Origin: an uncultured Bacteroidia bacterium
Lineage (GTDB): Bacteria > Bacteroidota > Bacteroidia > Bacteroidales > F082
Reading direction: 5' to 3'
Length of the DNA stretch: 37,434 nt
Assembly (NCBI GenBank): GCA_902769875.1
Contig: CACXQV010000023.1
Location: 1 to 37,434, forward strand
Positions 1 to 37,434 of the stretch are shown piece by piece. Each line of letters begins with the position of its first letter. Position 1 is the stretch's first letter. The notes under the pieces are model-generated. The model was given only the letters and a program-made list of their open reading frames with translations, did no database searches and was not told where the DNA came from. The position numbers and the translations under genes were made by a program.

Positions 1-1319
1 GCCTTGACCGTCGGCCTTGGGTTGTTCATTTCGGTGGCAGCCAGCATTTATCCCGCTTTGTTCGCCACCTCGTTCAATCCTGCCTTTGCCTTGAAAGGTA
101 CGCTCGGCACCACGCAAAAAGGCAAGGCTTTCCGCATTGGTTTGATTGGATTGCAGTTTACGGTGTCTATCGTGCTGATTATCTGCGCTATATTCATCCA
201 CGAGCAACGCCAGTTCATGCTCAACCGCGACATGGGCTTCGACCACGAGCAACTGCTCACGCTGCAGACCACGGCTAAAATCGCCTACCTCGACCGTGAA
301 ACCTGTGAAAACCGTCTCAAGGCCGATGCCGCCATCAAGGATGTGGCTTGGGGCGATGGTGGGTTTGTCAAAGACGAGCGCATGGGCTGGGGCAGAAAAT
401 ACAAGGATACCAATGTGAATTGGCAATGCTATCCCGTTTCTTGGAACTTCTTGGATTTCATGGGAATAGAAATCGTGGAAGGCCGCAGTTTCACCCCCGC
501 CGACGAGCAATCGGAAAACGGTGTCTATATCTTGAACGAGACCGCCCAAAAAATGTATGACATCACGGTAGGCGACCAAATCCAAGGCCACACCGACGGC
601 TTAGCCGAGGTTGCCGGCATCTGCAAGGACTTCAACTACTCGGCCTTGCGCAACGAGATTGGGCCGTTTGCCTTGTATGTCTTCGGCAAAAAACCGTGGC
701 GGCCTTGCATGCAGCTTTTTGTCCGCACCGAGGCCGGCGTTGACATCCCCGAAGTGATGAAGCGCATCCAAAACACCTTGAACGAACTTGACCCGAGCAT
801 CGCCGCCGCCGATTTCGATGTGCAACTCTTCGACGAAACGCTTCAAAACCAATACAAAAAGGAACAAAACCTCTCGAAGTTGGTCAATCTGTTCACGATT
901 TTGGCCATCGTCATCTCGCTGATGGGCGTGTTCGGCTTGGTGATGTTCGAGACGGAGCACCGCCGCAAGGAAATCGGCATCCGTCGTGTACACGGTGCCG
1001 CTTGGTGATGTTCGAGACGGAGCACCGCCGCAAGGAAATCGGCATCCGTCGTGTACACGGTGCCACGGTGGGGCAGGTTTTGGCGATGTTCAACTCGCGC
1101 TTTGTGAAGATTGTGCTGGTGTGCTTCGTGGTCGCCGTGCCGGTGAGCATCGTCATTATGCGGCGTTATTTGGAAGGCTTCGCCTATCAGGTGCCGTTGC
1201 ACGTTTGGGTGTTCGCCCTCGCGCTGTTGGCCGTTTTGGGTGTCACGATTGCGGTGGTCACCTTGCGCAGTCTGCGGGCGGCAACGATGAATCCGGTGAA
1301 GTCGCTGCGGAGTGAATAA
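1..1319 (+). pseudogene. FtsX/MacB-type ABC transporter permease, 5'-truncated by the window and frameshifted by a tandem duplication
   Basis: This is the C-terminal part of an inner-membrane ABC transporter permease of the FtsX/MacB type, which is usually involved in export or in signalling across the envelope. The reading frame is open from the first base, so the gene begins outside the window. A hydrophobic segment at the start is followed by a conserved-looking FALKG stretch, a second membrane segment (ALKG to QFTVSIVLIICAIF), a periplasmic MacB-like domain, and then the membrane segment LFTILAIVISLMGVFGLVMF with the hallmark ETEHRRKEIGIRRVHGA loop. That frame stops at TGA 1006-1008. The remaining two membrane helices and the end NPVKSLRSE continue in another frame to 1319. 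Removing one copy of the 65-bp duplication at 935-1064 restores one continuous frame. It is either a recent inactivating mutation or an assembly error. Confidence 0.85.
935..1064 (+). repeat. Perfect 65-bp tandem duplication inside the ABC permease gene
   Basis: Bases 935-999 are repeated exactly at 1000-1064. The unit encodes the LVMFETEHRRKEIGIRRVHGA loop. Since 65 is not a multiple of three, the second copy is out of frame and introduces the stop at 1006-1008. Confidence 0.95.
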
Positions 1320-1332
1320 ATTATGAAAAGGG

Positions 1333-1508
1333 AACTACGAATTACACGAATGGAACGAATAATTTTGCGGCTTGCGCCTCGAATTAGGACGAATTTGTGC
1401 CGCTTTGCGTCACTGCGAGGCACGAAGCAGTCCAGATTCGTACCCATTCAGGCGCTTGCGCCTCAAATTCTCAAATCGAAATTCGCAAAATTGGTGTAAT
1501 TCGTAGTT
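1333..1508. repeat. Intergenic element bounded by 15-bp inverted repeats
   Basis: AACTACGAATTACAC at 1333-1347 is the exact reverse complement of 1494-1508. An inner match (AATTTTGCG near 1361 against CGCAAAATT near 1483) extends the arms with a gap. Inside, the phrase CTTGCGCCTC followed by AAATT or GAATT occurs twice (from 1371 and from 1455). No coding potential is visible. It resembles a small non-autonomous, MITE-like insertion, but no target duplication could be recognised. Confidence 0.6.
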
Positions 1509-1585
1509 GTTTTATTTGTATCAATCGCACACTTGCGTCCTGAATTTTCGGTGACCTATCCGTCAAATCCGCGAAATCCGTAGTT

Positions 1586-1625
1586 AGTTTGCGGGCGGCA
1601 ACGGTTCATCTGGTGAAATAGTCGC
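1586..1625 (+). pseudogene. Decayed copy of the 3' end of the ABC permease
   Basis: The stretch from AGTTTGCGGGCGGCAACG to AGTCGC closely matches the end of the permease gene at 1269-1305 (AGTCTGCGGGCGGCAACG to GTCGC), with a few substitutions and a 3-base insertion. In the permease this stretch encodes SLRAATMNPVKSL; here it reads SLRAATVHLVK followed by a stop. It is probably the last trace of a tandem paralogue or of a local duplication. Confidence 0.65.
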
Positions 1626-1636
1626 AAAAGGATAGT

Positions 1637-1670
1637 TTTGTGGGGTTTGTGACAAAAAGTTGTATCTTTG
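1637..1670 (+). promoter_or_regulatory. Bacteroidota-type promoter for the GH97 gene
   Basis: A strong -7 box TATCTTTG lies at 1663-1670. TTTG at 1637-1640 is a candidate -33 element, 22 bases away. A second TTTG at 1646-1649 is probably too close. The start codon is 46 bases downstream. Confidence 0.65.
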
Positions 1671-1716
1671 CAACGGCTAATTAATAATCTTTAGCCAGCA
1701 ACAAATCCTTACAGCC

Positions 1717-3708
1717 ATGAACAAACATTTCTTCCTTTCCGTGTTTCTGCTGCTTTCGGCAGGCGTTTTCGCCCAAAAGCAATACACCCTGCAATCGCCC
1801 GACAACGACATCACCGTCACCATTGAAACGAGCGAACAAATCACCTATGCCGTCGCGCACGGCAAGACCTGCGTTTTGACGCCATCGGCCATCGGGATGA
1901 CGCTCGACGACGGCACCCAATTGGGACTGAAACCCGTCGTGAAAAATGCCATGACGCGCTCCGTCAACCAATCGCTGAAGACCAAGCTCTACAAGCGAGC
2001 CGAAATCCCGGAGGTTTTCAACGAATTGACGCTTACCTTCAAAGGCAATTACAAAGTCGTTTTCCGCGCTTATGACGAAGGCGTGGCTTACCGTTTTGAG
2101 ACCGACTTCCGCAAGCCCATCATCATCAAAAGCGAAACCGCCGACTTCAACTTCGACGCGGATTATCAAGGCATTATCCCTTACGTGCTCCGCCGCGCCG
2201 GACAAGAAGGCGACCTCATCAGCCAACAGTTCTACAACTCGTTTGAAAACACCTATACCCATACCCGCCTGAGCCAGATGGACCCCGACAAATTAGCTTT
2301 CCTGCCCGTGTTGGTCGAACTCAACGACGGCAAGAAAATGGTTATCACCGAGGCCGATTTGGAAGATTTCCCCGGCCTTTACCTGCGCAACGAGAAAGGC
2401 AAAAACGGATTCACCGCCGTTCATGCAGGCTATCCCAAGACCCGTGAGCAAGGCGGCCACAACAACCTGCAATGGATTGTGAAGGAACGTGAAAACCATA
2501 TCGCCAAAACCAAAGGAAAACGCGCCTTCCCATGGCGTTGCATCGTTATTTCCGAAAACGACAAGGAACTGGCCGACAGCGACTTGGTCTATCTCTTAGG
2601 CTCGCCCTCGCGCATCGGCGATGCCGATTGGATCAAGCCCGGCAAGGTGGCTTGGGACTGGTGGAACGCTTGGAACATCTATGGTGTGGACTTCGAGGCG
2701 GGCATCAACAACGACACCTATAAATACTACATCGACTTCGCCTCGCAATACGGCATCGAATACGTCATCTTGGACGAAGGCTGGGCCGTCAACAAAAAGG
2801 CCGACCTCTTCCAAGTGGTGCCTGAAATCGACATCAAGGAGTTGGTGGAATATGGTGCCGAGCGCAACGTGGGCATCGTGCTTTGGGTGGGTTATGCAGC
2901 CATCGACAAGGACATGGAGCACGTTTGCCAACACTATTCCGACTTGGGCATGAAAGGCTTCAAGGTCGATTTCATGGACGGCGACGACCAGATGATTGTC
3001 GACTTCTACTATCGTATGGCCGAAACCGCCGCCAAGCATCATCTGTTTGTGGACTTCCACGGCGCCTACAAGCCCACGGGACTGCACCGCACCTATCCCA
3101 ATGTGCTGAACCACGAAGGCGTTTACGGCCTCGAGCAGGCCAAATGGGATAACGAGAGCGACCTTGTCACCAACGAAGTCACCATACCTTTCATCCGTAT
3201 GGTGGCCGGCCCGATGGACTACACCCAAGGCGCAATGCGCAATGCCAACAAGAACAATTTCGCCGCCGTCTACACCGAGCCGATGAGCCAAGGCACACGA
3301 TGCCGCCAATTGGCTGAATACGTGATTTTTGAGTCGCCATTCAATATGCTTTGCGACAGTCCGAGCAACTACTTGAGGGAAGACGAATGCACCCAGTTCA
3401 TCGCCAACGTGCCCACCACTTGGGACGAAACGATTGTTTTGGACGGCAAGGTGGGCGAATACTTGGTCATTGCCCGCCGCAAGGATTTCCGTTGGTATGT
3501 GGGCGCGATAACGAATTGGGAAGAGCGCGACATTGAAATCGACCTCTCTGTCTTGCCCAACTTCAGCGCCAAGTCGGGACGCATCTTCCGCGACGGCCCT
3601 AACGCCAACCGCGCCGCCCGCGACTATGTGTCGGAGCAAGCCCAAGTTTGGGGCAACAAGGTGAAAGTGCATCTCGCCAAAGGCGGCGGAATGGTGCTGG
3701 TGTTTTGA
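1717..3708 (+). CDS. Secreted GH97-family glycoside hydrolase, retaining type (alpha-galactosidase-like)
   Basis: This 663-residue protein is a GH97-family exo-glycosidase acting on terminal alpha-linked sugars, probably in the periplasm. Residues 1-19 form a signal peptide ending GVFAQ. The N-terminal part (about 20-280) is the beta-rich GH97 domain, followed by a TIM barrel beginning near WIKPGKVAWDWWNAWN and a small C-terminal beta domain. Inverting members such as SusB use glutamate as base. Here the barrel has the Asp-containing motif KVDFMDGDD (D418) and NHEGVYGLE (E467, E473), matching the retaining subgroup typified by the Bacteroides alpha-galactosidase, where Asp is nucleophile and Glu acid/base. 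Length is normal for the family. It has its own promoter. Family assignment is firm; the substrate is inferred. Confidence 0.9.
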   Translation: MNKHFFLSVFLLLSAGVFAQKQYTLQSPDNDITVTIETSEQITYAVAHGKTCVLTPSAIGMTLDDGTQLGLKPVVKNAMTRSVNQSLKTKLYKRAEIPEVFNELTLTFKGNYKVVFRAYDEGVAYRFETDFRKPIIIKSETADFNFDADYQGIIPYVLRRAGQEGDLISQQFYNSFENTYTHTRLSQMDPDKLAFLPVLVELNDGKKMVITEADLEDFPGLYLRNEKGKNGFTAVHAGYPKTREQGGHNNLQWIVKERENHIAKTKGKRAFPWRCIVISENDKELADSDLVYLLGSPSRIGDADWIKPGKVAWDWWNAWNIYGVDFEAGINNDTYKYYIDFASQYGIEYVILDEGWAVNKKADLFQVVPEIDIKELVEYGAERNVGIVLWVGYAAIDKDMEHVCQHYSDLGMKGFKVDFMDGDDQMIVDFYYRMAETAAKHHLFVDFHGAYKPTGLHRTYPNVLNHEGVYGLEQAKWDNESDLVTNEVTIPFIRMVAGPMDYTQGAMRNANKNNFAAVYTEPMSQGTRCRQLAEYVIFESPFNMLCDSPSNYLREDECTQFIANVPTTWDETIVLDGKVGEYLVIARRKDFRWYVGAITNWEERDIEIDLSVLPNFSAKSGRIFRDGPNANRAARDYVSEQAQVWGNKVKVHLAKGGGMVLVF

Positions 3709-3754
3709 AAAAAAACATTGCAAATCCGATGGAATTAGGGAATGAAACGCTTTT

Positions 3755-4168
3755 TTATTGAACTGCCAACAACTCATTCCCAATTTTATGCATCCCTTCC
3801 ACAATGCGCTGCCGTTGTTCAGCACGAGGATGGCGCAAACCATTGGCGTAATGGGAAAGTAGCCGTTGATTAATGCCAGTTGCTCGACTCAGTGCGGCTA
3901 TGGTTGCGTATGGCTCACAAGCATGGAGAAGTGCTACTGCATCCCTGTAGTTGTACACAAATTCATAGTCGCCATCAACCAACCATTGTGGAACTTCGTC
4001 ACCGTCGGCAATCATGCCGTCTATGTGGAAGCGAAGCGTTTCTTTGGCTTCTTTTTTCAATTCCATAATGCTTTTGGCCGTAAACACCACAGCACCAGGA
4101 ATATTCTCCCCAAAAGAAGCACAAAAGTTTTTCTCAACCCAATTTACATCTATTCTGATTTTCTCCAT
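3755..4168 (-). CDS. hicB: HicB-type antitoxin with C-terminal helix-turn-helix
   Basis: This 137-residue protein is the likely antitoxin of a HicAB type II pair. The N-terminal half (about 1-75) has the HicB partial RNase H-like pattern, including GENIPGAVVFTAKSIMELKKEAKETLRFHIDGM. Residues about 85-130 read as an XRE-like helix-turn-helix (TIAALSRATGINQRLLSHYANGLRHP), suitable for autoregulation. It follows the toxin gene by 19 bases on the same strand, so the two are co-transcribed in the hicA-hicB order. HicB proteins neutralise the HicA mRNA interferase and repress the operon; that role is taken from the family. Confidence 0.85.
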   Translation of the reverse strand: MEKIRIDVNWVEKNFCASFGENIPGAVVFTAKSIMELKKEAKETLRFHIDGMIADGDEVPQWLVDGDYEFVYNYRDAVALLHACEPYATIAALSRATGINQRLLSHYANGLRHPRAEQRQRIVEGMHKIGNELLAVQ

Positions 4169-4187
4169 CTTAGTATTATTTTGTTAT

Positions 4188-4382
4188 TTATTTCCAACCA
4201 GCTTGTTTCCAAATGCTATTCAGCACAAATTGACTCAAAGTGTCGTCATTATGTCCTCTTATGGTAACTTTTCCTTTTTTGATAGGATGCTTAAACTGAC
4301 GGTGATCGCCCTTCGTATAACAATACTGCCAGCCATCTTTTTCAAGCAGTCTAATGATTTCGATTACCTTGTATCTCTTCAT
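4188..4382 (-). CDS. hicA: HicA-type mRNA interferase toxin
   Basis: The 64-residue product has the compact dsRBD-like HicA layout: KVIEIIRLLEKDGWQYCYTKGDHRQFKHP, then KVTIRGHNDDTLSQFVLNSIWKQAGW. The family catalytic histidine lies in the G-[SD]-H motif, here KGDHRQF. An upstream ATG at 4422-4424 would make the protein 14 residues longer, but it lies upstream of the -7 box at 4401-4408, so the start at 4382 (MKRYKV) is preferred. The gene is first in a two-gene operon with hicB. HicA toxins cleave mRNA when free of antitoxin. Activity here is inferred from family membership. Confidence 0.85.
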   Translation of the reverse strand: MKRYKVIEIIRLLEKDGWQYCYTKGDHRQFKHPIKKGKVTIRGHNDDTLSQFVLNSIWKQAGWK

Positions 4383-4400
4383 ACTAATTATATATTGCTG

Positions 4401-4408
4401 CAAAGATA
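4401..4408 (-). promoter_or_regulatory. -7 box for the first hicAB operon
   Basis: On the minus strand this reads TATCTTTG, a perfect TAnnTTTG box about 19 bases before the hicA ATG. No convincing -33 element is visible in the AT-rich upstream sequence. Confidence 0.5.
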
Positions 4409-4471
4409 GTAAAAATAATATCATAATATGTCATTTTTTTACATTTTTTCAAGTATTTCAAAGACTTTCCC

Positions 4472-4479
4472 TATTTTTG
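4472..4479 (+). promoter_or_regulatory. -7 box for the GH78 gene
   Basis: TATTTTTG fits TAnnTTTG and lies 22 bases before the GH78 start codon. It is divergent from the hicAB promoter. The -33 element is not clear. Confidence 0.5.
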
Positions 4480-4501
4480 CCATTAATAAATTGCATCACA
4501 A

Positions 4502-7231
4502 ATGAAACACTTCCTCATATTTATATTATCTATCATCTTCCTCACTTCCTGTACCAAAACCATGAATATCCTCATCACCAACCCGAATGTAGAGCAGCAA
4601 TTCCACGAGCAGGCCTTGGCCACGGCGCAGCCTCGCTTCAGTTGGAACTATGAGACCACCGAAAACGAAGTGGTCCAGCAAAACTACCGCATCATCGTGG
4701 CTACAACAGCCGAAAACGCCCAAAAAGGCATCGGCGACCTCTGGGATTCGGGCGTAATTCCTTCAAGCCAAATGCTTTACATCCCTTACGCAGGCAAGGA
4801 ATTGAAAAGCCGCGACAAAGCCTATTGGAAAGTCATCACGACTGTGACGGCCAAAGGCGGAAAGAAAGCCAAACTTGCAAGCGAAGTCAAGTCGTTTGAA
4901 ATCAGTCTGTTGAACCAAGACGACTGGCAGGCGAAATGGATTGGCCATGAGTTTGAGGACGATGTGCTGGTAGGGAAAACCCGATTGGCAGCGCGTTATC
5001 TCCGCAAGGAATTTGCCCTCCAAGGCGAGGTCAGCGAGGCGAGGCTCTATGTCAGCGGCATGGGCGTTTATAGCGCCTACCTCAATGGACGGGAAATCGC
5101 ACCCGAGGAACTGCTGAAACCTACGCTTTCATTGTACTCGAAGCGCGTGTATTTCAACACCTACGACGTGACCAAGATGCTCCAGCAAGGCGACAACGCC
5201 GTGGGCATCATCCTTGAAGGCGGACGCTATACTTCGCTCCGCTACAACGCCGCCAACCCCAATTGGGACGGCACGGAACACGTGTTCGGCTTCGGCACAC
5301 CGCGACTGCTTCTGCAACTTGAAGTGACGTATAAGGACGGCCAAAAGGAGACCATCGTCAGCGACGAAACATGGAAAATCACCAATCGTGGCCCCATCCG
5401 CACCGCCAACGAATGGGATGGCGAGACCTACAACGGAAACTTCGACCTTGGCAACTGGAACCAAGCCGAATACGATGATTCCACATGGCTTCAAGCCGAA
5501 CTTGTAGAAGCCCCCGAAGGCCGGCTCAGTCCTCAGCCCAATCCTAACATCAAGGTGATGGGGTTGAAAAAACCACATAATGTCTTCAAAAAAGGAGACA
5601 AATGGATCATTGACATGGGGCAAAATATGGTGGGAGTGCTGTATGTGGATAACAATCATTTTTCTGGTTTGGAATGTGGCGATACCGTCATGTTTCGCTA
5701 TGCTGAGACCCTCAATCCAGATAGTACATTATTCACGAAGAACTTGCGCTCAGCCGAATGCACCGACTACTACATTGCCGGTAAGACACCAGCAAATGAT
5801 TGGTGGAAACCGATGTTCGTTTATCATGGCTTCAGATATGTCGAAATTACAGGATTGCATGGTGATCCCCCAATGACTCTCATTGATTGGGGATTCACAG
5901 GCTTGCCTATGTACGATGAGATGCCGATGACTGGCGAGTTTCTCACCTCTAACAAAATCATCAACGCAGTCTACAAAAATGCCACTTGGGGCATCCGAGG
6001 CAACTACCGCTCCATGCCCACCGACTGCCCGCAACGCGACGAGCGCATGGGCTGGACGGGTGACCGCACCACGGGCAACTACGGCGAGTCGTATATCTTC
6101 AACAACCACCAACTCTACGCCAAATGGCTCACCGATGCCGAGGACAGCCAATGGGAAAACGGCTCGCTTCCCAACGTGATTCCTCCCTATTGGCGCGGCT
6201 ACACTGATAATATGACTTGGCCCGGCGCGGTGGTCACCGTGGCCGACATGCTCTACACCCGTTTCGGCGACCTCGAACCCATCCGCCAGCATTACGATGC
6301 CATGAAGAAATGGCTGCTGCACATGAAGGACAACTATATGGTTGGAGGCCTGCTGAAGCGCGACACCTACGGCGACTGGTGCATGCCGCCTGAGTCATTG
6401 GAGATGATTCATTCCAACGACCCAACTCGTATCACTGAATCAACGGTCATTTCTACGCCTTTCTATTGCTACCTCTGCGACAAGATGGCTAAATTCGCCG
6501 AACTGTTGGGCAAATCTGAAGATGTGGATTTCTTCAACAAGGAAATCACCACTTCAACTGTAGCCTTCAACGACAAATATTTCAACCGAGTTACGGGACA
6601 ATATGCCAACAACACCGTGACGGCCAACATCTTGCCATTGTGGTTTGGGATGGTTCCCAAAGGATTGGAAAACAAAGTTTTACAAAACATCGTAGACAAG
6701 ACTTTGAACGAATGCGGCGGCCATGTCTCGACGGGCGTAGTCGGCATACAACAGCTGATGCGCACCCTGACGGAATACGGACGCGGCGACCTCGCCCTCA
6801 AGATTGCCTCAAACGACACCTATCCGAGTTGGGGCTATATGTACCGCAACGGCGCCACCACCATCTGGGAACTCTGGAACGGCAACACCGCCGACCCCGC
6901 CATGAACTCAGGCAACCATGTGATGCTCCTCGGCGACCTCATCATCTGGGAATACGAATACCTCGGCGGAATCCGCGCCTTGGAGCCGGGCTACAGCAAA
7001 ATACAACTCAAGCCCTATCCCATTGAGGGACTGGACTTTGTGGACTGTGCCTACAACTCCGTTTCGGGCCGCATCGAAAGCCATTGGAAACGCGAGGGCA
7101 ATCGCTTTGAATGGGATATGGTCATTCCGGCCAACACGACGGCTGAAGTATGCCTTCCCACCGCCAATGGTTACGAAGTCAAGACCTTCGGCAGCGGGAA
7201 ATACCATCTCTCGTCGGAACTAAAGAATTGA
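4502..7231 (+). CDS. GH78 alpha-L-rhamnosidase lipoprotein
   Basis: The 909-residue product is an alpha-L-rhamnosidase that would remove terminal rhamnose from plant or microbial glycans. Residues 1-17 are a lipoprotein signal with lipobox LTSC, so the enzyme is membrane-anchored. An N-terminal fibronectin-like domain (PRFSWNY, near residue 40) is followed by beta-sandwich domains (ARYLRKEFALQGEVSEARLYVSGMGVY; IDMGQNMVG). The (alpha/alpha)6 catalytic barrel has the diagnostic DCPQRDERMGWTGD (D508 to about 521, with E514 the likely acid), and a C-terminal beta domain (LEPGYSKIQLKPYP) closes the protein. Length is typical. Codon choice in about 5560-5960 looks more AT-rich than in the flanks. 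The family is certain; the exact linkage is not. Confidence 0.93.
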   Translation: MKHFLIFILSIIFLTSCTKTMNILITNPNVEQQFHEQALATAQPRFSWNYETTENEVVQQNYRIIVATTAENAQKGIGDLWDSGVIPSSQMLYIPYAGKELKSRDKAYWKVITTVTAKGGKKAKLASEVKSFEISLLNQDDWQAKWIGHEFEDDVLVGKTRLAARYLRKEFALQGEVSEARLYVSGMGVYSAYLNGREIAPEELLKPTLSLYSKRVYFNTYDVTKMLQQGDNAVGIILEGGRYTSLRYNAANPNWDGTEHVFGFGTPRLLLQLEVTYKDGQKETIVSDETWKITNRGPIRTANEWDGETYNGNFDLGNWNQAEYDDSTWLQAELVEAPEGRLSPQPNPNIKVMGLKKPHNVFKKGDKWIIDMGQNMVGVLYVDNNHFSGLECGDTVMFRYAETLNPDSTLFTKNLRSAECTDYYIAGKTPANDWWKPMFVYHGFRYVEITGLHGDPPMTLIDWGFTGLPMYDEMPMTGEFLTSNKIINAVYKNATWGIRGNYRSMPTDCPQRDERMGWTGDRTTGNYGESYIFNNHQLYAKWLTDAEDSQWENGSLPNVIPPYWRGYTDNMTWPGAVVTVADMLYTRFGDLEPIRQHYDAMKKWLLHMKDNYMVGGLLKRDTYGDWCMPPESLEMIHSNDPTRITESTVISTPFYCYLCDKMAKFAELLGKSEDVDFFNKEITTSTVAFNDKYFNRVTGQYANNTVTANILPLWFGMVPKGLENKVLQNIVDKTLNECGGHVSTGVVGIQQLMRTLTEYGRGDLALKIASNDTYPSWGYMYRNGATTIWELWNGNTADPAMNSGNHVMLLGDLIIWEYEYLGGIRALEPGYSKIQLKPYPIEGLDFVDCAYNSVSGRIESHWKREGNRFEWDMVIPANTTAEVCLPTANGYEVKTFGSGKYHLSSELKN

Positions 7232-7300
7232 CATCCAGAAACCGCCCGTTCATGGATTCCAAAGAGATGATATGTAAGGGCGATTTTGATGAACCAACAA

Positions 7301-7741
7301 TCACTCCGCCGTTTGCGCTGTTCCTTGCGCCCCAAACCAAGCATTCAAGGTCTCTTCCACCTTGGCCTCGATTTCGGGTGTGATCTTGTTTTGCACCTTC
7401 TTGACGACATAAACCACGGCAAGACCCTCGTCGAGCATGCCGAGGATTTTATGTGCCTTGAACGAAATCAAGGTGAAGGGCATAACCGTATAGAGGATGG
7501 CGCCCACAATGAGGGCTTTCTCCATCGTGGTCGTCTCGCCCATGGTCAGCACATAATACAGCTGAAGCAAAGGTTTCGTTGCCACTCGGCCTGCCTTTTT
7601 GGCATAATTGCTGATTTTTCCGAAAATGTCAGACGACTTGGCTTTCCAGTCGACACCCTTCAATTTGCCCAATTGCTTACTGATGTCCTTGCCTGCAATT
7701 GCATAGGCTAAAATGGTGATGCAGATGATGGTGATGATCAT
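7301..7741 (-). CDS. DUF1232 (YkvA-like) small membrane protein
   Basis: The 146-residue protein contains a YkvA/DUF1232 domain at about residues 70-120: EKALIVGAILYTVMPFTLISFKAHKILGMLDEGLAVVYVVKKV. Most members have LP-x-DLIPD in this place; here it is MPFTLISFKAHKILGMLDE, so the acidic motif is degraded. An N-terminal hydrophobic stretch (IITIICITILAYAIA) is probably a membrane anchor. The function of the family is unknown. It lies 64 bases downstream of ruvC on the same strand and could be read through from it. Confidence 0.75.
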   Translation of the reverse strand: MIITIICITILAYAIAGKDISKQLGKLKGVDWKAKSSDIFGKISNYAKKAGRVATKPLLQLYYVLTMGETTTMEKALIVGAILYTVMPFTLISFKAHKILGMLDEGLAVVYVVKKVQNKITPEIEAKVEETLNAWFGAQGTAQTAE

Positions 7742-7805
7742 ATCAGATTGTTTTTATGTTATCAAATTTGTTTATACTTCAAATTCTATTCCATTTTTTG
7801 GTGTG

Positions 7806-8399
7806 TCACATTTTTATCCTATTGGGGTTTTCGGCGATGAACTGGCTCCAGTCGGCCTTTCGGTGCGCCTTGGCCTTTTCGGTGGTGTGTTTGGTGTAGT
7901 TCACGTCCTTGCCTTTCGAGATGGAATGGCAAACGGCGGCGGCCACGGCATCGGTGGCATCGAAAAACTTGGGGTCTTCGTTGGTCTTGAGGATGAAATG
8001 CACCATCTTGGCCACTTGTTCCTTCGAGGCGTTACCGTTGCCCGTGATGGTCTGCTTGATGGTCTTGGGAGAATACTCGAAAATGGGAATGTCGCGATAG
8101 AGCGCGGCAGCCATGGCCACGCCTTGTGCACGCCCCAGCTTCAGCATCGACTGCACATTCTTCCCGAAAAACGGCGCCTCGATGGCCAACTCGTCAGGGT
8201 GGTATTCGTTGATGATTTCCAAAACGCGCTCAAAAATCTTCTTCAGTTTGAGCGCTTGGTTCTCCAGCTTCTTCAGGTTGATGACGCCCATCGTGATGAG
8301 TTCCAGCTGCTTGCCCTGCTCGCGGATGACGCCGTAGCCCATCACCATCGTGCCCGGGTCGATGCCTAATATGAGTTTTTCGGTATTCAAGGCAAACAT
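7806..8399 (-). CDS. ruvC: RuvC Holliday-junction resolvase
   Basis: This 197-residue endonuclease resolves Holliday junctions with RuvAB. The catalytic acidic residues of the RNase H-like fold are all visible: D14 in LILGIDPG, E74 in AIEAPFFGK, and D147 and D150 in FDATDAVAAAVCH. The chosen start (MFALNTEKLILG) gives the usual spacing before the first motif. A start 13 codons upstream would add a tail that runs into the preceding gene. The ATG overlaps the stop of the HicA-like gene (TAATG), which suggests translational coupling. The C-terminal tail after VCHS is somewhat long and basic. The identification is secure. Confidence 0.95.
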   Translation of the reverse strand: MFALNTEKLILGIDPGTMVMGYGVIREQGKQLELITMGVINLKKLENQALKLKKIFERVLEIINEYHPDELAIEAPFFGKNVQSMLKLGRAQGVAMAAALYRDIPIFEYSPKTIKQTITGNGNASKEQVAKMVHFILKTNEDPKFFDATDAVAAAVCHSISKGKDVNYTKHTTEKAKAHRKADWSQFIAENPNRIKM

Positions 8400-8662
8400 T
8401 ATTTTGACCGCTTTTTCAAATCGCATTGCTTCAACCAAGCCCGTAGATCATTGGCCGTCAAACCCATATTCCGAAGATTGTTTCTAACGATAAATTCAGG
8501 AATAGGGTCAATATGCGTCTGGAAAACAACGGGGCGCAACATACCTTCTTTTGACCATTTTTCATGTCCCGTGTTGCCTGATTCCACTTCTTTGCAACCT
8601 TGTTCTGAGAGGAATATACGAAAATCAGCGATGCTTATATTGCCAATTCGATAAGTGTTCAT
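8399..8662 (-). CDS. HicA-like toxin, divergent
   Basis: The 87-residue product has the order of elements of HicA: an N-terminal helix (ISIADFRIFLSEQGCKEV), a G-x-x-x-x-x-H-x-x-W stretch (GNTGHEKW) in the catalytic-histidine position, a short beta strand with the downstream histidine (VVFQTHIDPIPEF), and a C-terminal helix (NLRNMGLTANDLRAWLKQCDL). It is longer and more divergent than the hicA at 4188-4382. It overlaps the upstream HicB-like gene by four bases (ATGA) and its stop overlaps the ruvC start. It is a probable toxin paired with the upstream gene. Function is inferred from motif layout and gene pairing. Confidence 0.7.
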   Translation of the reverse strand: MNTYRIGNISIADFRIFLSEQGCKEVESGNTGHEKWSKEGMLRPVVFQTHIDPIPEFIVRNNLRNMGLTANDLRAWLKQCDLKKRSK

Positions 8663-9024
8663 GCTGAAATCTGGCAGGTCTTGTTGACATTTGTTTTCTT
8701 GAAGGAGTGGGTGACAAGATTGCGAAGTTGCTCATTCATCCCAAGCATATCCGACAAATCAGGCTCGTTACCTTTGGCTTTCCCCACTTTCCACCCATGC
8801 AAAGCCAAATCAGCACGGAGCGTTCCGTTGCGTAACTGCTCAGAAAGATAATCGGAAAGCATGAAATCGAAATCGGCGCGGGCACTTTCTTCGGTAAGGT
8901 CATAGCCAGAAAGGTCAAGTGAAGGACAATAAGCAATGTAAGTGTCACCTTCCTTGAAGACAAACAACGAAACGCTGATTTCAACGCCATATTTGCTAAA
9001 ACTGATATAGTTTAGATTCGACAT
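8659..9024 (-). CDS. HicB-like antitoxin
   Basis: The 121-residue product begins with the HicB pattern: SVSLFVFKEGDTYIAYCPSLDLSGYDLTEESARADFDFMLSDYL. The phrase D-x-Y-I-A-Y-C-P-x-L-D-L-S-G is typical of the family, followed by a region ending near VTHSFKKTNVNK. The start MSNLNY at 9024 is preferred over an ATG seven codons earlier, because that ATG lies inside the predicted promoter -7 box. The HicA-like gene overlaps its end by ATGA. Here the antitoxin precedes the toxin, the reverse of the first hicAB locus, so the two pairs are not a recent duplication. Confidence 0.78.
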   Translation of the reverse strand: MSNLNYISFSKYGVEISVSLFVFKEGDTYIAYCPSLDLSGYDLTEESARADFDFMLSDYLSEQLRNGTLRADLALHGWKVGKAKGNEPDLSDMLGMNEQLRNLVTHSFKKTNVNKTCQISA

Positions 9025-9042
9025 ATTCTTGTTTTTATGCGG

Positions 9043-9070
9043 CAAAAATAATCATTTTTTTGTTATCAAA
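9043..9070 (-). promoter_or_regulatory. Promoter for the hicBA-like/ruvC unit
   Basis: Read on the minus strand, TATTTTTG (9043-9050) is a good -7 box and TTTG (9067-9070) is a -33 candidate 16 bases away. The hicB-like ATG is 18 bases downstream. Confidence 0.55.
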
Positions 9071-9105
9071 ACAACACCCTTCACAAGTCATAAACCGAAG
9101 CCTTA
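9066..9105 (-). pseudogene. Remnant of the radA 3' end, older copy
   Basis: On the minus strand this reads K-A-S-V-Y-D-L-stop and then a degraded tail (TTGTTTTGA). It shares 21 consecutive bases (9085-9105) with the second remnant at 9293-9313, and the 15-base core TCATAAACCGAAGCC (plus strand) with the true radA end. Confidence 0.65.
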
Positions 9106-9145
9106 TACCTCCGTCATAGGGAATGCCTTGGGAGTATGTTTTCAA

Positions 9146-9244
9146 TCTTGCGCTTATACATAAGAACACATTTTCACGCCGAGTTTTGCGTGTTCTACAC
9201 ACATTTTCCACCCGACTTTTGGCGCAAAAATACACATTTTCCAT
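9146..9244 (-). repeat. Three imperfect 33-bp tandem repeats
   Basis: Units at 9212-9244, 9179-9211 and 9146-9178 (minus strand) each contain TGAAAATGTGT or TGGAAAATGTGT near their start, and read in frame as MENVYFCAKSR, VENVCRTRKTR and RENVFLCISAR. The first unit also contains a TATTTTTG box (9225-9232). Whether this is coding is doubtful; it may be a regulatory or mobile repeat. Confidence 0.6.
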
Positions 9245-9270
9245 AAAAGACCTGCAAAAAATGAAATTTT

Positions 9271-9313
9271 TCAGCCAAACAACTCCGCCCCCAAGTCATA
9301 AACCGAAGCCTTA
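9271..9313 (-). pseudogene. Displaced 3' end of radA
   Basis: The minus strand reads K-ASVYDLGAELFG-stop, matching the C-terminus of the intact RadA encoded at 15357-16730 (VASVYEMGGELFG-stop). The 36 bases differ at about five positions. There is no other radA sequence upstream of it, so it is only the terminal piece. It is interpreted as a displaced original or foreign radA end left by insertion at this site. Confidence 0.75.
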
Positions 9314-9412
9314 GAAAATCGCCCAAATGTACCCCTAAAATCATACATTTGGGCGAAATTCTATAGAAAAACGCCTAAATCTTGTGTTTTTATACCACAT
9401 TTGGGCGATTTT
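9314..9412. repeat. Left copy of a ~99-bp palindromic repeat flanking the ATPase gene
   Basis: It contains two inverted repeats in series: CGCCCAAATGTA facing TACATTTGGGCG, and CGCCTAAAT facing ATTTGGGCG. It is about 95% identical to 10909-11006 in the same orientation. It begins directly after the radA remnant. Confidence 0.9.
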
Positions 9413-9437
9413 CTTGCATGCCAAACATAATATTGTG

Positions 9438-9445
9438 TATTTTTG
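9438..9445 (+). promoter_or_regulatory. -7 box for the ATPase gene
   Basis: TATTTTTG lies 20 bases before the start codon, with TTG at 9414-9416 as a possible -33 element. Confidence 0.5.
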
Positions 9446-9465
9446 CCACAAAATTACAATCAAAT

Positions 9466-10908
9466 ATGGATACACTCATCGGACGGAAACGCGAAATGGA
9501 AGAACTGGAACGATGCATGAATTCCAATCGTTCGGAGTTCGTCGTCATCTATGGCAGACGGCGCGTCGGGAAAACCTTCCTCGTGCGCAATTTCTTCCAC
9601 GACAACTACACCTTTTATTATGTGGGCGCACACAAAAGCACGCAAAAGAAACAATTGGAAAATTTCGCGAAAGCGTTGTCCAAATATGGAAGTTTTGCCG
9701 AGCAGCCCAAACTGAACTCTTGGAGCGAGGCTTTTGACGCCCTGTCTGTTTTATTGGAACAAAGCAAGCATAAGAAAAAGGTGGTTTTCATCGACGAGAT
9801 GCCTTGGATCGACAACAAAAGCAGCGATTTTGTGGAGGCACTTGAATATTTTTGGAACAGTTGGGTGGCCACCCGCGACGACATCGTTCTCGTAGCTTGC
9901 GGCAGTGCCACTTCTTGGATGGTCGACAAACTGATTTCCAACCAAGGCGGGCTCCACAACCGCATCACAAGGCAAATCTATGTTGCGCCTTTTACACTCA
10001 ACGAATGTAAGCAATACCTTGACAACAAGGGCTTTGGATGGGACTATTACCAGATTATCCAGTGCTATATGGTACTTGGGGGCGTACCTTATTATTTGAG
10101 CCTTCTCGAACCTAATCTGAGCTTGCCGCAGAATATTGATGCCCTATTTTTCGCCATCGGCGGAAGGCTCAGCGATGAGTTTGATGAACTCTACAACTCG
10201 CTTTTCTCGAAAGCCGACCGTTATGTCTCGGTCGTCAAGGCTTTGTCGTCCAAGCGTGAAGGCTTGACTCGGGCTGAATTGGAAACCGCTTCCGGGCTTT
10301 CGGGCGGCAACCTGACTCGTGTCTTGAAAAACCTGCAACGCTGCGATTTCATCGTGAAATTCGCCCAATTCGGCTGCAAGAAAAAGAATACAATTTACAG
10401 AATATCTGACTTTTATACATTGTTTTATTTCCGATTCATCGAAAGTAACGACGACAAAGACCCTGATTTTTGGATGCACAACTTTATGACCCGCAGCGTT
10501 GAGACTTGGGAAGGTTTTACTTTTGAGATGGTTTGCCTCAAACACCTCAACGCCATCAAGAAAGGATTGGGCATTTCGGGCATTGCCACCACAGTATCTT
10601 CGTGGCGCGTTGGGCCAAAAAAGGACGAAAACGGGCAAGTGGAACACAAAGGCGCACAAATCGACCTCATCATTTCGCGCATTGATAAGATGGTGCATTT
10701 GTGCGAGATGAAATTTGCCTCAAAGCCCTACGTCATCAGCAGTGATTACAAGGAAAAACTCAATGAAAGGATGATGATTTTCCGCAACGAGACCAAGACC
10801 CCGCTCAAACTGGTTCACACAATGATAACGCCATTCGGTGTTGCCAAGGGCAAAAACTTCGGCTTGTTGCACAGCGAAATCACTGCAAAGGAACTATTTT
10901 CTGATTAG
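9466..10908 (+). CDS. AAA ATPase (PF01637-type) with C-terminal DUF234/PD-(D/E)xK-like domain
   Basis: The 480-residue protein has a P-loop ATPase domain with Walker A YGRRRVGKT (residues 29-37), Walker B KKVVFIDEMPW, and a sensor-like VACGSATSW, in the style of the archaeal-type ATPase_2 family. A winged-helix region follows (SSKREGLTRAELETASGLSGGNLTRVLKNLQRCDFI). The C-terminal DUF234-like part ends with GAQIDLIISRIDKMVHLCEMKF, which has the D...ExK arrangement of PD-(D/E)xK nucleases. An in-frame upstream start would put 28 residues inside the flanking repeat and is rejected in favour of MDTLIGRKREM, 20 bases after a -7 box. The gene sits exactly between two palindromic repeats and its stop abuts the right one, which suggests a mobile cassette. 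The biological role of this family is unsettled. Confidence 0.85.
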   Translation: MDTLIGRKREMEELERCMNSNRSEFVVIYGRRRVGKTFLVRNFFHDNYTFYYVGAHKSTQKKQLENFAKALSKYGSFAEQPKLNSWSEAFDALSVLLEQSKHKKKVVFIDEMPWIDNKSSDFVEALEYFWNSWVATRDDIVLVACGSATSWMVDKLISNQGGLHNRITRQIYVAPFTLNECKQYLDNKGFGWDYYQIIQCYMVLGGVPYYLSLLEPNLSLPQNIDALFFAIGGRLSDEFDELYNSLFSKADRYVSVVKALSSKREGLTRAELETASGLSGGNLTRVLKNLQRCDFIVKFAQFGCKKKNTIYRISDFYTLFYFRFIESNDDKDPDFWMHNFMTRSVETWEGFTFEMVCLKHLNAIKKGLGISGIATTVSSWRVGPKKDENGQVEHKGAQIDLIISRIDKMVHLCEMKFASKPYVISSDYKEKLNERMMIFRNETKTPLKLVHTMITPFGVAKGKNFGLLHSEITAKELFSD

Positions 10909-11006
10909 GAAAACGCCCAAATGTACCCATAAAACCATACATTTGGGCGAAATTCTATAGAAAAACGCCCAAATCTTGTGTTTTTATACCACATTTGGGC
11001 GATTTT
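10909..11006. repeat. Right copy of the ATPase-flanking palindromic repeat
   Basis: It is the same unit as 9314-9412 in direct orientation, with about four differences, and starts at the base after the ATPase stop codon. Both inner palindromes are intact, so the transcript would form stable hairpins here. It may double as a terminator, since T-rich sequence follows. Confidence 0.9.
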
Positions 11007-11070
11007 TTAATATAAGTGTAGTTCTTTTCGTCGTTTCTGATTTCTCTGCCTGTGTTTTGCTTTTTCTTTG

Positions 11071-11078
11071 TAACTTTG
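11071..11078 (+). promoter_or_regulatory. -7 box upstream of a broken small gene
   Basis: TAACTTTG matches TAnnTTTG, 18 bases before ATG 11097. Confidence 0.5.
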
Positions 11079-11096
11079 CCTCCAAAATAAGCAAAT

Positions 11097-11296
11097 ATGA
11101 AAATCACATCACAACCCAAGACTCAATACCAACACAAGGACTTGGCAGCAGGACGCTGGGCGACGATGACCTTGGTGAGTTCTGCCGCCTTTATGAAGTC
11201 CTCGCTGATTGCTACTACGGCGACAACATCTATCAAACCGACCCTGTAAAGTTGCAGCGGTATTTTGATGTGTTTTATAATTTGACAATTACATGA
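11097..11296 (+). pseudogene. Internally deleted, frameshifted small Bacteroidota protein
   Basis: The promoter-proximal ATG starts MKITSQPKTQYQHKDLAAGRWATMTL, the kind of N-terminus I associate with a family of uncharacterised Bacteroidota proteins of roughly 110-130 residues. The typical C-terminal phrase (GEFCRLYEVLADCYYGDNIY, then a YFDVFYNL end) follows, but in another frame and with the middle of the protein absent. The N-terminal frame runs on to a TAA after IKPTL. I read this as a deletion remnant. The family memory cannot be checked here. Confidence 0.5.
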
Positions 11297-11336
11297 AAAA
11301 CAAGGTATTGTATTGCAAATACAACGAAACGAATTT

Positions 11337-12203
11337 TCAAGGATTGTAATAAATTGTATATCCTTCACCTTCAAAGACCAATTCGCCATTATTCCCATAT
11401 AACAACTGCTTAAAAATGCATCTGTTACCATCATAAACATAATCTTTGTATTCTTCTCTCAACACACCATTCCAATATTCTTGTTTTCCAACGGGCTTTT
11501 TATCCTCATATTGATAAAATGTTTCAGTAGTAATTCCATTATCCACATTATTACTTATCGGCTTAGAGATATAATGAGTAATTCGCCGATATGTATCATC
11601 AAGATAGGTGTATGATTGCCCATATATGCTATTTAAAATGCCAGTTTCTGTATCATAGATGTATGTTGAATAACTACAATTCAAGCCATCCCAACGAACA
11701 TCTTTAGTTTCTTGCCATAATACTCCTAATGAATATCTTCTTATTCCAACACATTTCTTCCCATCGTATTCATAAAAAACCTGACTTGTAATTCCATTAT
11801 TTGTTTTTGTTTCTCCATATTTCGGATAAGAATACATATCATCAATAAACTCGTCATACGCTTCAAATTCTGAAGATAGATTCTTTATGGTATAGGTTCT
11901 TGTTAAACCATTGTATACAAAATTATTCCTTTGAGCACGCAATTCATCATCACGATAGCTTTCATACAATAGCTCTTTGTTTCCATCATAATTATAGATT
12001 TTTTTGTATTTCTGAGTACGGATCCCATCGTATTGAAAATATACTTCTTCTAAAGTTCTTGTGAAAGACAAGTCCACTTCAAAATGTTGGGGAGTTTCTG
12101 GGGCATTTCCTTGGGGAACATCTTTCTTATTACAAGATGTTGTAACTATCAACATCAAACTTGCAAATAGTGCATTCCTCATCAAAAGTTTTACTATTTT
12201 CAT
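11337..12203 (-). CDS. Lipoprotein of unknown function with YD-like text repeats
   Basis: The 288-residue product has a lipoprotein signal with lipobox VTTSC and is otherwise rich in Tyr, Asp and Asn. Several segments follow a loose pattern of the kind YxYDGxxxxGxxxYxxGVLxxExKDxxxDG: FYEYDGKKCVGIRRYSLGVLWQETKDVRWDG and FYQYEDKKPVGKQEYWNGVLREEYKDYVYDG are near repeats about 90 residues apart. This resembles MORN/YD-style beta repeats of cell-surface proteins, but I cannot place it in a named family. A start seven codons later (MRNALF) is also possible. It lies 29 bases downstream of the LRR lipoprotein gene on the same strand and is probably co-transcribed. The DNA is more AT-rich than the core genes. 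Confidence 0.75.
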   Translation of the reverse strand: MKIVKLLMRNALFASLMLIVTTSCNKKDVPQGNAPETPQHFEVDLSFTRTLEEVYFQYDGIRTQKYKKIYNYDGNKELLYESYRDDELRAQRNNFVYNGLTRTYTIKNLSSEFEAYDEFIDDMYSYPKYGETKTNNGITSQVFYEYDGKKCVGIRRYSLGVLWQETKDVRWDGLNCSYSTYIYDTETGILNSIYGQSYTYLDDTYRRITHYISKPISNNVDNGITTETFYQYEDKKPVGKQEYWNGVLREEYKDYVYDGNRCIFKQLLYGNNGELVFEGEGYTIYYNP

Positions 12204-12232
12204 AATTATTTGATTTGTAATATATTAAAAAA

Positions 12233-13597
12233 CTACATTCCAACAATTATTTCAGAGTATTTGTTCCAACCGGGAGATACCTTATATGCTTCAACGCTTA
12301 TTTGAGGAACTCTTAAGATTTGAAGAATACCACCTAAAAAATAATCAGATTCTGCTATCGGTGGAGTGGCTGCCATGCTAGTTACTTCAATTAAAGACTC
12401 ACAATTTTTAAAAGCATCTCCTGAAATACTCTCTATACCACAGCCCAAAGACACTGTAGTTAACTCAGAGCAACCATTAAAAAGGTCAAACTCTATAGTT
12501 ATAACTCCATCAGAAATACTTGCAGTACGCAAATGAGAACAATTCTCAAAAGCTTTGCCACCAAGAACAGTAACCGAATTGGGGATAATAATGGAGGTTA
12601 ACTTTGTACACTCGCAAAACGCGCTACTTCCAATATCCGTTACAGAATTAGGAATAGTTATTGATGACAGATTCGTACAAAAGGCGAAAGCGCAACCACC
12701 AATACTTTTTGTGGTATTGGGAAGATTAATAGTTGTCAATTCTGTACATTGTTGAAAAGCCCTATAACCTATCTCCTCTAAAGTGCTACTTAACGAAACA
12801 GCATGTAAATTACTGCACCCCCAAAAAGCACCACTGGCAATTGTTTTTACGGTGTTTGGCATCTGGATTTCACCTAATGAAGTACACCCACAAAAACCGC
12901 TCAACGAAACAATTGAATTACCCAATGATACTTGTGTTAATCCAGTACAATGGTAAAAAGCGTCCCAACCTATTTCATACAAAGAATCGGGAAAATCTAA
13001 AGATGTCAGTTTTGAACAACGCAAAAACGCATCTTGGCCTATAGTTTTCAAAGAATTACCAAATTTTACAGATAATAATTCGGTACACAAATAAAAGGCT
13101 TCATCATGGATTTCTATGAGAGAATTGGGGAAATCTAATGATTTTAGAAGTTGACATTCCCTAAAAGCAGCTTTCCCAATGCTAATAATAGTACTGGGAA
13201 ATCTGATGGAACGAAGGCGATCGCATTTGTAAAAAGCATAATCTCCAATACTATTCACAGTATAAGTTCTATTCAAGTATTCTACCTTACTCGGAACAAT
13301 AATATTACCTTGATAAACAAAATTTGTTTGGCAATTTACGACTTCTGCCTCGTTGATTCCTATTAATTTGAAAAAAAGCGTGGAACCATTTGCATAATCT
13401 ACCTGTATTACATTTCCATTACTATTTGCAACCAAAATGGCTGATAATGCAACAGGGTCAATGTCTTGATAAACTTCTCCCCCTCCGTTTCCATCACTAC
13501 CACCATCATTACCACCTTCAATTGTTGGGTCTTTCTTACATCCAGCAACAATGCTTACAAATAAAACGCTTAACAACAACAAAAATCTAACTTTCAT
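12233..13597 (-). CDS. BspA-like leucine-rich-repeat (LRR_5) surface lipoprotein
   Basis: The 454-residue product has a signal ending in lipobox IVAGC, a Gly/Asp/Ser-rich linker (GGNDGGSDGNGGG), and then at least a dozen LRR_5 units of about 23 residues with the pattern SIGxxAFxxCxxLxSIxxPNS (for example SIGDYAFYKCDRLRSIRFPST and DIGSSAFCECTKLTSIIIPNS). BspA-like proteins of Bacteroidales and other anaerobes are surface adhesins or binding proteins; binding here is inferred. The start MKVRFLLL is chosen because it opens the signal peptide; an ATG 12 codons upstream precedes the -7 box. The DNA is AT-rich and repetitive, consistent with acquisition and slippage. Confidence 0.9.
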   Translation of the reverse strand: MKVRFLLLLSVLFVSIVAGCKKDPTIEGGNDGGSDGNGGGEVYQDIDPVALSAILVANSNGNVIQVDYANGSTLFFKLIGINEAEVVNCQTNFVYQGNIIVPSKVEYLNRTYTVNSIGDYAFYKCDRLRSIRFPSTIISIGKAAFRECQLLKSLDFPNSLIEIHDEAFYLCTELLSVKFGNSLKTIGQDAFLRCSKLTSLDFPDSLYEIGWDAFYHCTGLTQVSLGNSIVSLSGFCGCTSLGEIQMPNTVKTIASGAFWGCSNLHAVSLSSTLEEIGYRAFQQCTELTTINLPNTTKSIGGCAFAFCTNLSSITIPNSVTDIGSSAFCECTKLTSIIIPNSVTVLGGKAFENCSHLRTASISDGVITIEFDLFNGCSELTTVSLGCGIESISGDAFKNCESLIEVTSMAATPPIAESDYFLGGILQILRVPQISVEAYKVSPGWNKYSEIIVGM

Positions 13598-13620
13598 AAT
13601 TGCTATTTTTAATAATCGGA

Positions 13621-13628
13621 CAAAAATA
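13621..13628 (-). promoter_or_regulatory. -7 box for the two-lipoprotein operon
   Basis: The minus strand reads TATTTTTG 24 bases before the LRR lipoprotein ATG. No clear -33 element is visible. Confidence 0.45.
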
Positions 13629-13676
13629 GGCAATTTCTACATTCATAAAGTATATATGGAAAACTTTTTGTTTCAA

Positions 13677-13707
13677 TTGAAGTGTTTTTATAAAATGTTT
13701 AATTTTG
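13677..13707 (+). promoter_or_regulatory. Promoter for the CoiA-like gene
   Basis: TTTG (13677-13680), then 19 bases, then TAATTTTG (13700-13707) is a textbook Bacteroidota promoter. The ATG is 17 bases downstream. Confidence 0.7.
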
Positions 13708-13723
13708 CTCAAAAAACTCGCAC

Positions 13724-15343
13724 ATGAGAAATCCATTGATAAAGTATGCCTATGACGGTGAAACAGGTGAAATGTATGATTCTGACATTCTTTTTGAGAC
13801 CGCCAAGAGAGGTGCTGAGGCAAGGGAAAAGTATAGTTTAGGATTAATAAAGTATTTCTGTTGCGAATGTGACCAGCTTTTGGGTATTACCATGAATCAC
13901 TTGGGACATTGTTTTTTCAAACATCATCCAAATCATTCGTATTGTAGATTATCACAAGAAAACTTGTCAATCAACGAAACGACAGAATACAATAATAAGG
14001 CAAAGGAAAGTTATAGGCATAAATATTTAAAAAATAGAATCGGAAAATTATTGAAACAAACAAAAGACATTGATGTAAACTCCATATCCATAGATGAGTT
14101 ATTTATTAATGATTACGAAGAAAGGAGAAAGCCAGATGTGTATTGTGTATACAAAGGTTACCCTTTGGCGTTTGAAATCCAAATCTCTCCTATGTCTATT
14201 GGTGAAATCACTCGCAGAAGTGAGTTCTATAAACGAAATAAAATATATTTGATATGGATAATGGATGAGTTCAACGCATATAAGCAACGAATGTTAGATA
14301 AAGATATCAAGTATCGCACCAAATACCAGAATATTTTTCAACTCAACGAGAAAACAACTACTTTGGAACTAAACTGCCATTATAAAAAACCGTTTTTATA
14401 TTATGAAGATGAAATCAGATGCCGTTGGGAAAACAAGAATCTTTCATTGAACGAATTGCATTTTGACGAAGATTATAATGTGTATTATTTTGATTATCAA
14501 TCTGAATATAGAAAATTAAATGACATTGTTGAAGAAACTCAATTGAGGAGAGAAGAAAACGAAAAACGAGGCAGAGCTATGACGAAAATAGAGCCAATAA
14601 TAAGAGATATTCGTTATTGCCATAATTACAATGTTCAAAGTTATAAAAACATTAAAGATGATTTGAAATCGCTTGATGAATATGAAGTTGAGGTTTTTAG
14701 AGATGTTTTTCAAAATGAAAACAAGAAATTTGCCAATTTGACAGATTTATTAGACAATGCTTCAGAGTTAGAATCTGCTTATTATCAGTTCGTAGTATCT
14801 TCCCCAGAAGTTGGAATTGATTTTGGTCAATTCAAGAAAAAGACATTATTGATGAGCATTCTTGGAAATGATAAATTGCGAATAAGTGTAATTATCGGCT
14901 TGTTTCAAAACGGTTACATATTATCGGAACAAGATAAATCCTTTATAAAAGAAACTAAACCAACAAAAGGAGATTATAATTATGAAAAACTAATTTGGAT
15001 GATTTATTGGTTTAATAAATTGAAAAACAAAGAATTGATTTCGACAATTTGCCTTTACCACAAACAATTGTTTTCTATTCTATCGGCCATAAAAGGTAAA
15101 GTCATTGGTCTTCGATGGAAAGAACATGAATTGATACAAGTTGCAAACAATGCTATTGAACATTATGAAAACTGTTGGAATATTATCGAGATAGCTTTTA
15201 AAAAGAATGTAAATGTATGGTATAAAATAACACACACTCCATCTTTTGCAAAAAAGCAAAACAAATATGATTTTCACCATGTCACAACAGACCAGAATTT
15301 TGAGGCATTATGTAGAGATTTGTTTCCAGAGATTTTTGCCTAA
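13724..15343 (+). CDS. CoiA-like/DUF6035-type protein with zinc-ribbon-like and PD-(D/E)xK-like motifs
   Basis: The 539-residue protein resembles competence-protein CoiA-like nucleases. Near residue 46 the Cys cluster YFCCECDQLLG is followed by HCFFKHHPNHSYC, which may bind zinc. The nuclease-like core runs from RRKPDVYCVYKGYPLAFEIQISPMSIGEI, where D138 and E151-x-Q153 fit the PD-(D/E)xQ variant seen in CoiA-like proteins. The C-terminal 300 residues are mostly helical and carry no motif I recognise. The gene is strikingly AT-rich compared with radA next to it, suggesting horizontal transfer. It ends 13 bases from the convergent radA. It may act in DNA processing or phage defence; that is inference. 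DUF6035 membership is from memory. Confidence 0.7.
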   Translation: MRNPLIKYAYDGETGEMYDSDILFETAKRGAEAREKYSLGLIKYFCCECDQLLGITMNHLGHCFFKHHPNHSYCRLSQENLSINETTEYNNKAKESYRHKYLKNRIGKLLKQTKDIDVNSISIDELFINDYEERRKPDVYCVYKGYPLAFEIQISPMSIGEITRRSEFYKRNKIYLIWIMDEFNAYKQRMLDKDIKYRTKYQNIFQLNEKTTTLELNCHYKKPFLYYEDEIRCRWENKNLSLNELHFDEDYNVYYFDYQSEYRKLNDIVEETQLRREENEKRGRAMTKIEPIIRDIRYCHNYNVQSYKNIKDDLKSLDEYEVEVFRDVFQNENKKFANLTDLLDNASELESAYYQFVVSSPEVGIDFGQFKKKTLLMSILGNDKLRISVIIGLFQNGYILSEQDKSFIKETKPTKGDYNYEKLIWMIYWFNKLKNKELISTICLYHKQLFSILSAIKGKVIGLRWKEHELIQVANNAIEHYENCWNIIEIAFKKNVNVWYKITHTPSFAKKQNKYDFHHVTTDQNFEALCRDLFPEIFA

Positions 15344-15356
15344 TCTATGGAACCTC

Positions 15357-16730
15357 CTACCCAAACAACTCCCCGCCCATTTCATAAACCGAAGCCACTG
15401 GCACAATCTCAATCTTGAACCGTTTGGTATCCAATCCCTTAGCGTTGTATTTCGAGACAAAAATCTTTTCAAAACCTAATTTGTCAGCCTCAGCAATGCG
15501 AGCTTCGATGCGGGTGACGGCGCGGATTTCGCCTGAAAGACCTACCTCGGCGGCAAAGGCATAGCGCGAAGAAATGGGAATATCGGCATTTGAGGATAAT
15601 ATGGCGGCGATAACGGCCAAATCAATGGCGGGGTCATCGACGCGGAGGCCGCCTGCGATATTGAGGAACACGTCTTTTATGGAAAGTTTGAAGCCTGCTC
15701 GTTTTTCAAGCACGGCCAAAAGCATATTCATTCGGCGGAGGTCGAAGCCCGTGGCGGAGCGTTGCGGGGTGCCGTAGGCCGCGCTGCTCACCAAGGCCTG
15801 CGTCTCGATGAGCATAGGGCGTTGGCCTTCCATCGTGGCGGCGATGGCGATGCCGCTCACTTCCTCGTCGCGCTGCGAGAGGAGGATTTCGCTGGGATTG
15901 GTCACCTCGCGAAGACCCGTGGCATTCATCTCGAAAATGCCCAACTCCGAGGCCGAGCCGAAACGGTTCTTGATGGTGCGCAAGATGCGGAAACCATAAT
16001 GGCGGTCGCCCTCGAACTGCAAGACCGTATCGACGATATGCTCCAGAATCTTCGGGCCGGCGATGCTACCGTCCTTGGTGATGTGGCCGATGAGGAACAC
16101 CGGCACCTGATAGGCCTTTGCGATTTTGTTCATCTCGGCAGCCGTTTCGCGGATTTGTGAAATGCTGCCCGCCGTAGCGTCGATATAAGGCGATTCAAGT
16201 GTTTGGATGGAGTCGATGACGACAATGTCAGGCTGGACGTTCTTGAAATGCTTCAGGATTTCCTGCGTGTTGGTCTCGGTGAGAATGAGGCAGTCGGTGT
16301 TGTGGATGCCGATGCGCTCGGCCCGCATCTTGATTTGGGTCTGGCTTTCTTCGCCGGAGATGTAAAGCACCTTACGGCCAGCCAGTTGCAAGGCCGTCTG
16401 CAAGAGCAAAGTCGACTTGCCGATGCCGGGTTCGCCGCCCACGAGGGTCAAAGAGCCAAGCACCAAGCCGCCGCCCAAAACCCTATTAAGTTCCTCATAA
16501 GGCAAAACGATGCGTTGTTCCTTGGCGTTGCCGATTTCCTTGATGGGCACGGGGAAGCCCTTATCCATCTCAGTACCAATGTTTTTCCTCACCGATTGGG
16601 TATCCTTTCCCGTAACGACGGTCTGCTCCGTGCAGGTATTCCACGCGCCACAGGCAGGGCATTTCCCGAACCATTTCGGCGACTCGTTGCCACATTCCTT
16701 GCAGAAAAAGGCGGTTTTTTCTTTTGCCAT
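15357..16730 (-). CDS. radA: RadA (Sms) DNA repair and branch-migration ATPase
   Basis: The 457-residue protein is a RecA-like helicase that drives branch migration in recombination. It shows the four-Cys zinc finger C10-x2-C13-x10-C24-x2-C27, Walker A GGEPGIGKST (98-107), Walker B region DIVVIDSIQTL, the RadA-specific KNRFGS motif, and a C-terminal Lon-protease-like domain. Length is standard. A hairpin with 7-bp arms (16762-16768 against 16779-16785) lies in its leader. Its last codons, ASVYEMGGELFG, are the sequence that recurs in remnants at 9066-9105 and 9271-9313. The 3' end is therefore a candidate insertion site. Confidence 0.97.
   Translation of the reverse strand: MAKEKTAFFCKECGNESPKWFGKCPACGAWNTCTEQTVVTGKDTQSVRKNIGTEMDKGFPVPIKEIGNAKEQRIVLPYEELNRVLGGGLVLGSLTLVGGEPGIGKSTLLLQTALQLAGRKVLYISGEESQTQIKMRAERIGIHNTDCLILTETNTQEILKHFKNVQPDIVVIDSIQTLESPYIDATAGSISQIRETAAEMNKIAKAYQVPVFLIGHITKDGSIAGPKILEHIVDTVLQFEGDRHYGFRILRTIKNRFGSASELGIFEMNATGLREVTNPSEILLSQRDEEVSGIAIAATMEGQRPMLIETQALVSSAAYGTPQRSATGFDLRRMNMLLAVLEKRAGFKLSIKDVFLNIAGGLRVDDPAIDLAVIAAILSSNADIPISSRYAFAAEVGLSGEIRAVTRIEARIAEADKLGFEKIFVSKYNAKGLDTKRFKIEIVPVASVYEMGGELFG
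15382..15396 (-). other. Putative attachment-site core within the radA 3' end
   Basis: TCATAAACCGAAGCC occurs here and again at 9088-9102 and 9296-9310, always in the same orientation. Three copies, two of them at the far side of the accessory block, are what insertions at a gene end would leave. No recombinase gene is visible in the window, so function is inferred only. Confidence 0.5.
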
Positions 16731-16819
16731 ACTATTATTCTCCTAATGGCCGGGCTTTGCCGACAATGAATCATAACCCATTGTCCTTACCAGCGGCCTT
16801 TTTAATCAATTCGTTGGTG

Positions 16820-16827
16820 CAAAAATA
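16820..16827 (-). promoter_or_regulatory. -7 box for radA
   Basis: The minus strand reads TATTTTTGCACC, a good TAnnTTTG box about 90 bases upstream of the radA ATG. Confidence 0.5.
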
Positions 16828-16867
16828 ATAAAAAGCCACAAACGCACCATAATTCCCAATTTTTTAA

Positions 16868-16875
16868 TATTTTTG
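16868..16875 (+). promoter_or_regulatory. -7 box for the secreted protein gene at 16896
   Basis: TATTTTTG lies 20 bases before the ATG, divergent from the radA promoter. Confidence 0.5.
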
Positions 16876-16895
16876 TCGCCAAATCAGCACTTTGG

Positions 16896-17621
16896 ATGAA
16901 GCATCGTTTACTCACATTCCTCGTCATATTGCTCACTTCTCCCCTCTTTGCGCAGCAGGGCGACGTGGTGTTGTGCGAGGGTTTCTTCAACCCTTGGCTC
17001 GAGGAAGGCTGGGACGCAAAAGGCGACGACTGGGTGGTGTGGTACATTTCCAACACGACCTTTGCGGGATGCAAGCCGCGCGAAATGCAGATGTATCCCG
17101 ACTTCAACTTTGAAGGCACAACCCGCTTGGTGACACCCATCGTGGAGTTAGGCAAATACGACTTCATCAATTTCCAGTTCAACCACGCCCTTGAAGCCAC
17201 CCAAGGCGAATTGGATGTCAGAATCGGCATTGGCATTTCGCCAAACGGCGAGGATTGGGAGAGCATTTGGGAGGACACAGTGAGGGGCAGCATCGAGCAA
17301 AGCCAGTATCTGCTCACCTTCGATATGGAGGAATGGCCGAGCAAAGAGCCGCAATTTTGCCTCTATTTCACGGGGCACGGGGCCTATGTCAACAGTTGGT
17401 ACATCGACAATGTCATCATTTTCGCGGCGAAAAAGAACAAATACGGCGACATCGACGACACCGATGAGAACGGTTTCGTAGCCTCGCGGTCGTCCATCAC
17501 CACCTTGAAAGGCCCTTCGGCGGGCACGGTGACGAGTTTCTCAAAAATGAGAAGATCGGGCAGCCGCTATGCGCGTGTGGTGGAAGGCCGACAAAAGAAA
17601 TGGTGGCAGTTTTGGAAATAA
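16896..17621 (+). CDS. Secreted protein with a jelly-roll-like domain, unknown function
   Basis: The 241-residue product has a signal peptide ending PLFAQQ and then a beta-rich domain of about 150 residues. The pattern EGFFNPWLEEGWDAKGDDWVVWYIS, then TPIVELGKYDFINFQFNHAL, then SWYIDNVIIFA is reminiscent of the cleaved-adhesin/MAM-like jelly-roll domains of T9SS proteins, but there is no sorting domain. The C-terminal 50 residues are basic and disordered-looking, ending QKKWWQFWK. It stops three bases before the convergent recJ stop. I do not know its function. Confidence 0.75.
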   Translation: MKHRLLTFLVILLTSPLFAQQGDVVLCEGFFNPWLEEGWDAKGDDWVVWYISNTTFAGCKPREMQMYPDFNFEGTTRLVTPIVELGKYDFINFQFNHALEATQGELDVRIGIGISPNGEDWESIWEDTVRGSIEQSQYLLTFDMEEWPSKEPQFCLYFTGHGAYVNSWYIDNVIIFAAKKNKYGDIDDTDENGFVASRSSITTLKGPSAGTVTSFSKMRRSGSRYARVVEGRQKKWWQFWK

Positions 17622-17624
17622 AGT

Positions 17625-19403
17625 CTACAACTCCTCCGCAAACTTAATATCCTTCACATTAAGTTGCAAATTGGTTTTGCCCTGCCAGGTGTTGTATTCC
17701 AAGTGGTAGCAGATGCTGAAAGGCTCGCCGCTATGGATGCGGTCGTAGAGGTCGCCTTTCTGGAAAGCGATGCCCGACAGCGGGGCAATGCCTTGCTCGG
17801 CGTCGCCAATCTGCGAAACGGTGAGTTTCAGGTGACGGTGGCCGCCCACGGGACGCGAGCCGCCAGCGTCAACGACATTGTCCGTCCAAAACACGGGTGC
17901 CATATTGCCAGGACCGAAAGGCGCAAACTGGTTGAGGATGCGCATAAACTTGGAGGTGATGTCGGAGAAATTGATTTTCAAGTCCACCTCAAGTTCGGGC
18001 ACAAAGTCCTCATCTACAAGGTGTTCGCTGACGTAGGTCTCAAAGCGGCGGCGGAACTCAGGCAGGTTTTCAGGCTTCATCGAGAGGCCGGCAGCGTATT
18101 TGTGGCCGCCAAAGTGTTCCAGCAAGTCGGAGCAATGGTCGATGGCGTCGTAAATGTCGAAACTCTTGATGGAACGCGCCGAGCCAGTGACCAAACCATT
18201 GGCGCGGGTCAGGACGATAGTCGGGCGGTAATAATAATCGGTGAGGCGCGAGGCCACGATACCGATAACGCCACGGTGCCAACGCTCGTTAAAAACCACA
18301 GTGCTCTTGGCATCGCGAAGTTCAGCGTCGGCATCAATCATACCGAGGGCTTCTTCCGTAATGCGGTTGTCGAACTCGCGGCGTTCATCGTTGAGGTCGT
18401 TGATGGAAGCGGCCAATTTTTCGGCGTGGTCTTTCTTCTCGGCAATGAGCAGTCGCACCGAGTCGGAGGCCTTGGCGATACGTCCGGCCGCATTGATGCG
18501 CGGCCCGATGAGGAACACCAAATCGCTGATGGTCAACTCACGAGTCAGCACGTTCTCGTCTTCGTCAAGTTGGTCTTCGTCGCGGCGGTAGATGTTGGCG
18601 TGTTGCAAAATAGCCTCGATGCCCGGACGCGGTTTCTTGTTCAATTGCTTCAATCCGAAATAGGCCAACACACGGTTTTCGCCCGTAATCGGAACAATGT
18701 CGGCGGCAATGCTCACGGCCAAGAAATCAAGCAGGTCAAACACCTCCTCAATGGTTCCCAACCCCCTCATAGAGAGTGCCGTAACCAACTTGAAGCCCAC
18801 TCCACAGCCCGAAAGCTCATCGTAAGGATAATTGCAGTCGGGGCGCTTGGCGTCGAGCACGGCCACGGCATTGGGAATGACCTCGCCGGCACGGTGATGG
18901 TCGCAAATGATGAAGTCGACACCCTTGCTGTTGGCATAGTCGACACGCTCCACCGCCTTGATGCCGCAGTCGAGGGCAATCACAAGTTTGAAACCGTTAT
19001 CTGCCGCATAATCAATGCCTTTGTAGGAAATGCCATAGCCTTCCTCGTAGCGGTCGGGGATGTAGAACTCGATTTTTTTCTTCTTGAAGAAAGGCTTCAG
19101 GTAAGAATAGACCACTGCCACGGCAGTCGTGCCGTCCACGTCATAGTCGCCGTAAACCAGCACTTTTTCGCCGTTGTTGATGGCACGCAACACGCGGTCG
19201 ACGGCCTTGTCCATATCCTTCATCAGGAAGGGGTCGTGCAGTTGCGAAAGCGATGGACGGAAGAAAGTTTTGGCCTCTTCGTAGTTGGTAATTCCGCGTT
19301 GGACAAGCAAAGTGGCAAGGTTCTCGTCGATATTGAGCACCTTGACAATTTCTTCAACTTTCTGTTTGTCAACAGTTTGGTTTAAAATCCACTTCGTTTC
19401 CAT
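17625..19403 (-). CDS. recJ: RecJ single-strand-specific 5'-3' exonuclease
   Basis: The 592-residue protein carries the DHH-family signatures of RecJ: VYGDYDVDGTTAV (motif I), VIALDCGIKAVERVDYA (motif II), FIICDHHRAG (motif III), and the DHHA1 region with SDLVFLIGPRINAAGR and SARSIKSFDIYDAI plus HFGGHKYAAGLS. The final domain resembles the RecJ OB fold. An upstream ATG would add 16 unrelated residues, so METKWILN is chosen. RecJ degrades single-stranded DNA in recombination and mismatch repair. A weak -7-like box TATCTTTA lies at 19423-19430. Confidence 0.96.
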   Translation of the reverse strand: METKWILNQTVDKQKVEEIVKVLNIDENLATLLVQRGITNYEEAKTFFRPSLSQLHDPFLMKDMDKAVDRVLRAINNGEKVLVYGDYDVDGTTAVAVVYSYLKPFFKKKKIEFYIPDRYEEGYGISYKGIDYAADNGFKLVIALDCGIKAVERVDYANSKGVDFIICDHHRAGEVIPNAVAVLDAKRPDCNYPYDELSGCGVGFKLVTALSMRGLGTIEEVFDLLDFLAVSIAADIVPITGENRVLAYFGLKQLNKKPRPGIEAILQHANIYRRDEDQLDEDENVLTRELTISDLVFLIGPRINAAGRIAKASDSVRLLIAEKKDHAEKLAASINDLNDERREFDNRITEEALGMIDADAELRDAKSTVVFNERWHRGVIGIVASRLTDYYYRPTIVLTRANGLVTGSARSIKSFDIYDAIDHCSDLLEHFGGHKYAAGLSMKPENLPEFRRRFETYVSEHLVDEDFVPELEVDLKINFSDITSKFMRILNQFAPFGPGNMAPVFWTDNVVDAGGSRPVGGHRHLKLTVSQIGDAEQGIAPLSGIAFQKGDLYDRIHSGEPFSICYHLEYNTWQGKTNLQLNVKDIKFAEEL

Positions 19404-19628
19404 CCGCGCAATTTTGAATCGGTAAAGATAAGGAAATTTCCAATGCGACAAGCGAAAAATGAAAATAAAAATTGTATTAGTCGTATTGCGTTTACTTTCA
19501 GCGGATTAGAAACTTCAATTGTTGAAACTCACAGCAAAACGATGACAAAAGCCAAAAAACTCAAAAAGGTGTATTTTAAGGCTTCAAAAAATTGTCGTCC
19601 AACTATTGCGCCGCTTTCATTTTTTCCG

Positions 19629-19636
19629 TAATCTTG
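19629..19636 (+). promoter_or_regulatory. Weak -7 box for purH
   Basis: TAATCTTG matches TAnnTTTG with one mismatch, 29 bases before the purH start. The rest of the 262-base gap between the divergent recJ and purH genes shows no other convincing feature. Confidence 0.35.
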
Positions 19637-19665
19637 CAGTCTTAAATTAGCAAAATTTTACACCC

Positions 19666-21183
19666 TTGAAAAAAATTAGAACTGCTTTAATATCAGTATT
19701 TTATAAGACGGGTATCGACACCATCGTCGGCTTGTTGAAGCAAAATGGAGTGCAGATTTACTCCACTGGCGGAACCTACGACTTCATCAAGCCTTTGGAC
19801 CCCACGGTGAAGGCCGTGGAGTCGCTCACGGGCTATCCGTCCATCTTGGGCGGTCGCGTGAAGACCTTGCATCCTAAAGTATTCGGCGGCATTTTGGGTC
19901 GCACCAACCTCGAATCCGACCAGCGCGAAATGCAGGAATACGACATCCCGCCCTTCGATTTGGTCATTGTCGACCTCTATCCCTTCGAGGAAACCGTGGC
20001 CAAGACCGAGGACGCTTCGCAAATCATCGAGAAAATCGACATCGGAGGCATCTCGCTCATCCGCGCAGGCGCGAAAAACTTCAACGATGTGCTGATTGTG
20101 CCTTCGCAGAAATATTACGGTGAACTGATTCAACTGCTTGAAAACCAAAATGGTGAGACTTCGCTTGACGATCGCCGCCGTTTTGCTGCTTATGCCTTCG
20201 GCGTGAGTTCGCACTACGACAGCGCGATTATGAACTGGTTCACGAAAGACGATGAAAAACAGCCGCTTAGGATTTGCGAAGAAGAGGGCACACCCTTGCG
20301 ATACGGCGAAAACCCGCACCAGAAAGGCACTTTCTACGGCGATTTGGATGCAATGTTCGAGAAACTGCACGGCAAGGAACTGTCGTACAACAACTTACTC
20401 GACCTTGACGCGGGACTCAACCTCATCCGTGAGTTTGATGAACCGACTTTCGCCATCCTGAAGCACAACAATCCTTGTGGTTTGGCCTGCCGCCCGACCG
20501 TCAAGGAGGCCTACGTTGACGCTTTGGCCGGCGACCCTGTTTCGGCTTTCGGTGGCGTGTTGGTCTGCAACCGCCCCATCGATTTGGCCGCTGCCGAGGA
20601 AATCAACAAACTCTTTATCGAAGTCATCGTAGCACCTGAATATCAGGGCGGTGTGCTCGATTTGCTCTTTTCGAAGAAAAACCGCGTCGTGCTGCGCCTG
20701 AAGGCCGACCAATACAAGCCTTTCACTGTGAAAACCGCTTTGAATGGCTACCTCTTGCAAGACCGCGACCTCCACACCGAAACGGCTGCCGATTTCAAGG
20801 TCATCACCACGAAAGCCCCGACCGCTAACGAAGTGGAAGATATGGTTTTCGCTAACAAGATTGTGAAGCACAGCCGCAGCAACGCCATTGTTTTGGCCAA
20901 GGGCAAACAACTCTATGCCTCTGGCATCGGGCAAACCTCGCGTGTGGATGCATTACGCCAAGCCATTGAGAAGGCCAAGTCTTTCGATTTCGACTTGAAG
21001 GGTGCAGTTTTGGCCTCCGATGCCTTCTTCCCCTTCAAGGATTGCGTCGAATTGGCCCACGAAGCAGGCGTTACGGCCATCGTGCAACCCGGCGGCTCCG
21101 TCCGCGACCAAGAATCCATCGACTGCTGCAACGAACACGGAATCAGTATGGTATTCACGGGATACAGGCATTTTAGACATTAA
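19666..21183 (+). CDS. purH: PurH bifunctional AICAR transformylase/IMP cyclohydrolase
   Basis: The 505-residue enzyme catalyses the last two steps of IMP synthesis. The N-terminal cyclohydrolase domain shows STGGT and GGRVKTLHPKVFGGIL; the C-terminal transformylase has LRYGENPHQ, the catalytic-lysine/histidine motif KHNNPCG, VSAFGG and the C-terminal QPGGSVRDQE. The start is TTG; no ATG is available at the family-typical N-terminus (KKIRTALISVFYKTGI). The usual SVSDKTG is SVFYKTG here, a variation I would not treat as inactivating. A hairpin repeat begins ten bases after the stop. Confidence 0.96.
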   Translation: MKKIRTALISVFYKTGIDTIVGLLKQNGVQIYSTGGTYDFIKPLDPTVKAVESLTGYPSILGGRVKTLHPKVFGGILGRTNLESDQREMQEYDIPPFDLVIVDLYPFEETVAKTEDASQIIEKIDIGGISLIRAGAKNFNDVLIVPSQKYYGELIQLLENQNGETSLDDRRRFAAYAFGVSSHYDSAIMNWFTKDDEKQPLRICEEEGTPLRYGENPHQKGTFYGDLDAMFEKLHGKELSYNNLLDLDAGLNLIREFDEPTFAILKHNNPCGLACRPTVKEAYVDALAGDPVSAFGGVLVCNRPIDLAAAEEINKLFIEVIVAPEYQGGVLDLLFSKKNRVVLRLKADQYKPFTVKTALNGYLLQDRDLHTETAADFKVITTKAPTANEVEDMVFANKIVKHSRSNAIVLAKGKQLYASGIGQTSRVDALRQAIEKAKSFDFDLKGAVLASDAFFPFKDCVELAHEAGVTAIVQPGGSVRDQESIDCCNEHGISMVFTGYRHFRH

Positions 21184-21192
21184 GAAACGGCG

Positions 21193-21237
21193 CTTCGACA
21201 GGCTCAACGACCGCTAAAGTGCCTGAGCCAGTCGAAG
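21193..21237. repeat. Hairpin repeat of the TTCGACAGGCTCA family, copy 1
   Basis: CTTCGACAGGCTCA (21193-21206) faces TGAGCCAGTCGAAG (21224-21237), pairing at 13 of 14 positions. It sits in the purH-mreB gap, and the same family is seen at 24840-24905. It may act as a terminator or transcript-processing hairpin. Confidence 0.75.
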
Positions 21238-21287
21238 GCCCAACCAACAATTAAACGATTCAACAACCAACAAATAACAACATAGAA

Positions 21288-22310
21288 ATGGGAGCATTTT
21301 CATTCCTCAACAAAGAAATCGCCATTGACCTTGGTACGGCCAACACGATTATCATATACAACGACAAGGTCGTCGTTGACGAGCCCTCCATCGTGGCCAT
21401 GCAACGCGACACGAAGAAAATCATCGCCGTGGGCAAGCGCGCCATGATGATGCACGGCAAGACCCACGAGAACATCAAGACCATCCGCCCGCTGCGCGAC
21501 GGCGTCATCGCCGACTTCCAGGCCGCCGAATACATGATGCGCGAGATGATCAAGATGATCCAATTCAAGAACACCCTGTTTCCGCCCAGCCTGAAGATGG
21601 TCATCTGCATCCCTTCGGGCATCACCGAGGTGGAGGAACGCGCCGTGAAGGACTCAGCCGAACAAGCCGGCGCCAAGGAAGTGCGTTTGATCCATGAGCC
21701 TATGGCCGCCGCCATCGGTATCGGCATCGACGTGCTTGAACCTACGGGCAACATGATTATCGACATCGGTGGTGGCACTTCCGAAATCGCGGTCATTGCC
21801 TTGGGCGGCATCGTCAACAACAAGTCCATCCGCATCGCCGGCGACGACTTCACCGCCGACATCGAGGAATACATGCGCAAGCAACACAACATCATCGTGG
21901 GCGAGCGCACCGCCGAGCGCATCAAGATTGAAGTGGGCGCGGCCATCCCGCAATTGGACAACCCGCCCGACGACTACGCCGTGCAAGGCCGCGACATGCT
22001 CACGGGCATCCCGAAGGAAATCCGCGTCAACTATGCCGAAATCGCCCATTGCTTGGACAAGAGCATCATGAAGATTGAGACCGCCGTATTGAACGCCTTG
22101 GAGCAGACCCCGCCCGAATTGTCGGCTGACATTTACCGCACGGGCATCTACCTCACCGGCGGCGGCGCCTTGCTGCGTGGCTTGGACAAGCGCCTCAACG
22201 CCAAGACCAAGTTACCCATCCACGTTGCCGAAGACCCGCTGCGCGCAGTCGCCCGTGGCACCGGCATCGCCTTGAAGAACTTCGACCGCTTCACCTTCCT
22301 CATCAAATAA
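21288..22310 (+). CDS. mreB: MreB actin-like rod-shape protein
   Basis: This 340-residue actin homologue organises lateral cell-wall synthesis on the inner membrane. Nucleotide-binding motifs are visible: IDLGTANT at the N-terminus, IPSGITEVEERAVKDSAEQAGA, IDIGGGTSEIAVIA, and GIYLTGGGALLRGLD. It leads an mreB-mreC-mreD cluster, with a hairpin repeat between mreB and mreC. The start has no better alternative. No promoter box was recognised in the preceding gap, so it may be read from purH. Confidence 0.97.
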   Translation: MGAFSFLNKEIAIDLGTANTIIIYNDKVVVDEPSIVAMQRDTKKIIAVGKRAMMMHGKTHENIKTIRPLRDGVIADFQAAEYMMREMIKMIQFKNTLFPPSLKMVICIPSGITEVEERAVKDSAEQAGAKEVRLIHEPMAAAIGIGIDVLEPTGNMIIDIGGGTSEIAVIALGGIVNNKSIRIAGDDFTADIEEYMRKQHNIIVGERTAERIKIEVGAAIPQLDNPPDDYAVQGRDMLTGIPKEIRVNYAEIAHCLDKSIMKIETAVLNALEQTPPELSADIYRTGIYLTGGGALLRGLDKRLNAKTKLPIHVAEDPLRAVARGTGIALKNFDRFTFLIK

Positions 22311-22380
22311 ATGCGGAATGTGGAATGCGGAATGTTGGGCTTCGCTCCATTCAGCATTCCGCATTCAACATTCCGAATTA
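22311..22380. repeat. Hairpin repeat of the GGAATGCGGAATG family, copy 1 (mreB-mreC gap)
   Basis: It starts at the base after the mreB stop. The arms 22314-22337 and 22352-22375 pair at 22 of 24 positions, leaving a loop containing GGGCTTCGC. A related copy lies at 34773-34862, also directly after a stop codon. An ATG at 22311 is an accidental part of the repeat. Confidence 0.85.
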
Positions 22381-22388
22381 AATATATC

Positions 22389-23204
22389 ATGAACAATCTG
22401 AGGCGTTTCATACTGAAACATCACTTCGTCATCATTTTCATCCTGCTCGAGGTGATTTCCATTTTGCTGCTCGCCAATAGTCAACGCTTCCATCGCAACC
22501 GGCTGATCAACATGACCAACAACGTGGTGGGCAAGATTTACGAGTGGAGCAGCGCGGTGGGCTATTATTTCCGCCTCAACACCGCCAACGAACAATTGGC
22601 CGAAGAGAACGCCCTGCTCAGGAAACAACTGTCGGTGATCTACGACACCACCTCGAACCTCTACAACGTGCATGGGAGAGACACGCTTTATGAATACATT
22701 CCGGCGCAAGTGGTCAACAACAGCACCAACCAAGCGAACAACTACATTATTATTAATAAAGGTAAGTTGGACGGCATCGAGCGCGATATGAGCGTGATGT
22801 CGACCGAAGGCATTGTGGGCGTGGTGACCGACGTGAGCCGCCACTACGCCTCGGTGATGAGCCTGCTGCACAGCAAGTCGGTCGTCGGCGTGCGCATCAA
22901 GGAGAGCCAGGAATTGGCCAGCCTGAAATGGGGGACCAACAACTACCGCTACGGCATCGTGGAAGACATCCCCACCCATATCATACTGCAAAAGGGCGAC
23001 ACCATCCTCACCAGTTCGCACTCCTACATCTTCCCCGAAGACCTGATGGTGGGAACGGTGGAGGAGTTCTACCCCACCGCCGTCGATGCCCTGAACAAGG
23101 CCAAAATCCAGTTCTCGACCGACTTCGCCACGTTGCGACACGTCTATGTAATCAAAGATTTGCACAAACCCGAGCTCGATTCGCTCAAAGCCAGATTCCA
23201 ATGA
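22389..23204 (+). CDS. mreC: MreC rod-shape scaffold protein
   Basis: The 271-residue product has one N-terminal membrane helix (FVIIFILLEVISILLLANS), a coiled coil (NTANEQLAEENALLRKQL), and the beta-rich periplasmic MreC domain (NYIIINKGKLDGIERDMSVMSTEGIVGVVTDVSRHYASVMSLL). It is the elongasome scaffold linking MreB to the penicillin-binding proteins. The start MNNLRRFILKH avoids the repeat sequence, which would otherwise add 26 residues. mreD starts one base after its stop. Confidence 0.93.
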   Translation: MNNLRRFILKHHFVIIFILLEVISILLLANSQRFHRNRLINMTNNVVGKIYEWSSAVGYYFRLNTANEQLAEENALLRKQLSVIYDTTSNLYNVHGRDTLYEYIPAQVVNNSTNQANNYIIINKGKLDGIERDMSVMSTEGIVGVVTDVSRHYASVMSLLHSKSVVGVRIKESQELASLKWGTNNYRYGIVEDIPTHIILQKGDTILTSSHSYIFPEDLMVGTVEEFYPTAVDALNKAKIQFSTDFATLRHVYVIKDLHKPELDSLKARFQ

Positions 23205-23205
23205 C

Positions 23206-23721
23206 ATGAATAAGACCGCGCTTCAAATCATCCGTTTCGTCGTGCTCGTACTCTTTCAGGTATTAGTCATCAACCACATCCGTTTGGGAGGGTATGTGCA
23301 TCCCTACATCTACCTCATTTTCGTGATGCTGCTGCCGCTCAGCACGCCCAAATGGCAGCTGCTCGTCTTGGGTTTCGTGCTGGGTTTGAGCGTCGACCTG
23401 TTCACCGGCACGCCAGGCCTGCATGCCGGAGCCACCACGTTGATGGCTTTCTGCCGCCCATCAATCATCAAACTCGTTTCGGGCAACCAGAAATTCGAGA
23501 ACGTCGACGAGCCCAACCTTGGGCAGTTGGGCGGGCTATGGTTTTTCCGCTATGCGCTTTGCATGGTGCTCGTCCATCATTTTGCGCTGTTCTTTCTCGA
23601 GTCGTTCAGCTTCAGGCTCATCGGGCAGGTGTTGCTGCGCATTTTGCTCAGCGTCCCCGTATCCATCTTCCTAATCATGATGATCCTATTCATCTTCAAA
23701 TCAGACAAGAAAAGAGAATAA
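23206..23721 (+). CDS. mreD: MreD rod-shape membrane protein
   Basis: The 171-residue product is almost entirely hydrophobic, with about five or six membrane helices, as in MreD. The phrase LGFVLGLSVDLFTGTPGLHAGATTLMAF matches the family's GLxxDxxxxxxxGxxA region. It follows mreC at a one-base spacing. The usual Bacteroidota partners mrdA (PBP2) and rodA do not follow it; a thioredoxin-lipoprotein gene does. Confidence 0.9.
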   Translation: MNKTALQIIRFVVLVLFQVLVINHIRLGGYVHPYIYLIFVMLLPLSTPKWQLLVLGFVLGLSVDLFTGTPGLHAGATTLMAFCRPSIIKLVSGNQKFENVDEPNLGQLGGLWFFRYALCMVLVHHFALFFLESFSFRLIGQVLLRILLSVPVSIFLIMMILFIFKSDKKRE

Positions 23722-23744
23722 CATAACCAAACAATTGATTCACA

Positions 23745-24833
23745 ATGAAAAAACATTTACTATTCCTGTTTGCATTGGCTCTCGGCCTGACTGCCTGCAA
23801 CGAAAAAGCAAAGACCTTCCAAGTCAACGTAGGCCTTACCAACGGTAACGACAAAACCGTTTATTTGCAAAAATTTGTCGACAACGCACCTGTCGTCATC
23901 GACTCGGCCATCATCACCAACGACCAAGCCGTGCTGAAAGCCCCCATTGACGACCCACAAATCCTCTATGCACTGAAAATCAAAGGCAAACGCGGCTCAA
24001 TGCCTTTCTTTGCCGACAACAAGGACGTGGCCTTTGTGGGCGACATGAACAACCCCCAAGCCGTCGAAATCATGGCTTCGGAATCACAAGCCGAATTGGA
24101 TGCCTACAACAAGCAACTCAACCAGTTCGACGAGCAAATCAAGGAGCTCTACACCATGATGCAACAAGCCTTCTCGAACAACGATTCCATCAAAATGGAC
24201 TCGCTCAACACCGTGGGCACTGCATTGATGGAGCAGCAGGACAACTTCCGCGACGACTACATCAAGGCGCACCCTGAGAGCTTCGTCACGCATTACATCC
24301 TCGACCAAGTGAAGCAAGACTATCCCATCGACCAGTTGAAGGAAATGATGGCTGGCTTCACCACCGAATCCATCTACACCAAGGACCTCAACGACTACAT
24401 CGCCAAGCAAGAACGTTTGGAAGTGGGTCAGCCCTTTATCGACTTCACGCTGCAAACCAAAGACGGAGAGAATGTTACGCTTTCTGAAGTCATCGGGAAG
24501 AACAAGCTCACGTTGGTCGACTTCTGGGCTTCGTGGTGCGGTCCGTGCCGCCACGAGAATCCCGTCGTGAAGGCCGCCTACGAGCAATTCCACGCACTCG
24601 GCTTCGAAGTATTGGGCGTCAGCGTCGACCAAGACGGCGATGCTTGGCTGCAAGCCGTCGAAGAAGACCAACTGCCTTGGACGCAGGTGCGCGACACCGA
24701 AAACAAGGCCAGCGAGCTTTATATGATTTACTACATCCCGTCCAACTTTCTCTTCGACCAAAACGGCACGATGGTGGCCAAAGGTTTGCGAGGCGAGGAC
24801 TTGGCAGCGAAATTAGGGGAACTATTACAATAA
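23745..24833 (+). CDS. TlpA-type thioredoxin-fold lipoprotein with DUF4369 N-terminus, CGPC active site
   Basis: The 362-residue product has a lipoprotein signal (lipobox LTAC), a DUF4369-like beta domain (VNVGLTNGNDKTVYLQKF to FFADNKDVAFVGD), a charged helical middle and a C-terminal TlpA/AhpC thioredoxin domain (TLVDFWASWCGPCRHENPVVKAAY). The redox cysteines are C265 and C268. It is probably a periplasmic thiol-disulfide reductase; its partner is unknown. It shares the same architecture with the next gene, from which it is separated by a hairpin repeat. It is 23 bases after mreD, with no promoter box in between. Confidence 0.9.
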   Translation: MKKHLLFLFALALGLTACNEKAKTFQVNVGLTNGNDKTVYLQKFVDNAPVVIDSAIITNDQAVLKAPIDDPQILYALKIKGKRGSMPFFADNKDVAFVGDMNNPQAVEIMASESQAELDAYNKQLNQFDEQIKELYTMMQQAFSNNDSIKMDSLNTVGTALMEQQDNFRDDYIKAHPESFVTHYILDQVKQDYPIDQLKEMMAGFTTESIYTKDLNDYIAKQERLEVGQPFIDFTLQTKDGENVTLSEVIGKNKLTLVDFWASWCGPCRHENPVVKAAYEQFHALGFEVLGVSVDQDGDAWLQAVEEDQLPWTQVRDTENKASELYMIYYIPSNFLFDQNGTMVAKGLRGEDLAAKLGELLQ

Positions 24834-24839
24834 TTGTCG

Positions 24840-24905
24840 GCCCTTCGGCAAGCTCAGGAACCTTAACTTATTAAAGCCTAAGGGTCGTTGAGCCTGTCGA
24901 AACGC
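24840..24905. repeat. Hairpin repeat of the TTCGACAGGCTCA family, copy 2
   Basis: CCCTTCGGCAAGCTCAGG near 24841 faces GGTCGTTGAGCCTGTCGAA near 24883-24901, forming a long imperfect stem. It lies between the two thioredoxin lipoprotein genes and is the same family as 21193-21237. Confidence 0.75.
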
Positions 24906-24926
24906 CCGTACCAAAATAATTACATT

Positions 24927-25976
24927 ATGAAAACAAGATATTTAGTTTTTGCTGCAATGGCTATCTTATTGGCTGCCTGCAACCCAAAACCCAAGACAGA
25001 GACCTTTACGATTAATGTCGATATTGCCAATGCCGAAGGCAAAACCGTATATCTGCAAAAAGACGGCCATGTGCTCGACTCGGCGAAGCTCGAAAACTGG
25101 AAGGCTTCGTTCAACACCCCCGTTTGCGACGACAACGAGATGTACGGCCTGATGCTGAAGGGCTGGCGTCGTCCTTTCCCCTTCTTCACTGACAATGTGG
25201 ATGTTACTTTGGAAGGTGATGCGCAAAACCCCAATGCCATCATCGTGAAAGGCTCCGAAACGCAAGACCGCCTGGCAGCTTTCACCGAGAGTTATAACGA
25301 GCTTGAAGCCAAACTCGAAGCCGACAGCACAATGGCCCAAGCCGACAAGGACGAAATCCTGAAGATGCACTGCTTCGACTACGTTTGGGAGAACCCGACA
25401 GACCCCGTGGCGCATTATGTGATGTATCGCTACAAATGGGCCTTTGGCCCCTGCGAACTGCGCACGATGATCGACAACATCCACCACGCTGACAGCACCT
25501 TGACCACCAAGAATTTGGCTATGGCCGAAGAATATGTGGAGAAGCAAGAGCGTGTGCAAGCCGGTCAGCCGATGATTGACTTCACCCAAAACGATGCCAA
25601 CGGCAACCCCGTGACGCTCAGCGAACTCGCCCAAGGCAAGTTGCTTTTGGTCGACTTTTGGGCTTCGTGGTGCCCCGATTGCCGCAAGGCCAATCCGGGC
25701 GTGGTGGCAGCCTACCAAAAATACCACGACCAAGGCTTTGACATTCTGGGCGTCTCTTTCGACACCAACAAGGAAGCCTGGCTCGGCGCCATCGAGAAAG
25801 ACGGCCTCACTTGGACCCACGTCAGCGACCTGCAAGGCTGGGGCAACGCCGCCGGAGCCTTGTACGCCATCGCCTTCATCCCTCAAAACGCCCTTATCAA
25901 GGACGGAATGATTGTAGCCCGCAACCTTGAAGGCGAGGCATTGATGGAGGAAGTGGGGAGGCAGTTGGCAGATTGA
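24927..25976 (+). CDS. TlpA-type thioredoxin-fold lipoprotein with DUF4369 N-terminus, CPDC active site
   Basis: The 349-residue paralogue of the preceding gene has a lipobox LAAC, the DUF4369-like domain (INVDIANAEGKTVYLQKDG), and a thioredoxin domain with DFWASWCPDCRKANPGVVAAY, whose redox cysteines are C249 and C252. CPDC in place of CGPC should shift the redox potential; whether it favours oxidation or reduction is not visible. An upstream ATG at 24888 lies in the hairpin repeat, so MKTRYLVFAAM is used. The gene ends at a strong bidirectional terminator. Confidence 0.9.
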   Translation: MKTRYLVFAAMAILLAACNPKPKTETFTINVDIANAEGKTVYLQKDGHVLDSAKLENWKASFNTPVCDDNEMYGLMLKGWRRPFPFFTDNVDVTLEGDAQNPNAIIVKGSETQDRLAAFTESYNELEAKLEADSTMAQADKDEILKMHCFDYVWENPTDPVAHYVMYRYKWAFGPCELRTMIDNIHHADSTLTTKNLAMAEEYVEKQERVQAGQPMIDFTQNDANGNPVTLSELAQGKLLLVDFWASWCPDCRKANPGVVAAYQKYHDQGFDILGVSFDTNKEAWLGAIEKDGLTWTHVSDLQGWGNAAGALYAIAFIPQNALIKDGMIVARNLEGEALMEEVGRQLAD

Positions 25977-25995
25977 TTTTGCAAACTAAAGAATC

Positions 25996-26036
25996 AAAAA
26001 AGCCTCGCCACAACTTCATCCGTGGCGAGGCTTTTA
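25996..26036. terminator. Bidirectional intrinsic terminator between convergent genes
   Basis: A perfect 11-bp stem AGCCTCGCCAC (26001-26011) and GTGGCGAGGCT (26022-26032) has an A-run on one side and a T-run on the other, so it can terminate transcription in both directions. Confidence 0.9.
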
Positions 26037-26040
26037 TCAT

Positions 26041-27294
26041 TCATTCCACCACCAACTTTGTAGAATGAGTCAAGCCTGCTTTATCGGTAATCTGCAACAG
26101 ATAAATGCCTTCGGGCAAACCGTTTACATCGATTTCGTTAGTGTCGGAAAAGGTTCTAACCGACTGACCTTGAAGGTTGTAGAGTTGTATTTCAGCGGGT
26201 TCGATGCCTTCGAGGGTCGCTCTATCCTTGGCGGGATTGGGGAAAACCACCATCGGCGACTTTTCCGTTTCTTGCAAAGCATTGGTTTCCGATGACACTG
26301 CAAGTGCATAAACGCTTGTACATTCAGGGTCTATTTCGATGGCTTCACCGTTTTTGAACAACACGCCATACGATGACTGTCGGCCATCAGGATGTTTGCC
26401 AAAATAAAACCCTGCTCCACCGAAATACAAGTCATTTCCGTCTTTTAAAATCGTATAAAGTTCAATAAAATTCGCATAATCATACTCATACAACACTTCA
26501 TCGTTTTTCCATACAACTGCCTTTTGCTCTTGGTTTTCAACATTGATTTCGCCGCAAGCGTAAATATCTTCGCCATCAATGAAGAAATCCCTAATGCAGG
26601 CATAACTGCCATAGTTGTATAACACTTCACCGTCTTTCCATATCATCCCATCGTAACTAAAGGGGCCGATGTTTGTCCTTAACCCTCCACAAGCATACAC
26701 GTGTCCTTCACGGCAGATGATAGTTCGAAGTCCCGACCCTTCCCAACTTCTTCCAAGCACATAAAGTGACTCCTCATCTTTCCAAATGGTCAGGTCACCC
26801 ACACCATTGACCATTTGATTCGTACCAAGGATGTAGCGATGACCATCCATAAAATCGATGTCGTTAAAGTAAGCCAATGAAGTGCCAAAGGTATCCCATA
26901 AATCCACATCTTTCCAAATGGCGCCTTTCCGAAGATGCTCTCCTTCAAAGTGAATGTAGCCTACGGAATAAACCACATCTTCGTCTGCATTGTAGCTGAT
27001 GCCTTCGACAGACGACCTGTAATCACCTTTGAAGTACATTTCTCCGTTTTTCCAAACATATCCGAAGGAGTTGCCTGCGCCTCCATAATACACATCACCA
27101 TTATTGGATATGACTATGCAATTTGCCCAGCACCATCTGTTTCCCTCCTCGAAATTGGTATACAGTAATTTGTTGTTTTTGTAAACAGCCGCAAGCGTAT
27201 CGCTCCTTACGCCGGCATAGTAAAAGTCGTTTTGTTGAGCGCAAACTGAAGCCACCTGCATTGCAAGGATAGCCAAAATCATTAATCTTTTCAT
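26041..27294 (-). CDS. Secreted beta-repeat protein with a T9SS type A sorting domain
   Basis: The 417-residue product has a signal peptide ending VCAQQ. It then has about seven repeats of roughly 45 residues around a phrase like I(W/F)KDGEVLYxYG...DIYACG, suggesting a beta-propeller. The C-terminal 75 residues (VVFPNPAKDRATLEGIEPAEIQLYNLQGQSVRTF to GIYLLQITDKAG, ending LVVE) form a T9SS sorting domain, so the protein should be exported to the surface or medium. The start MKRLMILA is chosen over much longer in-frame extensions because it opens the signal peptide. It has a promoter at 27342-27372 and lies downstream of a TPR/HTH regulator. Its ligand is unknown. Confidence 0.85.
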   Translation of the reverse strand: MKRLMILAILAMQVASVCAQQNDFYYAGVRSDTLAAVYKNNKLLYTNFEEGNRWCWANCIVISNNGDVYYGGAGNSFGYVWKNGEMYFKGDYRSSVEGISYNADEDVVYSVGYIHFEGEHLRKGAIWKDVDLWDTFGTSLAYFNDIDFMDGHRYILGTNQMVNGVGDLTIWKDEESLYVLGRSWEGSGLRTIICREGHVYACGGLRTNIGPFSYDGMIWKDGEVLYNYGSYACIRDFFIDGEDIYACGEINVENQEQKAVVWKNDEVLYEYDYANFIELYTILKDGNDLYFGGAGFYFGKHPDGRQSSYGVLFKNGEAIEIDPECTSVYALAVSSETNALQETEKSPMVVFPNPAKDRATLEGIEPAEIQLYNLQGQSVRTFSDTNEIDVNGLPEGIYLLQITDKAGLTHSTKLVVE

Positions 27295-27341
27295 TTTCGT
27301 TAGATTTTTAAGGTTAATACTGTTTGTTGTGTTTCGATGGG

Positions 27342-27372
27342 CAAAACTACAAACAGCTCCAACCGCAGTCAA
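27342..27372 (-). promoter_or_regulatory. Promoter for the T9SS cargo gene, overlapping the 35-bp repeat
   Basis: On the minus strand TTGAC (27368-27372), 18 bases, then TAGTTTTG (27342-27349) gives a -33/-7 pair. The -33 element lies inside the 35-bp direct repeat shared with the regulator's upstream region, so binding there could block or recruit polymerase. Confidence 0.55.
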
Positions 27373-27402
27373 GGAAATGATGGTGCGGATTGGTGCGGAT
27401 TT
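27368..27402 (-). repeat. 35-bp direct repeat, copy upstream of the T9SS cargo gene
   Basis: It is identical to 29202-29236 and contains TGGTGCGGAT twice in tandem. It lies 74-108 bases upstream of the cargo gene's ATG. Confidence 0.9.
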
Positions 27403-27419
27403 CGTTAAACGAATAGGAA

Positions 27420-29159
27420 TCAGCGGATTAAATCCGATTTTGCCATTCTGCGTAAGATGGTTGAAAGCGGTTCGTCGCTGCCGAAAATGCCTTTCAGTTT
27501 GCGGCTGCGTTCGCAAACGGTGTTGAAAGCGCGTTGCATCAAGGCGGCCACGTCGGCTTCCTCCACGCCCAATAGATAAAGGCAGCAATAGTCGATGTCG
27601 CCTTTGGTCAGCGCGGGATAATCGTTTTTGAGTCGGGCGATGAACGCTCCAAAATGGGCATCGGCAGCCTCGCGCACGGCCAACAGTTGCTCCTTGGTGA
27701 GGGCGTAGTCCTTATAAACAAGGTAATCCACCTTCGACTTGAACTGCCCTTCGTTCACCCGCTCCATAATCAGGCGGCAGACGGGTTCCTCGGCAAACGA
27801 GGCGGCTTCCATCCGCTTTTTCATTGCTGAAAGAGCCTCACCTTGCTCTTGCAAACGTCCCGAAAGGGCTTCTTTCTCTGCTTCAATGCGTTGATGCCGT
27901 TTCCGATTGAGCATCAGCCAAACCGCAAGCACCAAAAGCAAAGCCATCAGCGGAAGGACGATTTTCATAATCCGTCCACGGTTTTCCCTTTCCTCTTGAA
28001 GTCGGGCATTGTCCTGTTTTTGTTGCAAATAGTCCTGAAACAGGCTTGTAAACCGCCATTCATCCGCCTTGGTGCCAAACTCGGGCGGCGTGTTTTGCGC
28101 CACAAATCGGGCAAATTCGCCAGCCTTGTCCGATTCTCCACGGGCTTCGTAAATCTCGCGCAAATAATCGGCACTTTGGGTTTTCAGGAACATATTGGGT
28201 GCTTCCTCAAAGACCCGATTGAGGTAAACGATGGCCGAATCATACTGATTGTCAAGTTTATAGATATAGCCAATACCCAAATAGCGGTCGTGCTTTTCGA
28301 ACTCATTGCCAACCGTTGCAATGCGTTTGAGCGCGTCAACGGAGGCCTGCCCATCGTGCGCCAAATGATAGGACGACAACGCTTTCCGATTGATGACATT
28401 TCGGTAAAGCACCCCTGTCGTGTCTTTCATACTCGCCAACGAGCGGTCGTAATAATACAAGGCACTGTCGAACTGCTCCGACTTCTCAAACTCATAGCCC
28501 AAGAAAAACAAGGTGTTGGCCAAACTTGAAGGCGGATTGTTGGCTTTCTTCTTGTATTTCAGCACATTCTTGTAAAGATAAACCGTCGGCTCGATGAGGA
28601 ACTTGTCGGAATAGATGTTGGCCAATCGGGCATAAATCAGGGCAATGAAACTCGCTTTGTGTCCCACCATCTGCTCCTCGACAAAATGTTGCTCCATAAT
28701 TGCCAAGGCCTTATAATACTCTTGACAGGCCAACATTGTGAGGGAATCGTCGGTGAATATAGTGCCATTGTTGATGCAAATGGCATTCATATAATGGGCG
28801 CGGGCGGAAAGAAAAGCCATAGCCTTGTCGTGGGTGTAAACAGAGGAAACGCTGTCGAAATAAGCCAAAGCAGCACCCACTTCGTCACAGTAGGCCACCT
28901 CGCGGCGCACTTTGAAACAGGCCTCCGAAAGCATCAAACTCGTGTATTCAAAAGCAGGTGACGAAGCGGGATTAATACTCTCATAAAACCACTCAAGATA
29001 CCTCAAAGCACTGTCTGGATTGCTCTGCAAAAGGCTGTCAACCACTACCAAACGTGGGCAACTGTTCTCTTGCCAACTGATTTCAGATTCCAAGGCTCTT
29101 GAACACGAAGCTCCGAGACCAATCCATAACAAGCCTGCTATAATGCGCGATAGTTTCAT
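27420..29159 (-). CDS. TPR-repeat transmembrane transcriptional regulator with C-terminal HTH
   Basis: The 579-residue protein has a lipobox-like signal (GLGASCS), about eight TPR-like helical pairs in the periplasmic part (SNPDSALRYLEWFY, SEQFDSALYYYDRSL, DNQYDSAIVYLNRVF), one membrane helix (IVLPLMALLLVLAVWLML), a coiled coil, and a cytoplasmic C-terminus with a LuxR-like HTH (LTKGDIDYCCLYLLGVEEADVAALMQRAFNTVCERSRKLKGIFG). Such proteins in Bacteroidota are thought to sense envelope signals and regulate nearby genes; this is inference. The start MKLSR is preferred, yet a -7-like box ends only five bases before it. The gene is enclosed by two 35-bp direct repeats. Confidence 0.8.
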   Translation of the reverse strand: MKLSRIIAGLLWIGLGASCSRALESEISWQENSCPRLVVVDSLLQSNPDSALRYLEWFYESINPASSPAFEYTSLMLSEACFKVRREVAYCDEVGAALAYFDSVSSVYTHDKAMAFLSARAHYMNAICINNGTIFTDDSLTMLACQEYYKALAIMEQHFVEEQMVGHKASFIALIYARLANIYSDKFLIEPTVYLYKNVLKYKKKANNPPSSLANTLFFLGYEFEKSEQFDSALYYYDRSLASMKDTTGVLYRNVINRKALSSYHLAHDGQASVDALKRIATVGNEFEKHDRYLGIGYIYKLDNQYDSAIVYLNRVFEEAPNMFLKTQSADYLREIYEARGESDKAGEFARFVAQNTPPEFGTKADEWRFTSLFQDYLQQKQDNARLQEERENRGRIMKIVLPLMALLLVLAVWLMLNRKRHQRIEAEKEALSGRLQEQGEALSAMKKRMEAASFAEEPVCRLIMERVNEGQFKSKVDYLVYKDYALTKEQLLAVREAADAHFGAFIARLKNDYPALTKGDIDYCCLYLLGVEEADVAALMQRAFNTVCERSRKLKGIFGSDEPLSTILRRMAKSDLIR

Positions 29160-29163
29160 AGGC

Positions 29164-29171
29164 ACAAAAGT
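29164..29171 (-). promoter_or_regulatory. -7-like box directly before the TPR regulator
   Basis: The minus strand reads TACTTTTG immediately before the ATG, which would give a leaderless mRNA. It may be coincidental. Confidence 0.4.
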
Positions 29172-29201
29172 AAGGAATTATTCCCGACGAAGGCATAGTT
29201 T

Positions 29202-29236
29202 GTCAAGGAAATGATGGTGCGGATTGGTGCGGATTT
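29202..29236 (-). repeat. 35-bp direct repeat, copy upstream of the TPR regulator
   Basis: It is identical to 27368-27402 in the same orientation and lies 43-77 bases upstream of the regulator's ATG. Flanking bases are unrelated, so the copied unit is sharply bounded. Confidence 0.9.
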
Positions 29237-29262
29237 TTTATGTATGATTAGGTATCAGCAAG

Positions 29263-29997
29263 TTACAATGCGTTTCGATTGGCCGCCCAAGCCACAAACG
29301 GCGGGTTAGGATATTCTTTCTTGCTGTATTCCAAAGGCTGTCCATCGCTGATGCGGAGCACCTTGCCGCCAGCGGCGCGGAGGATGGCATCGGCGGCGGC
29401 GGTGTCCCATTCCTTGGTCTTGCTGTAGCAAACGTAAACATCGGCACTGCCTTCAGCAAGGCAGGCGAACTTCAGGCTGCTGCCTTGGGTATCGATGACG
29501 AGGTCGGGATGGGCGGGGCGCAATACCTTATTAATATATGCGTCCACCTCGGGCGTGCGGTGCGAGCGGCTGACCAATACGGTGAAAGTTGAGAGTTTAG
29601 AGTTTAGAGTTGATAGTTGTTTGTCTTCCGAAGTCCAAAGTTTGTCTAAAACCGGCGCATAAATCACGCCCAAAACGGGTTGTTTGTTGTCAATCAGGGC
29701 GATGTTCACCGTAAATTCGCCGTTGCGTTTTACAAATTCAGCTGTGCCGTCCAATGGATCAACGAGCCAATAGCGGTTGAATTGCGAACGGTCAGGGGGC
29801 AAGTCTTCCTCGCTGATGAAAGGCAATCCCGTGGGTTTCAGCATTTCCTTGATGATGTTGCTGGCGCGAAGGTCGGCTTGCGTGACAGGCGAATCGTCGT
29901 CTTTGGTATAAACCTCGAAAGGTTGTGCATAAACCTCCATAATGGCTTTTCCGGCCTCAAGTGCGGCATCGATGGCGTAGTGCAAAAGCGTTTTCAT
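29263..29997 (-). CDS. cysQ: CysQ 3'(2'),5'-bisphosphate nucleotidase
   Basis: The 244-residue enzyme of the inositol-monophosphatase fold removes the 3'-phosphate from PAP, a by-product of sulfate activation. Metal-binding motifs are visible: EEDLPP, DPLDGTAEFVKRNGEFTVNIALI, and EWDTAAADAILRAAGGKV. The region SEDKQLSTLNSKLSTFTV encodes an intergenic-type repeat within the reading frame, in a loop before VLVSRSH. The fold motifs are intact, so the enzyme probably tolerates the insert. A -7 box abuts the ATG. Confidence 0.9.
   Translation of the reverse strand: MKTLLHYAIDAALEAGKAIMEVYAQPFEVYTKDDDSPVTQADLRASNIIKEMLKPTGLPFISEEDLPPDRSQFNRYWLVDPLDGTAEFVKRNGEFTVNIALIDNKQPVLGVIYAPVLDKLWTSEDKQLSTLNSKLSTFTVLVSRSHRTPEVDAYINKVLRPAHPDLVIDTQGSSLKFACLAEGSADVYVCYSKTKEWDTAAADAILRAAGGKVLRISDGQPLEYSKKEYPNPPFVAWAANRNAL
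29585..29619. repeat. AGTTTAGAG-type repeat inserted in frame in cysQ
   Basis: The plus strand contains tandem GAGAGTTTAGAGTTTAGAG-type text, low-complexity and unlike the surrounding coding sequence. On the coding strand it reads QLSTLNSKLSTFT without a frame change. Confidence 0.7.
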
Positions 29998-30002
29998 TGG
30001 TG

Positions 30003-30030
30003 CAAAAGTACAAAATTATCTTGTTGTCAA
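30003..30030 (-). promoter_or_regulatory. Promoter for cysQ, possibly leaderless
   Basis: The minus strand reads TTG (30028-30030), 17 bases, then TACTTTTG (30003-30010), followed within five bases by the cysQ ATG. Confidence 0.55.
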
Positions 30031-30066
30031 TCAACCATATAAAAAATTTTTTCCAAAAAAGTGTGT

Positions 30067-30094
30067 TTTGTCCGCTTTTATTCCACTAATTTTG
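30067..30094 (+). promoter_or_regulatory. Promoter for topA
   Basis: TTTG (30067-30070) and TAATTTTG (30087-30094) are 16 bases apart, with the topA ATG 73 bases downstream. It is divergent from the cysQ promoter. Confidence 0.65.
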
Positions 30095-30167
30095 CACGCG
30101 AAATGCGAAGCATTGAACGGAGTTTAACGGGGGCAAACCTCCCCTCCAAAAGTGAAAAATTGAGACT

Positions 30168-32489
30168 ATGGCAAAGAATTTAGTTATCGTGGAGTCACCG
30201 GCCAAAGCCAAAACCATCGAGGGTTTTTTGGGCAAAGAATACACGGTGAAGTCGAGCTACGGACACGTGCGCGACTTGAACAAGAATACTTTAAGCGTCA
30301 ATATCGAGAAGGATTTTGAACCCGAATACGAGATTTCGGACGACAAGAAAGCACTTGTGGCCGAGTTGAGGAAACTCTCGAAAGCCTCTGATACCGTGTG
30401 GCTTGCATCCGATGAGGACCGCGAAGGAGAATCCATATCGTGGCATCTTTACGAAGCCCTTGACCTGAAGAAGAAAGACACGAAACGTATCGTTTTCCAC
30501 GAAATCACCAAATCGGCCATTCTCAACGCCATCGAAAACCCACGCGACATCGATATGGGACTCGTGGCCGCCCAACAAGCCCGCCGCGTGCTCGACCGCC
30601 TCGTGGGTTACGAACTTTCACCCCTGCTTTGGAAGAAGGTAAAACCCTCGTTGTCAGCAGGTCGTGTGCAGTCGGTGGCCGTGCGCCTCATCGTGGAACG
30701 CGAGGAGGAAATCAAGAATTTCGTGCAAACGAGTGCCTATCGCGTGACGGCGCAATTCACTTTTATGAAGGATGGACAGGAATACACCATCGCCGCCGAA
30801 TTGCCCAATCGCTTTGATACTGAGGAAGAAACGCGCAAGTTTGTGGAGTCGTGCATCAATGCAAACTACAAGGTGGAAGCCATTGAGAAAAAACCCGCCG
30901 CGAGGTATCCCGCGCCGCCTTTCACCACCTCGACCTTGCAACAGGAGGCCGCGAGAAAACTCGGTTTTTCGGTGGCCAACACAATGCGCATCGCACAGCA
31001 ACTCTATGAATCCGGAAAAATCACCTATATGCGTACCGACTCGGTCAACCTTTCGAGCCTCGCCCTCGGTATGGCCAAGAAGGAAATCACCGAAAACTAC
31101 GGCGCGGAATATGTGAAAACCCGCCAATACCAAACCAGGACCAAGGGCGCGCAAGAGGCCCACGAAGCTATTCGCCCGACTTACTTGGACCAACACACCA
31201 TCAAAGGCTCCGCCGACGAGCGCAAACTCTACGAACTGATTTGGAAGCGCACCATAGCTTCGCAAATGGCTGATGCACAAATGGAAAGAACCAACGTAAA
31301 TATCGGCATTTCGACCAACGACAGGCAGTTTGTGGCCACGGGTGAGGTCATTTTGTTCGACGGTTTCCTGAAAGTTTATATGGAAAGTTACGACGACGAC
31401 CGCACCGAAGACACCGCCGCCATCCTGCCGCCCATTGAGATTGGCACCCTGCTCGACTTGGACAAGATGGAGGCCCAGCAACGCTTCACGCGCCATCCGC
31501 TGCGCTACACCGAGGCCAGCCTCGTGAAAAAAATGGAGGAATTGGGCATCGGACGTCCTTCCACATACGCGCCAACCATTTCGACCATCCAAAAACGCGA
31601 GTATGTGACCAAAGGCGACATCAAGGGCGAGCCGTTGACTTATCAAATCATCAGCTTTAAAAACAACAAGATAAGCGACAAAACGGGCAAGGAAAACTAC
31701 GGTGCCGAGAAGGGTAAACTGCTACCAACCGACATCGGGATTTTGGTGAACAAATTCCTGACCCAATACTTTGAAAGCATCATCGACTACAACTTCACCG
31801 CCAACGTGGAGAAAGAATTCGACAAGATTGCCGAAGGCCAACGCCAATGGAACGCGATGATCAAGGAATTCTACAAAGGATTCCACCAACAAATCGTCAG
31901 CACAACAGAAAACTCAGGCAAGTTCAGCGGCGAGAAACTTCTCGGCCAAGACCCTGCCACGGGCAAGAATGTGTATGTGAAAGTGGGGCGTTTCGGCCCG
32001 GTGGCCCAAATCGGCGACACCGAATCGGAGGAAAAGCCCCGTTTTGCCGGCCTGAAAAAGGATATGAGCATTGAAAGCGTCACCTTGGAGGAAGTGCTGA
32101 AACTCTTTGATTTTCCGCGTGTCCTTGGCGAATACGAAGGCAAGGAAATCACCGTGGCCGTAGGGCGTTTCGGGCCGTATGTGAAGCACGACAACAAGTT
32201 CTACAGCTTGGCCAAGACCGACAATCCTTCCCTCGTGGAATACGACCGCGCCGTCGAAATCATCAACGAGAAGCGGCAGAAGGACTTGGACAACATCATC
32301 CTCACCTTCGACCAAGACCCCGAAATGCGCGTGATGAACGGTCGCTTCGGGCCTTACATCGCCTACAAGAAGACCAACTACAAGATTGCGAAAACGGTCG
32401 ACCCGAACACGCTCACCTACGAGCAATGCCTATCCATAGTGGAAGACCCGAAAAACGCGCCCAAGAAACGGATGGCCAAGAAAAAGTGA
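30168..32489 (+). CDS. topA: DNA topoisomerase I (type IA)
   Basis: The 773-residue enzyme relaxes negatively supercoiled DNA. The TOPRIM domain is evident (LVIVESPAKAKTIEGFLG, DEDREGESISWHL), and the catalytic tyrosine is Y287 in GKITYMRTDSVNLSS. The conserved IGRPSTYAPTISTIQKREYV follows. The C-terminus lacks Cys zinc ribbons and instead has three repeats of the GRFGP type (GRFGPVAQIGD, GRFGPYVKHDN, GRFGPYIAYKK), as common in Bacteroidota. Start and length are as expected. A terminator follows directly. Confidence 0.97.
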   Translation: MAKNLVIVESPAKAKTIEGFLGKEYTVKSSYGHVRDLNKNTLSVNIEKDFEPEYEISDDKKALVAELRKLSKASDTVWLASDEDREGESISWHLYEALDLKKKDTKRIVFHEITKSAILNAIENPRDIDMGLVAAQQARRVLDRLVGYELSPLLWKKVKPSLSAGRVQSVAVRLIVEREEEIKNFVQTSAYRVTAQFTFMKDGQEYTIAAELPNRFDTEEETRKFVESCINANYKVEAIEKKPAARYPAPPFTTSTLQQEAARKLGFSVANTMRIAQQLYESGKITYMRTDSVNLSSLALGMAKKEITENYGAEYVKTRQYQTRTKGAQEAHEAIRPTYLDQHTIKGSADERKLYELIWKRTIASQMADAQMERTNVNIGISTNDRQFVATGEVILFDGFLKVYMESYDDDRTEDTAAILPPIEIGTLLDLDKMEAQQRFTRHPLRYTEASLVKKMEELGIGRPSTYAPTISTIQKREYVTKGDIKGEPLTYQIISFKNNKISDKTGKENYGAEKGKLLPTDIGILVNKFLTQYFESIIDYNFTANVEKEFDKIAEGQRQWNAMIKEFYKGFHQQIVSTTENSGKFSGEKLLGQDPATGKNVYVKVGRFGPVAQIGDTESEEKPRFAGLKKDMSIESVTLEEVLKLFDFPRVLGEYEGKEITVAVGRFGPYVKHDNKFYSLAKTDNPSLVEYDRAVEIINEKRQKDLDNIILTFDQDPEMRVMNGRFGPYIAYKKTNYKIAKTVDPNTLTYEQCLSIVEDPKNAPKKRMAKKK

Positions 32490-32498
32490 CGTTAAATT

Positions 32499-32527
32499 AG
32501 CGATGAAATCAATTTCGTCGCTTTTTT
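32499..32527 (+). terminator. Intrinsic terminator after topA
   Basis: AGCGATGAAA and TTTCGTCGCT form a 10-bp stem with one G-U pair and a TCAA loop, followed by a T-run. Confidence 0.85.
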
Positions 32528-32541
32528 ATTTTAATAATTCC

Positions 32542-32549
32542 TATATTTG
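32542..32549 (+). promoter_or_regulatory. -7 box for the EEP phosphoesterase gene
   Basis: TATATTTG lies 26 bases before the preferred ATG at 32576. An upstream alternative start lies inside this box and is rejected. Confidence 0.55.
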
Positions 32550-32575
32550 TGGCTGCAATCCCAAACCACATCATT

Positions 32576-33634
32576 ATGTTTTACACTTCCATCAAAAAAA
32601 TCAAAAACCCGACAGAACGCCAACGGGTGATTGAAAAACTCATGCTGCTTCGCAGCCAACTCGACAAGGAAATCCCTGAAAAGACCGCTTCCAGCTCCTT
32701 ATTGTTGGCCACATGGAACATTAGGGAATTTGGCGACAACCGCTTGACGGAAAGCCTTTTCTACATCGCCGAAATCATCAGCCGCTTCGACTTGGTGGCC
32801 ATCCAAGAGGTGGCAGGCAACAAGAAAGGCCTCGAAAAAGTGATGGCCATCTTGGGCAACAACTGGAGCTACATTGCCACCGACAGCACCGAAGGTTCGG
32901 CAGGCGGGCAAGAATGCATGGCCTTTGTTTACGACACCAACAAGGTCAGCTTCAAAAACTTGGCAGGCGAAATCGTGCTTCCCAAAAACAACCTCATCGA
33001 CGAACAGCAGTTTGCACGCACGCCTTTCTGCGTTTCGTTCCAGGCCGGCTGGTTCAAGTTCAACCTCTCGACCGTTCACATCTATTACGGCGACACCAAG
33101 AAAATCAACGAAAGGCGTTTGAAAGAAATCGACACCATCGCGAAATTCCTCACCAAACGCGCGAAAAAGGAGAACTTCAACTATGTGTTGTTGGGCGACT
33201 TCAACATTCCAGATGTTGACTGCGATTATATGAAAGCATTGGAAAACAACGGTTTCTACATCCCCAACGCCATCAAAGAGCATCCCACTGACTTGGGCCA
33301 GACCAACCATTATGACCAGATTGCCTTCAACCTCCAGCTCACTGACACCATGACCGTTTTCGACGAGAAACAGCAACGTTCAGGAGCTTTCAATTTCACG
33401 AAATCGGTGTTTACCAACGACGACCAAGCCCTCTATGTCCCTTATTTCGACAAGAAATACGTCGAGAACAAGACCGAAAAACAAATCGCGCAATACTACA
33501 AGTCAAAATACCGGACCTTCCAAATGTCGGACCACCTACCGCTATGGGTCGAACTGAAAGTCGATTTCAGCACCCAATATCTCTTGGACCTGAAGAATGG
33601 CCTCAACGCAAACGAATTACCCACTTTGGAATGA
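32576..33634 (+). CDS. Endonuclease/exonuclease/phosphatase (EEP) family protein
   Basis: The 352-residue cytoplasmic-looking protein has the EEP catalytic set: LLATWNIREFG (Asn), DLVAIQEV (Glu), YVLLGDFNIPD (Asp and Asn), and MSDHLPLWVEL (Asp and His). No signal peptide is visible. Such Mg-dependent enzymes cleave phosphodiester bonds in nucleic acids or lipids; the substrate cannot be inferred. The C-terminus after the His motif (DFSTQYLLDLKNGLNANELPTLE) is short. It is preceded by its own -7 box and the topA terminator, so it is a separate transcription unit. Confidence 0.85.
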   Translation: MFYTSIKKIKNPTERQRVIEKLMLLRSQLDKEIPEKTASSSLLLATWNIREFGDNRLTESLFYIAEIISRFDLVAIQEVAGNKKGLEKVMAILGNNWSYIATDSTEGSAGGQECMAFVYDTNKVSFKNLAGEIVLPKNNLIDEQQFARTPFCVSFQAGWFKFNLSTVHIYYGDTKKINERRLKEIDTIAKFLTKRAKKENFNYVLLGDFNIPDVDCDYMKALENNGFYIPNAIKEHPTDLGQTNHYDQIAFNLQLTDTMTVFDEKQQRSGAFNFTKSVFTNDDQALYVPYFDKKYVENKTEKQIAQYYKSKYRTFQMSDHLPLWVELKVDFSTQYLLDLKNGLNANELPTLE

Positions 33635-33673
33635 CAAAAACAAGTTTTCAAAGGCCACAACCGATTATTTTCC

Positions 33674-33681
33674 TATTTTTG
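33674..33681 (+). promoter_or_regulatory. -7 box for the DHS-like gene
   Basis: TATTTTTG lies 56 bases before the ATG. Confidence 0.45.
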
Positions 33682-33737
33682 CACTCCATAATTTTCATGT
33701 TTTCCTTGAAATTTTTGAATCTTAAATCTGAAATACA

Positions 33738-34772
33738 ATGGAGAAAAAAGACTTACTGAAAGATGTTGTCGAACATATCGACATCAAGAAGTACGACTCG
33801 ACTGAATTGATTAATGCCATGCGCAAGATGTCGTTCACCTCGCGCGACACGGCCCGCGCTGCCGACATCCTCTGCCAGATGATTGCGGAGAAAGACTGCA
33901 CCAACATCCTCACCATTGCCGGTTCCACCTCGGCTGCCGGCTGCATGCAGGTGTATGTGGAGATGGTCAGGAACAAGATGGTTGACGCCGTGGTCGCCAC
34001 TGGCGCCAGCATCATCGACATGGATCTCTTCGAAGCCCTTGGCTACAAGCATTATATTGGCACGAAGGAGAACGTCATCCCCGACACCAAACTGCGCGAA
34101 CTTTATATCGACCGCATCTACGACACCTTCATCGACGAGGAAGAACTGCAAGCCTGCGACCAAGCCACCTGCGATGTGGCCGACACCTTGGAGTGCCGTC
34201 CCTACAGCAGCCGCGAGTTCCTTTACGAAGTGGGCAAATGGTTGGCCAACGGTCACGGCGTGAAGAAAGAAAGCCTCATCCAGACCTGCTACGAGTGTGG
34301 CGTGCCGATTTTCTGCCCTGCTTTCAGTGACAGCAGTGCCGGTTTCGGCATCGGCAAGCACCAGTGGCTCCGCAAGAAAGCCGGCAAGCCTTACGTCAGC
34401 ATCGACAGCGTGGCCGACTTCCTTGAGCTCACCGAAATCAAGATGAACAGCCCTGAAAGTGGCCTGTTTATGGTCGGTGGCGGCACACCCAAGAACTTCG
34501 CCCAAGACACCGTGGTTTGCGCCGAAATCCTTGGCGTTGAAGTGCCTATGCACAAATACGCCATCCAAATCACCGTGGCCGACGTGCGCGACGGCGCCTG
34601 CTCGTCGTCGACGCTGCTCGAAGCCGGCTCGTGGGGCAAGGTGAGCGAGGAACTCCAGCAAATGGTCTATGCCGAAGGCACCACCGTCATCCCCGCCATC
34701 GTCAGCTACGCCTTCCACAACGCCCCGTGGAAAGACCGCGAGTACAAGAACTGGCAGAAACTTTATAAGTAA
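33738..34772 (+). CDS. Deoxyhypusine-synthase-like protein
   Basis: The 344-residue protein belongs to the deoxyhypusine synthase fold family, which transfers a 4-aminobutyl group from spermidine in an NAD-dependent reaction. Visible motifs include GSTSAAGCM, VVATGASIIDMDLFEALGY, GVPIFCPAFSDSSAGFGIG, and the catalytic-lysine segment EAGSWGKVSEEL (K301). Since most bacteria lack eIF5A, the bacterial homologues are often homospermidine synthases or enzymes of unknown polyamine role. It is followed, across a hairpin repeat, by an arginase-fold gene, which supports a polyamine or guanidine context. The exact product is not determined. Confidence 0.85.
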   Translation: MEKKDLLKDVVEHIDIKKYDSTELINAMRKMSFTSRDTARAADILCQMIAEKDCTNILTIAGSTSAAGCMQVYVEMVRNKMVDAVVATGASIIDMDLFEALGYKHYIGTKENVIPDTKLRELYIDRIYDTFIDEEELQACDQATCDVADTLECRPYSSREFLYEVGKWLANGHGVKKESLIQTCYECGVPIFCPAFSDSSAGFGIGKHQWLRKKAGKPYVSIDSVADFLELTEIKMNSPESGLFMVGGGTPKNFAQDTVVCAEILGVEVPMHKYAIQITVADVRDGACSSSTLLEAGSWGKVSEELQQMVYAEGTTVIPAIVSYAFHNAPWKDREYKNWQKLYK

Positions 34773-34862
34773 TGCGGAATTAGGAATGCAGAATGCGGAA
34801 TATCGCGATGCGCTGCTTGGCTTCGCCTTATTCCGCATTCCGTATTCAACATTCCGAATTAA
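34773..34862. repeat. Hairpin repeat of the GGAATGCGGAAT family, copy 2
   Basis: It begins at the base after the DHS-like stop. The inner arms 34791-34801 and 34830-34840 pair perfectly, with further imperfect pairing outside. It shares CTTCGC-loop and CAACATTCCGAATTAA text with the mreB-mreC copy at 22311-22380. Confidence 0.85.
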
Positions 34863-34871
34863 CACTACACC

Positions 34872-36047
34872 ATGGACATCAGCACATTCCTTGAGCCTGT
34901 TTCTGAAAAATGTTTCAGTGTGGCGTTTCGGCCCGGAAAATTAACCTTGGGCGAAACCATCAGTATCTATCGGACTGAAGACAATTTCCCCACCCTCGAA
35001 GGTGCAAATTTGGCCATCATAGGCGTCAAGGAAGAACGCGGCGCCGTCGACAACAAAGGCTGCGCCGATGGCGTCGATTACATCCGCAAGGCACTGTATT
35101 CCCTTTTCAACCACTGGCCGCAGCTCAACATCGTCGACCTTGGCAACGTGAAAATCGGGAAGGAAACCAACGACACGTATTTTGCCGTCAACCAAATCCT
35201 TACCGAGCTGTTGAAGCTCAAAGTGGTGCCCATCGTCATCGGGGCGGGACAAGACTTGACATACACGATGTACCAAGTGTATGAGCCGACGGGCAAGCTC
35301 ATCAACATTGCCGCCGTCGACCCTATGTTCGACATCGGTAATGACCAAGAAGCCCTCAATTCGCACTCTTATCTGAGTCATATCATCTTGCACCAGCCCA
35401 ATTTCCTGTTCAACTTCACCAACATCGGCTACCAGTCGTATTATGTTGACACAGAGAATATTGAGTTGATGAAACAGCTACTTTTCGATGCCTATCGTTT
35501 GGGCAGCATCAAGCAAAACATCGAACTGACCGAGCCGCTCATCCGCAACGCCAACCTTTTGAGTTTCGACATCTCAGCCGTCCGCGCCGCCGATGCTCCG
35601 GGTGTGCGAAATGCCTCGCCCAACGGTTTCAACGGCGAGGAAGCCTGCCGCATAGCACGTTATGCAGGCCTGAGCTACAAGCTCTCGTCCATCGGTTTCT
35701 TCGAGTACAACCCACACTACGACATCAACTCGCGCACAGCCAACCTCATCGCCGAGATGATTTGGTATTTCATCGAGGGCTTCGCCAACCGCCAAGACGA
35801 CATCCCGACCGTAACCAGCACTGACTTCAAACGTTACATCGTACAAATCGGTGAGAATCAAAACGATGTGGTTTTCCTTTGCCACAAAATCACGGGCAAA
35901 TGGTGGATGGACATGTCGTTTCTGCAAAACGATGACAAACGTTACGAACGGCATCATTTCATCCCCTGCTCGAAGGAAGACTACGACCAAGCCATGCGCA
36001 ACGAATTGCCCGACAAATGGTGGCAGTTTTACCAGAAGTTGATGTAA
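34872..36047 (+). CDS. Divergent arginase/agmatinase-fold protein with altered metal ligands
   Basis: The 391-residue protein follows the ureohydrolase fold, and homologues are often labelled formimidoylglutamase. The three metal motifs are changed: GGDHS aligns with GAGQD (residues 124-128), DAHxD with DPMFD (150-154), and SxDxD with SFDIS (231-235). D150, D154 and D233 remain, but both histidines and one aspartate are missing. The C-terminal 100 residues (DIPTVTSTDFKRYIV to KWWQFYQKLM) are an extension not found in short agmatinases. It is in the same direction as the DHS-like gene, 99 bases away across a hairpin repeat. Catalysis of a classical ureohydrolase type is doubtful. Confidence 0.8.
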   Translation: MDISTFLEPVSEKCFSVAFRPGKLTLGETISIYRTEDNFPTLEGANLAIIGVKEERGAVDNKGCADGVDYIRKALYSLFNHWPQLNIVDLGNVKIGKETNDTYFAVNQILTELLKLKVVPIVIGAGQDLTYTMYQVYEPTGKLINIAAVDPMFDIGNDQEALNSHSYLSHIILHQPNFLFNFTNIGYQSYYVDTENIELMKQLLFDAYRLGSIKQNIELTEPLIRNANLLSFDISAVRAADAPGVRNASPNGFNGEEACRIARYAGLSYKLSSIGFFEYNPHYDINSRTANLIAEMIWYFIEGFANRQDDIPTVTSTDFKRYIVQIGENQNDVVFLCHKITGKWWMDMSFLQNDDKRYERHHFIPCSKEDYDQAMRNELPDKWWQFYQKLM

Positions 36048-36068
36048 GGGATTGGAAAGAAGTAGAAA

Positions 36069-36350
36069 TCAGCCGTTTTTCACAATAGCGGTGAAATCGG
36101 ACCAGTTTTCCACTTTGTATCCGCGAATATCGCGTACAGACTTACGGAACCAATCAATGCTTTTCAAAGTCTCAATGGCAAGGAAAAGTTTTGCAAGATC
36201 ATCGGAGCGGGTCATATAGGTGCTGCCTTGAATCCAATAAAATCCGCATTTCACCAATGTTTGCTTAATTTCCCAATAAGCACTGTTATAGGGTTCCCCA
36301 TAATACTTTTTGAGGTCGGAAACGACCATGTCAAAACTCAAAGCAAACAT
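36069..36350 (-). CDS. vapD: VapD-like endoribonuclease
   Basis: The 93-residue protein matches VapD, a small Cas2-like ribonuclease: MFALSFDMVVSDLKKYYG at the start (D7 is the catalytic-position Asp), GFYWIQGSTYMTRSDDLAKLFLAIETL in the middle, and DWFRKSVRDIRGYKVENWSDFT at the end. VapD proteins are toxins of toxin-antitoxin pairs in several pathogens. It lies five bases downstream of a 58-residue gene, the likely partner. It is convergent with the arginase-fold gene. Confidence 0.85.
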   Translation of the reverse strand: MFALSFDMVVSDLKKYYGEPYNSAYWEIKQTLVKCGFYWIQGSTYMTRSDDLAKLFLAIETLKSIDWFRKSVRDIRGYKVENWSDFTAIVKNG

Positions 36351-36355
36351 AGGAA

Positions 36356-36532
36356 TTAGGAAACCTTTTTAAACAAACACTCTTTTTCGAAGAAAACCTC
36401 TCCCTCGTTGGTCTTAGCTGAAATGACTATTCCAACAAATGGATTGGCTTCCACATCTATGACTTTGCCTTCTTCCCAGTCATCTTTGTTGGTAACTTCG
36501 GGCGAAATTATCACTTTGTCTCCTACTTTCAT
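36356..36532 (-). CDS. Small upstream partner of VapD, candidate antitoxin
   Basis: This 58-residue gene has ATG at 36530-36532 preceded by GGAGGAAAAAGCC, and TAA at 36356-36358. The product begins MKVGDKVIISPEVTNKDD and continues WEEGKVIDVEANPFVGIVISA to the end ECLFKKVS. It is all-beta in character, with a KOW/SH3-like VGDKVIISP start. It shares a promoter (36561-36568) with vapD and ends five bases before it. The position and size suit an antitoxin, though I do not recognise the family. It is short enough to be missed by length cut-offs. Confidence 0.75.
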   Translation of the reverse strand: MKVGDKVIISPEVTNKDDWEEGKVIDVEANPFVGIVISAKTNEGEVFFEKECLFKKVS

Positions 36533-36560
36533 GGCTTTTTCCTCCTTTGTTTTATTGGTG

Positions 36561-36568
36561 CAAAAGTA
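36561..36568 (-). promoter_or_regulatory. -7 box for the VapD operon
   Basis: The minus strand reads TACTTTTGCACC, 28 bases before the small gene's ATG. Confidence 0.5.
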
Positions 36569-36969
36569 GTATTAATTCTTGATTGAAAATGGATTCCAAT
36601 GAAGATTTTTCAATTTGTTGTCATTTTGTACTTGCAAAAACAATTTTTCCCTATTTTTGCCCCGCCATTCCGGGAGAAATCGGAATGGCCAGAGAAAGCG
36701 CATTCTTCGCTTTGTTCCTCACCAGTGAACCTAGACACTTCACTAAAATAACAATAGTTAAAAGGAGGATGGAAGATGGTGCTTTCACTGTTTTGTTTGT
36801 GTATTCATGCACTTACATAAACAGTGGAGCAGACCATTATTCGATATTTCTTTTTTAACGGGAAGTCTAGGCCCAACTGGTGGAAATAAGGATAAGTTTG
36901 GGAGGCTCCGCTCTGTAGTCGTTTTCAAAATTGCCCGATTGAGCCAAAGGGCAAAAACGGTTTCAAATT
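36569..36969. other. 401-base gap with a promoter, a leader hairpin and no convincing gene
   Basis: A plus-strand -7 box TATTTTTG lies at 36652-36659. Just after it a perfect 9-bp hairpin GCCATTCCG/CGGAATGGC occupies 36664-36672 and 36681-36689. AAAGGAGG at 36761-36768 precedes a 14-codon frame from ATG 36776 (MVLSLFCLCIHALT), which might be a leader peptide, at low confidence. Nothing else is recognisable before the gene at 36970, so the mRNA would have a leader of about 300 bases. Confidence 0.45.
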
Positions 36970-37305
36970 ATGCGAAACAACAAGACAAAAAAGAAACTGA
37001 AAATGTTGGCAATGGTGATGACATTGTCCATTCCGATTGTTGCAACGGCCCAAGGTGGTTTGTTCCAACGCGGCGATGAACCTGCGGGACCACGAAGCAG
37101 CGGCGCGGCAGCCTTGACCAACCAAGGCTTTGGCAATCCCTTGGACGGAAGCAATGTCACCAATCAGACTTTCGGCAATCCGACCGATGGCGTGAACGTC
37201 ACCAACCAGACCTTTGGCGCACCGCTTGGGAGCGGATTATTCACCCTGCTTTTGGCCAGTGTTGGCTATGCAGCAATAAACAAACAAAAGAAACAACAAA
37301 AGTAA
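36970..37305 (+). CDS. Small exported protein with 14-residue repeats and a C-terminal membrane helix
   Basis: The 111-residue product has a signal peptide (LKMLAMVMTLSIPIVATAQ), then about three 14-residue repeats: LTNQGFGNPLDGSN, VTNQTFGNPTDGVN and VTNQTFGAPLGSGL. A hydrophobic helix (GLFTLLLASVGYAAI) and a basic tail NKQKKQQK end the protein. The order signal, repeats, helix and basic tail resembles a C-terminal membrane-anchor or sorting signal. The function is unknown. The next gene begins 15 bases downstream with a clear ribosome-binding site. Confidence 0.75.
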   Translation: MRNNKTKKKLKMLAMVMTLSIPIVATAQGGLFQRGDEPAGPRSSGAAALTNQGFGNPLDGSNVTNQTFGNPTDGVNVTNQTFGAPLGSGLFTLLLASVGYAAINKQKKQQK

Positions 37306-37320
37306 AAAGGAGAACATAAA

Positions 37321-37434
37321 ATGAAGAAAATCAGCATGATTCTGATGGCTTTTGCATTGGCCATGATGATGTCGCAATGCAAGAAAAACGAAGGACAAAC
37401 GACCTCCAACGACGAGGTTGTGACCATCACCCTT
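37321..37434 (+). CDS. N-terminus of a lipoprotein, cut by the window end
   Basis: The ATG is preceded by AAAAAGGAGAACATAAA. The visible 38 residues begin MKKISMILMAFALAMMMSQC, a signal with lipobox ending in Cys20, then KKNEGQTTSNDEVVTITL. It is co-directional with the preceding small exported protein and probably co-transcribed. The function cannot be seen from this fragment. Confidence 0.8.
   Translation, partial: MKKISMILMAFALAMMMSQCKKNEGQTTSNDEVVTITL

Follow-up and report, generated by a model that had tools for sequence, protein, structure and literature searches.

The window analysed here, by which we mean the whole stretch of 37,434 nt, comes from contig CACXQV010000023.1 of an uncultured Bacteroidia bacterium (Bacteroidales; F082). 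The source genome (GCA_902769875.1; G000 below) is a draft of 3,502,815 bases, 82.6% complete with 5.7% contamination, and all genomes compared with it are also drafts. The host is a gut-type Bacteroidales bacterium. An accessory block lies between radA and ruvC, with the following features.

7806–8438, minus strand: ruvC, the opposite flank of the hot spot in G000 (PF02075, E 5.1e-49; TIGR00228)
8399–8662, minus strand: HicA-like protein, assigned by eye; no Pfam or PADLOC match; a relative lies near radA in G012
8659–9024, minus strand: HicB-like protein, assigned by eye; no Pfam or PADLOC match; a relative lies near radA in G012
9064–9105, minus strand: radA-end remnant 1, the more degraded; counterpart behind the AAA_14 gene of G018 and G064
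9103–9161, minus strand: relic of a PDC-S01 (AAA_14–DUF4143) ATPase gene, of which the first 31 nt and the final 28 nt, stop codon included, remain after deletion of the body
9271–9313, minus strand: radA-end remnant 2, abutting the PDC-S27 cassette at its hairpin repeat; counterparts in G018 and G064
9311–9412, no strand: 102-bp repeat made up of two palindromes, bounding the PDC-S27 cassette distally (repeat search)
9466–10908, plus strand: PDC-S27 ATPase with Walker A/B and conserved D400 and E414-x-K416 (PD-(D/E)XK-like)
10905–11006, no strand: 102-bp repeat bounding the PDC-S27 cassette on the radA side; 95% identity to the distal copy
11097–11296, plus strand: relic of a broken open frame, bordering the CoiA-like block; no match in Pfam
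11337–12203, minus strand: lipoprotein-like gene, by eye; no Pfam match
12233–13633, minus strand: BspA-type leucine-rich-repeat gene (LRR_5, Pfam), lipoprotein-like by eye
13724–15343, plus strand: CoiA-nuclease-like protein (DUF6035, DUF7829, CoiA_nuc), ending 14 bp from the radA stop
15357–15398, minus strand: current radA 3' end, repeat copy T1 (repeat and core searches)
15357–16730, minus strand: radA, the intact host gene of the hot spot, encoding DNA repair protein RadA/Sms (TIGR00416, E 2.1e-172)

The 3' end of radA was present three times in the window, at 15357–15398, 9271–9313 and 9064–9105. A direct-repeat search grouped three 47-nt copies, with 81% and 68% identity to the reference copy, and the 15-base core TCATAAACCGAAGCC was exact in each of them, as the preliminary description had stated, at 9088–9102, 9296–9310 and 15382–15396, all on the same strand. 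The whole of G000 (3,502,815 bases) contained these three exact copies and no more, and the reversed control pattern gave none. Translated on the minus strand, 9271–9313 reads ASVYDLGAELFG followed by a stop, and 9064–9105 reads ASVYDL, then a stop. A profile built from radA 3' ends recovered both remnants, which are ~39–42 nt long, one at E 6.4e-6 and the second weakly at E 0.036; aligned locally to radA's own tail they scored 52 and 38, and 20 shuffled tails scored 25 or less. Repeats, translation and shuffled-tail control thus agree that the last codons of radA recur in the same orientation at 9271–9313 and, more degraded, at 9064–9105. Short two-copy repeats often arise by chance, and the additional copies could be of this kind or belong to a dispersed repeat with no relation to radA. 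Against this stand the three exact cores in G000 and the before/after pairs given below. The dispersed repeat at non-radA sites that the preliminary description had considered did not appear either: in 60 genomes of the genus, searched for the core with up to three mismatches, the additional copies all lay downstream of radA on its contig. We regard the chance explanation as having practically no prospect of being correct.

The block consists of at least three layers rather than a single island: a PDC-S01 ATPase gene shrunk to 59 nt between the two radA-end remnants, a PDC-S27 ATPase cassette that is palindromic at both ends, and a 4.3-kb CoiA-like/lipoprotein block. The counterpart of the PDC-S01 relic is an open 445-aa frame in both G018 and G064, the AAA_14 gene of G064 matching the PDC-S01 profile of PADLOC at E 1.2e-152. 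The idea that two remnants record two events therefore holds in spirit, with the correction that the remnants once flanked the PDC-S01 gene. A broken gene in the block was also confirmed, its position now being about 11097–11296. By parsimony, G064 seems to have lost its S27 gene between the palindromic repeats, one repeat being left. Where the CoiA-like part meets the ATPase cassette, no radA-end remnant was found; this, the layering and the variable duplication length described below are at odds with one block moved by one enzyme, as first proposed. Rfam at gathering scores gave no match across 8300–17000, NCBIfam assigned no family to the accessory proteins, and no known transposase was detected among eight window proteins (including RuvC) and 20 from relatives, the scan covering part of the 126 open frames listed.

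Comparison with relatives identifies the 3' end of radA as a hot spot for insertions in this Bacteroidales genus. The gene itself is 94–99% identical across seven other genomes of the genus. As anticipated for relatives that lack the block, G075 joins radA directly to ruvC, whose ATG lies 10 bp past the radA stop. Other species carry small cassettes behind radA, including HigBA, HicAB, an Imm11-type gene and ATPase-nuclease genes. Two before/after pairs, both between species with radA bodies 88–92% identical, capture the change: G058/G002 differ by a gain of ~1.48 kb with ~62 nt of radA duplicated, and G073/G064 by 3.3 kb with ~43 nt duplicated. RUG390 compared with G018 has 46 nt of radA duplicated, and the HigBA cassette, which carries no ATPase, is associated with ~62 nt. 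In G018 the S27 cassette has an inverted 16-nt AGAAAATCGCCCAAAT at both outer ends, 2 bp from each radA copy. Insertion with a duplication of tens of bp is thus well supported, and the empty site and the two pairs bear out the earlier proposal that insertion rebuilds the gene and displaces its old end. Additional radA ends occurred in six of 32 downstream stretches (30 genomes), plus RUG390, the other 26 giving no remnant with the profile. The S27 gene of G003 adjoins radA, yet there is no remnant, and the Imm11 cassette of G012, G072 and G022a has none. A weak match in G004 (score 30, shuffled sequences reaching 29) was not counted. No remnants were seen within 1.5 kb behind radA at 11 further loci (ten from other families of the order and a second G019 locus) or within 7 kb at four more distant loci of the same genus (L049–L052).

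It is possible that ordinary horizontal transfer would produce such a pattern: incoming DNA homologous to radA at one end would be joined illegitimately at the other, selection would retain only events with intact neighbours, and no special enzyme or site would be involved. The 10-bp radA–ruvC junction of G075 is in line with this, and in some relatives miaB overlaps its neighbour or almost reaches it; insertions tolerated at such tight junctions must therefore duplicate a gene end. However, random joins would also yield longer remnants. None was found to start before −62 in pairwise maps covering ~200 nt of radA, and none reached the 5' end of a 93-nt probe, the earliest profile position matched being 18. 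The palindromic cassette ends and the recurrent ATPase-nuclease genes are also left unexplained, and we consider ordinary transfer unlikely.

Tyrosine integrases typically insert at a gene 3' end and rebuild that end. A recombinase of the tyrosine or serine type acting in trans, with the radA 3' end as attB and crossover in the 15-base core, would parallel SCC- or CIME-type elements. All three window copies carry the exact core, and an element shared by several relatives changes over near it. In line with the earlier statement that no integrase is present, a search of the radA contigs from six genomes, some of these contigs being short, gave no match to PF00589 or PF00239 at E 1e-5. Elsewhere in these genomes, tyrosine recombinases numbered three in G000, five in G018, three in G064, three in G002, four in G007 and four in G022; serine recombinases were found in G018 (two) and G022 (one), and G000, G064, G002 and G007 had none. 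Two of the three tyrosine recombinases in G000 and in G064 are of a kind present in all six genomes, which we take to be Xer-like from their size. A few tyrosine recombinases of non-Xer size, together with the serine enzymes of G018 and G022, could act in trans. However, G000 and G064 have only three tyrosine enzymes each, all encoded away from the radA contig, and lack serine enzymes. The duplicated length varies (39, 43, 46 and 62 nt, with junctions starting at −39, −43, −46 and −62), which is a poor fit to a fixed att core, and the other target genes described below are unrelated in sequence. A viral carrier of the core was set aside: three viral contigs fit a loose core pattern, and their available parts match none of 12 window proteins. 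The radA end had no match in plasmids or phages. A recombinase in trans is, in our judgement, decidedly improbable.

The window ATPase matches the PDC-S27 profile PDLC04984 over residues 1–478 of 480 (PADLOC, E 4.2e-197); for PDC-S27, the scan covered the window copy and the DUF234-type gene. Its ATPase part matches PF01637, with Walker A/B invariant in alignments. D400, E414 and K416 did not vary in alignments of 23 and of 21 proteins, the structure-alignment proteins being drawn from 20 of 28 loci, and the nuclease assignment is by motif alone. All 50 listed PDB fold matches were ATPases, with no nuclease among them, and a PDB sequence search gave no match at E 0.01. PDC-S27 and PDC-S01 have been described as abundant ATPase domains fused to the PD-(D/E)XK superfamily, most such candidate defence genes still awaiting validation (PMC12988326). 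On its profile match, the window gene is likewise a candidate for anti-phage defence.

G000 contains 27 near-full-length relatives of this ATPase, 16 of which have matching repeats on both sides, mostly palindromic. The palindromes of the window are not scattered through the genome. We compared left and right repeats near the gene, excluding matches >500 bp from it. At E 1e-5, repeats matched within the same locus at 22 of 52 S27 loci (five of the 22 being related radA-type loci), against seven of ~2,630 mismatched pairs; five of 57 ATPase loci had been left out as partial genes, and 22 ordered pairs dropped (20 among the five related radA-type loci, two of L062/L079). Outer repeats at the looser E 1e-3 were found at seven of 52 loci, against 11 of ~2,630 pairs. 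Of six 'outer' repeats, two (L171 and L182) proved to be distant hairpins, so that four remain. One locus with a short flank was left out of the analysis of the 102-bp repeats. Two more flank repeats at S27 loci were set aside, one of 62 bp at L080, where a gene end is not clear, and one of 25 bp at L057, within permease-like sequence.

Similar duplications were found at other genes. In G000, 57 nt of a miaB-like 3' end are duplicated beyond an S27 gene that is also present in G064; 13 of 15 loci have neither the S27 gene nor the tail copy within the sequence available. G000 also has a duplicate of the 5' end of an ettA-like gene together with an S27 gene, and 23 of the 24 loci with enough upstream DNA are without that gene (26 loci less L231, whose gene start is missing, and L218, with 59 bp upstream; the paralogue loci L236–L239 were left out). 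Copies of an enoyl-CoA-hydratase-like 3' end flank an ATPase-like gene, with an S27 cassette following. At miaB and ettA, the palindromes and the duplicated ends are ~30–300 bp apart and do not abut. ATPase-free sites were thus seen in relatives for the miaB-like and ettA-like genes, and at these and the radA site relatives without the insert also lack the duplication. The variable length is unusual for a transposon.

A further question is whether the radA tail travels with the cassette. Four genomes (G022a, G002, G012 and G072) share an element that is 97–100% identical from the radA stop onward. The last 39 nt of radA differ less among these four than among other pairs (1.67 versus 5.31), and the 64 nt upstream are hardly closer (8.50 versus 9.28), which suggests that the tail moves with the element, a pattern not expected from plain target duplication. 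The tail allele is common, however, and 92 of 8,855 four-genome subsets are equally alike. The comparison used 24 sequences, without G014, G019, G075 and more distant genomes, and the subset test 23 (G074b, nearly the same as G044, being omitted). Import of the whole tail with every cassette was rejected, as tail divergence resembles that of the rest of the gene (5.31 seen, 4.57 expected). These data bear on an integrase-free exchange in which a cassette circle or fragment carrying a radA-tail copy recombines through host functions between imperfect repeats of 40–60 nt. The element of the four genomes beginning at the radA stop, with a tail more alike than the gene body, argues for it, and by eye the two RUG390 tail copies share letters absent from the G018 tail, a weak point because some also occur in G064. 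A study of the E. coli H47 island describes a small element with no recombinase of its own whose flanking, extensive imperfect direct repeats recombine, also without RecA (PMC5426353); at 13 kb with one cargo, H47 differs from the radA cassettes, which are ~1–4 kb, nested, found at several gene ends and equipped with ATPase-nuclease genes. Exchange leaves unexplained the first attachment of the tail to each new cassette, the repeated presence of ATPase-nuclease genes at each of the four target genes and the duplication of a gene start at ettA; given also the commonness of the tail allele, we view it as possible, though rather doubtful.

The explanation we prefer, and hold tentatively at somewhat below an even chance, is that small accessory cassettes enter the radA 3' end one by one, with ATPase-nuclease genes driving insertion. 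Many insertions duplicate 39–62 nt across the gene end, leaving radA whole and the old end as a remnant. The drivers would be ATPase-nuclease genes of the PDC-S27, PDC-S01 and DUF234 types; we infer that such a protein could cut the target with a long stagger, gap-filling then creating the direct repeat. At packed gene junctions both neighbours would stay intact only if the duplication spans a gene end, and such insertions would survive. This argument is limited because ruvC was found to follow radA in only 16 of 32 stretches (in one of them on the opposite strand), and not in G018 or G064, which have clear arrays; this slightly lowers our confidence. Also counting against the explanation are the insertions without a remnant, the HigBA cassette with its duplication and no ATPase, the likeness of the radA tail in the four genomes, the gap between palindromes and duplicated ends at miaB and ettA, and the outer-repeat counts at the looser cut-off. 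Exchange across the short repeats may then carry toxin-antitoxin and immunity genes through the hot spot. Extended further, PDC-S27 genes, perhaps with PDC-S01 and DUF234-type genes, would be selfish mobile genes that recognise their own palindromic ends and insert with a 20–60-bp target duplication, best tolerated at gene ends, so building arrays behind core genes such as radA; this fuller version we regard as possible, though rather doubtful.

Our genes resemble the PDC-S27 and PDC-S01 candidates in their ATPase profile matches (PMC12988326), and differ in being multi-copy, often between palindromic repeats, with some at duplicated gene ends. The words 'palindrom', 'hairpin' and 'inverted repeat' are absent from that article's main text (PMC12988326). 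By title and abstract, the open-access literature searched yielded nothing on multicopy ATPases with palindromes, a radA island site or gene-end islets. Tyrosine-integrase islands, and SCC-type elements at rlmH, use a conserved gene 3' end, restore it and accrete in tandem. The radA arrays share the restored 3'-end target, the tandem accretion and direct repeats formed by the gene end; unlike those islands, they have no recombinase on the radA contigs, a variable repeat length and, in one target, a gene start. REP palindromes with RAYT transposases place a nuclease-type gene, an HUH (Y1) enzyme, beside its own copy-specific palindromes. The likeness lies in that arrangement, whereas here the palindromes are not genome-scattered and the protein, an ATPase carrying a PD-(D/E)XK-like motif, is not an HUH (Y1) enzyme. 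Overall, the marks at the radA end, and similar ones at other genes near a multi-copy ATPase-nuclease, hint at a mobile gene without the usual integrase. If these are mobile or selfish genes with their own palindromic ends, their counts as candidate defence systems need rereading, and insertion by an ATPase-nuclease becomes directly testable. The gene-end remnants record, layer by layer, the insertions at a core gene, and offer a route to such elements where no integrase marks them.

The radA 3' end recurs in the same DNA as two remnants, the outer one more degraded, and the 15-base core at that end is exact in all three copies (at 9088, 9296 and 15382), as the preliminary description had claimed on both counts. 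These are the sole exact copies across the draft genome of 3.5 Mb (138 contigs, completeness 82.6%, contamination 5.7%), in which the window is contig C23. From ruvC towards radA, the parts lie in this order:

Part 1, ruvC side: HicAB-like genes
Part 2, 9064-9105 to 9271-9313: remnant 1, a relic of a PDC-S01 gene (AAA_14-DUF4143 ATPase) that retains just 31 nt of its start and 28 nt of its end, then remnant 2
Part 3, gene at 9466-10908, + strand: the cassette of PDC-S27 (S27), an ATPase with PD-(D/E)XK-like residues, between two 102-bp palindromic repeats
Part 4, radA side: a broken frame, two lipoprotein-like genes, a CoiA-like gene, then the current radA end

The insertions at radA are nested. 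The PDC-S01 gene is an open frame in two genomes of the same genus, G018 and G064. Since the same S27 cassette directly adjoins radA in G018, the CoiA-like block probably arrived after it; there is no radA remnant at the inner border of this block in the window. In G064, where the S27 gene is missing, two radA remnants enclose a single palindromic repeat, the arrangement expected from loss of S27 between direct repeats.

Across the genus, we surveyed 32 stretches downstream of radA, which are between 232 bases and 15 kb long and come from 30 genomes. Extra radA ends were present in six (G000, which is the window's own genome, G002, G007, G018, G022 and G064, the last with five) and absent from 26. 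RUG390, found among the relatives of the ATPase and outside this set, shows the same. A pattern search for the core in 60 genomes of the genus, allowing up to three mismatches, gave matches in 18. All extra copies lie on the same contig as radA, at most 6.1 kb downstream of the gene, which argues against the dispersed repeat that had been considered as an alternative origin of the remnants. The predicted direct joining of radA to the ruvC side was found in G075, where ruvC starts 10 bp past radA. In all, 16 of the 32 stretches have ruvC after radA, the one from G010 on the opposite strand, and ruvC was not found in the stretches examined from G018 or G064. Small variable genes behind radA elsewhere encode HigBA, HicAB, Imm11, DUF4160/DUF2442, lipoprotein-like proteins and ATPases; no recombinase was detected among 20 open frames from relatives that were scanned with Pfam, out of 126 listed. 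One draft genome, G022 (6% contamination), has two different radA genes on contigs C39 and C62, with a different element behind each.

Some of the insertions come with direct duplications, tens of bp long, that span the gene end. This emerges from comparing species before and after an insertion. From position 1415 on, G002 aligns with G058 from 62 nt ahead of the radA stop on, so that G002 has about 1.48 kb extra and the 62-nt radA stretch repeated. Similarly, G064 from 3268 on aligns with G073 from 43 nt ahead of the radA stop. A DUF234-type ATPase cassette is common to RUG390 and G064 and comes with a 46-nt repeat when G018 is the reference; in RUG390 its ATPase gene is reduced to its start. 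Upstream sequence is common to the 62-nt junctions of G002, G007, G018, G022 and G064. Because these junctions probably represent one old event, we arrive at about five different kinds of junction at radA (grouped by eye), four of which carry ATPase-nuclease cassettes or their palindromes.

Close relatives of the window ATPase occur in uncultured Bacteroidales, including isolate RUG390, bacterium F082 and a goat-reticulum MAG. Its own genome contains 39 matches; 27 cover 459 or more of the 480 residues, and one of these has an internal stop. Palindromes often lie close to the S27 gene: stem scores of at least 13 were obtained for 54 of 102 gene flanks examined, compared with 0 of 102 shuffled flanks. 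By our own count, 38 of 51 loci have a palindrome on at least one side; for both sides the figure is 16 of 51 (none when shuffled). The sequence varies between copies and tends to match on both sides of one gene. Left and right repeats match at 22 of 52 loci (the own genome's 27 near-full-length copies account for 16) versus 7 of about 2,630 mismatched pairs; at one of the 22 (L063) the repeat is not palindromic by stem score. In five of the seven, window-type loci are paired with L167, a Prevotella locus whose protein has 58% identity to the window ATPase; the other two pair L168 and L169 with L055. This is a hint of joint evolution of palindrome and protein. A genome search showed that the window palindromes are not scattered through the own genome. 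By eye, many S27 palindromes, in G000 and in other genera, have an inner CCAAA-TTTGG core in common with copy-specific outer letters, as would be the case in an operator or recognition site. Walker A/B, D400 and E414-x-K416 are conserved in the aligned proteins. With a mean pLDDT of 86, the predicted structure of the window protein is similar to the archaeal ATPase PAB2304 and to ORC/Cdc6, and no nuclease fold was among the 50 matches listed. At locus L080, a 62-bp repeat flanks the S27 gene, and a relic of a second S27 gene adjoins in the opposite direction.

Six genomes have three to five tyrosine and zero to two serine recombinases each, with no integrase on their radA contigs. We suggest that the ATPase-nuclease would make the cut at the target. 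Gene-end duplications would then be the visible survivors of selection where gene junctions are packed. Against this stand insertions that lack remnants, a HigBA cassette that has no ATPase, arrays that ruvC does not follow, and hints that a radA tail may travel with its cassette. The H47 island (PMC5426353) is the closest precedent for movement without a recombinase.

Gene ends are also duplicated at other targets, whose names, like the ATPase at the enoyl-CoA-hydratase locus, were assigned by eye and not by profile. In G000, the 57-nt 3' end of a miaB-like gene is repeated beyond an S27 gene, and a further, degraded copy is present as well. In G064, whose sequence covers the near side of this locus, the same S27 gene and the degraded tail copy occur; 13 of 15 miaB-like loci (14 genomes, downstream DNA examined) have neither the gene nor any copy of the tail. 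About 32 nt from the start of an ettA-like gene in G000 recur upstream of an S27 gene, and 23 of 24 usable ettA-like loci have no S27 gene. Two copies of the 3' end of an enoyl-CoA-hydratase-like gene (40 nt) enclose an ATPase-like gene, with an S27 cassette adjoining. The order at that locus (L209, 3687-6653) is gene end, ATPase-like gene, gene-end remnant, hairpin, S27 and hairpin, which recalls the radA array of G018. Elsewhere in the window, a 58-bp direct repeat (27368-27424 and 29202-29259; 86% identical, with no mismatch in the first 35 nt) stands on either side of a minus-strand open frame of 581 aa, beside the ends of two frames, and may be another end duplication. Close to the window edge, a 65-bp tandem duplication (930-1059, 97%) lies near the 3' end of a frame that is permease-like by eye, and may shift that frame.
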